A stretch of DNA of 64,000 nucleotides from Buttiauxella gaviniae (GTDB lineage Bacteria > Pseudomonadota > Gammaproteobacteria > Enterobacterales > Enterobacteriaceae): assembly GCF_040786275.1 (NCBI RefSeq), contig NZ_JBFMVT010000002.1:2914001-2978000 (forward strand), read 5' to 3'. The position numbers were made by a program, and so were the translations under genes. Below, in pieces: positions 1 through 64,000 of this stretch. Every line of letters starts with the position of its first letter. The first letter of the stretch is position 1. The notes beneath the pieces were generated by a model, which had not been told where the DNA came from, ran no database searches, and worked only from the letters and a program-made list of their open reading frames with translations.

Positions 1-23
1 AATGATTTGGGTATAGGCCGTTC

Positions 24-352
24 TTAGTGAACCATCATGTTCTGGTTGAGGTTCCACATAATCCAGATAGAGCCGACCACCAGAATGGCAATAATCAGCG
101 CGGTAAAGGCAAAGGCCACCAGGTTCCAACGCTCCTCAGAAGAGGTGTTCATGTGCAGGAAGCACACCAGGTGAACCAGAATCTGTACCACTGCGGTAAC
201 CACTACCACCCCGAGAATAACGGCGTGGGAGGCTGTACCTGACATGACCATCCAGAACGGGATTGCCGTCAGGATGATCGACAGGATAAAGCCGGTCAGA
301 TACGTTTTAACGCTACCGTGGTGGGCTCCGTGGTGTTCAGTTGAATGACTCA

Positions 353-353
<1 letters not shown>
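24..353 (-). CDS. cyoD: Cytochrome bo3 ubiquinol oxidase subunit IV (CyoD)
   Basis: CyoD is the small membrane subunit of the proton-pumping cytochrome bo3 oxidase and helps assemble the heme-copper centre in subunit I. The 109-residue product begins [13 protein letters not shown] and has three hydrophobic segments, as expected for the family. I placed the start at the ATG whose first base is 353, because it matches the known N-terminus and overlaps the cyoC stop by one base (TAATG); a longer reading frame extends upstream but lies inside cyoC. cyoE (heme O synthase) would follow, but it does not begin in the 23 bases left at the window edge. Confidence 0.96.
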
Positions 354-3915
<3,562 letters not shown>

Positions 3916-4370
3916 TTAACGACCTCAATTCCAGGGAGCTCTATTGTCGTTTAAAGTGTGAAGGCATTTTACGGGAAGGTTACATTACTGTAAACACGAA
4001 TGGCATAGTGTCAGTGTGGTGTTACTGGGTTCTGCCGCCAATGTCACATAGAATGCAACAAACTGTAAAATATCGAGATAGGCCGCAGGCGTGCTGGGTT
4101 ATAACGAAAACCTATGTAGCTATAAATAGTGTAGGGTAATTGGTATAACCAATCATTTTGCTAAACATAAATTTAACAAATTAGCATCAATTGATAAACG
4201 AAGTGATCAACAAAATAATTTAGGGAAAAGCTGAATCGGTTAAGGAAAGGGTGAAAATAATTTTATTGCTAACTATGTAAAAAAAGATCCTTGCTTTCGG
4301 AGAATAATTCACTCAAACAATGAATGCGTGTTAAGTGAGCAATATAATCACGCAGCGAAACATATTATTT
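3916..4370 (-). promoter_or_regulatory. ampG-cyoA intergenic region with candidate cyo promoter
   Basis: No gene is visible in this AT-rich stretch of 455 bases. On the minus strand a candidate promoter has -10 TATAAC at 4098-4103 and -35 TTTATA at 4121-4126, separated by 17 bases; it would give a leader of roughly 175 bases before cyoA. An ArcA-like sequence (AACATAAATTTAAC, 4164-4177) lies upstream, which would fit the known oxygen control of cyo. TTGAT and ATCAA half-sites at about 4190-4210 are 10 bases apart, which is too far for a normal FNR site. All of this is by eye. Confidence 0.35.
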
Positions 4371-5864
4371 TTATTTAACAGGGATAGTTAAACCAACGCT
4401 GTTTTTTCTCAACGCCAGATAATCAAGCAGCCCGCCAAACAAAATTCCACCGATAGCAAATAGCGCTCCCCATTCCAGTAACTGAATGTTAAACGCCCAG
4501 TTTGTCAGACCGATTGCATTAGTAATTAGTATGATTAGCCACACAGCCAGAAGGGTGCAACCCACCATTAATGCCCGAAGTGCAAGACGGTAGGCTGATG
4601 AAAATTCACTGCGTGGAATGAAGCTGTCGTTATTTTGCGTGTACTCAAGCGTGCTCTTACACACCAGTAAAAGTAAAATACCGGGCACGGCGGCAACCAC
4701 TGAAAACAGGTAAAACGTCGGCCAGCCTTGCGCTTCAACAAACCAACCGGCAATCGGCCCCACGTAAACGCGGCCAACGGCTGAAAGTGCCGAAAGCAGA
4801 GCAAACTGAGTAGCGGAAAACGATTTATTGCACAGCGTCATCAGCAGGGCGACAAATGCTGCAGTGCCCATACCCCCGCACAAGTTTTCAAAGAAAACTG
4901 CTGAGGCCATGCTGATTATATTCTTATCGGTTATGGACAGAATCCAGTAACCCGCATTCGATACGCCCTGCAAAATCCCGAAAATCAGCAGCGCGCGGAA
5001 CAGCGACAGGCGCTGCATTAAAATACCGCCGTAGAGTGCGCCGATAATGGTGGCAATCAGCCCCAGCGTTTTATTGACCATACCCACTTCACCGGCATCA
5101 AAACCAACGCCGCGGATCAAAAATGTGGTCGTTAAACTCATAGCGAATGCATCGCCAAGTTTGTACAGCACAATCAGCAGCAGGATAAGCCAGGCATTAT
5201 TGCGACCAAAGAAATCACGCAGCGGGGCGACCACCGCTTGCTCGAGGCTTTTTGGAACCGGTATCGCATCGGTAGGTTCTGGGGCAAACAATGTGGCGAT
5301 GATGCAAGGCAACATGAGGGCGGCCATCAGCCAGTACATCCCTTGCCAGCCGAGGTATTTATCCGCAAGCCAAAGCGCCAGTCCGCCGGATACCAACATT
5401 GCCAGGCGATAACCCAACACGCTGATGGCCGCACCGGTTCCGCGTTCTTCAGCGGGAAGAACATCGGTTTTCCAGGCGTCAAAAACGATATCTTGCGAAG
5501 CAGAGCAGAACGCAATGATAACTGCGAGGGCGGCCATCCAACGCAACTGCGAACCAGGTTCCAGAAAACCCATACCCGCAATGGCGACCAGCAGTAAAAT
5601 TTGCGTAATCAACAACCAACCACGACGACGCCCAAGCAGCGGCGGCGTATATCTGTCCATTATCGGCGACCACAGGAACTTAAATACATAGGCTTGCCCC
5701 ACGAGGGAGAAGAAACCAATGGTTTTGAGATCGATATTCTCAACCGTCATCCATGCTTGTAGCGTGCCGGAAGTCAGGGCGAGAGGGAGGCCGGAAGCAA
5801 AGCCTAAAATCAAAAGAATGGCTGATTTTGGCTGCTGAAAGAGACGTAGATAGTGGTTGGACAT
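4371..5864 (-). CDS. ampG: Muropeptide permease AmpG
   Basis: AmpG is an inner-membrane major-facilitator permease that imports GlcNAc-anhydro-MurNAc (peptides) from the periplasm for cell-wall recycling. In species with ampC/ampR this also feeds the signal for beta-lactamase induction. The 497-residue product (E. coli 491) starts MSNHYLRLFQQPKSAILLIL and contains the MFS-like loop DRYTPPLLGRRRGW after the second helix and SASQDIVFDAWKTD. It lies downstream of yajG on the same strand, but an ERIC element now separates the two genes. Confidence 0.96.
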   Translation of the reverse strand: MSNHYLRLFQQPKSAILLILGFASGLPLALTSGTLQAWMTVENIDLKTIGFFSLVGQAYVFKFLWSPIMDRYTPPLLGRRRGWLLITQILLLVAIAGMGFLEPGSQLRWMAALAVIIAFCSASQDIVFDAWKTDVLPAEERGTGAAISVLGYRLAMLVSGGLALWLADKYLGWQGMYWLMAALMLPCIIATLFAPEPTDAIPVPKSLEQAVVAPLRDFFGRNNAWLILLLIVLYKLGDAFAMSLTTTFLIRGVGFDAGEVGMVNKTLGLIATIIGALYGGILMQRLSLFRALLIFGILQGVSNAGYWILSITDKNIISMASAVFFENLCGGMGTAAFVALLMTLCNKSFSATQFALLSALSAVGRVYVGPIAGWFVEAQGWPTFYLFSVVAAVPGILLLLVCKSTLEYTQNNDSFIPRSEFSSAYRLALRALMVGCTLLAVWLIILITNAIGLTNWAFNIQLLEWGALFAIGGILFGGLLDYLALRKNSVGLTIPVK

Positions 5865-5892
5865 ACTCTGCTCGACAGCCAGCCCGCATAAA

Positions 5893-6015
5893 CCTTTCGT
5901 ACTTCAAGCTGCATCTTTGTTGGCTGCGTTTACTCACCCGAATCACTTACCGTAGTAAGCTCATCGGGTTTCGCTCTCTTGCCGTCGCGATGCAACTCGG
6001 ATTACGTTGGGTATG
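5893..6015. repeat. ERIC element between yajG and ampG
   Basis: This imperfect palindrome of about 123 bases has the enterobacterial repetitive intergenic consensus layout. One edge reads TACTTCAAGCTGCA, the centre CACTTACCGTAGTAAG, and the other edge GCAACTCGGATTA followed by GGGTAT. It is clearly related to the copy at 63403-63529. In E. coli the yajG-ampG gap is short, so this copy is probably an insertion. Transcribed as RNA it would form a long hairpin between the two genes. Confidence 0.85.
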
Positions 6016-6037
6016 ACGCGGACTGGTGGGATGTTGA

Positions 6038-6616
6038 TTAACGAGCGTTCTGCTTAATAAAGTCGTGAACGCTGGTGTCCTGAGCCATATCAGCAATGGT
6101 ATCGGTCAATACGGAGTTTACGGCATTGGCGATATTTTTGTTGGTGGCCTGGAACGCGCCTTCTACGTTGTAGCTAGAACGGTAGTTTTTGGTCATCTTG
6201 TTACCATTTTTCGCCGTCGCAATAATCACGATATCTGCTTTGGTGGCGATGTTGTAACGCACGCTGCCCTGGGACACATCAGCATACAACTGGTTTACGA
6301 TGATCTGCAGATCAACCGGGCTGCTTGGTCCAACCATATAACCACGCGCGGTCATCTGTTTTTCCAGCACTTCTTGCAGCAGGAAACGCAAATCGCGAGA
6401 TGGGGTCAGCGTCACCAACTGGTTGTCACGAGTGACCTTAGCTAGAGCCTGGTCTGTACGTTGGTCTGCACCGTTGATGCTCACGGTCACACCCATCAGG
6501 CTTGGATCTTGCTGCGGCAAGCTGATAGTTGGAGAGACATCAATTGTTGTCGGTGGTGTTGCACAGCTGGCCAGCATAAAAATGGCGACCAAAGGGAAGA
6601 ATATTTTTTTTAACAT
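6038..6616 (-). CDS. yajG: YajG family lipoprotein
   Basis: The 192-residue product is an outer-membrane-type lipoprotein with signal peptide MLKKIFFPLVAIFMLASC and lipobox LASC, acylated Cys at position 18. Length and sequence match enterobacterial YajG, whose function is unknown. Residues after the lipobox include a Pro/Thr-rich linker (ATPPTTIDVSPTISL). It is upstream of ampG on the same strand and divergent from bolA. Confidence 0.93.
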   Translation of the reverse strand: MLKKIFFPLVAIFMLASCATPPTTIDVSPTISLPQQDPSLMGVTVSINGADQRTDQALAKVTRDNQLVTLTPSRDLRFLLQEVLEKQMTARGYMVGPSSPVDLQIIVNQLYADVSQGSVRYNIATKADIVIIATAKNGNKMTKNYRSSYNVEGAFQATNKNIANAVNSVLTDTIADMAQDTSVHDFIKQNAR

Positions 6617-6921
6617 GTTCGCTATCTCAATGTACTCAAGGGGCAGGCAGATAAAAAATCACGCCATCATAACACTGCGGTTGCACAGAGGAAGTAGTTA
6701 ACGCACGTAATTTCATCGCGTTGCGCTTTTTCTGAGCGGTTGCAAAGCTATCTGACCATTTTTCCCGCTAATAGTGCCGTAATCACATTAAGCTACAGAG
6801 GCTTGACTAAGAAAATAGGACGAAAGCTAAATAATTGTTGAAATTCCGTTATTAAAACGGCTAAAAGCGGCTAACATTTAAAGGGATGAGTGGCATCTCT
6901 ACGTAGTCGAGGAGAAAGTTC
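6617..6921 (+). promoter_or_regulatory. yajG-bolA divergent intergenic region with candidate bolA promoter
   Basis: The 305 bases between yajG and bolA contain no convincing reading frame. A sequence CGGCTAACA at 6868-6876, roughly 50 bases before the bolA start, resembles the -10 of the stationary-phase 'gearbox' promoter known for bolA, but I see no good CTGCAA -35 partner. A related CGGCTAA occurs just upstream at 6858-6864. The bolA ribosome-binding site GAGGAGAAAG is at 6909-6918. Confidence 0.35.
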
Positions 6922-7239
6922 ATGATGATGCGCGAGCAAATAGAATCAAAATTAAGGGCAGCGTTTGAACCCGTGTTCCTGGAAGTCGTGGATGAAAGCT
7001 ATCGTCACAATGTCCCGGCGGGTTCAGAGAGCCATTTCAAAGTGGTTTTAGTCAGCGATAGATTTGCGGGGGAGCGTTTCTTAAATCGCCATCGGATGAT
7101 TTACGGTGCGTTAAGTGCGGAACTCTCCACCACGGTACATGCGCTGGCTCTGCATACCTACACTATTAAGGAATGGGAAGGGTTGCAGGATACGATTTTT
7201 GCCTCTCCACCTTGCCGTGGAGCCGGCTCAATCGCCTGA
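6922..7239 (+). CDS. bolA: Transcriptional regulator / Fe-S trafficking protein BolA
   Basis: BolA is a small stationary-phase and stress protein that alters cell shape and pairs with monothiol glutaredoxins in iron-sulfur trafficking. The product has 105 residues, the usual length, and carries the family signature [18 protein letters not shown] and FLNRHRMIY, which include the histidines used in cluster binding. Three ATG codons in a row follow a good Shine-Dalgarno sequence; I took the first. A hairpin terminator follows about 70 bases downstream. Confidence 0.97.
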
Positions 7240-7306
7240 AGTTAACCTTCAGGCTTGCAACTGAGGGAACTTTTCCTTTATGTTGCGGTATATGAATCGT
7301 GTTTTA

Positions 7307-7335
7307 CAAAACGGCCTGCGGGCCGTTTTGTTTTG
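7307..7335 (+). terminator. Rho-independent terminator of bolA
   Basis: A perfect 9-base stem (AAAACGGCC / GGCCGTTTT) with a TGCG loop is followed by TGTTTTG. It lies between bolA and the tig promoter. Confidence 0.85.
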
Positions 7336-7422
7336 TCTGAAATAGCCCTCGTTGTTGCAGGGTTTGGGCAAAAAATCCAAAAGAACTGTGAAAAGGGCCG
7401 CAGCAACACTGTGTTGCCGTTC

Positions 7423-7451
7423 TCGACTCACCTTGGTGATGCCGCTATAAT
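7423..7451 (+). promoter_or_regulatory. Candidate sigma70 promoter of tig
   Basis: A perfect -10 hexamer TATAAT (7446-7451) is preceded by TCGACT (7423-7428, 4 of 6 to consensus) at the optimal 17-base spacing. Transcription would start about 135 bases before tig, leaving a long untranslated leader in which I see no credible gene. This accounts for most of the 356 bases between bolA and tig. Confidence 0.6.
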
Positions 7452-7595
7452 GCTGCGTCTTATTTTTCGGAATGTCTTCGGGACGATTCTGACGACAGGG
7501 AATGTGATTCTGATTCAGAAGGCATCCCGGTTCTGTGGAGTGCAAATGAGCACTTCCAGAGTTGACCGAGCACTGTGATTTTTTGAGGTAACAAG

Positions 7596-8894
7596 ATGCA
7601 AGTTTCAGTTGAAACCACTCAGGGCCTTGGCCGCCGTCTCACGATTACTATCGCTGCAGACAGCATCGAAACCGCTGTAAAAAGCGAGCTGGTCAACGTG
7701 GCAAAGAAAGCCCGTATCGACGGTTTCCGTAAAGGAAAAGTACCGATGACCGTTATCGCACAACGTTATGGCGCATCTGTTCGCCAGGACGTGTTGGGCG
7801 AACTGATGACCCGCAACTTCGTTGACGCGATCATCAAAGAAAAAATCAATCCGGCTGGCGCACCGAACTACGTTCCAGGCGAATACAAACTGGGCGAAGA
7901 CTTCACCTACGCGGTTGAGTTTGAAGTGTACCCAGAAGTTGAGCTGCAAGGTCTGGAAGCAATCGAAGTTGAAAAACCGGTTGTTGAAGTGACTGACGAA
8001 GACGTTGACGCAATGCTGGACACCCTGCGTAAGCAACAGGCGACCTGGAAAGATTCTGACGCCGCTGCAACTGCAGAAGATCGCGTAACCATCGACTTCA
8101 CTGGTTCTGTTGACGGCGAAGTATTCGAAGGCGGTAAAGCGTCTGACTTCGTACTGGCAATGGGCCAGGGTCGTATGATCCCAGGCTTCGAAGACGGTCT
8201 GGTTGGCCATAAAGCTGGCGAAGAGTTCACTATCGAAGTGACCTTCCCGGAAGACTACCACGCTGAAAACCTGAAAGGTAAAGCGGCTAAGTTCGACATC
8301 GTTCTGAAGAAAGTTGAAGAGCGTGAACTGCCAGAATTTACTGAAGAATTCATCAAGCGTTTCGGCGTTGAAGATGGTTCAGTTGCTGGTCTGCGTACCG
8401 AAGTTCGTAAAAACATGGATCGTGAGCTGAAAGGCGCGGTGCGTAACCGCATCAAGTCCCAGGCAATCGACGGTCTGGTTAATGCGAACAACATCGACGT
8501 TCCAGCTGCGCTGATCGACGGCGAAATCGACGTTCTGCGTCGCCAGGCTGCACAGCGTTTTGGTGGCAATGAGAAACAAGCGCTGGAACTGCCACGTGAA
8601 CTGTTCGAAGAACAAGCTAAACGTCGCGTAGTTGTTGGCCTGCTGCTGGGTGAAGTGATTCGTACCCACGAGCTGAAAGCTGACGAAGACCGCGTTAAAG
8701 CCCTGATCGAAGAAATGGCTTCTGCCTACGAAGATCCGGCTGAAGTGGTTGAGTTCTACGGCAAAAACAAAGAACTGATGGACAACATGCGTAATGTTGC
8801 TCTGGAAGAACAAGCGGTTGAAGCGGTTCTGTCTAAAGCGAAAGTGTCTGAAAAAGCCACTACCTTTAGCGAGCTGATGAACCAGCAAGCGTAA
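7596..8894 (+). CDS. tig: Trigger factor (ribosome-associated chaperone and prolyl isomerase)
   Basis: Trigger factor binds ribosomal protein L23 at the exit tunnel and shields nascent chains. The product has 432 residues, the same as E. coli. The N-terminal ribosome-binding domain carries the signature GFRK at residues 43-46. A central FKBP-type prolyl-isomerase domain is seen at about residues 150-240 ([16 protein letters not shown]), followed by the alpha-helical chaperone domain. It is upstream of clpPX and ends at a strong terminator. Confidence 0.98.
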
Positions 8895-8934
8895 GCATTC
8901 TTTTTGGCATCATCGCCAAAATATTGCTGCATCA

Positions 8935-8966
8935 AGCCCGTCACCCAATGGTGGCGGGCTTTTTTT
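8935..8966 (+). terminator. Rho-independent terminator of tig
   Basis: An 11-base stem (AGCCCGTCACC with GGTGGCGGGCT, one T-G pair) and a CAAT loop are followed by seven T residues. Confidence 0.92.
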
Positions 8967-9038
8967 ATCAGTGACGCCTTGAAAACCCATCAATAAAACG
9001 CAGTTTCAGGGTTAGCGTAACAAGAAAAGGTTGTTATG

Positions 9039-9068
9039 CTTGAAACAGGGAAAGCTCATCCCCATAAA
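9039..9068 (+). promoter_or_regulatory. Sigma32 heat-shock promoter of clpPX
   Basis: CTTGAA (9039-9044) and CCCCATAAA (9060-9068), 15 bases apart, match the -35 and -10 elements of sigma32 promoters. The position, about 150 bases before clpP, agrees with the known heat induction of clpP. The rest of the 8967-9214 gap shows no gene. Confidence 0.75.
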
Positions 9069-9214
9069 CTGGGGTATGACTTGAAATTAGGATCCCTGAC
9101 TGATAATCCGTCCAATTAAGGTTGTGGGGGCGCAAGGAGCGTGGTCTTCTTTTAGCGTCTCAAGTAGAATCAGTGCATCAGGTATCGAAGGCTTAATTAT
9201 TCCAGGAGACGGAA

Positions 9215-9838
9215 ATGTCATACAGTGGCGAAAGAGATCAATTTGCACCCCATATGGCCCTGGTGCCGATGGTTGTTGAACAGACATCGCGTGGCGAGCG
9301 TTCATACGATATCTATTCCCGTCTGCTCAAGGAACGTGTCATCTTTATGACGGGCCAGGTCGAAGACCATATGGCCAACCTGATTGTGGCGCAGATGTTG
9401 TTCCTGGAAGCAGAAAACCCAGAAAAAGACATCTATCTCTACATCAACTCACCAGGTGGTGTGATAACCGCTGGTATGTCTATCTACGATACGATGCAAT
9501 TTATTAAACCAGATGTCAGCACTATTTGTATGGGGCAGGCCTGTTCTATGGGGGCTTTCCTGCTGACTGCTGGGGCAAAAGGTAAGCGCTTCTGCTTGCC
9601 AAACTCACGAGTGATGATTCACCAGCCGCTGGGTGGCTATCAGGGGCAAGCAACGGATATCGAAATCCACGCGCGCGAAATCCTGAAAGTGAAAGCTCGT
9701 ATGAACGAACTCATGGCGCAACACACAGGCAAATCTCTTGAAGAAATCGAGAGAGACACCGAGCGTGACCGTTTCCTTGCTGCAAGCGAAGCGGTTGAAT
9801 ACGGCTTAGTTGATTCAATCCTGACTCACCGTAGCTAA
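9215..9838 (+). CDS. clpP: ATP-dependent Clp protease proteolytic subunit
   Basis: ClpP forms the tetradecameric serine-protease barrel that degrades proteins fed in by ClpX or ClpA. The product has 207 residues. The catalytic triad sits at the E. coli precursor positions Ser111 (in QACSMGAF), His136 (in MIHQPLGG) and Asp185. The N-terminal propeptide, cleaved in E. coli before Ala15, is present here in slightly altered form. The ribosome-binding site is AGGAGACGG. It forms an operon with clpX 130 bases downstream. Confidence 0.98.
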
Positions 9839-9968
9839 CGCCCGAAAACAGTGGGCCGTATACTATAGTTGTAGTAGCGGCTCATAGCGCGCTTACGATT
9901 GGCTGCGCCGTAGAATGGCATTTGTGCCGTCAAGTACGGTGCAAAGAAACAGAGAAGAGGTTTTACTG

Positions 9969-11243
9969 ATGACAGAAAAGCGCAAAGACGGTTCAGGCAA
10001 ACTGCTGTACTGCTCTTTTTGCGGCAAAAGCCAGCATGAAGTGCGTAAACTGATTGCCGGGCCGTCAGTGTATATCTGCGATGAATGTGTCGACTTATGT
10101 AACGACATTATTCGCGAAGAGATTAAAGAAGTCGCTCCGCACCGCGAACGCAGTGCGCTGCCGACGCCGCATGAGATCCGTCACCATCTTGATGATTACG
10201 TCATCGGTCAGGAACAGGCTAAAAAAGTTCTGGCGGTAGCGGTTTATAACCATTACAAACGCCTGCGTAACGGCGACAGCACTAACGGAATCGAACTGGG
10301 CAAAAGTAACATTCTGCTCATCGGGCCAACCGGTAGCGGGAAAACCTTACTGGCTGAAACCCTGGCGCGCTTGCTGGATGTTCCATTCACCATGGCAGAT
10401 GCCACAACGTTAACCGAAGCGGGTTACGTCGGTGAAGATGTCGAAAACATCATTCAGAAACTGCTGCAAAAATGTGATTACGATGTGCAGAAAGCACAGC
10501 GCGGTATTGTCTATATCGATGAGATCGACAAAATCTCCCGCAAATCTGACAACCCGTCCATTACTCGGGATGTGTCTGGTGAAGGTGTGCAGCAGGCGTT
10601 GCTGAAACTTATCGAAGGTACGGTTGCAGCGGTACCACCACAGGGCGGTCGTAAGCATCCGCAACAGGAATTCTTGCAGGTTGATACCTCTAAGATTCTG
10701 TTTATCTGTGGCGGTGCATTTGCAGGTCTGGATAAAGTCATCGCTAACCGCGTTGAAACTGGCTCTGGTATCGGCTTTGGTGCGACCGTAAAAGGTAAAT
10801 CTCAGAAAGCGACCGAAGGGCAGTTGTTAGGCCAGGTAGAGCCGGAAGATTTGATCAAATTTGGTCTGATCCCTGAGTTTATCGGTCGTCTGCCGGTTGT
10901 TGCTACCCTGACCGAACTGAGCGAAGACGCGCTCATTCAAATCCTGAAAGAGCCGAAAAATGCCCTGACTAAGCAATATCAGGCGCTGTTCAATCTGGAG
11001 GGTGTGGATCTGGAATTCCGCGACGAAGCGCTGGATGCGATTGCGAAGAAAGCAATGGCACGTAAAACCGGTGCTCGTGGTCTGCGTTCCATCGTAGAAG
11101 GCGCATTGCTTGATACCATGTATGACCTTCCTTCTATGGAAGATGTCGAGAAAGTGGTGATTGACGAATCCGTGATCGACGGCCAGAGCAAGCCATTATT
11201 AATTTATGGTAAGCCAGAAGCGCAACAAGCATCCGGTGAATAA
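9969..11243 (+). CDS. clpX: ATP-dependent Clp protease ATP-binding subunit ClpX
   Basis: ClpX is the AAA+ unfoldase that recognises ssrA-tagged and other substrates and threads them into ClpP. From the ATG at 9969 the protein has 424 residues; the open frame runs further up, but this start follows GAAGAGG and gives the known N-terminus [11 protein letters not shown]. It has the zinc-binding domain (Cys15, Cys18, Cys37, Cys40), Walker A GPTGSGKT, Walker B IVYIDEID, and the ClpP-docking IGF loop in [12 protein letters not shown]. Confidence 0.98.
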
Positions 11244-11271
11244 TTCGCCAAAATAACCAGTTAGTTAGTAT

Positions 11272-11300
11272 AAAAAGGGGGATTTATATCCCCCTTTTGC
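11272..11300 (+). terminator. Rho-independent terminator of clpPX
   Basis: GGGGGAT pairs with ATCCCCC around a TTAT loop, flanked by A5 upstream and T4 downstream, so it could also work in the opposite direction. Confidence 0.85.
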
Positions 11301-11319
11301 TTTTCCTTCATTCCTGCCA

Positions 11320-11347
11320 TTGAATGCGCGGGAAACATCCCCATATA
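11320..11347 (+). promoter_or_regulatory. Sigma32 heat-shock promoter of lon
   Basis: TTGAAT (11320-11325) followed after 14 bases by CCCATATA (11340-11347, preceded by another C) closely resembles the known sigma32 promoter of E. coli lon. The lon start codon is about 108 bases downstream. Confidence 0.75.
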
Positions 11348-11454
11348 CTGACTTACTTGTTGGTGATGCCGCCTTTCTGAATCTCGAATGATTTAGGGTA
11401 TGAATAAAGGGCATCGCTCCATCACCAGGCGGACCTTAACTAAGAGAGAGCTCT

Positions 11455-13809
11455 ATGAATCCTGAGCGTTCTGAACGCATTGAAATCCCCGTATTGCCTC
11501 TGCGCGATGTGGTGGTTTATCCGCACATGGTAATTCCACTGTTTGTCGGGCGAGAAAAATCCATTCGTTGCCTGGAAGCGGCCATGGATCATGATAAAAA
11601 AATCATGCTGGTGGCGCAAAAAGAAGCCTCGACAGATGAGCCAGGTGTAAATGACCTGTTCTCAGTGGGTACCGTCGCATCTATTCTGCAAATGCTGAAA
11701 CTGCCAGATGGCACAGTAAAAGTGCTGGTTGAAGGTTTACAGCGTGCGCGTATTACCACGCTTTCTGACAACGGTGACCACTTCTCAGCGCAGGCTGAAT
11801 ACCTGAATTCGCCAGCTATCGAAGAGCGCGAACAGGAAGTGCTGGTGCGCACCGCAATTGGTCAGTTTGAAGGCTATATCAAACTGAACAAAAAAATTCC
11901 GCCGGAAGTGCTGACATCGCTCAACAGCATTGATGATCCTGCTCGTCTGGCTGACACCATCGCTGCACATATGCCATTGAAACTGACTGACAAACAGTCC
12001 GTTCTTGAGATGTCCGATATTAACGAACGTCTTGAATATCTGATGGCAATGATGGAGTCAGAAATCGATCTGCTGCAGGTTGAGAAACGCATTCGCAACC
12101 GCGTTAAAAAGCAGATGGAAAAGAGCCAGCGTGAGTACTATCTGAACGAGCAAATGAAAGCGATTCAGAAAGAACTCGGCGAAATGGACGACGCGCCCGA
12201 TGAAAACGAAGCGCTAAAACGCAAAATCGACGCGGCAAAAATGCCAAAAGAAGCGCGTGAAAAAACCGAAGCGGAACTGCAAAAACTGAAAATGATGTCG
12301 CCAATGTCTGCGGAAGCAACCGTGGTTCGTGGCTACATTGATTGGATGGTGCAGGTGCCGTGGAATGCGCGCAGCAAAGTGAAAAAAGATCTGCGACAGG
12401 CGCAGGAAGTTCTGGATACCGATCATTACGGCCTTGAGCGTGTGAAAGATCGTATCCTCGAATACCTCGCGGTTCAGAGTCGCGTTAACAAGCTCAAAGG
12501 GCCAATTCTGTGCCTGGTTGGGCCTCCTGGCGTGGGTAAAACTTCACTGGGTCAGTCCATCGCTCGCGCGACCGGGCGTAAATACGTGCGTATGGCGCTG
12601 GGCGGCGTGCGTGACGAAGCTGAAATTCGCGGTCACCGCCGGACTTATATCGGCTCCATGCCGGGCAAATTGATTCAGAAAATGGCGAAAGTGGGCGTTA
12701 AAAACCCATTATTCCTGTTAGATGAAATCGACAAAATGTCTTCTGACATGCGTGGCGATCCGGCTTCCGCACTTCTGGAAGTACTTGATCCAGAACAGAA
12801 CGTGGCGTTTAACGACCATTATCTGGAAGTTGATTACGATCTGAGCGATGTAATGTTTGTGGCAACGTCCAACTCCATGAACATCCCAGCCCCGCTGCTG
12901 GATCGTATGGAAGTTATTCGTCTTTCTGGTTACACCGAAGATGAGAAGCTGAACATTGCCAAGCAGCATCTGTTGACCAAACAGATTGAACGTAACGCGC
13001 TGAAAAAAGGTGAAATCACGGTTCACGATAGTGCAATTATCGGCATTATTCGTTACTACACTCGTGAAGCTGGTGTACGTAGTCTGGAACGTGAAATTTC
13101 CAAACTGTGCCGTAAAGCGGTTAAACAGTTGTTGCTGGATAAATCGCTCAAGCACATCGAAATCGATGGTGACAACCTGAAAGATTTCCTTGGCGTACAG
13201 CGCTTTGACTATGGTCGCGCAGACAGCGAAAACCGCGTCGGCCAAGTAACGGGTCTGGCGTGGACTGAAGTGGGTGGCGATCTGCTGACTATCGAAACCG
13301 CATGTGTACCAGGTAAAGGCAAGCTGACCTACACCGGTTCTCTGGGTGAAGTGATGCAGGAATCCATCCAGGCGGCATTGACCGTGGTGCGCGCGCGTGC
13401 GGAGAAATTGGGCATTAATGCTGACTTCTACGAAAAACGTGACATCCACGTTCACGTGCCAGAAGGCGCGACGCCGAAAGATGGCCCAAGTGCCGGTATT
13501 GCAATGTGTACCGCGCTGGTTTCTTGCCTGACGGGTAACCCTGTTCGTGCCGATGTGGCAATGACAGGTGAAATTACGCTGCGTGGCCAGGTTCTGCCAA
13601 TCGGTGGTTTGAAAGAAAAACTGCTGGCGGCACACCGTGGCGGCATCAAAACTGTTCTGATTCCGGACGAAAATAAACGCGATCTGGAAGAGATTCCGGA
13701 CAACGTTATCGCTGACCTGAAAATTCATCCGGTGAAGCGAATCGAGGAAGTTTTGGCGCTCGCATTGCAGAATGAGCCTTACGGAATGCAGGTTGTCACT
13801 GCAAAATAG
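11455..13809 (+). CDS. lon: ATP-dependent Lon protease
   Basis: Lon is the cytoplasmic AAA+ serine protease that removes misfolded proteins and short-lived regulators such as SulA. The 784-residue product equals the E. coli length. It has the LON N-terminal substrate domain (residues 1-200), a coiled region, Walker A GPPGVGKT, Walker [10 protein letters not shown] and the C-terminal protease domain. The catalytic dyad is Ser679 (in PKDGPSAG) and Lys722 (in GGLKEKLLA). The start follows AAGAGAGAG. Confidence 0.98.
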
Positions 13810-13841
13810 TGACCTGACGCATATTCGGTAAATAAAATCAG

Positions 13842-13878
13842 AGCTGGCTGGTGAATTGTCACTTGCCAGCTTTTTTTT
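13842..13878 (+). terminator. Rho-independent terminator of lon
   Basis: AGCTGGC pairs with GCCAGCT across a 16-base loop that may be partly structured, followed by eight T residues. Confidence 0.85.
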
Positions 13879-14019
13879 GTATCGCTACTTTAGATTGCTG
13901 GCGATGTATGCCATTAACAACGGGTGTTGTAAGGGCATGACAGGCCTGATATAACTGCTGCGCGGTCGCACCTTGAAGGATACCGGTGCGATATAAATTA
14001 TAAAGAGAGGAAGAGAAGA

Positions 14020-14292
14020 GTGAATAAATCTCAACTGATAGACAAAATTGCCGCAGGTGCTGATATTTCTAAAGCTGCGGCGGGACGTGCATTAGACGCT
14101 GTGATTGCTTCTGTTACTGAATCTCTGCAATCCGGGGAAGACGTGGCACTGGTTGGCTTTGGAACTTTTGCTGTTCGTGAACGTGCTGCCCGTACCGGCC
14201 GTAACCCGCAAACAGGTAAAGAAATCACCATCGCTGCTGCAAAAGTACCAGGTTTCCGTGCTGGTAAAGCACTGAAAGAAGCGGTTAACTAA
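14020..14292 (+). CDS. hupB: DNA-binding protein HU-beta
   Basis: HU-beta is a nucleoid-associated protein that bends DNA, usually as an HU-alpha/beta heterodimer. The 90-residue product has the bacterial DNA-binding signature [18 protein letters not shown] followed by QTGKEI in the DNA-gripping arm. The start codon is GTG, after the purine-rich GAGAGGAAGAGAAGA, as in E. coli. It stands alone between the lon terminator and its own terminator. Confidence 0.97.
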
Positions 14293-14335
14293 TTTATCGT
14301 CCGGTTTTTAGGGCAAGGCGAGTAAAGTTAGGTCA

Positions 14336-14363
14336 GGGCGCATCGTTAGATGTGCCTTTTTTT
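14336..14363 (+). terminator. Rho-independent terminator of hupB
   Basis: GGCGCAT pairs with ATGTGCC (one G-T pair) around CGTTAG, followed by seven T residues. Confidence 0.85.
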
Positions 14364-14525
14364 ATGCCTGACGGCTAATTTTGCGCATGTTTGATGATTT
14401 GAACCCATTTTCTTGTCACAATACCCGCTTGCACGCAGCGGCACAGCAGTACGCATATTCAGGGATGCCCATTTAGCGACTGCGCTGGGTTTACCATTCA
14501 CACTACAGTGGAGTGTTGTTACACC

Positions 14526-16397
14526 ATGATGGACAATTTACGTACGGCGGCAAACAGCCTCGTAATCAAGATAATTTTCGGGATCATTATCGTGTCATTC
14601 ATTTTGACTGGCGTGAGTGGCTACCTGATTGGCGGTAGTGCTAACTACGCCGCGAAAGTGAATGGCCAGGAAATTAGCCGCGGTCAGTTTGAAAATGCTG
14701 TAGCCAGCGAGCGTAATCGCCAGCAGCAACAGCTTGGCGAACAGTTCTCTGTACTGGCCGGTAACGAAGGCTACATCAAGCAGATGCGCCAACAGGTGCT
14801 GTCGCGCATGATTGATGAAGCGTTGATGGATCAATATGCCAAACACCTTGGCCTTGGCATCAGCGATGAACAAATCAAACAAGCCATCTTTAAAGAGCCT
14901 GCGTTCCAGAATAACGGCAAATTTGATAACGCACGTTATACCGCCATTATCAACAACATGGGTATGACTGCTGATCAATACGCAAATGCACTGCGTAACC
15001 AACTGACCACTCAGCAGTTGATTAACGCTATCGTTGGCACGGATTTCATGCTGACCGGTGAAACTGACGAACTGGCAGCGCTGGTATCGCAGCAACGCGT
15101 CGTACGCGAAGCCACCATTGATGTGAATGCCCTGGCCGCTAAGCAAGACGTTTCCGAGCAGGAAATCACTACCAGCTACGAGCAAAACAAAAACAACTAT
15201 ATCGCCCCTGAGCAATTCAAAGTCAGCTACATCATGCTTGATGCGGCTTCTCAGAAGGTTGAGGTGGCTGATACAGACATCCAGGCCTACTACGACCAGC
15301 ATCAGAACGAATTTACTCAGCCACAGCGTAACCGCTACAGCGTAATTCAGACCAAAACTGAAGCCGAAGCGAAGGCACTTCTTGATGAGCTGAGCAAAGG
15401 TGGTGATTTTGCTGCACTGGCAAAAGAAAAATCGGCTGACATCATCTCTGCCCGTAACGGCGGTGACATGGGCTGGCTGGAGCCGGGTACCACTCCTGAC
15501 GAACTGAAAAATGCCGGTCTGAAAGACAAAGGCCAGCTTTCTGGCGTGATCAAATCTTCTGTTGGTTTCCTGGTTGTGCGTCTTGACGACATTCAGCCTG
15601 CGCAAACTAAGCCGCTTTCTGAAGTGAAAGATGCAATTGCGGATAAAGTAAAACAAGAGAAAGCGGTTGATGCTTACTATGCGCTGCAACAGAAAGTGAG
15701 CGATGCGGCAAGCAATGACAACCAATCTCTGGCGAGCGCTGAACAGGTTGCAGGGGTTAAAGCGGTTGAGACTGGCTGGTTTGGTCACGACAACTTACCA
15801 GCAGAACTGAACTTCAAACCGGTTGCAGACGCGATTTTCAATGGTGGCCTGGTCGGTGAGGGCGGTACGCCGGGTAGCAACTCCGACATCATCACTGTTG
15901 ATGGCGACCGCGCGTTTGTCGTGCGTATCGCGGAGCATAAAGCCGAAGCGATTAAGCCTCTGGCAGAAGTGCGTGACCAGGTTATCGCGCAGGTGAAACA
16001 TCAGAAAGCTGAGCAGCAGGCGAAGCTGGATGCTGACAAACTGCTGAACGCGCTGAAAATGGGCAAAGGTGATGAAGCGTTGAAAGCTGCAGGCCTGAGC
16101 TTCAGTGCGGCGAAAACGCTGGCCCGTACCGGCCAGGACCCAATCAGCCAGGCGGCCTTCACTCTGCCATTACCGGCTAAAGACAAGCCAGCTTACGGCG
16201 TGGCTAACGACATGCAGGGTAACGTGGTTCTGTTAGCGCTGGATGAAGTTAAGCCTGGCGATATGCCTGCAGAGCAGAAAAAAGCGATGGTTCAGGGAAT
16301 TACCCAGAACAACGCCCAAATCACTTTCGAAGCGCTGATGAGCAATCTGCGCAAAGAAGCGAAAATCAAGATGGGCGACAGCGTCGACCAGCAGTAA
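14526..16397 (+). CDS. ppiD: Periplasmic folding chaperone PpiD
   Basis: PpiD is anchored in the inner membrane by one N-terminal helix and assists proteins leaving the SecYEG translocon. With the ATG at 14526 the protein has 623 residues, exactly the E. coli length; an upstream in-frame start at 14508 is less likely. Order: transmembrane segment (residues about 16-36), SurA-like chaperone region, and a parvulin-type domain at about residues 230-360 (NGGDMGWLEPGTTPDEL). The long open frame on the opposite strand is a composition artefact. Confidence 0.96.
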   Translation: MMDNLRTAANSLVIKIIFGIIIVSFILTGVSGYLIGGSANYAAKVNGQEISRGQFENAVASERNRQQQQLGEQFSVLAGNEGYIKQMRQQVLSRMIDEALMDQYAKHLGLGISDEQIKQAIFKEPAFQNNGKFDNARYTAIINNMGMTADQYANALRNQLTTQQLINAIVGTDFMLTGETDELAALVSQQRVVREATIDVNALAAKQDVSEQEITTSYEQNKNNYIAPEQFKVSYIMLDAASQKVEVADTDIQAYYDQHQNEFTQPQRNRYSVIQTKTEAEAKALLDELSKGGDFAALAKEKSADIISARNGGDMGWLEPGTTPDELKNAGLKDKGQLSGVIKSSVGFLVVRLDDIQPAQTKPLSEVKDAIADKVKQEKAVDAYYALQQKVSDAASNDNQSLASAEQVAGVKAVETGWFGHDNLPAELNFKPVADAIFNGGLVGEGGTPGSNSDIITVDGDRAFVVRIAEHKAEAIKPLAEVRDQVIAQVKHQKAEQQAKLDADKLLNALKMGKGDEALKAAGLSFSAAKTLARTGQDPISQAAFTLPLPAKDKPAYGVANDMQGNVVLLALDEVKPGDMPAEQKKAMVQGITQNNAQITFEALMSNLRKEAKIKMGDSVDQQ

Positions 16398-16443
16398 TAA
16401 TTTCGGCGTTGCTCGCAGTCCACTGCAACGCCATGCAATATTT

Positions 16444-16922
<479 letters not shown>

Positions 16923-17044
16923 CGCTTAGTGCTCATGGCTCGCGTAGCCTAAAAAGTTTGCTATGCTAAGTGACAGGTCATACCAGTTTGGTGTGGCCTG
17001 TTTACCTCACCTGACGACTAAAATTAAAGATAGGGTTTAGCGCT

Positions 17045-17443
17045 ATGCAGACACAAATCAAAGTCCGGGGTTACCATCTGGATTTCTATCAGCATGTTAA
17101 TAATGCCCGCTACCTTGAATTTCTCGAAGAAGCCCGCTGGGAAGGGCTGGAAAACGCAGCGGGTTTCCAGTGGATGACGGAAAATAACATCGCGTTTATT
17201 GTCGTGAATATCAATATTAACTACCGCCGCCCGGCAGTGCTGGGTGATGTCCTGCGCATTGAAAGCGCTTTGCAGCAACTTAATGGCAAAAGCGGCGTAC
17301 TAACCCAGGTTGTGAAACTAGAGCCGGAAGGCGAGATCGTAGCAGATGCGCTGTTAACCTTCGTTTGTATTGATTTAAAGACACAGAAGTCAGTTCCGCT
17401 GGAAGGGGAACTGCGCGAAAAGTTAGTACAGATGATGGAATAA
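17045..17443 (+). CDS. fadM: Long-chain acyl-CoA thioesterase FadM (YbaW)
   Basis: FadM is a hotdog-fold thioesterase that hydrolyses long-chain, mainly unsaturated, acyl-CoA during fatty-acid breakdown. The product has 132 residues. The catalytic Asp13 sits in the typical motif HLDFYQHVNNARYLEFLEEA. It is transcribed from its own start 120 bases after ybaV and converges on queC. Confidence 0.95.
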   Translation: MQTQIKVRGYHLDFYQHVNNARYLEFLEEARWEGLENAAGFQWMTENNIAFIVVNININYRRPAVLGDVLRIESALQQLNGKSGVLTQVVKLEPEGEIVADALLTFVCIDLKTQKSVPLEGELREKLVQMME

Positions 17444-17505
17444 TTCCCCCGATTACTGGCAAAAGTCGGATGTCGTTCCGTTAATCTGCCCTACGAACCG
17501 GGTTT

Positions 17506-17569
17506 TGTAGAGGGAATAAGTGGCAGCGCCATCCACCATAGCGAAGCAGATGATAGATCTGCTTCGCTA
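17506..17569. repeat. Degenerate REP-like sequence and perfect inverted repeat between fadM and queC
   Basis: 17506-17538 is a degenerate copy of the REP-like unit seen at 43790, ending GCAGCGCCATCCACCA. It is followed by a perfect 13-base inverted repeat (TAGCGAAGCAGAT / ATCTGCTTCGCTA) with a GATAG loop at 17539-17569. The hairpin lies between convergent genes and could act as a terminator or mRNA end for both, although it has no strong T-run. Confidence 0.7.
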
Positions 17570-17574
17570 CAGAA

Positions 17575-18270
17575 TTACTTCAGCCCAGTTTTCTTTTTCA
17601 TTGCGGCCATAACCGCAGGTTTATCTGCGAGATAATGATTAAGCCCGTTAGCACGTAGATTGCAGGCGGCGCATTCGCCGCAGCCATCACCCTGAATCCC
17701 GTTGTAGCAGGTCAGCGTTTCCTTGCGCACCAGATCCAGATGGTGCCAGTAATCCGCCAGCGCCCAGGTTTCTGCTTTATCAAGCCACATTAGCGGCGTT
17801 TCAAAACGAACGTCGCGCCCCATTCCGAGGCTTACAGCGTGATTCAGCGCTTTCACGAACTCATCGCGGCAATCCGGATAACCTGAGAAGTCTGTTTCAC
17901 ACACGCCGGTAATAACTGCTTCAGCCTCAACCTGGTACGCATAAATCGCCGTAAGCGTAAGAAAGAGAATATTGCGTCCTGGCACAAACGTACTGGGAAT
18001 GCCTTTTTCTTCTGGATCGTATCCCGGAACAGGAATGCTGTCGCGCGTCAGGCTACTGACTGCCAGTTCATTCAGCAGTGTCACATCAAGAACTTTATGG
18101 GCACGCGCACCCAGTTTCAGTGCAAGATTACGGGCAATATCAATCTCAGCCCGGTGGCGCTGACCATAATCAAACGTCACACAGTGCACTTCATCATACT
18201 GCTCTAATGCCTGAATCAGGCAGGTTGTGGAATCCTGGCCACCGCTAAAGACGACAACTGCACGTTTCAT
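17575..18270 (-). CDS. queC: 7-cyano-7-deazaguanine synthase QueC
   Basis: QueC converts 7-carboxy-7-deazaguanine to preQ0 with ATP and ammonia, on the way to queuosine in tRNA. The product has 231 residues, as in E. coli. The PP-loop ATP site is SGGQDST near the N-terminus. Four cysteines near the C-terminus (in [16 protein letters not shown]) form the zinc site. I took the ATG at 18270 because it gives [14 protein letters not shown], although the frame is open further upstream. Confidence 0.97.
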
Positions 18271-18340
18271 GAGTAATCCTGTAGTACACGTAAAATATAG
18301 AGATATGGTAACGCTTCGGCTGCATGGCTGCCCAGCTTCT

Positions 18341-20044
18341 TCACACCATCGTCGGGGGCGGTAGCCACGCCTGGGTAAAATCGAACCAGCCCCAGGCATT
18401 AAGTTCAATGCCGTTCACCCCTGGTGGAGCACTGATTTGGTAGCGGTAATTAAACAGCGGCGAGACTATCGCATCGCGCATTAACGCACTAAAGACTTCC
18501 TGCAATCTGCTGCTGCGCGCTAACTCATCCGGATAGATTTGTACGCTATCTAACGTTGCCTGCAAATGTTCGTACTGGCTTTCGGTCAGTACCGCGGGCC
18601 ATAGCACATCGCTGCGCAACCACTGTTCCAGCGTGTAAACCGGCGCTTCGCCAATCAATCTGTCGCCCATCATTAAATCAGCGTGCGCCAGCGCTTCACA
18701 GCCCGTCCAATTTTTTGCGTCATGAAAAATCACATTTAGCTCGCAGCCTAAAGCGGCAAGATGCGTTTTAAGCTGTTGTGCCATGACGTGTAACTCAACG
18801 GGCAAATGGTAAACCAGCGTCAGTTGTGGCGGCAGGGTGACCGCCTTGCATGTAGGCCATTCCGGCATTTTCCAGCCGGGGATCATCTCAACGCTTGGCG
18901 TGATCAGTGACTCTTCAACGGGCAGGCTGGCGATCAACTGCTGCTCCTGAATAATCTGCATCAGAAAACGCGCCTGCTCAGGCGTTAAATGGTTGTTCTG
19001 TTTTACCGCCAGATAGCAAAAGCCGAGGCTGATGCTATTGCTGACGGGCCGCAAGTGCACCAGTTCATCCTGCTGACCGATGGCAATCTGCACCGGGTGG
19101 CGGCAGCTGGTGCCGAGTTCGGTATCGAATAATTGCGGCGTAATCCAGTACTCCACGGCTTTAAGCAACGGATGGCTGAGATGATAGGATTCAAAACTTT
19201 CGATGCGCACCAGATTCTCTTTAAAGCTACTGATACGAAATGGCCCGCAGCCCAGTTGCGTGTCTTCCGGGTGCGCTAGACGGCTACAGTAACTTGCCAG
19301 GCGGTGAGCCAGCCAATAATCGGGAGTGTGCAAGACGAAACGGATGCACTGCGTATGGGCAAGTTCAATGCTTTTCACGCTGATAAACAGCCGTTGCATG
19401 GCCGGAAGCGTTAGCAGCATCATTAGACGCTGCTGCAATTGCGCGGTTTCTACCGGTTCGCCGTTATGCCAGTGAAGCGTGGAACGAATAAAAAAGTACC
19501 AGTTCAGGCCGTCATCAGAGACGTGCCAATGATGCGCAAGATCGGGTTGCGGCGTAGCACTACTGGAAGTGAAACGAGTGAGCCCTGCAAAAATTTGCCC
19601 CGCTAAATGCTGTTCGGCCCGCCCCGGTAAAAAGCCCGGCTGCAAAGGTTCTAGCGGACGATAATAGGGAATTCGTAGCGTCGGCGTATCGTTCTGCCAT
19701 TGCCCACCTAAAAAAGGCTGAAGCAACTGGCGCAGCTGTTCGGGGGCGATTTGTGCCAGTTCAAGCGCATTCTGGTGCTGCCCTTTATGCAGCACTTGTT
19801 CCATCATGCCCGAACGAACGCTCTCGGGCGTCACCAAAAAGGTGAGGATCCCGCGTTTTCCTCGTCCAGATTGAGCATGCCACGTTAGCCAGCCTGCATC
19901 TTGCAGTTGATTCAGTACCGTTCGCACATGGCGCTCGCTGCAAAAACAACGCTCCGCCAGCTCCGCCACGGTGACGTGCTGCGTTTCCCCGTTCGAAGGC
20001 TGCCATAAACGCTGGAATTGATTTAAACGATTCAAAAGACGCAT
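18341..20044 (-). CDS. ybaE: SgrR-family transcriptional regulator YbaE
   Basis: The 567-residue protein has an N-terminal winged helix (residues about 1-75, [20 protein letters not shown]). The rest resembles periplasmic solute-binding proteins of the oligopeptide type (SBP_bac_5). This is the SgrR architecture, in which the binding domain senses a cytoplasmic ligand. YbaE is a paralog with no established ligand or target. It is upstream of queC on the same strand, 70 bases away, and divergent from cof. Confidence 0.92.
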
Positions 20045-20147
20045 CAGTATAAACCCGGAACAATTTTAAAAAAGTATTCACTATTTGTTCCGTATATGCC
20101 AGTGGATACTGGTCCCTGTGTTTTAGTCGTCACAAACCGGAGTAAAC

Positions 20148-20969
20148 ATGGCTCGTCTGGCTGCATTTGATATGGATGGCACGCTGTTAATGCCCAATCA
20201 CCATTTGGGTGAAGAAACACTGCGTACCCTGAACCGCCTGCGTGAAGAACGCCAGATGATGCTTGCGTTTGCAACGGGCCGCCATGTTCTGGAGATGCGC
20301 CATATTCTGGGTACGCTGTCGCTGGAAGCGTTCTTAATCACCGGCAACGGGACGCGCATTCACTCAACGGATGGGGAGTTGCTGCATCGGCAAGATCTTG
20401 CGCCAGAAGCGGCGGAAATCGTCCTTCATAGCCATTGGGATACCCAGGCCAGTGTGCATGTTTTCAATGACAGCGGCTGGATGACGCAGAACGAGATCCC
20501 CGAATTGCTGCACGCGCATGTCTACAGCGGGTTTAAATACCGCCTGACCGATCTAAAACGCTTACCATCACATCAGGTGACGAAGATCTGTTTCTGTGGC
20601 GATCACGACGATCTTCGCCGACTGAAGATCCAACTGAACGAAGCGCTGGGCGACATGGCGTTTCTTTGCTTCTCGGCGGTGGATTGTCTGGAAGTGTTAC
20701 CGACAGGCTGCAATAAAGGTGCCGCGCTTAATGTACTCAGCCAGCATCTCGGCCTGACGATGAAAGATTGTATGGCATTTGGCGATGCGATGAATGACCG
20801 CGAAATGTTATCGGGCGTGGGTCATGGTTTGATCATGGGCAACGCGATGGCACAACTGAAAGCAGATTTACCGCATTTGCCTGTTATTGGTCACTGCAAT
20901 AGACAGGCTGTTTCTCATTATTTGACGCATTGGCTGGATACACCAAACCTCACTTATTCCCCCGAATGA
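20148..20969 (+). CDS. cof: HMP-PP phosphatase Cof (HAD superfamily)
   Basis: Cof is a cytoplasmic Mg-dependent HAD phosphatase of the Cof subfamily. In E. coli it hydrolyses the thiamin precursor HMP-PP and several other phosphorylated metabolites. The product has 273 residues. HAD motif I is FDMDGTLL near residue 9, the cap domain lies in the middle, and motif IV is [11 protein letters not shown]. It is divergent from ybaE and converges on cdsH. Confidence 0.94.
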
Positions 20970-20985
20970 TAAGGCTTTTTCAGCA

Positions 20986-21016
20986 GGCCGATTCATGCGA
21001 ATCGGCCCCTTTTTTT
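20986..21016. terminator. Terminator between cof and cdsH
   Basis: GGCCGATTC pairs with GAATCGGCC around ATGC and is followed on the + strand by CC and seven T residues, ending cof. The last T residues overlap the cdsH stop codon. Confidence 0.88.
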
Positions 21017-22061
21017 ACTTAATTAAATTCTCAATCTCATTGCGCCACGGCTGCACATCCCCGATATTCGCCTTCACCCAATCCGCGTTGTAATAGGTTT
21101 CCAGATAACGTTCACCGCTGTCGCAAAGCAGCGTCACAATCGAACCGGTACGCCCTTCGGAACGCATGCGGGCCGCAAGTTGTAGCACTCCCCACATATT
21201 CGTGCCGGTAGACGCGCCCACTTTACGGCCAAGAACGGTCTCCAGCCACTGCATGGTGGCGATACTTGCCGCATCCGGAACGCGCATCATGTCGTCAATG
21301 ACATCCGGAATGAAAGATGGCTCGCAGCGTGGGCGGCCAATCCCTTCAATTTTACTGCCCACCGCGCTGCGCAGGCTGCAATCGCGGCTTTGCCAGTAGT
21401 CCATAAATACAGAGTTTTGCGGATCGACCACGGTCAACTGAGTCGGATGGCCCTGATAACGCAAATAGCGACCAATCGTTGCGGATGTCCCGCCCGTTCC
21501 CGCACTCATGACGATATAATCCGGAACCGGATGCGGCTCATGTTCCATCTGGCGGAAAATACTGTCGGCGATATTGTTATTCCCGCGCCAGTCGGTGGCG
21601 CGTTCGGCGTAGGTGAACTGATCCATATAGTGGCCGTTCAGCTCACGCTCCAGCATTTCTGATGCGGCATAGATTTCGCACGCGCTCTCCACGAAATGGC
21701 AGCGCCCGCCGTAGAATTCAATTTGCTCCACTTTGCGTTTGGCGGTGCAGGCGGGCATCACGGCAATAAATGGCAGCCCCAACAAACGGGCGAAATAGGC
21801 TTCAGAAACCGCGGTTGAACCCGAAGAGGCTTCAATGATCGTCGTGCCTTCTTTAATCCAGCCGTTACACAAACCATAAAGGAACAACGAGCGGGCAAGG
21901 CGATGTTTCAGGCTGCCCGTTGGGTGCGTGCTTTCATCTTTTAGATAGAGCTGAATACCGGGAAAACCAGGCAGCGCCAGGCGAATCAAATGCGTATCGG
22001 CAGAGCGTTGGTAATCGGCGTTAATTTCGCTAATGGCGTGGTTTACCCAGGTACTGGTCAT
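21015..22061 (-). CDS. cdsH: L-cysteine desulfhydrase CdsH (PLP-dependent)
   Basis: CdsH is a fold-type II PLP enzyme of the cysteine synthase family that degrades L-cysteine to pyruvate, ammonia and sulfide. In Salmonella the same gene lies beside the ybaO/decR regulator and protects against cysteine excess, and that arrangement is repeated here. The product has 348 residues, with the PLP lysine at Lys52 (in [11 protein letters not shown]), the substrate loop [11 protein letters not shown] and the glycine-rich phosphate loop [15 protein letters not shown]. coli K-12 lacks this gene at this place. Confidence 0.85.
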
Positions 22062-22148
22062 GATGGTGTTCCGTTTGTCTATTTGTGCTTAGGATAATGC
22101 AAAAGAAAGATAAAAAAGTTGCCTTTTAACCTTCAGTAGCGATTCAAT

Positions 22149-22165
22149 GGAGAAAAATTTTCTCC
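22149..22165. promoter_or_regulatory. Candidate DecR/Lrp-type operator between cdsH and decR
   Basis: The perfect 17-base palindrome GGAGAAAAATTTTCTCC lies in the 115-base divergent space, 11 bases before the decR start. Its AT-rich core with flanking CTCC/GGAG resembles operators of Lrp/AsnC regulators. It is a plausible DecR site, inferred from position and symmetry only. Confidence 0.5.
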
Positions 22166-22176
22166 GGTAGGCCGCC

Positions 22177-22638
22177 ATGTTAGATAAAATTGACCGCAAG
22201 CTGCTATCCTTGCTGCAAAATGACTGCACCCTCTCTTTGCAGGCTCTCGCGGATGCCGTTAATCTGACCACCACACCCTGCTGGAAACGCCTGAAAAGGC
22301 TTGAAGACGAGGGGATCATTCGTTCAAAAGTGGCGTTGCTGGATCCAGAAAAACTTGGCCTTGGGCTGACCGCTTTTGTCCTTATCAAAACCCAGCAGCA
22401 CAGCAGCGAGTGGTACTGCAAATTTGTCTCAGTCGTTGCAGATATGCCCGAAGTGCTGGGTTTCTGGCGCATGGCAGGGGAATACGACTACCTGATGCAA
22501 GTACAGGTCGAAGACATGAAACGGTATGATGATTTTTACAAACGGCTGGTGAACGGCATTCCTGGTTTAAGCGATGTGACTTCGAGTTTTGCCATGGAAC
22601 AGATAAAATACACTACGGCTTTGCCATTAGAGCGTTAA
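22177..22638 (+). CDS. decR: DNA-binding transcriptional activator DecR (Lrp/AsnC family)
   Basis: DecR (YbaO; CutR in Salmonella) activates cysteine-detoxifying genes in response to excess L-cysteine. The 153-residue product has an N-terminal helix-turn-helix (residues about 20-50, [20 protein letters not shown]) and a C-terminal RAM ligand-binding domain. It is divergent from cdsH, its likely target. Confidence 0.93.
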
Positions 22639-22707
22639 GCCCTCAGCCCCACTCGTTTTTCACTTTTCTGCCAGGCCTGGCAGACAGGACTTCAGGAATC
22701 TGACTGC

Positions 22708-24486
22708 GTGCGATTATTTGCTCAATTAAGCTGGTACTTCACCCGCGAATGGCGACGCTATCTCGGGGCGGTCGCCTTGCTTATTATCATTGCTATCTTG
22801 CAACTCGTGCCGCCTAAACTGGTGGGCGTCATTGTGGATGGCGTCAACCAGCAGCGCCTGTCTGGAACGACCGTGCTGATGTGGATTGGTGTGATTCTGA
22901 CTATCGCCATCGTGGTTTACATGCTGCGCTACGTCTGGCGCGTGCTGTTATTCGGGGCAAGCTACCAGTTAGCCGTTGAGCTGCGTGAAGATTATTATCG
23001 TCAGCTAAGCCGCCAACATCCAGAATTTTACCTGCGCCACCGCACGGGCGACCTTATGGCGCGGGCGACCAACGATGTTGACCGCGTGGTCTTTGCCGCA
23101 GGCGAGGGCGTATTAACTCTGGTGGATTCGTTGGTCATGGGCTGCGCGGTGCTGATTGTTATGTCGACGCAAATCAGTTGGGAGCTGACGCTCCTCGCGC
23201 TGCTGCCAATGCCGGTGATGGCGATAGTCATCAAGCGCTATGGCGACCAGTTGCACCAGCGCTTCAAACTCGCCCAGGCGGCGTTCTCCACGCTCAATGA
23301 CCGCACCCAGGAAAGTTTATCCAGCATTCGCATGATCAAAGCTTTTGGCCTGGAAGATCGCCAGTCCGCTCTGTTTGCCGCCGAAGCCAAAGATGCCGGG
23401 GCGAAGAACATGAAGGTTGCGCGAATTGATGCGCGTTTTGACCCGACGATTTATATCACCATCGGCACGGCAAACCTGCTGGCGATTGGTGGTGGCAGTT
23501 GGATGGTGATTCAGGGCTCGTTGACGCTTGGGCAATTGACCAGTTTTGTGATGTACCTCGGCCTGATGATCTGGCCGATGCTGGCGCTGGCGTGGATGTT
23601 TAATATTGTTGAACGTGGGAGTGCGGCGTACAGCCGTATCCGCAGTATGTTAGCCGAAGCGCCGTCGGTTACCGATGGTGATAAAGAAGCGCCAGCCGGA
23701 CGCGGCACGGTGGAGGCCAATATTCAGGCGTTCCACTATCCACAAACCGAGCGACCGACTCTTGAGAATGTTTCATTTGTCTTAAAACCGGGCGAAATGC
23801 TTGGCCTTTGTGGGCCAACCGGTGCCGGGAAAAGTACCGTCCTGTCGCTTCTTCAGCGCCACTTTGATATCGGCCAGGGAGAGATTTGTTTCCACGGGAT
23901 TCCGCTCCCACAGATGCAGCTCGATTCCTGGCGCAGTCGTTTAGCCGTGGTGAATCAAACCCCGTTTCTGTTCTCTGACACCGTTGCCAGCAACATTGCG
24001 CTGGGTAAACCGGGCGCGACGCAGGAGGAAATCGAACATGTCGCAAGGCTTGCCAGCGTACATGACGATATTCTGCGTTTGCCGCAGGGTTACGAAACCG
24101 AAGTCGGCGAACGGGGTGTCATGCTCTCCGGCGGTCAGAAACAGCGTATTTCTATCGCGCGTGCATTGTTGCTCAATGCAGAAATTCTGATCCTCGACGA
24201 TGCGCTTTCTGCGGTTGACGGGCGCACCGAGCACCAAATCCTGCATAACCTGCGCCAGTGGGGTGAAAACCGCACAGTTATCATCAGCGCGCACCGGTTA
24301 TCGGCATTGACAGAAGCCAGCGAAATTCTGGTGATGCAACACGGTCATGTGGTGCAGCGTGGTAACCACGATGCGCTGGTGGGGACGCCGGGCTGGTATC
24401 GCGACATGTATCGTTATCAGCAACTGGAAGCGGCGCTGGATGATGCGCCAGAAACAACGCCAGACGAGGAACCCGCCAATGCGTAA
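22708..24486 (+). CDS. mdlA: Multidrug-resistance-like ABC transporter MdlA
   Basis: MdlA is a half-size ABC exporter presumed to pair with MdlB; its substrate is not established. The product has 592 residues. A six-helix exporter domain occupies residues 1-300. The nucleotide-binding domain has Walker A GPTGAGKS, signature [15 protein letters not shown] and Walker [14 protein letters not shown]. The start is GTG, giving [11 protein letters not shown] as in E. coli. The stop overlaps the mdlB start by eight bases. Confidence 0.95.
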
Positions 24487-26257
24487 GTCAATCCAGCAAT
24501 GGCCAACCATCAAACGCCTGCTGGCTTATGGCTCTCCGTGGCGCAAACCGCTCGCCGGAGCGGTTGTAATGCTATGGATTGCCGCGGCTGCGGAAGTGAG
24601 CGGCCCGATTCTGGTGAGCTATTTCATCGATAATATGGTGTCGGAACATCGCTTGCCCATCGCCGCTGTTGCGGGGCTGGCAACAGCCTATCTGCTGCTG
24701 TCTATTTCGGCTGCGGGGCTGCATTACTGGCAGGCGCTGCTGTTTAATCAGGCCGCCGTTGGCGTGGTGCAAAAGTTGCGTACTGATGTGATGGATGCGG
24801 CATTACGTCAGCCGCTCAGCACGTTTGATACCCAACCGGTAGGGCAGCTTATTTCCCGCGTCACCAACGATACCGAAGTGATCCGTGACCTGTATGTGAC
24901 GGTTGTGGCGACGGTGCTGCGCAGTGCCGCGCTGATTGGTGCCATGCTGGTGGCGATGTTTAGCCTCGACTGGCGCATGGCCTCGGTGGCGGTGACCATC
25001 TTCCCTGCGGTTATCATCGTGATGTTTATCTACCAGCGTTACAGCACTCCCATTGTGCGTCGCGTGCGTAGTTACCTGGCCGATATTAACGATGGCTTTA
25101 ACGAAGTCATCAACGGTATGAGTGTTATCCAGCAGTTCCGCCAGCAGGCGCGTTTTGGCGAACGTATGGGGGCGGCGAGCCGTTCGCATTATCTGGCGCG
25201 CATGCAAACTTTGCGGCTGGATGGTTTTTTACTCCGCCCTCTGTTGAGCCTGTTTTCCGCGATGGTGCTTTGCGGCCTGCTGATGCTGTTCGGTTTTACC
25301 TCGGTCGGCACCATCGAAGTCGGCGTGCTGTACGCGTTTATCAACTATTTAGGGCGTCTCAATGAGCCGCTTATCGAACTCACAACTCAGCAATCCATGC
25401 TGCAACAGGCGGTGGTTGCCGGGGAACGCGTGTTCGAATTAATGGACGGCAAACGCCAGGATTACGGCAATGACAATCGCCCGCTGGAAAGCGGTCATAT
25501 TGAAGTTGATAACGTGTCGTTTGCTTATCGGGGTGACCGTCTGGTGTTGCAGGATATTAATCTGGATGTCCCTGCGCGTAGCTTTGTTGCGCTGGTGGGC
25601 CACACCGGCAGCGGGAAAAGTACCCTCGCCAATTTGTTGATGGGCTATTACCCACTTACTCGCGGTGAAATTCGTCTTGATGGCCGCCCGTTGGACGCGT
25701 TAAGCCATAGCGTGTTGCGCCAGGGCGTGGCGATGGTGCAACAAGATCCCGTTGTGCTCGCTGATTCGTTTTTTGCGAACGTGACGCTTGGGCGTGACAT
25801 CAGCGAAGAAGCGGTCTGGCAAGCACTGGAAACGGTGCAGCTCGCGGATCTGGCGCGCACCATGAGCGAAGGTATTCATACGCGCCTGGGCGAGCAGGGG
25901 AACAACCTGTCCGTCGGTCAGAAACAGCTACTCGCCCTGGCTCGTGTGCTGGTAGATGCCCCGCAGATTTTAATCCTCGATGAAGCGACGGCCAATATCG
26001 ATTCCGGTACCGAACAAGCGATTCAACACGCCTTGGCAGCCGTGCGCGAGCACACCACGCTGGTGGTGATTGCTCACCGTTTATCGACTATTACCGATGC
26101 AGACACCATTCTGGTTTTGCACCGTGGACAGGCGGTGGAGCGCGGGACTCACAGCGAGTTGCTGGCAGCGCAAGGGCGTTACTGGCAAATGTATCAGCTT
26201 CAACTGGCGGGCGAAGAATTAGCCGCCACCACCCGCGAAGAACCCGCGACGGCGTGA
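24479..26257 (+). CDS. mdlB: Multidrug-resistance-like ABC transporter MdlB
   Basis: MdlB is the partner half-exporter. From the ATG at 24479 ([20 protein letters not shown]) it has 592 residues. It has six membrane helices, then Walker A GHTGSGKS, Walker [15 protein letters not shown], and a signature altered to [16 protein letters not shown] (LSVGQ in place of LSGGQ), as in E. coli MdlB. The longer upstream frame lies within mdlA and is not used. Confidence 0.95.
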
Positions 26258-26310
26258 TGCACCAAAATCACGCATAAATCCAATGGTTATCGCCATTGGT
26301 GCAGAAGCGA

Positions 26311-26341
26311 AACGCACCATGCACTGAAATGGTGCGTTTTT
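26311..26341 (+). terminator. Rho-independent terminator of mdlAB
   Basis: AACGCACCAT pairs perfectly with ATGGTGCGTT around GCACTGAA, followed by T-rich sequence. The right arm overlaps the NtrC-like site described at 26320-26336. Confidence 0.75.
26320..26336 (+). promoter_or_regulatory. NtrC (GlnG) enhancer site for glnK-amtB
   Basis: TGCACTGAAATGGTGCG fits the NtrC consensus (GCAC, seven bases, GTGC) and its centre lies about 115 bases upstream of the -24 element of glnK, a usual enhancer distance. A weaker relative (TGCACCAAAATCACGCA) is at 26257-26273. Confidence 0.7.
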
Positions 26342-26441
26342 CTTTTCTAAGAACTTTCTTAAACCCAGTCATCGTAATTTCTCTCTCTTGGATCCCGATT
26401 CGGCGCGGCTTAACGCGCTGAAAATAGCTGCTTTCCATTTT

Positions 26442-26457
26442 TGGCATGGCCTTTGCT
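26442..26457 (+). promoter_or_regulatory. Sigma54 promoter of glnK-amtB
   Basis: TGGCAT, five bases, TTGCT places the invariant GG and GC exactly 12 bases apart, the -24/-12 pattern of sigma54 promoters. It lies 54 bases before the glnK start codon. Confidence 0.88.
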
Positions 26458-26510
26458 TTATCTATCTCGTGTTGTTGAGGCAATTACCCATTTCTGACTG
26501 GAGGGGATTT

Positions 26511-26849
26511 ATGAAGCTGGTTACCGTGGTGATCAAACCGTTCAAACTCGAAGACGTTCGCGAAGCGCTGTCTTCTATCGGTATTCAAGGGCTGACCGTC
26601 ACCGAAGTGAAAGGCTTTGGTCGCCAGAAAGGTCATGCAGAGTTGTACCGCGGTGCAGAGTACAGCGTCAATTTCCTGCCTAAAGTGAAAATTGATGTGG
26701 CAATTGCCGATGATCAACTCGATGAAGTGATTGATGTCATTAGCAAAGCTGCCTACACCGGTAAGATTGGCGATGGCAAAATTTTCGTTGCTGAGTTGCA
26801 ACGCGTCATCCGCATTCGTACCGGCGAAGCCGACGAAGCTGCACTCTAA
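26511..26849 (+). CDS. glnK: Nitrogen regulatory protein P-II 2 (GlnK)
   Basis: GlnK is a trimeric PII signal protein that blocks the ammonium channel AmtB when nitrogen is plentiful and is uridylylated at Tyr51 when it is scarce. The 112-residue product from the ATG at 26511 has Tyr51 in the T-loop (LYRGAEYSVNFLPK) and the PII signature GKIFVAELQRVIRIRTGE. Upstream in-frame codons are ignored because the sigma54 promoter lies inside them. The RBS is GGAGGGG. Confidence 0.97.
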   Translation: MKLVTVVIKPFKLEDVREALSSIGIQGLTVTEVKGFGRQKGHAELYRGAEYSVNFLPKVKIDVAIADDQLDEVIDVISKAAYTGKIGDGKIFVAELQRVIRIRTGEADEAAL

Positions 26850-26881
26850 TCGTCTTGCCACTCGTGAAAGGGATGGAAAAA

Positions 26882-28168
26882 ATGAAGAAATTAGCCTCTA
26901 TCTTTGGCGCTGTAGCCCTGGCGGTTGCGCCATCAATTGCTCTGGCTGCACCGGCTGTGGCCGACAAAGCAGACAACGCCTTTATGATGATTAGCACCGC
27001 ACTGGTGCTGTTTATGACAATTCCTGGACTGGCGCTGTTTTACGGCGGCCTGATTCGCTCCAAAAACGTGCTGTCGATGCTGACGCAAATTACGGTCACG
27101 TTTGCCCTGGTTTGCGTGCTGTGGGTGGTCTACGGCTACTCGTTGGCCTTCGGTACCGGCGGCAACTTCTTTGGTAATTTCGATTGGGTGATGCTGAAAA
27201 ACATTCAACTCACCGCGTTGATGGGATCTTTCTATCAATATATCCACGTTGCGTTCCAGGGCTCTTTTGCCTGTATTACCGTCGGGCTGATTGTAGGGGC
27301 ACTGGCTGAACGTATTCGCTTCTCTGCGGTACTGATCTTCGTGGTTATCTGGCTGACGCTCTCTTATATACCGATTGCGCACATGGTGTGGGGTGGTGGC
27401 TTGCTGGCAACGCACGGCGCGATGGACTTTGCGGGCGGAACAGTCGTACACATTAACGCCGCAGTAGCAGGCCTGGTTGGCGCTTACCTGATTGGCAAAC
27501 GTGTGGGTTACGGTAAAGAAGCGTTCAAACCGCACAACCTGCCGATGGTCTTTACCGGCACGGCAATTCTTTACTTCGGCTGGTTTGGCTTCAACGCCGG
27601 TTCTGCCAGCGCAGCTAATGAAATTGCGGCTCTGGCCTTTGTAAACACAGTAGTTGCCACGGCGGCGGCGGTTCTCGGTTGGGTGTTTGGCGAATGGGCA
27701 TTACGCGGTAAACCGTCTCTGCTGGGCGCGTGTTCTGGTGCCATTGCAGGCCTGGTCGGTATCACCCCTGCATGTGGTTATGTGGGCGTCGGCGGCGCAT
27801 TGATTATCGGTATCGTTGCAGGTCTGGCGGGTTTATGGGGTGTTACGCTGCTGAAAAAATGGCTGCGTGTGGATGACCCTTGCGATGTGTTCGGTGTCCA
27901 CGGCGTGTGCGGTATCGTTGGCTGCATCATGACCGGTATCTTTGCGGCGACCTCTTTGGGTGGTGTGGGGTACGCAGAAGGTGTGACTATGGGCCATCAG
28001 GTACTGGTGCAGTTAGAAAGTATCGGCGTGACGATTGTCTGGTCTGCGGTGGTTGCCTTCATCGGCTTTAAAGTTGCCGACCTGACTGTGGGTCTGCGTG
28101 TACCAGAAGAGCATGAGCGCGAAGGCCTGGATGTGAACAGCCACGGCGAAAATGCTTACAACGCATAA
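26882..28168 (+). CDS. amtB: Ammonium channel AmtB
   Basis: AmtB is the trimeric inner-membrane ammonium/ammonia conductor. Choosing the ATG at 26882 gives 428 residues, the E. coli length, with a cleavable signal peptide ending LALAAPAVADKADNAF and eleven membrane segments. The pore twin histidines lie in IPIAHMVWGG and DVFGVHGVCG. The C-terminal tail VPEEHEREGLDVNSHGENAY, needed for GlnK gating, is intact. An ATG nine bases upstream is an alternative start. It is co-transcribed with glnK after a 32-base gap. Confidence 0.96.
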   Translation: MKKLASIFGAVALAVAPSIALAAPAVADKADNAFMMISTALVLFMTIPGLALFYGGLIRSKNVLSMLTQITVTFALVCVLWVVYGYSLAFGTGGNFFGNFDWVMLKNIQLTALMGSFYQYIHVAFQGSFACITVGLIVGALAERIRFSAVLIFVVIWLTLSYIPIAHMVWGGGLLATHGAMDFAGGTVVHINAAVAGLVGAYLIGKRVGYGKEAFKPHNLPMVFTGTAILYFGWFGFNAGSASAANEIAALAFVNTVVATAAAVLGWVFGEWALRGKPSLLGACSGAIAGLVGITPACGYVGVGGALIIGIVAGLAGLWGVTLLKKWLRVDDPCDVFGVHGVCGIVGCIMTGIFAATSLGGVGYAEGVTMGHQVLVQLESIGVTIVWSAVVAFIGFKVADLTVGLRVPEEHEREGLDVNSHGENAYNA

Positions 28169-28181
28169 GTCATTCAGCAAT

Positions 28182-28210
28182 AAAAAAGCGGAGCCGGTGC
28201 TCCGCTTTTT
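28182..28210. terminator. Bidirectional terminator between amtB and tesB
   Basis: GCGGAGC pairs with GCTCCGC around CGGT, flanked by A6 on the left and T5 on the right, so it can end both convergent genes. Confidence 0.9.
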
Positions 28211-28226
28211 GCATTTAAACAGTGAG

Positions 28227-29087
28227 TTAACCGCGCTTGCGCATCACGCCTTCTTGCACCGTTGACGCAACTAAAACGCCATCGCGTGAATAAAATTCTC
28301 CGCGAACAAAACCCCGTGCGCTGGAAGCTGAAGTGCTCTCCACGCTATAGAGCAGCCAGTCATTCATATCGAACGGGCGGTGGAACCACATGGAGTGATC
28401 GATCGTCGCCACCTGCATACCTGGCTCGAGGAACCCGATACCGTGCGGCTGCAACGCCGTCGGCAGGAAGTTAAAATCGGACGCGTAGCCCAACAAATAT
28501 TGATGAACGCGTAAATCAGCCGGCATCTGGCCGTTTGCCCGCATCCACACCTGGCGTACCGGTTCATCAACATGACCCTGCATTGGGTTATGGAAAACGA
28601 CCGGGCGAATCTCCAGCGGCTTTTCGCATAAAAACTTCTCTTTGAGCGTCTGAGGTAGAAGCTTTTCAAACGCCATAGCGATTTCTGTTTCAGATTTCAG
28701 ATTTTCCGGAGCAGGGGCCGCAGGCATGGTTTTTTGATGCTCAAAACCCGGTTCGGGCGCCTGGAAAGAGGCGGTCATGTAGAAAATCGGTTTGCCATTC
28801 TGGATTGCCGCCACGCGGCGAGCGCTAAAACTATTGCCATCGCGCAGTGTTTCGACGTCATAAACAATCGGTTTTTGGCTATCGCCGGGGCGCAGGAAAT
28901 AACTGTGGAATGAGTGCACCAGGCGATCCACCGGCACGGTTTCTTTGGCGGCATATAACGCCTGACCCACCACCTGCCCGCCGAAAACCTGACGTAAACC
29001 TAAGTCCTCGCTCTGGCCACGAAAAATACCTTCTTCAATCTTTTCCAGATTGAGTAATGCCAACAAATTGCTGAGCGCCTGACTCAT
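28227..29087 (-). CDS. tesB: Acyl-CoA thioesterase II (TesB)
   Basis: TesB hydrolyses medium- and long-chain acyl-CoA in the cytoplasm. The 286-residue product is the same length as in E. coli and made of two hotdog domains. The catalytic residues known for TesB are present at the same positions: Asp204 (in [11 protein letters not shown]), Thr228 and Gln278 (in STVQEGVMR). Confidence 0.97.
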
Positions 29088-29302
29088 AAAAAGTCCTCAA
29101 TAAAAAAATAAAAATCGGGCAATTGGCCTGATTATAACAGGTTTCTAACACATTCCACGCAGTGGCCCGACCTGACGATCTCTTCCACTTTTGGGCAAAA
29201 ATCAGTGATATGTGCCACACTTAGCGTGATAAGTATGTTTAACCACTCATTACTTGTGGGCCTGCGGCCCGCTGGTGCATTGATAATAAGGAGAACAAAT
29301 CA

Positions 29303-29878
29303 ATGAAACTTGTGCACACGTTAAGTGGTTTAGCCATTGCTGTAGCGATGGTGGGATGCGCGCAGAAAAGTGCCGATATCCCAACGCCTGCCCCTGCTGC
29401 AACGACCTCATCGTCTGCAGCGACGGCGCAGTCGACTATTGCGCAGCCGAGCGTTACCGGTACGGTGTGGATTCGTCAGAAGGTCGCATTGCCACCTGAT
29501 GCGGTGCTCACTGTCACCTTGTCTGATGCCTCTTTAGCGGATGCTCCGTCGCGAGTCCTTTCGCAAAAAGCGGTTCGAACCGATGGGAAACAGCCGCCGT
29601 ACAGCTTTGTGCTGCCATTTAACCCAGCGGATATTCAGCCCAACGCGCGTATTATCCTTAGCGCTGCGATCAGCGTGAATAATCAGTTGATGTTTATTAC
29701 CGATACTATTCAGCCGGTGGTAAACAGCGGTGGGACAAAAGCGGATCTGACATTGGTTCCCGTACAGCAAACTGCGGTGCCAGTGGCGAACAACGGTGGG
29801 GCGGCAACAACGGTTCCATTGACTTCACCGACTCAGGTGAATCCTTCCTCAGCGGTGCCTGCGCCTACGCAATTCTAA
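29303..29878 (+). CDS. ybaY: YbaY family lipoprotein
   Basis: The 191-residue product is a predicted lipoprotein with signal peptide ending VAMVGC, lipobox Cys near residue 19. A Ser/Thr/Ala-rich linker precedes a compact domain (residues about 50-150, SVTGTVWIRQKVALPPDAV). The Pro/Ser/Thr-rich C-terminus looks unstructured. YbaY is conserved in enterobacteria; its function is not established. The start follows AAGGAGAAC. Confidence 0.92.
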   Translation: MKLVHTLSGLAIAVAMVGCAQKSADIPTPAPAATTSSSAATAQSTIAQPSVTGTVWIRQKVALPPDAVLTVTLSDASLADAPSRVLSQKAVRTDGKQPPYSFVLPFNPADIQPNARIILSAAISVNNQLMFITDTIQPVVNSGGTKADLTLVPVQQTAVPVANNGGAATTVPLTSPTQVNPSSAVPAPTQF

Positions 29879-29905
29879 TGATAAGCGCCTCTGTGGAGGC
29901 GCTTT

Positions 29906-30217
29906 TTAGTAATTCCAGCGATAACGTTCCATATCAATATGCCCGTCGCCAGAAACCACAATTCCTTCTGAAAGCAAGGCTTGCCGCTGGCGTTGTAAAT
30001 CGGGCCCCGTCAAGGAAATCTGACCATGACGATTTACTACGCGATGCCACGGTAATTTGCTCCCCTCCGGTAAACGCTTGAGTACGCCGCCCACTTGCCT
30101 TGCTGCGCGAGGTGAACCTGCCAGATGCGCAACGTCACCATATGTCGTGACATGGCCTTCAGGAATCGCGGCAATAATCTGATAAACCCGCTGTGGAAAT
30201 GAGTCTTGGGTATCCAT
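29906..30217 (-). CDS. atl: Alkyltransferase-like DNA-binding protein Atl (YbaZ)
   Basis: Atl is related to O6-alkylguanine-DNA alkyltransferase but has Trp in place of the reactive Cys (LPWHRVVNRHG instead of PCHR). It therefore binds O6-alkylguanine lesions without repairing them and flags them for nucleotide excision repair. The 103-residue product starts MDTQDSFPQRVYQ after CAGGGAG; I rejected an upstream start that lengthens it to 139. It converges on ybaY. Confidence 0.93.
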   Translation of the reverse strand: MDTQDSFPQRVYQIIAAIPEGHVTTYGDVAHLAGSPRAARQVGGVLKRLPEGSKLPWHRVVNRHGQISLTGPDLQRQRQALLSEGIVVSGDGHIDMERYRWNY

Positions 30218-30381
30218 AAAAAACTCCCTGGCACGATGCGAGTTAGAATAATCGCCATGGTCTAAACTGAAAAGAAAAACAGGGGCTGCGTAATAAAGCA
30301 ACACCTGACCGCCAGCGGCTTGCAATTGCCTGGGGCAACATGGATAATGCGCCAGCGCGTTAGGTAACTAGCGCTCTCAAT

Positions 30382-30495
30382 GGGGGCTCTGTTGGTTCTC
30401 CCGCAACACTAATTTGTGAATTCGGTCAGGTCCGGAAGGAAGCAGCCGCAGCAGATGACGTGTGTGCCGGGATGTAGCTGGCAGGGCCCCCACCC
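30382..30495 (+). ncRNA. ffs: 4.5S RNA (signal recognition particle RNA)
   Basis: The 114-base RNA pairs with Ffh to form the bacterial signal recognition particle. The 5' end GGGGGCTCTGTTGGTTCTCC and 3' end GGCAGGGCCCCCACCC pair, and the universally conserved tip GGTCAGGTCCGGAAGGAAGC is present. The length equals mature E. coli 4.5S RNA. Only the distal stem just before the tip differs noticeably from E. coli. Confidence 0.97.
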
Positions 30496-30509
30496 AATTC
30501 TGCCCCGTG

Positions 30510-31958
30510 CTAAACAACCGCTTTTCTCGCATATTCATTTCCGGCTTGCACCAAATTTTCCCAAAGCGGTTTCAATCGCTCCAGGGCGGCGCGCATTTGC
30601 GTCGGTTCAAGCGTAAACGGCAATCTCAAATAACGCTCAAATGCCCCTTCAGACCCAAACCGCGGGCCAGCGCCAATGCGGATACCAATCGATTCTGCGC
30701 TTGCGGCAAATACCGTCGCCAGAGGTTTTGGTAACTCAATCCACCAGGATAGCCCTCCTTGCGGCACTATCGTGATTTTCCAGTCCGGGAATAATTCTCG
30801 TATCGCTTCCCCGCAGGCATCCCGTTGCTGGCGAAGCATTTCGCGGCGCTGAGGCAGAAAATTTTCAGCTTCATTAAACAAATTGATAGCGGCAAGTTGT
30901 TCGAGCAGCGGCGAGCCGAGGTCTAACGAATCCCTGGTCTGAATGAGTGAGGCTATCGTGCGCGTGCTGGCGCGAATCCATCCGATACGTAAACCACCCC
31001 AGAATGTTTTCCCGGCGGAACCCAGAGTTATCACCCGTTCGTCGTTATCGAAAGCAGCCAGAGGCGGTGGGGGCGGGGTGTCGTACCACAAATCGACCAT
31101 CGTTTCATCGGCAACAATCGTGGTGCGGGTGCGGGCGGCGATATCCGCAATGGTCTGGCGTGTGGCTGCATCCATACAGCGCCCGCTCGGATTATGAAAA
31201 TCGGCAAGAAGATAGGCCAGGCGCGGTGAAGTTTGCGCGATCGTTGCCGCCAGGCCTTCGGGATCCCAGCCTTGTTCCGTCAGGCTTACGGGAACAGCAC
31301 GACATGACGCGCCCTTAATGGCGGTGAGCGCCATCGGGTAAGTGGGATGGTCGATCACCACGCGATCGCCGGGCCCCGTCAGCATACGCAGAATCAGGCC
31401 GAAGCCGCTGAGCGCGCCATTCACGATCATTATCTGATCGGCGCTCGTCGGCAAACCACGGGCTGCGTAACGCTTTGCGATAACCTGGCGCAGTTCCGGC
31501 AAACCCTGCTGGTCGTATCCGGTGCTACCCAAATACTCTGGCAAAGCAATCAGCGCGCTGGCGTAAGCCTGATGAATTTCTGGCCCGGCGGTGAGCGCGG
31601 CGGTTGAGAGATCCAGCGTCGTTGCGCGGCCCGGCAGAGGAGACACTTTTTGCCCACCTTCCGGCAAAATAGTGACCGAGCCCGACCCTTGTCGGCTGGC
31701 GAGATAACCCTCATCCCGCAGTTGTGCCAGTGCGGTGGCGACAGTCGTGCGGCTCACGCCCAGCGCCGCAGCTAATTCACGTTCACCCGGCAGGCGGCTA
31801 TCAAGCGGCAGGCGTCCATCCAAAATCAATAACCGCAAACCATCCGCCAGTTGCCGATAAACCGGCGTACGCGGTAAATCCTGATGCCAGTTTCCCAGCA
31901 GTTTTACCAGAGAAGCTGAACCCGTTCTGCGCTGTGCCATAGCAATCCACTTTTTCAT
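30510..31958 (-). CDS. MocR-family regulator, YczR-like (GntR helix-turn-helix plus aminotransferase domain)
   Basis: The 482-residue protein joins an N-terminal GntR winged helix (residues about 30-95, [20 protein letters not shown]) to a fold-type I aminotransferase domain. The likely PLP lysine is in [16 protein letters not shown] and the aspartate region in [13 protein letters not shown]. Such MocR proteins bind PLP or PLP-amino-acid adducts to control a neighbour. It is divergent from a YczE-type membrane protein, the arrangement known for YczR/yczE. The start at 31958 has AAGG seven bases upstream; an ATG six codons in is possible. Confidence 0.87.
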
Positions 31959-32028
31959 AACTGGACCTTAATATCAGTGCCATTTTGCGTAAAAGTAAAG
32001 CCACAAAAGAATGTTGAGGTTAAAGATA

Positions 32029-32646
32029 ATGATCGCTCGTCGCTTGCTGCAACTCTACACCGGGCTTGTGCTATACGGTGTTTCCACGGCTATGTTTGTG
32101 CGTGCCAATTTAGGTGCCGATCCCTGGAATGTGTTCCACCTTGGCGTTGCGCGGATATTCTCTTTGAATATTGGCATGGTGATGATTTTGGTTGGGGCGC
32201 TGGTGCTTTTGCTGTGGATCCCGCTGCGCCAGAAACCCGGTCTTGGCACGATAAGCAATGTTATTGTGCTGGGTCTTGCCGCCGATGCCGCGTTGGCGTT
32301 AATGCCGCCGCTTGAGTCGCTGGTTGCCCGCAGCTTCTTGTTATTCTGCGCAATTTTAGTGAATGCGATCGCGACCGGGATGTACATCGGGGCGGGTTTT
32401 GGCTCCGGCCCGCGTGACGGTTTAATGACCGGCATTAACGCCCGTACCGGCTGGTCAGTGCGCAGCGTGCGCACGGCGATTGAAGTCACGGTCTTACTGG
32501 CCGGTTGGTTGATGGGCGGCACATTTGGCGTGGGTACGGTGCTTTACGCGCTGGCTATTGGCCCGCTGATTCAGTTCTTTTTACCCTGGTTCCGCATTCA
32601 AAAACAGGCACAAAAAAACCTGGTTGAACCGACAATCGTGCCCTAA
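32029..32646 (+). CDS. YczE/YitT-type integral membrane protein
   Basis: The 205-residue product has five or more membrane segments and the motif VRANLGADPWNVFHLG typical of the YczE/YyaS family. No substrate is established; the family is usually found next to YczR-type MocR regulators, as here. I prefer the ATG at 32029 (MIARRLLQLY) because GAGG lies nine bases upstream; an ATG at 32011 would add six residues. Only 70 bases separate the two divergent start codons, so their promoters overlap. Confidence 0.82.
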   Translation: MIARRLLQLYTGLVLYGVSTAMFVRANLGADPWNVFHLGVARIFSLNIGMVMILVGALVLLLWIPLRQKPGLGTISNVIVLGLAADAALALMPPLESLVARSFLLFCAILVNAIATGMYIGAGFGSGPRDGLMTGINARTGWSVRSVRTAIEVTVLLAGWLMGGTFGVGTVLYALAIGPLIQFFLPWFRIQKQAQKNLVEPTIVP

Positions 32647-32681
32647 GGTTGAAGCCAAAACCCATGATGGATGAGGTAATG

Positions 32682-33509
32682 ATGAACAGCACGGTCATCA
32701 GTAAAGCGGCGGCGCACTGGAGTAGTCATCAGCTAGCGGACATTCTCTCTTACTGTTTTGAAGGATATCTGGTTTCGTTCACCATTGATGGCGAAACGTT
32801 TGCCTCGCGTTTTGGGGCTGAAGACATCAGTCTTAATGACAGTAAAGTCTGGGTGCAGGACGGGGAGCCGAAAGCGCTGGCGGTTATCACCCGTCGGGGG
32901 CAAAGCAGCCGCCTGGGCGCGTTTGCGATTCGTCCGGAATTGCGCGGGCAGGGATTGGGTAAACAGTTTATGCGCCAGCTCATTGATGAAGCGCGTGCGC
33001 GTGGCGACCGAAATATGTGGCTGGAAGTGATTGTCGGGAACGATAGCGGGCAGGCGCTGTATGAGCGGATGGGATTTGTTTGCCAGCAGACGCTGGTTGG
33101 GTTTCATGCCACGGGCTCTACGCAGTTTCGTGAAACCGGCGAACTGCTGGAAATCGACCCGCTCACTATGGCTAAAAAAATGCTGGTCGATACCCATTTG
33201 CGGCTACCGTGGTTAAGTACGGCTGAAACCCTCTATAAACTACCGGGCAAAGCGTTTGTGCTTAATGATGTGGCTTACGCGATGATTATTCCGGTTCCTC
33301 ATTCCCGGCAATTCCGGTTGCGCATGTTGTATGTTGATCCTGCGGCCCGTGGCAGAGGTCATGCCAAAGAGCTGCTTATCCAGTTGCAAGAACGCTTCCC
33401 CGGCCTTTCAACCGCTACGGCAATTCCTGAACAGATCGCGCCCCTTTTTCTGAGTAGCGGCTACCGTCAGGATCCCGTTACGCAATATGAAATGCTGCTT
33501 AAATTCTAA
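32682..33509 (+). CDS. Tandem-GNAT N-acetyltransferase
   Basis: The 275-residue protein contains two GNAT folds. The first has the acetyl-CoA loop RPELRGQGLGKQFMRQL and the GNAT-like GQALYERMGF; the second is smaller, with RGRGHAKELLIQLQ. The substrate is unknown. I chose the ATG at 32682 because GAGG lies five bases before it; ATG at 32679 or a TTG at 32649 are alternatives. It follows the YczE-type gene after 35 bases, so the two may be co-transcribed. Confidence 0.78.
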   Translation: MNSTVISKAAAHWSSHQLADILSYCFEGYLVSFTIDGETFASRFGAEDISLNDSKVWVQDGEPKALAVITRRGQSSRLGAFAIRPELRGQGLGKQFMRQLIDEARARGDRNMWLEVIVGNDSGQALYERMGFVCQQTLVGFHATGSTQFRETGELLEIDPLTMAKKMLVDTHLRLPWLSTAETLYKLPGKAFVLNDVAYAMIIPVPHSRQFRLRMLYVDPAARGRGHAKELLIQLQERFPGLSTATAIPEQIAPLFLSSGYRQDPVTQYEMLLKF

Positions 33510-33605
33510 GTAAGCACTTTTCGTTCTTAACGACTAAACTTATCAATCGCAATCATCACGGGTGGAAATTATCTGCCCGTTCTCCTCACTTCGTGGAGGT
33601 TCACA

Positions 33606-33959
33606 ATGAACTACGTTGATGGTTTTGTGGTTGCTGTACCGGCAGAAAATAAAGAGGCATATAAGCAGTTGGCTGCGAAAGCGGCACCGTTGTTTAAAGA
33701 ATTTGGTGCATTACGCGTCGTGGAGTGCTGGGCGAATGATGTGCCCGACGGGAAGCTCACCGATTTTCGTATGGCGGTAAAAGCCGAAGAAAATGAAGAG
33801 GTTGTCTTTAGCTGGATTGAATATCCGTCAAAAGAAGTGCGTGACGAGGCTAATGCCAAAATGATGTCTGACCCGCGCATGAAAGAGTTTGGCGAATCCA
33901 TGCCGTTTGATGGCAAACGCATGATTTATGGCGGCTTTGCGCCAATTCTGGATGAATGA
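33606..33959 (+). CDS. ybaA: DUF1428 family protein YbaA
   Basis: The 117-residue cytoplasmic protein matches YbaA, a dimeric alpha/beta-barrel (EthD-like) fold with the family stretches NYVDGFVVAVPAENKEAYKQ and MPFDGKRMIYGGF. Its function is unknown. In E. coli it lies between ffs and ylaB (pdeB), and the same order is kept here apart from inserted genes on both sides. The RBS is GTGGAGG. Confidence 0.9.
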   Translation: MNYVDGFVVAVPAENKEAYKQLAAKAAPLFKEFGALRVVECWANDVPDGKLTDFRMAVKAEENEEVVFSWIEYPSKEVRDEANAKMMSDPRMKEFGESMPFDGKRMIYGGFAPILDE

Positions 33960-33975
33960 TTGGTGGCGGGCAAGG

Positions 33976-34034
33976 TCACCCTCACCCAGACCCGCTCCCT
34001 GAGGGTTAGGAGGAGAAGGTTAGGGTGAGGGTGA
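33976..34034. repeat. Inverted repeat between ybaA and norW
   Basis: TCACCCTCACCC at 33976 and its exact complement GGGTGAGGGTGA at 34023-34034 enclose a purine/pyrimidine-skewed middle. It lies between convergent genes and may serve as a transcript end. Related sequence (CCCCAACCCTCCCCTGACAAG) occurs at about 43733-43753. Confidence 0.7.
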
Positions 34035-34046
34035 TTGATTCAAAAT

Positions 34047-35180
34047 CTACAGCACTAATTCCCGCAGCAAACCAAACGCCAGTTTCATATGCGCTTCACT
34101 GACAATAAATCCCCGCAACTGCTGTGCTTCATCAAAACCTTTAGCAATCAGACCCTGCGGATCTGCGGTGATTTGCCAGCTTAAATCCGCGCGCTGCGTT
34201 TCGCCTGCCAGATGCAACGGCAGTTCAGGGGTTTTCACCTTGACCAGCATTGCTGGAAGTGCCAGACCATCGGCGGCACCGAGTAGATTTTTAGCAAGCG
34301 TCATGGCACTAAACTGAATCGGCTGCAGGAACGGCAGCACTTTGCCGTCGATTTCTGCGCAATCGCCTAATGCGTAGATATTTTCATCCGACGACTGCAA
34401 CTGACGGTTAACCTGAATACCGCGATTCACCGAAAGCCCGGCATGCTGCGCCAGCCCAACGTTTGGACGCAGGCCGATAGCCGCAACCACCGCATCAACT
34501 TCAACAATTCGTCCGTTGCTCAGAGTTGCGCTGACGCCCTGTTGCGTTTTAGCCAGGGACTCAAGGCGCTGATTAAACAGCAGCTCGACGCCCATTTGAT
34601 TCAGGCGATGCTGAAGGCGACTGCTCACCTCTGCAGGCATCAGCGAGGCGAGCAGGCTTGAGGAGTTATCCACCACAATCACCTGTTTACCCGCGCGGCA
34701 GAAGTCCATCGCCAGCTCCGTACCAATCAGGCCGCCACCTAAAATCATCACGCGCTTCGCATCACGCAGTGACGATTCACAGGCCAGGTACTCCTGCTGG
34801 CTGTTTAGCGTCAGCATCAGCTCTTTGCCTGGGATTGGCGGAAGCAGAGCGCTTGAGCCGGTTGCCAGAACCAGTTTGTCGTAGGAGAACTGCTGTTCGC
34901 CACATTTAACCACGCGTTCACGTGGGTTGATGTCCGACACCCAGGTATTGGCGTTTAGCGTCAGATTAAACTGTTCAGCAAACTCCCCGGCACGCTGCCG
35001 GGTGAGGTCTTCTGCACGTTGATTAAGGCTGATAACGTGGCTGAGATCGGGCTTGTTGTACTCATCCATGCTATCAGCGGCAATCATGCGCACAGGAACC
35101 TGGGCGTCATGTTTACGGATGTTTTTCACCAACTGGCGGGCGGCGAAGCCCGAGCCAATGATTACAATGCCATGATTCAT
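34047..35180 (-). CDS. norW: Nitric oxide reductase FlRd-NAD(+) reductase NorW
   Basis: NorW passes electrons from NADH to the rubredoxin domain of flavorubredoxin NorV. The 377-residue product is a pyridine nucleotide-disulfide oxidoreductase with the FAD motif [13 protein letters not shown] at the N-terminus, the NAD motif [17 protein letters not shown] mid-protein and the second FAD motif [13 protein letters not shown]. Its start overlaps the norV stop by four bases (ATGA). Confidence 0.95.
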
Positions 35181-36622
35181 TTTGCCTCCGTAGCCAACAC
35201 GTCAAATACGTCTTTACCGAGTGAGCATTCCGGGCACAGGAAATTATCAGGTACGTCGCTCCACGGTGTGCCAGGTGCTACATCTTGCATAGGTTCGCCG
35301 GTTTTTGGATCGTAGATCCACTGGCAAACGCTGCACTGCATGCTTGGACCAAAGTCTGCGCAGGTTTTAACTTCTGCAACGGTTTCCTGAGGTGCTGCTG
35401 CTTCCACCGTTGCCGCTGGCAGCGGTGTCAGAGCCCATTGGCGAGCAATTTCACGACCGTGCGCGCGGCAGATTTCCAGCGCGTCGCCATCCGGACGCCA
35501 TTTGGCTTTCAGGCTCAGAGACATTTCAAAGCCAGCATCTTGCAAACGTGTAGACAAACGGTCTACCGCCCCGCCGCTCCAGCCGTGGGAACCAAATGCG
35601 CTACCGCGTTTGTTGCGAAAACGCAGGCCGGTCATCTCTTCAACCAGACCAGCAATTTTCGGCATCATCACGTTATTCATGGTTGAAGTACCTACCAGCA
35701 CGCCTTTAGAGCGGAATACGTTGGTCAGAACTTCGTTTTTATCGCTGCGGGCGACGTTAAAGATTTTCACCGCGACACGTGGATCAACTTCGGTGATGCC
35801 CTGCGCGATGGCGTCCGCCATCATGCGGGTGTTGTTGGACATGGTGTCGTAGAAAATCGTGATGCGATCTTCCTGATAATCCGCAGCCCATTTCAGATAC
35901 AGTTCAACGATTTGCGTTGGGTTTTCGCGCCATACCACACCGTGAGAGGTGGCAATCATATCCACTGGCAGATTAAAACCGAGGATTTCGGTAATTTTTG
36001 GCGTTACCAGGCGGCTGAACGGTGTCAGAATGTTGGCGTAATAGCGTTGGCACTGTTCGAACAGTTCGCCCTGATCCACTTCGTCATTAAACAGGTGTTC
36101 GTCGCAGTAGTGCTGACCAAAGGCGTCGTTACTGAACAGTACTGCGTCGCCGGTCATGTAAGTCATCATGCTGTCAGGCCAGTGCAGCATTGGGGTTTCA
36201 ACGAAGATCAGTTGTTTACCGTTACCGATGTCCAGGCTGTCACCGGTTTTCACCACGTTGAAGTTCCATTCTGGATGGTGGTGGTGACCGTTGATAGAAT
36301 CCACGCCGTTTGCGGTGCAGTAAATGGGTGTGTTCGGAATGTGGGACATCAGCTCGGAAAGCGCACCCGCGTGGTCTTCTTCCGCATGGTTGATGATGAT
36401 GTAATCGATTTTGTTCAGATCGATTTCACGTGCCAGGTTCTGAACAAACTCGCGGCTAAATTTATGATCGACGGTGTCGATCAGCACATTTTTTTCTTCC
36501 TGAATCAAATAGCTGTTATAGCTGCTTCCGCGCAATGTTTTGTATTCGGTACCGTGAAAATCGCGTACTTCCCAGTCACGTTGACCAACCCATTGAATGT
36601 TGTTTTTAACTAAAATAGCCAT
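35177..36622 (-). CDS. norV: Anaerobic nitric oxide reductase flavorubredoxin NorV
   Basis: NorV reduces nitric oxide to nitrous oxide without oxygen. The 481-residue protein has three parts. The N-terminal beta-lactamase-like domain carries the di-iron ligands HAEEDHAG. A flavodoxin domain follows (residues about 250-400, [17 protein letters not shown]). The C-terminal rubredoxin has Cys pairs in CSVCQWIYD and CPECSLG. It is transcribed with norW from a sigma54 promoter and is divergent from norR. Confidence 0.97.
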
Positions 36623-36673
36623 TTGTCAGTACCTCAAAAAGAAATTAAAAAATGATGCTCGTACCTGACATAA

Positions 36674-36689
36674 TACAAATGGCGTGCCA
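36674..36689 (-). promoter_or_regulatory. Sigma54 promoter of norVW
   Basis: On the minus strand TGGCAC, five bases, TTGTA forms a -24/-12 pair with the GG and the GT 12 bases apart. It lies about 50 bases before the norV start. Confidence 0.8.
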
Positions 36690-36744
36690 ACTTTTTATTT
36701 TATTGATTTATAACGATTTTTAAAAACAACGGTCAAATGGGGTT

Positions 36745-36799
36745 GTCAAAAAGACAGTCTCAAATAATGTCAATTTAACAATGTCATTGTCTTTTTGAC
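36745..36799. promoter_or_regulatory. Three NorR enhancer sites
   Basis: Three copies of the NorR core GT-N7-AC lie upstream of norV: GTCAAAAAGAC (36745-36755), GTCAATTTAAC (36769-36779) and GTCTTTTTGAC (36789-36799). The first and third are exact reverse complements of each other. Three sites in the norR-norV space is also the E. coli arrangement, where NorR binds as a hexamer. Confidence 0.82.
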
Positions 36800-36841
36800 T
36801 ATCGAAAGCTAGAGTGATTGCCTCTCTTTCTGGAGCTTTTT

Positions 36842-38362
36842 ATGAGTCTTTCAATTACCTCCCTTGCCAATATTGCCATTGACCTGCAAAGCGGTATTTC
36901 TCATCAGGACCGATTTGCCCGTTTGATACGTACGCTGCGCCAGCTTTTAGGCAGCGACGCTACGGCGTTACTGCGTTATGAATCGCGTCAGTTTCGCCCG
37001 CTGGCTATAGATGGCCTGGCGGCCGATGTGCTGGGGCGGCGTTTTGATCTCGACGAACATCCGCGCCTGGAAGCCATTGCTCGTGCGGGGGACGTGGTGC
37101 GGTTCCCGGCGCAGAGTGAATTGCCCGATCCTTACGATGGCCTGATCCCCGACCATACCGATCTGAAAGTCCATGCCTGCCTGGGCCTGCCACTGTTTGC
37201 CGATCAGAACCTGATCGGGGCGCTCACGGTGGATGGTATGGACCCCGCGCAGTTCGACCATTTCAGTGATGAAGAATTGCGGTTAATCAGCGTATTAGCT
37301 GCGGGGGCGCTAAATAATGCCTTGCTAATGGAACAGCTCGAGAATCAAACCTCTGCGGTTACTGCCGCACCGATCATGGCCAAAACAGGCAGCGGCGAAA
37401 TGGTCGGGTTGTCTGCGGGAATTATGCAGCTCAAGAAAGAGATAGAAATTGTTGCGGGTTCCGATCTGAACGTGCTGATCACCGGGGAAACCGGCGTGGG
37501 CAAAGAGCTGGTGGCGCGTGCGATTCACAGTGGTTCGGCCCGTGGGGCAAATCCGCTGGTCTATCTAAACTGCGCAGCACTACCGGAAAGCGTGGCGGAG
37601 AGCGAACTGTTTGGCCACGTAAAAGGGGCATTTACCGGCGCGATTCACCACCGAACCGGAAAGTTTGAAATGGCGGATAACGGCACACTCTTTTTGGATG
37701 AAATAGGGGAGTTGCCTTTAACCCTGCAAGCCAAACTGCTGCGGGTTTTGCAGTATGGCGATATTCAGCGTGTGGGCGATGACAGCAGCCAGCGTGTAAA
37801 TGTCCGCGTGCTGGCGGCGACAAACCGCGATCTTAAACAGCACGTGCTGGCTGGCGAATTTCGCGCCGATTTATTCCACCGTTTAAGTGTATTTCCGCTG
37901 CACGTCCCGCCGTTGCGCGAGCGTGGGGATGACATCATCTTACTGGCTGGCTTTTTTTGCGAACAAAGCCGCGTAAAAATGGGTTTGAAGCAGGTTTCTT
38001 TGAGCGATGGCGCACGGGAATTACTGCGTCGTTACGACTGGCCGGGTAATATTCGCGAGCTGGAACATGCGCTTTATCGCGCCACGGTACTGGCTCGTTC
38101 AGGAAAGCCGGATGGCGAAATTTGGCTTCAGCCGCAACATTTCCAGCTCGCGGAAGCAGACGTTAAACCTGCGAATCCAAACCAGCAGGACGCCCCGCTG
38201 CCGTTAATTGATAATTTGCGTATCGCCACCGATGATTTCCAGCGCCAGATAATTACCCGCGCGCTAGCGGACAACAATGGAAACTGGGCGGCAACCGCGC
38301 GGCAGTTGCAACTTGATGTCGCGAATTTGCACCGCCTCGCCAAACGGTTGGCGGTGAAATAG
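36842..38362 (+). CDS. norR: Nitric oxide-sensing transcriptional activator NorR
   Basis: NorR senses NO with a mononuclear iron in its N-terminal GAF domain and activates sigma54 transcription of norVW. From the ATG at 36842, after GGAG, the protein has 506 residues. Order: GAF (residues about 20-170), AAA+ domain with Walker A GETGVGKE, the sigma54-contacting loop GAFTGA and Walker [12 protein letters not shown], then a C-terminal Fis-type helix-turn-helix. In E. coli this gene cluster lies at minute 61, so its presence here is a difference in location. Its stop is three bases from the stop of convergent pdeB. Confidence 0.95.
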
Positions 38363-38365
38363 CCC

Positions 38366-39946
38366 TCAGGGTTTATTTTGCGCTTTTAATCCCGAACGGC
38401 GGTCATTCGCCACCCACGCTATAAACTCCTGTTTTGCCAGGGCCTTACTGAAAAGCCAGCCCTGGCCGTACTGCACGCCTTGCTTACGCAGCCATGTGGC
38501 CTGGCCGGGCGTTTCAATGCCTTCGGCCACCATTAAAACACCCAGCGAATTTGCCATTTCAATAATGTGCGGCGTAACGTTTTTATATTCGAGCGCATCG
38601 ACGAACGACTTGTCGATTTTAAGAATATCAATGTCCAGATCCTGCAAATAGCTGAGGCTTGAATAACCCGTACCAAAATCATCGATGTAGACGGGATGCC
38701 CGGCTTCACGATATTGCGCGATCATCGGAGCGGTGATTTTAGGATCGGCGAAACCGCGTTCGGTAATTTCTAAGGCGATTTGTCCCGGTTTAACGGAATA
38801 ACGGGTCAGATAAGGCGCAATGACTTCAAGAATATGCAGGCTGTGCACATCACGTGCACCAAGATTAACCGAAATATGGAAGTCTGGGTGCTGGTGAAGC
38901 CACTCGCCTAGCTCAAGGAAAATAAGCTCAATGACCAGTTCAGTTAATTGCGTGACCAGCCCCGTTTGCTCCGCTAAAGGAATAAACACGTCCGGACTGA
39001 GCATGGAACCATCTTGTTGCTGCCAGCGGATTAAGGCTTCAGCGCCGACGCATTTGCTATTTTGCAGTTGCACGATGGGTTGATAGACCACACTGATTTC
39101 ACGATTTTTGATCGCATCCATTAAACGATTTTGCGGCGATAACAGCCTGCGCAGGATACGAATTAAAAATCCACCAAATGCGAGGCTTATCAGCAGACCA
39201 ACCGGTAGCCAAATAAATAATTGTTGATACCAGGCCGTCGTCAATGGCGTGGTAGAGGCCCAGACAATCATTGCCAGGCCAAGGTCATTGTCTCGACGAA
39301 TAACGTAGAGATTATTGTCGCTTTCAAACTCTTCTAAACCTTGCTCCAGCGGCTCGCGCCACTCTTCAGAAACATACTGATTATTGCTGACGATAATCAG
39401 TTTCTTATTCAGACCGACCATAACAATATTGAGCGTGTAATTCCCCCAGGGGAGCACATCGATAAATGATATTGGATCGAGCAGGGCGAGATGGTTTTGT
39501 TTGCCGACATAGACCATTTTGCGTGGAAAACCGCGCAGCAGAGGTGTGCTATACCATGCATTAAAACCATGTGGGCCGTACCTGTCAGGCTTACCAAGTG
39601 TTTCGTTGTGGGTAAATGTTTCCAGCGAACTACAAAGAATGCGGTTATTTTGCTGGAACATCACTTCCTGCACATAGCGATATTCAAGCGCCACGCGGTG
39701 CATCGCTTCAGCGTGCGCAGGTGAGCAGGTATCATCTTTAAACCGGTTAATATCATCAATGGCGAAAATAGCCTGATCGACAACTTCCCCAGTGCGCTGC
39801 AGAGCTTGCTCGGCAAACTCTCCGAGTTCGTCATGAAATACCTGTTCGGCCTTGCGGTGCGCAAAATAGACGCTTAATAAAATGGGCAGTAAAACTGCTA
39901 CCACAAGTACACCGCTGACCAGGTTGACGAGTTTTCGGGATGTCAT
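38366..39946 (-). CDS. pdeB: Cyclic di-GMP phosphodiesterase PdeB (YlaB), CSS-motif EAL protein
   Basis: The 526-residue protein begins with a membrane helix (residues about 8-26), a periplasmic CSS-motif domain (two Cys-Ser motifs, in DDTCSPAHAE and ILCSSLE) and a second helix, then a C-terminal EAL domain. EAL signatures are present: EALIRW, DDFGTGYSSLSYL and KIDKSFVDAL, so it is probably an active c-di-GMP phosphodiesterase gated by periplasmic disulfide state. I chose the ATG at 39946; the frame is open 63 codons further, but that extension has no family match that I recognise. It keeps the ylaB position relative to ylaC. Confidence 0.88.
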   Translation of the reverse strand: MTSRKLVNLVSGVLVVAVLLPILLSVYFAHRKAEQVFHDELGEFAEQALQRTGEVVDQAIFAIDDINRFKDDTCSPAHAEAMHRVALEYRYVQEVMFQQNNRILCSSLETFTHNETLGKPDRYGPHGFNAWYSTPLLRGFPRKMVYVGKQNHLALLDPISFIDVLPWGNYTLNIVMVGLNKKLIIVSNNQYVSEEWREPLEQGLEEFESDNNLYVIRRDNDLGLAMIVWASTTPLTTAWYQQLFIWLPVGLLISLAFGGFLIRILRRLLSPQNRLMDAIKNREISVVYQPIVQLQNSKCVGAEALIRWQQQDGSMLSPDVFIPLAEQTGLVTQLTELVIELIFLELGEWLHQHPDFHISVNLGARDVHSLHILEVIAPYLTRYSVKPGQIALEITERGFADPKITAPMIAQYREAGHPVYIDDFGTGYSSLSYLQDLDIDILKIDKSFVDALEYKNVTPHIIEMANSLGVLMVAEGIETPGQATWLRKQGVQYGQGWLFSKALAKQEFIAWVANDRRSGLKAQNKP

Positions 39947-40081
39947 TCTTTGTGACCCAGTGAGTGGTGAATTTTTATAAAAGATTAATGAGGTTAGTCT
40001 ATCCCACCTGAACGTGGGATTATACCCGTCATATTTTAAGTGATGGCGAAAGAGTGCTAAAGCGCGTCTGGTGGGCAATAC

Positions 40082-40804
40082 ATGAAGAAAAAAGAGTTTG
40101 TTATCCAGGATCTGTTGAGCAAAATTTACCAGCATAACGATTCACAACGACGTAAATTGCCGCCTGAACGCCAGCTTGCGGTGGAATATGATGTTTCGCG
40201 TTTCACTATTCGCAAAGCGTTAGAAAAACTGGTGAGTATCGGCGTCATTGAGATTATTCAGGGTTCCGGTATTTGGATTAATCCGCAGGCGCGTAATAAT
40301 CCGCTGGTTTATAACTCCATCACCGAGAAGCGTTTTGACCAGATGGCTTTTCGCATGGTGAACTTACATAAAAAATTACCCAGTCGTGAAGAGCAGCAGG
40401 TATTTGGCCTGGGGGCCGAGGAGTATATTTGGCAGTTTTGCCGGGTGCGTTATGTGGATGCTCAAAAGGTACAAATTGAAACCTCGCGCATGCCGGTGCA
40501 GGATTTCCCCGATCTTAACCAACAGGTAATTGAACGCTCTATTCAACAATATGTGCTCGGAAAAGGATTGCGGATTTCGCATTTGCTCACCAGCTATCAG
40601 GCTGTTGCGGTGAATAAAGAGCAGGCGGCGCTGCTGGAGTGTAAAAAAGGTATCCCGGCGATGCACATCATCAACCGGGGGATCCTCGAAGGGGGTCGGG
40701 TGTTTGAAATTAGCGATATCATTGATATCAATTATTCATGCACCTATGTTATCCCTTTTAATCACGACAACCTTGCCTGGCGCCAGAGTAATCAAGGGGT
40801 GTGA
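40082..40804 (+). CDS. GntR-family (HutC subfamily) transcriptional regulator
   Basis: The 240-residue protein has an N-terminal winged helix (residues about 10-75, [20 protein letters not shown]) and a C-terminal UTRA ligand-binding domain (residues about 90-235). This subfamily usually senses a phosphorylated sugar or acid. Its 3' end overlaps by 13 bases the convergent dehydratase gene, so it probably controls the dehydratase and PTS genes next door. The ligand is unknown. It is divergent from pdeB across 135 bases. Confidence 0.86.
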
Positions 40805-41991
40805 ATCGCCCCGTTCGGCAAACGGCTTTGTGTCCATTCATGCGGGCGATATTCCACCGGGAAGGCTTCCGCTTTTTGTTGGTCGAAGCCAACGCCAATT
40901 CCGGGCCTTTCCAGCGGATAAATATAGCCTTGTTCGGCCACCGGTGCGCCGGGAAATACCGATTCGGTATTTGGTTTATTCGGGATAAACTCCTGAATCG
41001 CGGCGTTATGAAGGTGGATATTTAAATGGGTATTCACCGCAACACCAATCGGCGTCATATCACCGGGGCCGTGCCAGGCAAGACGAACGCCGAAAGCCTG
41101 GCAAAGAATGGCGAGTTTAAGCGCAGGCGTAATCCCGCCAATTTGTGATACGTGGCAGCGGATAAAATCGATCCGGCGATTTACTATCAAATCATGCCAT
41201 TCCGCCGGGTTATTAAATAGCTCGCCCGTGGCGAGTGGAACGGATGAATGCGCGCGAACCTGTTCTAACCAGGCGCTTTGCTGTGGCGGTAAAATATCTT
41301 CGATAAACCACGGCTGATACGGCTCAAGCGCTTTTGCCAGTTGTACCGCCTGCTGGGGGAATAAGCGCTCATGCACGTCGTGAAGAATATGGAACTGATT
41401 GCCGTATTTTTCCCGCAAGGCCTTAAACATGGCTACGGTATTCGCCATATATTCATCCTGATCGTAATAGGCACCGGCAGTTGGCGATTTAGTGGCATGT
41501 AAGCCCTGCGGTGTGCCGCCGTAAAATCCTAACTGGCAGCGGATGTAGCGGTACCCTTGCGTCAGAAGTTTATCCACTTCCAGATACAACCCTTCCAGCG
41601 TTTCACTGGCGGCGTGGCTGTAGGCGGCAATCGCGTCTTTCGATTTCCCCCCGAAAAGCTGATACAGCGGCATTCCGGCAAGCTGGCCCTTGATATCCCA
41701 AAGCGCCATATCCACCCCGGCGATGGCATTGTTGATAACCGGGCCGTTGCGCCAGTAGGCATTGACCGTCATCATCTGCCATAAATCTTCAATGTTGTTC
41801 GCATCACGCCCGATGAGCAGGGGTTTGAGATATTCATCGACCATGGTTTTTACCGCCAGCGGACGCTGCTGGAAGGTGGCGCAGCCGAGCCCCGTCACGC
41901 CTTTATCGGTAGTGACACGCACGGTAATCAGGTTGTGCCGATCGGGGCGCGTAATAAAACATTCAATATTTTTAATAAGTGTTGGGTTCAC
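40792..41991 (-). CDS. Enolase-superfamily acid-sugar dehydratase, ManD/RspA-like
   Basis: The protein belongs to the mandelate racemase/D-mannonate dehydratase subgroup, which removes water from sugar acids. From a GTG at 41991 (GGAG seven bases upstream) it has 399 residues; an ATG at 42042 would give 416 but places 17 atypical residues before [19 protein letters not shown]. Metal ligands are visible as Asp205 (in LHDVHERL), Glu231 (in FIEDILPP) and Glu257 (in ATGELFNN). His207 and the WHGPGDMTP motif are the likely acid/base residues. Whether it acts on mannonate, gluconate or another acid cannot be read from sequence. Confidence 0.82.
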
Positions 41992-42171
41992 GAGATAACT
42001 CCACAGACCGTGAGATAACAGGCTTCTGTTATTTACTATCACCTTATTTTTGAGGGTGGGTAAATCATTTTTTTTGCTTATTTTTATTGGTCAGAAAAAA
42101 TCGCATTGTGAAAGTAAAAACCATACCAATTTGGGTTGTTGTGATGTTTTTGGGCTTTCTTGTCGGCTAAC

Positions 42172-42187
42172 TGTGATGGCGTTCAAA
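42172..42187 (+). promoter_or_regulatory. Candidate CRP site upstream of PTS gene
   Basis: TGTGA, six bases, TCAAA matches the CRP consensus with one mismatch, and the outer bases AACT/AGTT extend the symmetry. It lies about 90 bases before the PTS start in the 283-base divergent space shared with the dehydratase. Carbon-source control is therefore plausible. The small frame at 42050-42247 in the same space does not look like a gene. Confidence 0.5.
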
Positions 42188-42274
42188 GTTTATTGGTTTG
42201 TTTTCGTGTGTACGATTCCCTACCATGCGTTGGCATTCAACACATAATAATTAGCCATTCTTTGGGAGTGACAG

Positions 42275-43651
42275 ATGGGGACTCGTGATGCCATTAATAA
42301 TATTATTAACCTTGTAGGTGGTGCGGATAATATTAGTAAAGCCTGGCACTGTATGACGCGCTTGCGTTTCTCTTTGGTTGATGAAAATAAAATTGATCAA
42401 TCGGCGATCAAAAAAATACCCGGCGTATTAGGGGCGCAAATTCAGAGCGATCAATTCCAGATTATTATTGGCCCGCAGGTAAATACCTGGTACGAACAAT
42501 TGACGACGGCGCTGGGAGGTTCTGCGGCGCAACCTGCTGCGGGTAGCCAGAAGAGCGCGCGTAAAAGCTTGGTGTCGATGTTTATGGATACCGTGTCGGG
42601 CGTATTTGGGCCGATTGTTCCCGCTATTGCGGGTGCCGGGATGATTAAAGGCCTGCTGGCCGGTTTAATTGCTTTAAAAGTGGTTTCTGCGAAAAGCGAT
42701 ACGGTTATCGTTATCGACCTGATTGCCAGCGGCGTGTTCTATTTTTTACCGTTCTTTCTCGCCATCTCCGCCGCACGTATTTTTAAAACCAATGAATATC
42801 TGGCCGCGGCGGTGGCCGCGTGTTTGATGTATCCGTCGCTGATTGAAGCGGCGAAAGCCCTCGCAAGCCATGCGCCGGATGCGGTTGATGCATTCTATTT
42901 TCTGAATGTGATCCCGGTTTCGGTGTTCAACTACGCCTCAAGCGTTATTCCGGTCATCTTCTCGGTTCTGGCGCTCAGTTATATCCACCGTTGGGTGGAC
43001 AGATTTATGCCTGACGTGCTGAAAACGGTATTCACGCCGACACTGACGCTGTTCATTGCCGCGTTAGTGGCGTTGGTGGTGATTGGGCCGCTGGGAATTT
43101 ATCTGGGTAAAGCACTGGCGTGGTTTATCGAAGGGTTATTTGGTGTTTCGGCGAGCTTTGCGGGCCTGGTCGTCGGGGCGATTCGTCCGGTGGCGATTTT
43201 AACCGGCATGCATCACGCCATGACGCCAATCGCCCTGCAAAACTTTACCGATCGCGGCTACGACATGCTGATGCCGATGATGTTTATGGCGAATATGGCG
43301 ATTGCGGGTTCCACTTTCGCTATCTGGAGGCAAAGCAAATCACGCGAAGAGCGTGCGGTGGTTTTGCCTGCGGCAATTTCAGCTCTGTTAGGCATTACCG
43401 AACCGGCACTGTTTGGTGTACTGACGCGCTATAAGAAAGCCTTTATTGCCGCCACGGTAGCCAGTTCCATTGCTTCCGCGTTTATTGCCTTCTTCGGCGT
43501 GCGTTTGTATGGCTATATTTTGTCGAGCATTTTTAGTTTACCGGCATATATCGGGCCGTATTTTATCTTTGCTCTGATGGGCGTTGCGCTGGCGTTGGGG
43601 TTGTCGTTTACGTTGACTACCGTGCTGGTGCGTGAAAGAACGTTGAAGTGA
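42275..43651 (+). CDS. PTS EIIBC component, glucose/glucoside (sucrose-type) family
   Basis: The 458-residue protein has an N-terminal EIIB domain with phosphorylated Cys26 in AWHCMTRLRFSL and a ten-helix EIIC domain with the sugar-site motifs TGMHHAMTPIALQ and GITEPALFGVL. Its layout is that of sucrose- or trehalose-type permeases, with no EIIA domain, so it would depend on EIIA-Glc (Crr) encoded elsewhere. No phospho-glycosidase, the usual partner, is nearby; its neighbours are an acid-sugar dehydratase and a GntR regulator. The start follows GGGAG. Substrate unknown. Confidence 0.88.
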   Translation: MGTRDAINNIINLVGGADNISKAWHCMTRLRFSLVDENKIDQSAIKKIPGVLGAQIQSDQFQIIIGPQVNTWYEQLTTALGGSAAQPAAGSQKSARKSLVSMFMDTVSGVFGPIVPAIAGAGMIKGLLAGLIALKVVSAKSDTVIVIDLIASGVFYFLPFFLAISAARIFKTNEYLAAAVAACLMYPSLIEAAKALASHAPDAVDAFYFLNVIPVSVFNYASSVIPVIFSVLALSYIHRWVDRFMPDVLKTVFTPTLTLFIAALVALVVIGPLGIYLGKALAWFIEGLFGVSASFAGLVVGAIRPVAILTGMHHAMTPIALQNFTDRGYDMLMPMMFMANMAIAGSTFAIWRQSKSREERAVVLPAAISALLGITEPALFGVLTRYKKAFIAATVASSIASAFIAFFGVRLYGYILSSIFSLPAYIGPYFIFALMGVALALGLSFTLTTVLVRERTLK

Positions 43652-43655
43652 AGTT

Positions 43656-43679
43656 TTTGGATTTGGATTTGGATTTGGA
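43656..43679. repeat. Hexanucleotide tandem repeat (TTTGGA)4
   Basis: Four perfect copies of TTTGGA begin five bases after the PTS stop codon. Such repeats can change copy number, but this one lies outside any reading frame. Confidence 0.9.
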
Positions 43680-43687
43680 TGTCAAAT

Positions 43688-43821
43688 GTCGGGTGGCGCT
43701 GCGCTTACCCGACCTACGCGCTGTTGACCCCACCCCAACCCTCCCCTGACAAGGTGAGGGAGGTTTATCCGACCCACGCGCCGGGTTTTGTAGGGTGGAT
43801 AAGCGATAGCGCCATCCACCA
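43688..43821. repeat. REP/BIME-like cluster between PTS gene and metI
   Basis: Two palindromic units in opposite orientation lie at the ends. GTCGGGTGGCGCTGCGCTTA continues into CCCGACCTAC at 43688-43717, and GTAGGGTGGATAAGCGATAG continues into CGCCATCCACC at 43790-43820. They enclose a CCCTCCCC-type stretch. The same units recur at 60841-60960 and 63568. The cluster lies where both convergent operons end. Confidence 0.8.
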
Positions 43822-43827
43822 TTTTTA

Positions 43828-44499
43828 TTAACGTCGGTGCGCCAGACGGCGTACCAGACGATCGCCAACACTTTGTACCAGTTGTACCATCGCGACCAGA
43901 ATCACCACGGTGCCGATCATCACCTGATCGTTGAATCGCTGATAACCGTAGCGAATCGCCAGGTCACCTAATCCCCCGCCGCCAATCACCCCGGCCATCG
44001 ATGAAAAGCCAATCAACATGACGACGGTGAGCGTGATCCCCGCCAGCAGCGCCGGGAGTGCTTCAGGTAACAGCACTTTGCCGATGATATGCCAGACATT
44101 TCCACCCATAGACAGAATGGCTTCGATACGGCCTTTATCGACTTCATCTAGCGCATTTTCAACAACGCGGGCAAAGAACGGGAAAGCGCCAATCGTAATG
44201 GGAACCACCGCCGCCGTACTGCCAAGCGTGGTGCCGATGATAATGCGGGTGAAGGGGATCAGCGCAATCAACAGCACGATAAACGGCAGCGATCGCCCAA
44301 CGTTCACAATGCTGCCGATAACCTGATTAAAAACAGGAGCAGGTAAAACGCCATCGCGGCGGGTGAGAAACAGTAGCACGCCCAACGGCAAGCCGATTAT
44401 CACCGTAAACAGTGCGGCAAGGCCGACCATGTACAATGTGTCCAGCGTGCCATCAAGTAGCAATGGCCATAAATCTTCCCAGGCTAAGCGACTTCGCAT
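43828..44499 (-). CDS. MetI-type ABC transporter permease
   Basis: The 223-residue inner-membrane permease has five membrane segments and the EAA-type loop [20 protein letters not shown] that contacts the ATPase. It belongs to the methionine/sulfur-compound uptake (MUT) family. Its start overlaps the end of the ATPase gene by 16 bases, and it is the last gene of the operon. It is likely a paralog of the housekeeping metI, which normally lies elsewhere with metN and metQ. Confidence 0.9.
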
Positions 44500-45275
44500 A
44501 ACACTCTCCCTGAAACGCCGATGCGGCGTAAAAATGCTTTTTCTGCTTCGTTGCCCGGAAGTAACGCCTGGCGCAGACGGGAATAAGGTTTAACCAGTAA
44601 TTCAGACAGCGCACCGCTCTCTACAAGCCTGCCGTTTTCCAGCAGCGCCGCGTGGTCGCAGATAGCTTTCACCACTTCCAACTGATGAGTGATCAGCACG
44701 ATGGTGACGCCCAGTTTGCGGTTGATGTCCATTAACAGCGCCAGCACGGAGGCCGTGGTTTCACTGTCCAGCGCGCTGGTCGCTTCGTCACAAAGCAGCA
44801 CATCAGGATGGGCTGCCAGGGCTCGTGCAATACCCACACGCTGCTTTTGCCCGCCGGAAAGCTGGGACGGAAATGCCTGGGCTTTATCGCTCAGCCCCAC
44901 TAATTCGAGCAGTTCAGCAATGCGGGCCTGGCGCACGTCACGTGGCTGTCCGGCGATTTCCAGCGGCACGGCAATATTGTCGGCCACATTGCGGGCGTGA
45001 ATCAGATTGAAATGCTGGAAGACCATGCCGGTGCGCTGGCGGTGTAGCCGCAATTCACGATGATTAAGGGTAGTGATATCCACGTCATGCATCAGGATAC
45101 GGCCCGACGTGGGCCGCTCCAGCAGGTTAAGGCAGCGGATCAAGGTGCTTTTCCCGGCACCGCTGCGCCCGAGAATGCCGTAGATTGCGCCATCCGGCAC
45201 CGTCAGTGAGACATCATCCAGTGCCGGTTGGCCTCCTCCGGCATACACTTTGCTCAGCCGCTCAAGGGTGATCAT
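44484..45275 (-). CDS. MetN-type ABC transporter ATPase lacking the NIL domain
   Basis: The 263-residue ATPase has Walker [10 protein letters not shown], signature [15 protein letters not shown], Walker [14 protein letters not shown] and the H-loop LITHQ. It resembles MetN, but E. coli MetN has 343 residues. The missing part corresponds to the C-terminal NIL (C2) domain that binds methionine and causes trans-inhibition. The start overlaps the metQ-like stop (ATGA) and the end overlaps metI by 16 bases, so there is no sign of an accidental frameshift. Confidence 0.88.
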
Positions 45276-46081
45276 GATTGTGGTGTAGCAACCGGGATCA
45301 CGGAGCCGTTGAACTGCTTGCGAATAAAGTCGGCAACCTGCGGGGATTGCAGATCTTTCGCCAGCTCCTTGATGCGCGGGTCGTTAGCCAGATTCGGGTT
45401 GGTGACCAGAATATTGGCGTACGGGTTATGGGTAGCGCTTTCCAGCCCCAGCGCATCTTTCGATGGCGTTAAACCGGCCTCCAGCGCGTAGTTTCCGTTA
45501 ATCACAGCCAGATCCACATCATCCAGGGATCGCGGCAACTGCGGCGCTTCGATTTCGATAATTTTCAGCTTCTTCGGATTGCTGGCGATGTCTTTCGGCG
45601 TGGCCTGGTTTGTGGCGGCGTCTTTAAATTCGGCCTTCAGGGTAATCAGCCCTTTGTCCTGCAACAGATAGAGCGCCCGGCTCAGGTTGGTGACATTGTT
45701 CGGCAACGCGATAGTGGCATTTTCCGGGACGGATTTAAGGTCTTTATATTTGTGCGAATAAATCCCCAGCGGTTCGATATGCACCGTTGCGGCAACGGTG
45801 AATTTTTTCCCCAGCGCTTTTTCCTGATCTTGCAGATAAGGCACGTGCTGGAAATAGTTGGCGTCAACGTCGCCGTTTGCCAGGAGTTCGTTTGCATTCA
45901 CGCCGTTACTGAGCTCAACGATTTTTAATTTCAGATTCGGATCGAGTTTTTGCACAAAGGCGAGGATCTCCGCGTGCGGAACCGGATCGGCTGCGATACG
46001 TAATGTTTCGGCGGCCTGAGCGCTGAAAGCCAGAGTCAAAGACAGCGCGATCCCTGCCAGTTTAAAAGAGGCATTTTTCAT
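45272..46081 (-). CDS. MetQ/NlpA-family periplasmic substrate-binding protein
   Basis: The 269-residue protein from the ATG at 46081 (after GAAGGAAAAC) has an ordinary signal peptide ending AFSAQAAE, with no lipobox cysteine. E. coli MetQ, in contrast, is a lipoprotein. Family features include [12 protein letters not shown], the [20 protein letters not shown] region and YFQHVPYLQ. It would bind methionine or another sulfur or amino-acid compound for the MetNI-like transporter; the ligand is not determined. Confidence 0.88.
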
Positions 46082-46099
46082 GGTGTTTTCCTTCAAAGT

Positions 46100-47137
46100 T
46101 TAAGCGATGAGTTCAGTGCTGTTACGCAAGACATCCGGGTAATAACGTTCCGCTACGTCAGGATGTGAACGCAGACGGCCTTTCAGGTAATTCCAACCGA
46201 CATCACGCAGTAGCGGATTGTGCGGGTCGCTTTCCGGGCCATGAGCCTGTTGCGCAAGCTGTGGCGGAAGTGCGTAAATCGGGACGACGGCATCTAATTG
46301 TGCGCCGAGGAAAAATGCTACCGACTGGCGTTCCTGACCGGGCGGAGGGGAGACCACGCGGTGTACCGTGGCACGTAAATATCCATTGGTTGCCAGCTCC
46401 AGCAACTCACCGATATTCACCACAAAACTGCCGGGTAAAGGGGCGGCATCTATCCAGTTGTCAGGCGTGACTTCGACCTGCAAACCTTGCTGCTGATCTT
46501 GTAGCAAGAAGCTCAGGAAGCCGGAATCTTTGTGGGCGCCCACACCCTGATTTCCTTCAGTAGCCTGCTGACCTGGGTAACGAATCAGTTTGATATGTTC
46601 GTTAGGCTTATTGCCATACAGGTTATCGAAGCTGTTTGCCGGAAGCTCCAGCGCTTGCGCAAAAGTGCGCAACAGTTTCAAAGCGACCGCCGTCATTTCG
46701 CGCTGGAATTGCAGCAGAGTCGGTTTGAGCGTGGGTAATGAATCAGGCCAGAGATTAGGTCCTTGCAAACGCAACCAGCCGGGTTGCGATTCATTGACCG
46801 AAAGTGCAGGGCGTTCAGCGCCAATATCAAACTGTTCGCGCCAGTCTGGTTTCCCGCGGGTGAGTTCGCTGGCAGCGCGGTTGTAACCACGAAAATGGGG
46901 GGAGTGAATCATCGCAACTTTTTGTTTTTCTTCATCTGGCAAAGAGAAAAACTGTTGGGCTTCATCCTGAACGGCCTGTTGCAGTTCGGGGCTAATTCCA
47001 TGATTGATCAAGTAGAAGAAACCGATATCCCGAGCAGCGTGGCGTAATTGCTCCAGAAACGCAGCGCGATCGGTGGCTGTACCTTCAAGGGCTAAAAGAT
47101 CGAGTATTGGCAAGGCTTGGGTCGTTGTTCTGCTCAT
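46100..47137 (-). CDS. 2-oxoglutarate/Fe(II)-dependent oxygenase, isopenicillin N synthase-like
   Basis: The 345-residue protein has the N-terminal DIOX_N region (DIGFFYLINHGI) and a C-terminal jelly-roll 2OG-FeII domain. The iron facial triad is visible as His202-x-Asp204 (in GAHKDSG) and His259 (in ATVHRVVS). The cosubstrate-binding R-x-S is Arg270 and Ser272. The start at 47137 has GGAG six bases upstream. It is the first gene of an operon with the MetQNI-like importer, 18 bases apart, so it probably oxidises or releases the imported compound. Substrate unknown. Confidence 0.87.
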   Translation of the reverse strand: MSRTTTQALPILDLLALEGTATDRAAFLEQLRHAARDIGFFYLINHGISPELQQAVQDEAQQFFSLPDEEKQKVAMIHSPHFRGYNRAASELTRGKPDWREQFDIGAERPALSVNESQPGWLRLQGPNLWPDSLPTLKPTLLQFQREMTAVALKLLRTFAQALELPANSFDNLYGNKPNEHIKLIRYPGQQATEGNQGVGAHKDSGFLSFLLQDQQQGLQVEVTPDNWIDAAPLPGSFVVNIGELLELATNGYLRATVHRVVSPPPGQERQSVAFFLGAQLDAVVPIYALPPQLAQQAHGPESDPHNPLLRDVGWNYLKGRLRSHPDVAERYYPDVLRNSTELIA

Positions 47138-47443
47138 TTTGAACTCCGCATAATTCAGATTTTTTTTCGAAACGTTCTGATTTTTTTGCCCAACAATATG
47201 TTTCACAACGACAGCGCTGACTCATGATTTATCCCTTTTGGAATGATGTGGATTTCGTTGAAATTACATTGCCGTAACTGCGGCATGCAGCCCAATATTG
47301 TTATCTTCTAAGTTATGGCTGGAGCAGGTTCTAAGCTTTTGCAGAATTTGGATTTGCCGGTTTCTGCTTGCCTTTTACGCGTTTCTCTTTTATTTTGTTG
47401 TTATGTTATATTGTAACAATTAATAGAAATAAAAGAGGCTTAA
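47138..47443. other. Divergent intergenic region between oxygenase operon and rpmJ2
   Basis: These 306 AT-rich bases contain the promoters of two divergent units. Apart from the Zur box at its right end and the oxygenase RBS at its left end I see no gene or strong structure. Confidence 0.6.
47404..47418 (+). promoter_or_regulatory. Zur (zinc uptake regulator) box of rpmJ2
   Basis: TGTTATATTGTAACA closely matches the gammaproteobacterial Zur core TGTTATAATATAACA (two mismatches by eye) and lies 26 bases before the rpmJ2 start, where it would cover the promoter. Confidence 0.75.
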
Positions 47444-47584
47444 ATGAAGGTATTAAATTCGTTACGGAGCGCGAAACAACGTCACCCGGATTGCCAGATC
47501 GTAAAACGCAAAGGGCGGCTGTATGTGATTTGCAAAAGTAACCCGCGGTTTAAAGCGGTGCAGGGCAGGAAGAAGCGGCGTTAA
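47444..47584 (+). CDS. rpmJ2: Zinc-independent ribosomal protein L36 paralog (RpmJ2/YkgO)
   Basis: This 46-residue protein, [16 protein letters not shown] followed by [14 protein letters not shown], is the C-minus form of L36. It replaces the zinc-ribbon L36 in ribosomes when zinc is short. Only Cys17 and Cys30 of the four zinc ligands of normal L36 remain; the first Cys is His and the final His is Phe. RBS is AAAGAGG. A Zur box lies upstream. The usual partner rpmE2 (ykgM, L31 paralog) is not next to it. Confidence 0.92.
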
Positions 47585-47607
47585 AACAAGGGTAGATGAA
47601 GGGCAGC

Positions 47608-47636
47608 GGTCGGGTTTCGCTAACGCTAACCCGACC
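47608..47636. terminator. REP-like hairpin after rpmJ2
   Basis: GGTCGGGTT and AACCCGACC form a 9-base stem around TCGCTAACGCT between rpmJ2 and the convergent ylaC. It resembles the REP-like units elsewhere in the window and probably protects or ends both transcripts; there is no T-run. Confidence 0.65.
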
Positions 47637-47647
47637 TGCAAGCAGGG

Positions 47648-48106
47648 TTATGCGCGGCCTAAAGAGAAGATGTCGTAAAAAGAGAGTTCGCCTTTCGTCG
47701 TTATCATTTTATGCAGCAGCGATTTTTGTTGTTCATCCACCTTTGGGGAATGGAGGATTTTCTCGATTAATGTCGCAGGCACGTTGCGCGTGTTGTACCA
47801 CTCGCCGTTATAGCAAACGCGTAAATCCAGCACATCGATATCATCGTAGCGATAGCGCGGATTCACATCGAAAAAGAAGAAACCGTTCAATAGAGCAAAC
47901 AGCACGACCAATAACCAGACCGAACCCGCCAACGTGTCCGATTCCAGCATTACCCATAGCGTGGCAAACCAGCCAATCCACATTCCGACAAACAACCCCG
48001 GATGTTTGCGAATAAAGCTGATGCTAAAACGCGGGCGATTATCGCGTTTTTCTTCGGCATTAAGTTGCTCGATGGTATCGGTGAGCAGACGCTGAATTTC
48101 AGTCAT
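47648..48106 (-). CDS. ylaC: Inner-membrane protein YlaC
   Basis: The 152-residue product matches YlaC (E. coli 156 residues), with two central membrane helices ([16 protein letters not shown] and [16 protein letters not shown]) and a cytoplasmic C-terminal domain of unknown function. It precedes maa in E. coli as here. Confidence 0.92.
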
Positions 48107-48208
48107 GATGGGCCTTCTGAACGGGAACGCGACAGGCGGAGAACTGTTATTTTAAGAAGCCCTGAGAGGGTAAAAAAGTAACAGTTCTGCCAAAAAAAAC
48201 CATAACAG

Positions 48209-48775
48209 TTACTGAGCGGCAGCGGGAACCATTTTAATTAACCGCGCCGGGTTTCCTGCCACTACCGAATTTGCCGGAATATCTTTGGTGACCACCGAGC
48301 CTGCGCCAATCACCACGTTATCGCCAATCGTTACGCCTGGGTTTATCACCGCCCGCCCGCCAATCCAGACGTTATGGCCGATGGTAACGGGTTTGCCAAA
48401 TTCCACACCGCTATTGCGGGTTTCGGCATCCAGTGGATGGGTTGCGGTATAAATATGAACGCCTGGCGCCAGCATGCAATTATCGCCGATATAAACGGGG
48501 CAAACATCGAGAATCACACAGTCAAAATTAGCGTAGAAGTTTTTGCCGAGGAAAATATTGTAGCCATAATCGCAGCGAAACGACGGTTCAATATATGCGT
48601 CCTGGCTTTGGCCTAACAGTTGCGCAAGTAATTCCGTTCGTACGGCCTTTTCATCAGGGCCTGTGTGATTAAAGCGGTGAATCAAATGACGCGCTTTAAT
48701 ACGGTCTTCACGAAGTTCCTGGTCGGCAGGGCGATAGAGTTCACCTGCGATCATTTTGTTTTTTTCTTCACTCAT
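48209..48775 (-). CDS. maa: Maltose O-acetyltransferase Maa
   Basis: Maa acetylates maltose and glucose with acetyl-CoA. The 188-residue product from the ATG at 48775 ([18 protein letters not shown]) has the N-terminal sugar-acetyltransferase region and a left-handed beta-helix of hexapeptide repeats ([37 protein letters not shown]). The active-site His is in IYTATHPLD. Ten further codons are open upstream but do not match the family. Confidence 0.93.
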
Positions 48776-49047
48776 GGCGATGCCTTTAATCAATAAACAG
48801 GACACCAGTTACCCTAAGCGATTAGCGTGTTATTAATGAGAGCGCTCTTTCATTTTGTGACGTGAATCACGCAGTTATATTCAGTAATGCAATTACCGAT
48901 AACCGGAATCAGTCCATAGGCGCGAAGAGCACCGTGTGTCACGCACAACTGCGCTTTTCAAGACCACACTATTCACCACACTATTTAGTGACGATAGGAA
49001 TCACAGTGTGAATTGAGTGCCGTTTGAAGTAATAACTGAGTGAGGGT

Positions 49048-49266
49048 TTAGCGAATAAATTTCCATACAGAAGGTGGTATTTTATCGTAAAGCTTATTCA
49101 TGGTCAGTTCTGCCAGACGGTGGTCTGCTGCTGAATAAAATACCGCCAATTCATTATCTGATAATTCGTATTTATTCTTTTCAATCACGCGCTCTAATGT
49201 ATCAATTGTTTGGCAACGTCGCAGGCGCATCAAATAATCGGTCTTGGTTAATGGTTTTGTTGTCAT
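49048..49266 (-). CDS. hha: Haemolysin expression-modulating protein Hha
   Basis: Hha is a small partner of the nucleoid silencer H-NS. It is also the toxin-like member of the Hha-TomB pair affecting biofilm formation. The 72-residue product starting at 49266 is almost the same as in E. coli except near the N-terminus ([19 protein letters not shown]) and one residue near the end. It lies 31 bases after tomB. The 272 bases between hha and maa contain no recognisable gene. Confidence 0.96.
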
Positions 49267-49297
49267 AAAATCACCTTTATACATCTTGTAATAGTTC

Positions 49298-49672
49298 TTA
49301 GAAGGAGAGGCTTACAGGGTTAGCGCGGCTCTCTGAAACGAAACATCGGAATAATCGGTTTCCGGACTTACGCCATTTCTGTAAGTCTTGGGCATTGATG
49401 CCGTAGTTACTGAAAAGCATAAATGTATCGTCTAAATATTCATCAATCTGTTCAATCAATTTACTCTCATCATCGTACTTAATTTTGTAATTAAGTGCGA
49501 AGGCAGCTATATGCTCAATCAATTCATTTAACTGCAAGTTAATGGCTGAAGTAGGATCATTAACCCAACCATGATTACTCTCTCCAAGGTTGGCAAGGCA
49601 ATCATGATACAGGTTTTCGCAGAGAAATTTAAGCTGCGCTATATCATGCCGTTTTGGTGAGTATTCGTCCAT
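49298..49672 (-). CDS. tomB: Hha toxicity modulator TomB (YbaJ)
   Basis: TomB counteracts Hha and influences conjugation and biofilm formation. From the ATG at 49672 ([19 protein letters not shown]) it has 124 residues, as in E. coli. The family cysteine reported as important for oxygen-dependent Hha inactivation is present near the C-terminus (NRLFRCFV). Confidence 0.96.
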
Positions 49673-50175
49673 AATGCAGCCCCTTTTATCGAAGAAATTT
49701 GATAAACACAACGCGTTGGGGTGGACACACCTGGATGAGGTGGGGATCGGTACAACGATTATTCCATATGCTTTTACTATAAATCAATCTCCCCCAGATT
49801 TCCTTCCACTATTACGAAAAATTACATTTACAGCAAAGCATTTTACTCTAACGCAATGTTTATTAAGACTTTCACGTTTTTCAAAAGATTGTTCCTATAA
49901 ATTAACTTATAACAGATTGTTGAGAAATAGTTTATTTTCAAACAGTTAATTTTTTGTTACAGCGCTTAATGATTTTATCTCCAGGAAATAAATATCAGGT
50001 TCAGAATAATCCTAATAAATAAGTAGAGCTGTAATCTTTTTTACCTGTAATTTAAGAAATATCTTGTCATGATATTCTGGGTTTCTTAGCCTTTTTTAGC
50101 AACATCCTGACACGTATCGTCGAAAAAATCAGCGCCCATAGTTATTCATTAATATGACAAATATGGATTAAAGAT
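49673..50175. other. AT-rich spacer between tomB and acrB
   Basis: About 500 AT-rich bases upstream of tomB. A 91-codon frame at 49674-49949 on the + strand has no recognisable similarity and unusual composition, so I do not call it a gene. The region may hold the tomB-hha promoter and H-NS binding sites, but I see no sharp motif. Confidence 0.5.
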
Positions 50176-50202
50176 ATAAAAAAGGCCGCTTGCGCGGCCT
50201 TT
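50176..50202 (-). terminator. Rho-independent terminator of acrAB
   Basis: AAAGGCCGC and GCGGCCTTT form a 9-base stem with a four-base loop; on the minus strand it is followed by T residues, ending the acrAB transcript. Confidence 0.88.
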
Positions 50203-50220
50203 AGATTGTCGTATCAAGAC

Positions 50221-53200
50221 TTACTTGTGATGCTCAACTGCGTGAGTGTGCTCGATATCTTCATTCTTACGACTGAAGCGACGGCGAACCACGACGAAGA
50301 ACACCGGTACGAAGAAGATAGCCAGGATCGTCGCTGTCACCATCCCGCCCATTACGCCCGTACCTACGGCGTTCTGTGCACCGGAGCCAGCACCGGTGCT
50401 GATTACCAGCGGCATTACCCCGAGGATAAATGCCAGCGATGTCATCAGAATCGGACGCAGACGCATACGAACGGCTTCCAGCGTCGCTTCGATTAAGCCT
50501 TTACCCTCTTTTTCCATCAGGTCTTTGGCGAATTCTACGATAAGTATCGCGTTCTTCGCCGACAAGCCAATGGTTGTCAGCAGGCCTACCTGGAAGTACA
50601 CGTCGTTAGTCAGACCACGGAATGTTGCGGCAAGCAGGGCGCCAACAACCCCCAATGGAACCACCAACATGACCGAGAATGGAATTGACCAGCTCTCGTA
50701 AAGCGCTGCCAGACACAGGAATACCACTATCAGGGAAATGGCATACAGGGCAGGGGCCTGGTTTCCAGACAGACGTTCCTGATATGACATGCCCGTCCAG
50801 TCATAGCCGATACCGGTAGGCAGTTTGCTGGCCAGGTCTTCCATCATGTTCATTGCTTCACCGGTACTTTTACCAGGTGCAGCCTGACCAAGGATTTCCA
50901 TGGAAGGCAAGCCGTTGTAACGTTCCAGACGCGGGGAGCCATATTCCCAGTGCGCAGAAGAGAACGCAGAGAATGGCACCATTTGCCCGGAAGAGCCGCG
51001 AACATACCAGTTATTGATATCCGCTGGCAGCATACGGAATGGCGCATCAGCCATCAGGTAAACTTTCTTCACGCGACCACGGTCGATGAAGTCGTTCACA
51101 TAGCTACCACCCCATGCGGCACCCAGCGTGGTGTTGATATCGCTAATAGAAACACCCAGCGCCTGCGCTTTTTCCTGGTCGATATCAACTTTAAACTGCG
51201 GCGTATCTTCCAGACCGTTTGGACGCACGCCCACTAACAGCTCAGGGTGTTTAGCAATTTCACCAAACAGTTGGTTACGCGCCTGGGTCAGCTTCTCGTG
51301 CCCAAGGTTTGCCTGGTCAATCAACTGGAAGTCGAAGCCCGTTGCCGTACCTAGTTCAACAATCGCTGGCAGGTTAAATGCAAAGACCATTGCGTCTTTG
51401 ATTTTCGAGAATTCGCCGCTGGCGCGTTGTGTAATCGCCCCGACTTTATTCTCTTCACCTGGACGTTCATCCCAGTTTTTCAAGGAGACGAAGGCTAAAC
51501 CGGTGTTCTGCCCACGACCCGCAAAGCCGAAGCCGTTAACGGTAAATACCGAGTTAACGTTAGCTTTTTCTTTTTCCAGGTAATATTTGGTCACATCATC
51601 AAGAACGGCTTGTGTACGCTCTTGTGTGGCACCCGCAGGCAACTGCGCCATGGTCAGGAACACGCCCTGGTCTTCATCTGGCAAGAAGGAACTTGGCAGA
51701 CGAATAAACAGGAAGGCCATGCCAACCACAATCAGAAGATACAACAGCAGGTAACGACCGGTGCTACGCAAAATGTTACCGACGCTGTCGGTATAGTGAT
51801 GCGTGCTCTTGTCGAACATGTTGTTAAACCAGCCGAAGAAGCCTTTCTTCTCGTGGTGTTCGCCTTTCGCAATGGGTTTGAGCATGGTGGCGCAAAGCGC
51901 TGGCGTAAGGATCATCGCGACCAGTACCGAAAGCACCATTGCCGATACGATGGTAATGGAGAACTGACGATAAATAGCCCCTGTGGAACCGCCGAAGAAT
52001 GCCATCGGGATAAATACCGCTGACAGAACCATTGCGATACCCACCAAAGCGCCCTGAATCTGCTCCATGGATTTACGTGTGGCTTCTTTCGGTGGCAATC
52101 CTTCTTCCACCATCACACGCTCAACGTTTTCGACCACCACGATGGCGTCATCTACCAGCAGGCCTATCGCAAGCACCATCCCGAACATCGTTAGGGTGTT
52201 TATCGAATAGCCAAATATGGCAAGGATGGCAAACGTCCCAAGCAGTACCACCGGCACGGCAATCGTTGGAATCAGTGTGGCGCGGAAGTTCTGCAAGAAC
52301 AGATACATTACCAGGAACACCAGCACGATCGCTTCAACGAGGGTTTTTACTACCTCTTTAATGGAGATTTTAACGAATGGCGTGGTGTCATACGGATAAA
52401 CCACTTTCAAACCTGCCGGGAAGAACGGCTGTAGTTTTTCCACGGTGGCACGTACCGCATTTGCGGTGTCCAGGGCGTTAGCACCGGTTGCCAGTTTGAT
52501 ACCCAAACCTGATGCAGGCTGGCCGTTATAACGTGCGATAACGTCGTAGTTCTCGCCGCCCAGTTCAACTTTTGCCACATCTTTGAGCAGAACGCGTGAG
52601 CCATCCAGATTCACTTTCAGCAAAATTTTGCTGAATTCATCGGCAGATTTTAGACGGGTCTGCGCAATGATAGAGGCGTTAAGTTGCTGGCCTTTCACTG
52701 GCGGAGTACCGCCTAACTGACCTGCCGCAACCTGGGCGTTCTGCGCTTTGATAGCGGTAATAACATCAACCGGCGTAAGCTGGAAGTTGTTAAGTTTGTT
52801 GGGATCCATCCAGATACGCATCGCGTACTGCGCACCGAATAGCTGCACGTCACCCACGCCGGTTGTACGGCTGATTGGGTCTTTAATGGTTGCGCCAACG
52901 TAATCTGAAATATCTTCCTGCGTCATGGAACCATCGGTATTGATCATACCGAGAACCATCAGGAAGCTACTGGAAGATTTCTCAACGCTAACACCTTGCT
53001 GTTGTACTTCTTGCGGTAATAGCGGCATGGCCAGTTGCAGTTTGTTCTGCACCTGAACCTGCGCGATATCGGCATCAGTACCGGAGTTAAAGGTGATGGT
53101 AATTTGAACAGTACCAGAAGAATCACTGGTAGAAGACATGTACAGCAGGTTGTCGATGCCGTTCATGTTCTGTTCGATTACCTGCGTAACGGTATCCTGT

Positions 53201-53370
53201 ACCGTTTTCGCATCCGCACCCGGATAGGTCGCTGTGATCGAGATTGCCGGTGGCGCAATAGTTGGATACTGCGCGATCGGTAATTTCATGATCGCAAGCC
53301 CGCCCGCCAACATAATAATGATGGCGATTACCCAGGCAAAAATCGGGCGATCGATAAAAAACTTAGCCAT
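50221..53370 (-). CDS. acrB: Multidrug efflux RND pump inner-membrane subunit AcrB
   Basis: AcrB is the proton-driven trimeric transporter of the AcrAB-TolC pump that exports bile salts, dyes and many antibiotics. The 1049-residue product equals the E. coli length. The proton-relay Asp pair is visible in [14 protein letters not shown], and the second-half motif [17 protein letters not shown] contains the relay lysine. The C-terminal His-containing tail (AVEHHK) is present. It follows acrA after 22 bases. Confidence 0.98.
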
Positions 53371-53392
53371 GTCTTAACGGCTCCTGTTTAAG

Positions 53393-54592
53393 TTAAGACT
53401 TCGTTTGTTCAGACTGTGCGCCAGCGGCTGCTTGATCTTGGCCTTTATTTTCTGCCGCCACTTCCTGCACTTTCACCTGAACACCGGGTTTCACTTTTTG
53501 CAAACCGGTTACAATAACGCGATCGCCATCCTTCAACCCGCTGGTTACCAGCCATTTATCGCCGATAGCTTGTGAAGCGGTTAGCTCGCGAACTTCCACT
53601 TTGTCATCTTTGCCTACAACCATCGCTGAAGCATCACCGCGCGGTGTACGAGTCACACCTTGCTGCGGTACTAACAGTGCGTTTGGATTCGTTCCTTCTT
53701 CCAACTGTGCACGAACAAACATGCCCGGCAGCAGGGTTTTATCTGGATTTGGGAAGATAGCGCGCAGAGTGATAGACCCGGTGGTCTGGTCAACTGTCAC
53801 ATCAGAGAACTCTAAAGAGCCTTCCTGCGGGAAAGTGATACCGTCATTGGTGACTAATTTGACTTTAGCTTTACCGTTTTCTTGCTTCAGTTTGCCTTCC
53901 GCAAGTTCTTGCTTGAGACGCAAGAAATCATTGCTGGACTGGGTCACATCAACATAAATCGGGTCGAGCTGTTGCACGGTTGCCAATGCAGCAGACTGCC
54001 CGCTGGTGACCAGCGCGCCTTCTGTTACAGAAGACTTACCGATGCGTCCGCTAATCGGGGAGGTAACTTTGGTATAAGCCAGGTTAATGCGGGCAGACTC
54101 AACCGCCGCTTTAGCCGCAACGACAGAAGCATTTGCCTGTTGAGAATCGGCAAGTGCTGTGTCGTAGTCTTGTTGACTGATGTACTTAGTACCCAAAAGT
54201 TTCTGATAACGTTTAAGCGTTAGCTGAGCAATATTTGCACTAGCCTGTGCTTTCGCGAGGTCGCCTTTAGCGCTGTCATAAGCGGCCTGGTAAGTAGCAG
54301 GATCGATTTGATACAGCGAAACGCCCGCTTTAATTTCACTTCCTTCTTCAAAGTTGCGTTTCAGAATAATACCGCTGACCTGGGGGCGAACTTCTGCAAT
54401 ACGATAAGCACTGGTACGGCCTGGAAGCTCTGTGGTTATCTGCAAAGGAGCACTTTTCAAAGTTACCACACCCACTTCCGGGGTATGCGGCGCACTCTGT
54501 TGTGTCTCTTTGTCATTACATCCTGTAAGCACTAAGCTGCCTGAGAGCATCAGAACGGCCGCCAGAGGCGTAAACCCTCTGTTTTTGTTCAT
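53393..54592 (-). CDS. acrA: Multidrug efflux periplasmic adaptor AcrA
   Basis: AcrA is the membrane-fusion lipoprotein linking AcrB to TolC. From the ATG at 54592 (MNKNRGFTPLAAVLML) it has 399 residues with lipobox LTGC, acylated Cys25. Order: lipoyl halves flanking an alpha-hairpin (residues about 100-170), beta-barrel and membrane-proximal domain. It is divergent from its repressor acrR. Confidence 0.97.
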   Translation of the reverse strand: MNKNRGFTPLAAVLMLSGSLVLTGCNDKETQQSAPHTPEVGVVTLKSAPLQITTELPGRTSAYRIAEVRPQVSGIILKRNFEEGSEIKAGVSLYQIDPATYQAAYDSAKGDLAKAQASANIAQLTLKRYQKLLGTKYISQQDYDTALADSQQANASVVAAKAAVESARINLAYTKVTSPISGRIGKSSVTEGALVTSGQSAALATVQQLDPIYVDVTQSSNDFLRLKQELAEGKLKQENGKAKVKLVTNDGITFPQEGSLEFSDVTVDQTTGSITLRAIFPNPDKTLLPGMFVRAQLEEGTNPNALLVPQQGVTRTPRGDASAMVVGKDDKVEVRELTASQAIGDKWLVTSGLKDGDRVIVTGLQKVKPGVQVKVQEVAAENKGQDQAAAGAQSEQTKS

Positions 54593-54683
54593 ATGTAAAC
54601 CTCGAGTGTCCGATTTCAAAGTTGTTCAATGGATCACGTGTCCACAAACCCATTGCTGCGTTTATATTATCGTCGTGCTATGG

Positions 54684-54707
54684 TACATACATTCACAAAT
54701 GTATGTA
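54684..54707. promoter_or_regulatory. AcrR operator in the acrA-acrR intergenic region
   Basis: A 24-base palindrome with arms TACATACATT and AATGTATGTA around CACA is the same operator sequence described for AcrR in E. coli. On the minus strand the AT-rich GATAATATAAA just downstream (54662-54672) is a plausible -10 region for acrAB. Confidence 0.92.
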
Positions 54708-54735
54708 AATCTAACTACCTTACTTTCACCCACTT

Positions 54736-55377
54736 ATGGCACGAAAAACCAAACAACAAGCACTGGAGACTCGCCAACATCTTCTTGACGTTGCAATCCG
54801 CTTGTTTTCTCAACACGGTGTCTCAGCAACTTCGCTTGCGGATATCGCAAAAGCGGCCGGCGTCACCCGTGGTGCAATCTACTGGCATTTCAAAAATAAG
54901 TCGGATTTGTTTAATGAAATCTGGGAGCTAACCGAATCCAGCATCGGTGACTTAGAAATTGAGTATCGGGCAAAATTTCCTCACGATCCACTTTCTGTTG
55001 TCAGAGAGTTACTAATTTACATACTGCAAGCAACTGTCACGGATGAACGCCGTCGGTTAATGACGGAAATCATCTTCCATAAATGTGAATTTGTTGGAGA
55101 ACTTGCTGTTTTACAACAGGCTCGCCGCGAACTTTACATGGAAGGTAATGAGAGAATTGAAAGCAGTTTGCAGCGCTGTATTGATGCAGAAATGTTACCA
55201 AAGAACTTACGACTTTCCCATGCCGTTATACTTCTTCGTAGTTATATTACCGGGCTTATTGAAAACTGGCTGGTGGCGCCTGAAAGTTTTGACCTTCACG
55301 GTCAGGCGGAAGACTATGTGGCTATCTTGTTAGAAATGTTTCAGAACTGCCCAACTCTGCGTACAAACCCTCATTAG
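54736..55377 (+). CDS. acrR: AcrAB operon repressor AcrR (TetR family)
   Basis: AcrR is a TetR-family dimer that releases its operator on binding pump substrates. The 213-residue product has the N-terminal helix-turn-helix ([20 protein letters not shown]) and a C-terminal ligand-binding domain. No disruption is visible, so the pump should be under normal local repression. Confidence 0.97.
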
Positions 55378-55507
55378 GAATATGCTTATTCAGCGAATTC
55401 CGGACATAGTTGACCAAGGATTTTCCGAAAAGACGTGCTAATCTTGCGGCACGTATTTCGTCTTTAACTCGCCACTCTTTCGGCCTGTTCTCAAACATTG
55501 TCAAACT

Positions 55508-58500
55508 ATGCCGCAACTCTTGTGTTCACTGTATTCACGTCGCCTGTCTGCACGTTTTTTACTTATTACCTTTATTAGCCTGTTTTGCTTATTGGCCCAG
55601 CCGGTTTGGGCGCAAAAAAATGGGAGTGACCTTCCTGGTCGCGAGGAAATTCAAAACCAACTTTCTGCTCTCAATAAGCAAAAGACACTCTCATCGAACG
55701 ATAAACTGACCCAGCAAGATCTTACTGAAACGCTAGAGGTTCTGGACAAAATCGATCGGGTCAAAGATGAGGCAGACAAGCTCCATCAGCAGATCGCAGA
55801 AGCTCCAAAAGCGCTTCGCAAAGCCTCAGATGCATTAAACGAGCTTAAAAACCAACAGGTAAACTCGGCCAATGAAGAAGCCGAAATTCAAGCGCTGAGT
55901 TTGCGCCAGCTTGAAGCCCGTTTGAGTGAGCTGGTAACGAATTTACAGAACGCGCAAAGCGATTTAGCGACCTGGAATAGCCAACTTATTTCCCTGCAAA
56001 CGCAGCCGGAACGTGTTCAGAATGCGATGAATGCGGCATCGGCCCAGCTTGAAGCGATTCGTAATCGCCTGAATGGCGTGACGCCGGGGGCGGGGGAGCT
56101 ACGCCCAAGTCAGCAAACGTTATTGCTCGCCCAACAGGCCTTGCTCAACGCCCAGCTTGAGCAGCAGAGCGACAGCCTGAAAAGCAACACGACATTGCAA
56201 GATGCGCTGCAAAAGCAACGTGACTACACCAATGCGCATATCAATCAGATGGAAATTACGCTGCAACTGTTGCAAAAAGCGGTCAGTAGCAAGCGCTTAA
56301 CGCTGACGCAGCAGACCGCGCAGGATGCCATCGACTCCGAAGACACGGTTAAAATTCAGCAAAACCCGCTGGTAAAACAAGAGCTGGATATTAACCATCA
56401 GCTCAGCCAGCGCCTAATTGATGCCACTCAGCACGCCAATGAAATGGTGCCGTCGAGTATTCGTATCAAAAATACGCTGGATCGCGCCCTACAATCTGAA
56501 CGTAACCTGAAAGAGCAAATTGCCGTTCTGAAAGGCAGCTTATTGTTATCGCGCATTCTTTATCAGCAGCAACAGCAAAACTTGCCGTCTGCGGAAGATA
56601 CTGAAGACCTGACTAACCGCATCGCCGATATTCGTCTGGAACAGTTTGACGTTAACCAGCAGCGTGATGCGCTTTTCCAGCCGGATGCGCTGGTGGCAAA
56701 AATTGAAGACGGGCATACGGCGGATGTCACGCCGGAAGTTCACGATGCGTTATTACAAATTCTCGATACTCGCCGCGAATTGCTCGACCAACTCAACAAA
56801 CAGCTCGGCATGCAGCTCATGCTGGCGATCAATTTGCAGAATAATAAACAGCAACTGCAAAACGTCACTAAGTCCCTCGACCAAATCCTGACGGAGCAAA
56901 TTTTCTGGGTAACCAGTAACAAACCGATGGATTGGGAATGGCTGAAATCACTGCCTTCGTCACTGCGCGATCAATTTAAAAACGCCCACATCACTTTTAA
57001 ATGGCCGGATAATTCGTTAAGGATTATTGCCGTCCTGCTGCTGATGATTCCCGCACTGCTGCTGGCAGGCGTGATTCGCTGGCGCTTTAAAGCGATAGAT
57101 CGTTATCTGGAAAAACAGGCGAGCCGGGTAGGGCAACTGCGCAACGACAGCCAAATGCTGACGCCAAAAGCCATTGCACTGACGCTGGTGAAAGTTCTGC
57201 CAGGGGCGCTGGTCATCTACGCCATCGGGTTGGCTTTTGCCGCCATTGAAATGAATATCAGCGAATCGATGCTGGCGTTCTGTAAACAGCTCTCTCTGTT
57301 CTGGTTAGTCTTTGGCTTAACCTGGCAAGTGCTTTCGCCTGATGGCGTGGCCGTCAGCCACTTTAATATGCAACCGCAATTGTGCAGCCATTATCGCCGC
57401 CAGTTAGTGCGCGTCGGTTTTGCGTTGCTGCCGTTGCTATTCTGGTCGGTATTGGGTGAACGCTCGCCGCTCCATCTGGTGGAAGATGCGTTAGGCCAAC
57501 TGATTATCTTCTTCAACTTATTGCTCATTGCGGCACTGGTTTTCCCGATGTGTCGCGAAAACTGGCGCAATAAAAATAACCATACCATGCAGCTCTTTAC
57601 CGTGACGGTGATGGGGGTGGTGCCGGTGGTGTTAATGGTGCTAACGGCGATGGGGTATTTCTATACCACTTTGCGCCTGGCGGGCCGTTGGATTGAAACC
57701 CTTTATCTGGTGCTTATCTGGAACCTGGTTTATCAAACCATTTTACGTGGGCTGAGCGTGGCGGCGCGTCGAATGGCTTATCGCCGCGCCCTGTTGCGCC
57801 GTGAAAATCTGGTGAAAGAGGGGGCTGAAGGTGGCGAGCCGGTAGAAGAGCCGCCGCTTGCCTTGGATCAAATCAACCAGCAGACCATGCGCCTGGCCAT
57901 CATTGCGTTGTTCGCGCTGTTTGCCATCGTGTTTTACACCATTTGGTCAGACTTGTTCGGGGTCTTCGGTTACCTCGATAGCATCCAGCTCTGGAGCTAT
58001 AACGTCACGGAAGCGGGGGCTGCGGTGGTGAAAAATGTCACCATGGGCAGCTTGCTGTTTGCGGTGATCGCCTTTGCTATCGCCTGGGTGCTGATTCGCA
58101 ACTTACCGGGTTTGCTGGAAGTGCTGGTGCTCTCGCGTCTGCAAATGCGTCAGGGGGCCTCCTACGCCATCACCACCATTCTGAACTACGTGATTATTGC
58201 CGTCGGCGCGATGACTATTTTTGGCTCGCTCGGCGTGTCATGGGATAAGTTGCAGTGGCTTGCCGCGGCGCTGTCGGTGGGTCTGGGCTTCGGTTTGCAG
58301 GAGATATTCGGTAACTTTGTTTCAGGCCTGATCATCCTGTTTGAACGCCCGGTGCGTATCGGCGATACGGTAACAATCGGTACCTTCTCCGGGAGCGTAA
58401 GCAAAATTCGTATCCGCGCCACAACGATCACTGACTTTGACCGTAAAGAAGTCATCATTCCGAACAAAGCGTTTGTTACCGAACGGTTGATCAACTGGTC

Positions 58501-58885
58501 GCTGACCGACACCATTACCCGCGTTGTGATTCGTCTTGGCGTGGCGTATGGTTCGGATCTGGATAAAGTGCGTGAGATTCTACTCAAAGCCGCTCACGAC
58601 CATCCGAAAGTGATGCACGATCCTGAGCCGACCGTGTTCTTCACCACGTTTGGGGCCAGTACGCTGGATCATGAACTGCGTCTGTACGTGCGTGAACTGC
58701 GTGACCGCAGTTACACCGTTGATGAGCTGAACCGTAGCATCGATAAACTGTGTCGTGAAAATGACATTAATATCGCGTTCAACCAGCTTGAAGTGCATCT
58801 GCGCAATGAAAAGGGCGATGAACTGACGGAAGTGAAACGCGATAATAACGGTAAATCGAACGGCGGTGACATCGTTCCGGCGTAA
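55508..58885 (+). CDS. mscK: Potassium-gated mechanosensitive channel MscK (KefA)
   Basis: MscK opens on membrane tension in the presence of external potassium. The 1125-residue protein has a signal peptide ending QPVWAQK, a long periplasmic coiled-coil domain (residues about 35-470), several membrane helices, and the MscS-like pore (ALSVGLGFGLQEIFGNFVSG) followed by the cytoplasmic beta and alpha-beta domains. It follows acrR in the same direction, as in E. coli, and ends six bases from the convergent rsmS. Confidence 0.96.
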   Translation: MPQLLCSLYSRRLSARFLLITFISLFCLLAQPVWAQKNGSDLPGREEIQNQLSALNKQKTLSSNDKLTQQDLTETLEVLDKIDRVKDEADKLHQQIAEAPKALRKASDALNELKNQQVNSANEEAEIQALSLRQLEARLSELVTNLQNAQSDLATWNSQLISLQTQPERVQNAMNAASAQLEAIRNRLNGVTPGAGELRPSQQTLLLAQQALLNAQLEQQSDSLKSNTTLQDALQKQRDYTNAHINQMEITLQLLQKAVSSKRLTLTQQTAQDAIDSEDTVKIQQNPLVKQELDINHQLSQRLIDATQHANEMVPSSIRIKNTLDRALQSERNLKEQIAVLKGSLLLSRILYQQQQQNLPSAEDTEDLTNRIADIRLEQFDVNQQRDALFQPDALVAKIEDGHTADVTPEVHDALLQILDTRRELLDQLNKQLGMQLMLAINLQNNKQQLQNVTKSLDQILTEQIFWVTSNKPMDWEWLKSLPSSLRDQFKNAHITFKWPDNSLRIIAVLLLMIPALLLAGVIRWRFKAIDRYLEKQASRVGQLRNDSQMLTPKAIALTLVKVLPGALVIYAIGLAFAAIEMNISESMLAFCKQLSLFWLVFGLTWQVLSPDGVAVSHFNMQPQLCSHYRRQLVRVGFALLPLLFWSVLGERSPLHLVEDALGQLIIFFNLLLIAALVFPMCRENWRNKNNHTMQLFTVTVMGVVPVVLMVLTAMGYFYTTLRLAGRWIETLYLVLIWNLVYQTILRGLSVAARRMAYRRALLRRENLVKEGAEGGEPVEEPPLALDQINQQTMRLAIIALFALFAIVFYTIWSDLFGVFGYLDSIQLWSYNVTEAGAAVVKNVTMGSLLFAVIAFAIAWVLIRNLPGLLEVLVLSRLQMRQGASYAITTILNYVIIAVGAMTIFGSLGVSWDKLQWLAAALSVGLGFGLQEIFGNFVSGLIILFERPVRIGDTVTIGTFSGSVSKIRIRATTITDFDRKEVIIPNKAFVTERLINWSLTDTITRVVIRLGVAYGSDLDKVREILLKAAHDHPKVMHDPEPTVFFTTFGASTLDHELRLYVRELRDRSYTVDELNRSIDKLCRENDINIAFNQLEVHLRNEKGDELTEVKRDNNGKSNGGDIVPA

Positions 58886-58891
58886 TAAAAA

Positions 58892-59047
58892 TTAGCGGGA
58901 AGCGTTCTCTTCCCGCTTCCGTAAAAAATCCTGACGGACAATTTCAAGCGCGGCAAGCGCCGTTTCCGTCGGGATTTCATGTTGTTCCAGCAGCATTATC
59001 AAATCGACAGCCAGTTTCACTTCATCGGGTGCATTTTCCAGCGACAT
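58892..59047 (-). CDS. rsmS: Small protein RsmS (YbaM)
   Basis: This 51-residue protein, [20 protein letters not shown] followed by [17 protein letters not shown], matches YbaM of E. coli (53 residues), called RsmS in Pectobacterium and linked there to the Rsm system. Its detailed role is not established. It was found by translating the minus strand between mscK and priC, and lies upstream of neither in an obvious operon except downstream of priC on the same strand. Confidence 0.9.
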
Positions 59048-59079
59048 AGCGTTAATCTCGTTGATCTATATTTTGATGA

Positions 59080-59157
59080 AAATACCCAAAATAATTCGAG
59101 TTGTGGGGGTGTTGACTGCACTCACAAACCCCACAACTTGAAGTAGACGGGTATTAG
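59080..59157. repeat. Internally deleted ERIC-like element
   Basis: The outer ends AATACCC and GGGTATT, then AATTCGAGTTGTGGGG and CCCCACAACTTGAAGT, match the two edges of an ERIC element. The centre is reduced to GTGTTGACTGCACTCACAAA. It is about 78 bases, against about 125 for the two full copies. Its right end includes the stop codon of priC. Confidence 0.75.
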
Positions 59158-59690
59158 CTTAGCCCACGTTCCCGGCGCTCAATGGCGCGTTCAATCCTCG
59201 CCAAAGCCTGGCGGCAGCGTTGCAGACGGCCCTCAAGGGCGGCAATTTCCTTCTGAATTTTTTGCTGCCCGACCAGCGTGGTTTGAATTGCAAGCTGGCT
59301 GTCACGGTCGGCGATCATGCTTTGAAGGCGGCGCTCATAATCCTGGTGAGTGGAGAGTTTTTCATACAAATTTTCGACCACCGGCGGTTGTGGGTCGTTT
59401 TTGCGCATTTGCCAGGTCGCCAGTTCACGCTGTAACGCCGCAATCTGGGCTACCAGTTTTTCGGCAAGATAAGCAACTTGCTCCGTTTTGCCGACTTTCA
59501 CGCTAAGCTGTAACTGTGCAAGATTTGCCTGAACTTCGGTCAGATAATCTTTGAGTTGCGTGCTGTGAGTCGAAAAGAGCTTACGATCAAAACGTGCTTG
59601 CGAGGCGCGTTGCAACGATATTGGCGCAATAGCCTCCGCGAGTTCCGCGACGCGAACATCCAGGGCTTGTAACAGCGAAGCGGTTTTCAC
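59154..59690 (-). CDS. priC: Primosomal replication protein N'' (PriC)
   Basis: PriC helps reload DnaB helicase at stalled forks. The 178-residue product (E. coli 175) starts at a GTG with MKTASLLQALDVRVAELAE and is almost entirely helical, with Arg-rich C-terminal segments (LQRCRQALARIERAIERRER). The final codons lie within an ERIC-like end. It is divergent from ybaN. Confidence 0.93.
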   Translation of the reverse strand: MKTASLLQALDVRVAELAEAIAPISLQRASQARFDRKLFSTHSTQLKDYLTEVQANLAQLQLSVKVGKTEQVAYLAEKLVAQIAALQRELATWQMRKNDPQPPVVENLYEKLSTHQDYERRLQSMIADRDSQLAIQTTLVGQQKIQKEIAALEGRLQRCRQALARIERAIERRERGLS

Positions 59691-59747
59691 AAAATGACTC
59701 TCCAGTGCTGCACGTGTTTAAGTGCCAGATTATTGACGGAATAAGGA

Positions 59748-60125
59748 ATGAAACGGACTATTTTAATCATCATTGGTTGGCTGGCGGTAGTCCTTGCCAC
59801 GCTGGGTGTCGTTTTGCCTTTACTTCCCACTACGCCTTTTTTGCTGCTGGCTGCCTGGTGCTTCGCCCGTTCTTCGCCGCGCTTTCACCACTGGCTTCTG
59901 TACCGCTCATGGTTTGGCAGTTATATCCGGCACTGGCAGGATCATCGCGCGCTGCCACCGGGAGCAAAACCCAGAGCGTTGATTTTTATTGTCATTACCT
60001 TTGCGGTATCGCTCTACATGGTCAACATCCTTTGGGTCAGACTACTATTATTGCTGATGATGTGCGCGTTGCTGTTCTTCATGTGGCGCATGCCGGTCGT
60101 TGACGAAAAGCAACAAAAGCCCTAA
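59748..60125 (+). CDS. ybaN: DUF454 inner-membrane protein YbaN
   Basis: The 125-residue protein has three or four membrane segments and the family signature GVVLPLLPTTPFLLLAAWCF followed by ARSSPRFHHWL. Its function is unknown. It is upstream of apt, as in E. coli. Confidence 0.92.
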   Translation: MKRTILIIIGWLAVVLATLGVVLPLLPTTPFLLLAAWCFARSSPRFHHWLLYRSWFGSYIRHWQDHRALPPGAKPRALIFIVITFAVSLYMVNILWVRLLLLLMMCALLFFMWRMPVVDEKQQKP

Positions 60126-60274
60126 ACCGCATTTGCGGTGGTTGCAATTGTTGATGCCAGCCAGTAAATTCGACCGTTTTCGAGCACGGCATGACTGATT
60201 AATGAATCATCAGTAACTTGGTTATTAACCTGTCACGTGCTTTGTTAGAATCTTGTTTTTAGCAGGCATTAATT

Positions 60275-60826
60275 ATGACCGCGACTGCGCAGCAGCTTGA
60301 ATATCTGAAAAACAGCATCAAAAGCATTCCAGACTATCCAAAACCTGGGATCTTATTCCGTGACGTTACCAGCTTGCTTGAAGATCCGAAAGCCTACGCC
60401 ACCAGCATCGAATTATTAGTTTCACGCTTTAAAGACGCCGGTATCACGAAAGTGGTTGGCACCGAAGCGCGTGGTTTCTTATTTGGCGCACCGGTTGCGC
60501 TGGAATTAGGCGTCGGATTTGTGCCGGTGCGTAAGCCAGGCAAACTGCCGCGCGAAACTATCGCTGAAAACTACGAGCTGGAATACGGCACCGATCAACT
60601 GGAAATCCACGTTGATGCTATCCAGCCTGGTGACAAAGTTTTGGTAGTGGACGATCTGCTGGCAACCGGCGGCACTATTGAAGCAACGGTAAAACTGATC
60701 CGCCGCCTCGGTGGGGAAGTGAGCGATGCCGCGTTTATCATCAATCTGTTTGATATTGGTGGTGAGCAGCGTCTGGAAAAGATGGGCGTGAAAAGCTACA
60801 GCCTCGTGCTTTTCCCTGGCCACTGA
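60275..60826 (+). CDS. apt: Adenine phosphoribosyltransferase
   Basis: Apt salvages adenine to AMP using PRPP. The 183-residue product (same as E. coli) has the type I phosphoribosyltransferase PRPP motif [13 protein letters not shown] and the adenine-site segment [14 protein letters not shown]. It ends before a REP-like cluster that separates it from dnaX. Confidence 0.97.
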
Positions 60827-60840
60827 GTTTTAGGCCAAAT

Positions 60841-60960
60841 CTGGTGGATGGCGCTTTCGCTTATCCACCCTACAACGGCTAAAAACGGGTGAATAATGCA
60901 TTCGCTTTTTCACCTTACAAAGGCCTTTTGTAGGTCGGGTAAGCGCAGCGCCACCCGACA
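60841..60960. repeat. REP-like palindromes between apt and dnaX
   Basis: Two units are seen: GTGGATGGCGCTTTCGCTTA continuing into TCCACCC at 60843-60870, and GTAGGTCGGGTAAGCGCAGC continuing into GCCACCCGACA at 60930-60960. They are in opposite orientation. A further inverted repeat (AAGCCTCGCCC / GGGCGGGGCTT) at 60995-61019 could be a terminator. Confidence 0.75.
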
Positions 60961-61068
60961 TTGTCTGGGCTACACCCCTGACCCCGCATCACAGAAGCCT
61001 CGCCCATAGGGCGGGGCTTATGTTACATTATCCCTCAATTCACACCCGCGATGTAGAGCCTATCTCGA

Positions 61069-62985
61069 ATGAGCTACCAGGTCTTAGCCCGCAAATGGCG
61101 GCCACAAACTTTTGCTGATGTCGTCGGCCAGCAACACGTGCTGACTGCGCTGGCTAATGGCTTATCCATGGGCCGAATCCACCACGCCTATCTCTTTTCC
61201 GGGACGCGCGGCGTGGGTAAAACATCCATCGCTCGCCTGCTGGCGAAAGGGTTAAATTGCGAAACGGGCATTACCGCCACCCCTTGCGGCGTGTGCGATA
61301 ACTGCCGTGAAATCGAACAGGGTCGCTTTGTCGATCTGATTGAAATTGATGCCGCCTCGCGTACCAAAGTTGAAGATACCCGTGATTTGCTGGACAACGT
61401 TCAGTACGCCCCGGCGCGTGGTCGCTTTAAAGTCTATCTGATCGATGAAGTCCATATGCTCTCCCGCCATAGCTTCAACGCCCTGTTGAAGACGCTGGAA
61501 GAGCCGCCATCGCACGTTAAATTCTTGCTGGCGACCACCGACCCACAAAAACTGCCGGTCACCATTCTTTCTCGCTGCCTGCAATTCCACCTGAAAGCGC
61601 TGGATGTCGAACAGATCCGCCATCAGTTGGAACACATTCTTGGCGAAGAGAAGATCCCAAGCGAAACCCGCGCGCTGCAACTGCTGGCCCGTGCCGCAGA
61701 CGGTAGCCTGCGTGATGCGCTAAGTCTCACCGATCAGGCGATTGCCAGCGGCGACGGGCAGGTGACTACCGCCGCTGTCAGCACCATGCTCGGTACCCTC
61801 GACGACGATCAGGCGCTTTCGCTGATTGAAGCAATGGTGCAGGCCGACGGCGAACGCGTGATGAGCTTACTTAATGAAGCCGCCGGGCGTGGCGTTGAGT
61901 GGGAAGCGTTGCTGGTGGAAATGCTGAGTCTGCTGCACCGCGTCGCGATGGTGCAACTTTCGCCTGCTGCATTGGGCAGCGAAATGGCCGCCATTGAACA
62001 GCGTATGCGTGAACTGGCGCGAGTCGTGCCGCCCGCTGAAGTACAGCTCTATTACCAGACGCTGCTGATTGGCCGCAAAGAACTCTCCTGGGCGCCGGAT
62101 CGCCGGATGGGCATAGAAATGACGCTCTTACGGGCGCTGGCGTTCCATCCGCGCAAACCGTTACCAGAACCTGAGCAGCCGCGCAGTGCGCCGAGCATTC
62201 CGGTGGTTAATCCTGTTCCTGTTCGTCAACCTGTGGCCCCGCCGCAACGGCAAGCTGAAACACCGCTACCAGACACCACAAGCCAGGTGCTGCAAGCGCG
62301 AACCCAGCTCATGCGCCAGCAGGGAGCCAATAAAGCAAAAAAGAATGAGCCGGCAGCGCCAGATCTAGCGCGGCCGGCAAAGAGTACCGCTCTGGAACGT
62401 TTAGCTTCGGTGACCGAACGGGTGCAGTCCCGCCCGGGTGCTGTTGCCGAAGAAAAACCGGCGGCGAAGCCAGAAGCGTATCGCTGGAAATCGCAAAACG
62501 TTTCTGACGCTATCGAAGAACCTGTCGCAACGCCAAAAGCCTTAAAGCGCGCGCTGGAGCATGAAAAAACGCCTGAGCTGGCGCAGAAACTGGCGCTGGA
62601 GGCCATTGAACGCGACGGCTGGGCGGCTGAAATTAGCCAGCTTGTGTTACCAAAACTTGTGCAGCAACTGGCACTTAATGCATGGAAAGAGCAGGACGGC
62701 AGCCGGGTTTGTCTGCATTTACGCCCTGCACTGCGGCATTTGAATTCGCCATCGGCGCAGAAAACGCTGGCTGATGCGATGAGTTCTTTTAGCGGTGAAA
62801 CAGTTGAGCTGACTATTATTGAAGATGATAATCTCGCACAACGCACCCCGCTTGAGTGGCGTCAGGCTATCTATGAAGAGAAGCTTGCCTGCGCGCGGGA
62901 ATCCATGAGTACTGACAATAACATCCAAACGCTGCGCCGTTTCTTTGACGCCGAACTGGATGAAGACAGTATTCGACCTATTTGA
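61069..62985 (+). CDS. dnaX: DNA polymerase III subunits tau and gamma
   Basis: DnaX is the clamp-loader ATPase. Full reading gives tau (638 residues), and a programmed -1 frameshift gives gamma (426 residues). Walker A is GTRGVGKTSIARLL, four zinc cysteines lie in LNCETGITATPCGVCDNC, Walker B is VYLIDEVHML and the sensor SRC is in ILSRCLQF. Domain IV/V of tau, which binds DnaB and the alpha subunit, follows the frameshift site after a Pro/Gln-rich linker. It is upstream of ybaB. Confidence 0.97.
   Translation: MSYQVLARKWRPQTFADVVGQQHVLTALANGLSMGRIHHAYLFSGTRGVGKTSIARLLAKGLNCETGITATPCGVCDNCREIEQGRFVDLIEIDAASRTKVEDTRDLLDNVQYAPARGRFKVYLIDEVHMLSRHSFNALLKTLEEPPSHVKFLLATTDPQKLPVTILSRCLQFHLKALDVEQIRHQLEHILGEEKIPSETRALQLLARAADGSLRDALSLTDQAIASGDGQVTTAAVSTMLGTLDDDQALSLIEAMVQADGERVMSLLNEAAGRGVEWEALLVEMLSLLHRVAMVQLSPAALGSEMAAIEQRMRELARVVPPAEVQLYYQTLLIGRKELSWAPDRRMGIEMTLLRALAFHPRKPLPEPEQPRSAPSIPVVNPVPVRQPVAPPQRQAETPLPDTTSQVLQARTQLMRQQGANKAKKNEPAAPDLARPAKSTALERLASVTERVQSRPGAVAEEKPAAKPEAYRWKSQNVSDAIEEPVATPKALKRALEHEKTPELAQKLALEAIERDGWAAEISQLVLPKLVQQLALNAWKEQDGSRVCLHLRPALRHLNSPSAQKTLADAMSSFSGETVELTIIEDDNLAQRTPLEWRQAIYEEKLACARESMSTDNNIQTLRRFFDAELDEDSIRPI
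62337..62378 (+). promoter_or_regulatory. Programmed -1 ribosomal frameshift site of dnaX
   Basis: The slippery heptamer A AAA AAG (62337-62343) is in the tau frame at codons 423-425. A Shine-Dalgarno-like AGGGAG lies about 11 bases upstream at 62321-62326. A hairpin follows: GCCGGC pairs with GCCGGC and GCGC with GCGC, 62349-62378. In the -1 frame the next codons are GAA then TGA (62346-62348), ending gamma at residue 426. All three stimulating parts known from E. coli are present. Confidence 0.92.
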
Positions 62986-63072
62986 CAGACCGGCATATCC
63001 GGTTTGTTGTAAACCCTGATAGCCGTTAATCGTTATGTACGATTAGTCGGCCCGAGCAAAAGAGAGAAGACT

Positions 63073-63402
63073 ATGTTTGGAAAAGGCGGTCTGGGCAACA
63101 TAATGAAGCAAGCCCAGCAGATGCAGGAAAAAATGGCCCAGGTTCAGGAAGAAATCGCCCAAATGGAAGTCACTGGCGAATCTGGCGCGGGTCTGGTTAA
63201 AGTGACCATCAATGGGGCTCACAACTGCCGTCGCGTGGAAATCGATCCAAGCCTGATGGAAGACGACAAAGAGATGGTTGAAGACCTGGTTGCAGCGGCC
63301 TTCAACGATGCGGCTCGTCGTATCGGCGAAGCGCAGAAAGAGAAAATGGCTGGCGTTTCCAGCGGGATGCAGTTGCCGCCAGGCTTTAAAATGCCATTCT
63401 AA
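63073..63402 (+). CDS. ybaB: Nucleoid-associated protein YbaB (EbfC family)
   Basis: YbaB is a small dimeric DNA-binding protein. The 109-residue product has the Gln/Met-rich N-terminal helix [20 protein letters not shown] and the conserved C-terminal [12 protein letters not shown]. It follows dnaX after 87 bases. In E. coli recR comes immediately next on the same strand, but here it is absent at this place. Confidence 0.96.
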
Positions 63403-63529
63403 TTATCCCGTCATACTTCGCGCTGCCAGGGTGTTGGCTGCACTCACAAACCCCAGTCACTTACTTTAGTAAGCTCCTGGGGATTTGCTCTCTTGCCGCC
63501 TACTTGCAGCACGAATTATTTAGGGATAC
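63403..63529. repeat. ERIC element after ybaB
   Basis: This full-length ERIC copy contains the diagnostic core CCCCAGTCACTTACTTTAGT followed by AAGCTCCTGGGGATT, with the edges CGTCATACTTCGCGCTGC and GCAGCACGAATTATTTAGGG. It begins directly at the ybaB stop codon. Confidence 0.92.
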
Positions 63530-63567
63530 AGAAGTCATGTTATTTCTTTCTCCCGTGGAGTTTAGTT

Positions 63568-63596
63568 CGTCGGGTAAGCGTAAGCGCCACCCGACA
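63568..63596. repeat. REP-like palindrome
   Basis: CGTCGGGTAAGCGTAAGCGC followed by CACCCGACA is another copy of the REP-like unit found at 43688 and 60930. It lies next to the 3' end of the LysR gene. Confidence 0.75.
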
Positions 63597-63611
63597 TTTC
63601 TCTTTAACAAT

Positions 63612-64000
63612 TTACTCCTCCTCAAACGTCCCGTAACACTCCGCAAGAAAATCAATTAATGCCCTGACCGCCGGAAGCTGGCCGCGCCGCGACGGAAACA
63701 CCAGATGAATCACCTCCCGTCTCGCTCGCCATTCTGGTAACAAATTTACCAGGCTGCCGTCCGCAATCTGTTTATTCACCATCAACATCGGTAACTGAAC
63801 CATCCCCACGCCTGCCAACGCCGCTGCCCGTAGCGCGGCCATATCCGTGGTCACGAAACGTGGCTTGTGGTGCAGCGTCACTTCCTGATTATCCGGCCCG
63901 AACAGGCACCAACGATAAACCTGCTGAGGCTTGGATAGCGCCAGGCTCGGCCAATGCTGAAGATCAGCGGGAGATTCAGGCCGTGAAAAACGAGTCACCA
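63612..64000 (-). CDS. LysR-family transcriptional regulator, C-terminal part
   Basis: The frame runs off the window, so only the last 129 or so residues are visible. They look like the second half of a LysR substrate-binding domain: a YRWCLFGPDNQEV strand, then FVTTDMAALRAAALAGVGMV with QLPMLMV, and HLVFPSRRGQLPAVRALIDF near the end. The helix-turn-helix is outside the window. The regulated gene is not visible. Confidence 0.8.
   Translation of the reverse strand, partial: VTRFSRPESPADLQHWPSLALSKPQQVYRWCLFGPDNQEVTLHHKPRFVTTDMAALRAAALAGVGMVQLPMLMVNKQIADGSLVNLLPEWRARREVIHLVFPSRRGQLPAVRALIDFLAECYGTFEEE

Follow-up and report, generated by a model that had tools for sequence, protein, structure and literature searches.

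Several described systems resemble parts of the locus that we report here, in which a GntR-type regulator, an enolase-superfamily dehydratase and a PTS permease are encoded side by side. The beta-glucoside permeases BglF and AscF have EIIB and EIIC domains of the same superfamily as our PTS and a catabolic enzyme next door, in their case a 6-phospho-beta-glucosidase. In the MurP-MurQ pair, going by annotation, a PTS of that superfamily hands an acidic sugar (N-acetylmuramic acid) to an enzyme; MurQ is an etherase that has no relation to the enolase superfamily and cleaves an ether without hydrolysing a glycoside. A distant homologue of our dehydratase, 3,6-anhydro-L-galactonate cycloisomerase (5xd7, 108 bits), breaks a C3 ether by beta-elimination, although this ether is intramolecular and neither a PTS nor a phosphate is involved. 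The available text on the streptococcal GAG locus describes a PTS that imports an acid-containing disaccharide, the acid half of which is burnt via KdgK and KdgA (PMC6837340). What it would share with our locus is disaccharide import by a PTS ending in 2-keto-3-deoxygluconate (KDG), KdgK and an aldolase. It differs in that its PTS has EIIA, EIIB, EIIC and EIID, and a hydrolase (UGL), an isomerase (DhuI) and a reductase (DhuD) stand where our trio has one dehydratase (PMC6837340). The BguR/bgu PTS operon of Streptococcus pneumoniae, like our trio, has a GntR-type repressor adjoining a PTS, but in the available part of its description the BguR operator, which overlaps the -35 site of the operon, reads AAAAATGTCTAGACAAATTT, unlike the trio motif given below, and no dehydratase is reported (PMC3585215). 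We found no published description of a regulator-dehydratase-PTS trio in a literature search that was mostly without subscription journals. Within that search, the remark of a first-pass annotation that no described pathway has exactly this set holds.

The window is the whole stretch of DNA analysed, 64,000 nucleotides of the Buttiauxella gaviniae genome. Open reading frames and domain matches put all three genes where the first-pass annotation had placed them (Table 1). The tail-to-tail overlap that it described between regulator and dehydratase is present and is 13 bases long, with the regulator ending at 40804 and the stop codon of the dehydratase counted from 40792. While the longest reading frame of the dehydratase extends to 42042, there is a GTG candidate start at 41991-41989. 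We consider the GTG the most likely translation start because GGAG stands 7 bases upstream and the longer reading hits a stop codon in four relatives of the same genus. If this start is accepted, the divergent gap to the PTS gene runs from 41992 to 42274, which is exactly the 283 bases claimed for it, and the CRP-like site said to lie there is found at 42172-42187.

Table 1. Genes and control elements of the locus, in window coordinates.
Feature	Position	Strand	Basis
GntR/HutC-type regulator with UTRA effector domain, 240 aa	40082..40804	+	PF00392 + PF07702
ManD-like enolase-superfamily dehydratase, 399 aa, GTG start at 41991 (most likely)	40792..41991	-	PF02746 + PF13378
Divergent control region between dehydratase and PTS, 283 bases	41992..42274		conserved elements inside
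GGAG, likely ribosome-binding site of dehydratase	41999..42002	-	sequence
Site B ATTGGTATGGTTT, putative GntR operator, dehydratase side	42118..42130	-	motif conservation
CRP-like site TGTGATGGCGTTCAAA	42172..42187		9/10 consensus positions
Site A ATTGGTTTGTTTT, putative GntR operator, PTS side; inverted copy of site B	42192..42204	+	
PTS EIIBC, beta-glucoside (Glc superfamily) type, without IIA domain, 458 aa	42275..43651	+	PF00367 + PF02378

The regulator, dehydratase and PTS form a real, widely conserved and co-inherited module, and their layout is far beyond chance. All 31 fetched loci whose dehydratase shares 62% identity or more have a divergently adjacent PTS gene, as against none of 54 loci with more distant dehydratases, and a GntR match was present in 30 of the 31 PTS-linked loci. 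Among 394 genomes of the order Enterobacterales, the 22 with the dehydratase are also the 22 with the PTS. The first-pass annotation had treated the trio as a linked set and had reckoned with the genes failing to co-occur elsewhere; these counts show that they do co-occur. Outside Enterobacterales, the PTS link is found in Vibrio, Clostridia, Enterococcus and lactobacilli. We also compared the divergence of the proteins by mirror-tree, taking the window together with 25 of the 31 loci and excluding L029, L037, L039, L047, L057 and L109 as near copies or incomplete. PTS and dehydratase correlated at r = 0.64 over all 26 loci and at 0.86 over the 24 that remain without the two Vibrio loci; in this set of 24 the three proteins gave r = 0.86 to 0.94. 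Flanking genes do vary between genera, as they might if the three were chance neighbours with no common function. However, the linkage extends over several phyla, both on chromosomes and on plasmids, and the loci have a control-region motif in common. An accidental neighbourhood is decisively ruled against by the locus and genome counts, and we regard it as extremely improbable.

In E. coli, 11 of 5,426 genomes had matches to the trio DNA. Each covered at most 5% of the query, and the matches were rspA or another enolase-type gene. One plasmid relative (45% identical) has an L-idonate dehydrogenase gene in its vicinity.

The EIIB (PF00367, 54.8 bits) and EIIC (PF02378, 119.4 bits) domains make the PTS a Glc-superfamily permease. 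A domain scan found no IIA domain in it; two scanned Gram-positive relatives have a fused IIA (PF00358 in L042, TIGR00830 in L049). Against the beta-glucoside subfamily model TIGR01995 it scores 424.4 bits, below the curated cut-off of 614.7, and the PTS of an Enterococcus relative, which has a IIA, scores 585.1. In a quick tree with BglF, AscF, TreB, MurP and two more, all 26 trio PTS fell on one side of a branch from these six (SH-aLRT 99). The trio PTS forms a clade separate from BglF and AscF in this tree, and its catabolic partner is a dehydratase, with no glycosidase. No MurQ-like gene was found in the 31 trio loci with MurQ of E. coli K-12 as query. In the Vibrio family the PTS is distant (42-45% identical to that of the window) while the dehydratase is close (72-73%), so the PTS could have changed substrate in Vibrio.

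The dehydratase has enolase-superfamily domains of the MR/MLE type (PF02746, 90.9 bits; PF13378, 145.5 bits; both above cut-off). Calling it ManD-like, as the first-pass annotation did, is apt: it scores about 385 bits (385.2/384.7) against the NCBIfam ManD model NF043051, short of the cut-off of 550, and a genuine ManD (746 bits) is coded elsewhere in the same genome. It has the domains, metal ligands and His/Arg/Tyr set of the ManD/RspA subgroup, and alpha-proton abstraction and beta-elimination are likely in both. The metal ligands and catalytic His/Arg of ManD (D205, E231, E257, H207, H307, R151) are kept. The catalytic Tyr pairs with Y157 in a larger alignment and falls on a gap in another. 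R151, Y157, D205, H207, E231, E257, R278, H307 and E334 are aligned without variation in 26/26 PTS-linked dehydratases. Unlike ManD, the window enzyme is fed by a PTS and has an N-terminal PDRHN stretch, a YRPHEW stretch and a different C-terminal tail. Two residues that line the ManD substrate pocket are replaced: the Asn by Gln41, in all 26 aligned enzymes, and the C-terminal Trp by H397 in 15, V in 7 and I in 3 of the 26. Basic residues at R18, H326, R382 and H384 mark the PTS-linked clade and are missing from the two nearest non-PTS relatives; in the same comparison, basic residues are lost in the clade at positions 10, 183, 291 and 376.

The nearest solved chain is 3tji (776 bits). Together with 4ggh, 3r25, 3sbf, 3s47, 3gy1, 3dfh and 4hnl it forms a top group of eight distinct chains, with scores from 643 to 776 bits, all of them deposited with generic names. 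The next group scores 409-413 bits, and solved ManD/RspA chains 279-306. The dehydratase of Enterococcus gallinarum, which adjoins a PTS, is almost identical to 4hnl; this is the one chain linked to a PTS locus, the other seven being placed by score. For six of the eight codes, no paper on the enzyme was among the matches listed (title or start of abstract). Solved members of the group are reportedly inactive on plain acid sugars. Several relatives are annotated as 'starvation-sensing protein RspA', a label that the available text of one paper also gives to a Cronobacter member (PMC3759002), and it would suit a regulatory or RspA-like moonlighting protein that is not catalytic. We think this very unlikely, as the metal ligands and acid/base positions are invariant in all 26 enzymes and the locus already has a regulator of the usual sort.

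That regulator combines a GntR helix-turn-helix (PF00392, 53.8 bits, cut-off 27) with a UTRA domain (PF07702, 80 bits, cut-off 23.8), which makes it a GntR/HutC protein. Its best NCBIfam match is the trehalose-operon repressor, at 85.7 bits far below the cut-off of 212. UTRA regulators of the trehalose-repressor kind usually sense sugar phosphates. A short motif with a consensus resembling ATTGG(A/T)NTG(G/T)TTT occurs in 30/30 extracted control regions, from Proteobacteria and Firmicutes. The 15 Enterobacterales regions all have two inverted copies, 74 bases apart in 13 (the window included) and 73 in 2, and we propose the conserved inverted sites as putative GntR operators. A CRP consensus score of at least 8/10 was reached in 16 of 18 proteobacterial versus 2 of 12 firmicute regions, and in 15/15 Enterobacterales exactly 17 bases separate the best CRP match from the point where site A begins.

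A genome-wide regulon search with ATTGGWNYGKTTT gave 7 matches versus 14 for the reversed control pattern, so a single site has no specificity. Only the two matches in the trio control region form a pair, and no further pathway genes were found in this search of the genome. A looser 13-letter pattern also matches elsewhere in several fetched loci. Enterococcus control regions contain a TGTTTCCGTTTTCAC-like stretch as a cre candidate, but a cre consensus scan does not separate the groups, some Proteobacteria being equally high (12-13 of the scored positions). A generic promoter scan gave 4 sites versus 5.7 expected, and 18 terminator-like sites (5.1 expected) were mostly within genes.

In 6 of the 31 loci the cluster also includes a PfkB-type kinase and a KDPG aldolase, and the pair is absent from the fetched flank in the other 25; where present, it points to KDG as the product. 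Two Vibrio loci have a KDG-kinase-like protein (NF052444, 362 and 378 bits, below the cut-off of 400) and one of them a KDPG aldolase (PRK05718, 308 bits, above the cut-off of 241). PfkB and aldolase genes also lie beside the trio in Enterococcus and a Lactobacillus, where the kinase scores well below every curated cut-off. For a wider view of the neighbours we picked 104 proteins near the dehydratase (150-1099 aa) and left out five large ones. Among the 25 commonest of the 126 families in these 99 proteins from 20 loci there were no glycosidase families, and no unsaturated glucuronyl hydrolase, DhuI or DhuD. BglB and AscB of E. coli K-12, used as queries, picked up GH1-like DNA in 2 of 31 trio loci. 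Both genes are in pieces; the one in L049 follows a second PTS that belongs to it, and the one in L109 lies past other genes. TreC of E. coli K-12 gave no match in the 31.

The first-pass annotation had offered three interpretations: a phosphorylated acid as substrate, a sugar from which the acid part is split off at a later stage, or a regulatory role for the dehydratase. The second fits best, given the KDG-kinase-like PfkB protein and KDPG aldolase in 6/31 loci, and it stands together with the module and the ManD-like enzyme, while the regulatory role is disfavoured. In our own reading, to which we give an even chance, the PTS imports and phosphorylates a glycosyl-aldonate, a substrate that we infer, and the dehydratase eliminates on its acid half. 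The EIIBC would rely on the general PTS proteins and on a separately encoded IIA, presumably Crr, and would phosphorylate the neutral sugar on import. The dehydratase would remove the alpha-proton of the aldonate half and eliminate the beta-substituent, which is the chemistry of its superfamily. The aldonate half would become KDG and the other half hexose 6-phosphate; the split may be made by the dehydratase directly or be aided by a 6-phospho-glycosidase coded elsewhere. Kinase and aldolase steps would follow, their genes adjoining the trio in six loci and presumably lying elsewhere in other bacteria. The GntR/UTRA protein would repress both divergent promoters via the conserved sites and be released on binding a phosphorylated sugar, and CRP may add catabolite control at its site.

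The strict PTS-dehydratase linkage across phyla with correlated divergence, the single branch holding the trio PTS, the invariant catalytic residues, the kinase and aldolase in some clusters, the regulator's nearest (if low-scoring) match and the streptococcal precedent (PMC6837340) are all consistent with a glycosyl-aldonate. The four clade-marking basic residues are what a phosphate-bearing substrate may require, although this is a matter of residue statistics and basic residues were also lost in the clade. Other points speak against it: most fetched flanks are without the kinase-aldolase pair, the Enterococcus and Lactobacillus kinases score low, the ManD Tyr is unpaired in one alignment, the Vibrio PTS has diverged, and no natural glycosyl-aldonate connects all host bacteria.

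It is possible, but rather unlikely, that a 6-phospho-glycosidase from elsewhere acts first on an imported glycosyl-aldonate and the dehydratase then works on the free, unphosphorylated acid. This would account for the kinase and aldolase, and 11 of 12 trio-bearing genomes or plasmid records contain GH1 genes. Against it, no glycosidase travels with the trio in the searches above, and solved members of the group are said to be inactive on plain acid sugars. We also judge it unlikely that the PTS takes up, and phosphorylates at C6, either a plain acid of a monosaccharide or a sugar that is oxidised afterwards, with the dehydratase forming KDPG in one step. This is the simplest path, requiring only PTS and dehydratase; the basic residues gained in the clade could hold a 6-phosphate, and the Buttiauxella genome codes three KDPG/KHG aldolase family members. 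However, dehydration of a simple 6-phospho-acid would leave no need for the KDG-kinase-like protein of 6/31 clusters, which speaks for an acid part freed later, and the permeases closest to the PTS are those of the beta-glucoside type, which transport glycosides.

We hold it doubtful, though worth stating, that the enzyme is a disaccharide lyase and not a dehydratase, acting on a PTS-imported 3-O-glycosyl-aldonate whose neutral sugar bears a 6-phosphate. It would remove the C2 proton and expel the whole sugar phosphate from C3, so that hexose 6-phosphate and KDG arise in a single step. Such a reaction would account for three things: that we found no glycosidase accompanying the trio, that a KDG-kinase-like protein and KDPG aldolase occasionally accompany it, and that the activity would escape libraries of plain sugar acids.

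The conserved trio points to an undescribed route for feeding on an acidic sugar. For the solved enzymes with generic names, the PTS link directs the substrate search to phosphorylated acidic disaccharides and away from free acids, and the trio supplies a concrete assay and a candidate operator. The 'RspA' and 'galactonate dehydratase' labels on the dehydratase genes of the trio are likely wrong. If the enzyme were indeed a lyase, it would be a new way of breaking glycosides, by elimination instead of hydrolysis.

The three genes sit in an enterobacterial genome of 4.76 Mb. They are flanked by norV/norR plus an EAL phosphodiesterase to one side and, to the other, by a methionine-type (MetNIQ-like) ABC transporter. 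We measured the layout that the first-pass annotation had claimed, and both parts of it hold: the GntR and dehydratase genes overlap tail to tail by 13 bases, and the divergent gap between the dehydratase and PTS genes is 283 bases. The listed reading frame of the dehydratase is overlong by 17 codons. The protein is 95–96% identical to copies from Buttiauxella agrestis and B. gaviniae, the closest named among the matches listed.

Features of the locus and its flanks (window positions)
Feature	Position	Strand
CSS-motif/EAL c-di-GMP phosphodiesterase	38366-40135	-
GntR/UTRA regulator gene	40082-40804	+
Dehydratase gene	40792-41991	-
Site B, putative GntR operator	42118-42130	-
CRP-like site	42172-42187	
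Site A, putative GntR operator	42192-42204	+
PTS EIIBC gene	42275-43651	+
TTTGGA short tandem repeat	~43654-43680	
MetNIQ-like ABC transporter genes	43828-46096	-
ORF, iron/2-oxoglutarate oxygenase-like by eye only	46100-47206	

The longest reading frame of the phosphodiesterase runs into the start of gntR, and a relative of it adjoins the trio in the Buttiauxella, Lelliottia and Citrobacter loci and in two of three Kosakonia loci, not in those of Rahnella or Pectobacterium. The MetNIQ-like genes, which the oxygenase-like frame follows, flank the trio in Buttiauxella and Kosakonia. The tandem repeat lies immediately 3' of the PTS stop codon.

The trio is a real unit, widespread across chromosomes and plasmids. 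In the first search for relatives, 19 of 119 genomes had a strong dehydratase match; the order PTS-dehydratase-GntR was identical in all 18 loci at least 72% identical (the window's own counted), and there was no PTS within the 1.5-kb flanks of two weaker paralogues (45–48%). We then took 394 genomes of the order, an even draw from a larger group, with thresholds of E <= 1e-150 for the dehydratase and E <= 1e-100 for the PTS. The 22 genomes with the dehydratase were exactly the 22 with the PTS, and one of them had an additional PTS match (41%); these are related genomes from 10 genera in total, not 22 independent events. By coordinates the two genes are divergent neighbours in every one of the 22, separated by roughly 270 to 450 bases.

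A sharper test of linkage used 80 named loci (the best 80 of 586 relatives) and five plasmid stretches. The PTS was present in 31 of 31 loci whose dehydratase was at least 62% identical and in 0 of 54 at 61% or below; some of the flanks in the whole set are short. The 31 trio loci span Enterobacteriaceae, Pectobacteriaceae, Erwiniaceae, Rahnella, Vibrio, Clostridium, Lachnospiraceae, a Paenibacillaceae bin, Bacillus, Enterococcus and lactobacilli, and the trio is plasmid-borne on Cronobacter pESA3, in Rahnella, on a Vibrio megaplasmid and on an Enterococcus gallinarum plasmid. Of the 31, 30 have a GntR match (partial in locus L057; L037 has none); it converges with the dehydratase in 26 loci and runs in the same direction in 4. 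The co-occurrence elsewhere that the first-pass annotation had left to a neighbourhood comparison is thus found, and its observation of the trio was right and understated. In one locus of the same genus (L026, G011:C1), next to PTS and GntR matches, tblastn splits the dehydratase into two overlapping pieces, apparently a frameshifted copy. The nearest non-PTS relatives, L055 and L056 (61%), are a natural comparison pair for PTS gain; one adjoins a LacI regulator, the other a sugar-type ABC transporter.

Across 26 trio loci, made up of the window and 25 of the 31, pairwise distances correlated at r = 0.64 for PTS-dehydratase, 0.83 for PTS-GntR and 0.86 for dehydratase-GntR; without the two Vibrio loci these became 0.86, 0.94 and 0.90. 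One branch (SH-aLRT 99) of a quick tree parts all 26 trio PTS proteins from BglF, AscF, TreB, MurP and two other PTS, on long reference branches about which the tree program warns.

The control region carries a forward motif, [CT]TGG[AT]N[CT][AG]NT[AT][AT], in 30 of 30 extracted regions, and also between PTS and dehydratase in L047 and L052, trio loci outside the extracted set. Tightening it to WYTGGWNYRNTTT still gives matches in 28 of 30, vs 0.18 expected from 50 rounds of base shuffles, an expectation that flatters the patterns because they were written after inspecting the sequences. Shared non-coding matches that reach from Enterobacterales to Enterococcus are nonetheless strong. All 15 Enterobacterales regions have an inverted second copy, at a spacing of 74 bases in 13 and 73 in 2, although the DNA between the copies has a median identity of just 46% and the full region ranges in length from 273 to 324 bases. 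The spacing, fixed near seven helical turns, suggests that the two putative operators lie on the same side of the helix, perhaps with a loop between them. The CRP-like site noticed at first pass lies between sites A and B at a constant distance, 17 bases from the site A start, in 15 of 15 Enterobacterales regions, and scores at least 8 of 10 in 13. None of the five other single motif matches in the window's own genome forms a pair.

The dehydratase contains both enolase-superfamily domains. Against the curated ManD model it scored 385 bits, short of the cut-off of 550, and a separate true ManD is encoded elsewhere in its genome (746 bits). Among solved chains, 3tji (776 bits) comes nearest together with seven further distinct chains (643–696 bits), followed by a second group at 409–413 bits and the ManD/RspA chains at about 279–306. 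Chain 4hnl aligns end to end, at near identity, with the PTS-linked E. gallinarum protein. In one study, solved proteins that probably belong to this subgroup reportedly showed no activity with mannonate, gluconate or further acid sugars. PMC5788505 cites that study. PMC4922564 treats mannonate dehydratases as just one class of several, and the sole printed mention of the Cronobacter copy is as 'starvation sensing protein RspA' in the plasmid gene list of PMC3759002. At G000:C2 (1840100-1841769; L001, L126) another enolase-superfamily enzyme adjoins a KDPG-type aldolase, by eye a dgo-type operon.

All 26 of the 26 trio enzymes share nine invariant residues (R151, Y157, D205, H207, E231, E257, R278, H307, E334), which are also kept in the 54 non-PTS relatives, save that position 157 is Tyr in 53. 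Markers of the PTS-linked clade include R18, Q41, F156, H326, H328, Y381, R382 and H384; four of these, R18, H326, R382 and H384, give way to non-basic residues in L055 as well as in L056. We consider this basic-residue pattern suggestive only, because basic residues at 10, 183, 291 and 376 show the opposite trend, common in the non-PTS group and rare in the clade.

Among 99 neighbour proteins from 20 loci, the commonest families were PfkB (6) and KDPG aldolase (5), with no glycosidase in the 25 families shown of 126. Six of the 31 trio loci have genes for both nearby (Vibrio L040 and L112, Enterococcus L049-L051, Lactobacillus L052), vs 2 of 54 non-PTS loci, and in Enterococcus and Vibrio they are downstream of the PTS on the same strand. 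The Vibrio kinases are closest to KdgK, at 362 and 378 bits slightly below the cut-off of 400; the Enterococcus and Lactobacillus kinases reach no curated cut-off. The aldolases of L112 (308 bits vs 241) and of Enterococcus and Lactobacillus (320 and 324 vs 238) exceed KDPG aldolase cut-offs. A direct search of the 31 trio loci with BglB, AscB, TreC and MurQ found GH1 pieces in two, L049 and L109, and nothing else. In L049 (Enterococcus crotali, 11487-14847) a second PTS and then a GH1 in two frames lie a few kb behind the trio gntR. In L109 (E. gallinarum plasmid, NZ_CP116511.1, ~463200-464620) the GH1 is interrupted by stop codons, lies some 5 to 7 kb away from the PTS and is separated from the trio by other genes.

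The first-pass annotation knew of no described pathway with exactly this set, and our literature search, with most subscription journals outside it, gave no paper describing the trio. A streptococcal hyaluronan-disaccharide PTS locus, as presented in PMC6837340, ends in KdgK and KdgA, a like logic with other enzymes. The kinase beside the trio implies that the dehydratase product is 2-keto-3-deoxygluconate (KDG) without a 6-phosphate. Such a product fits an imported disaccharide with its phosphate on the other sugar, and we infer that the trio's substrate would be a disaccharide phosphorylated on the sugar opposite the KDG-yielding half.
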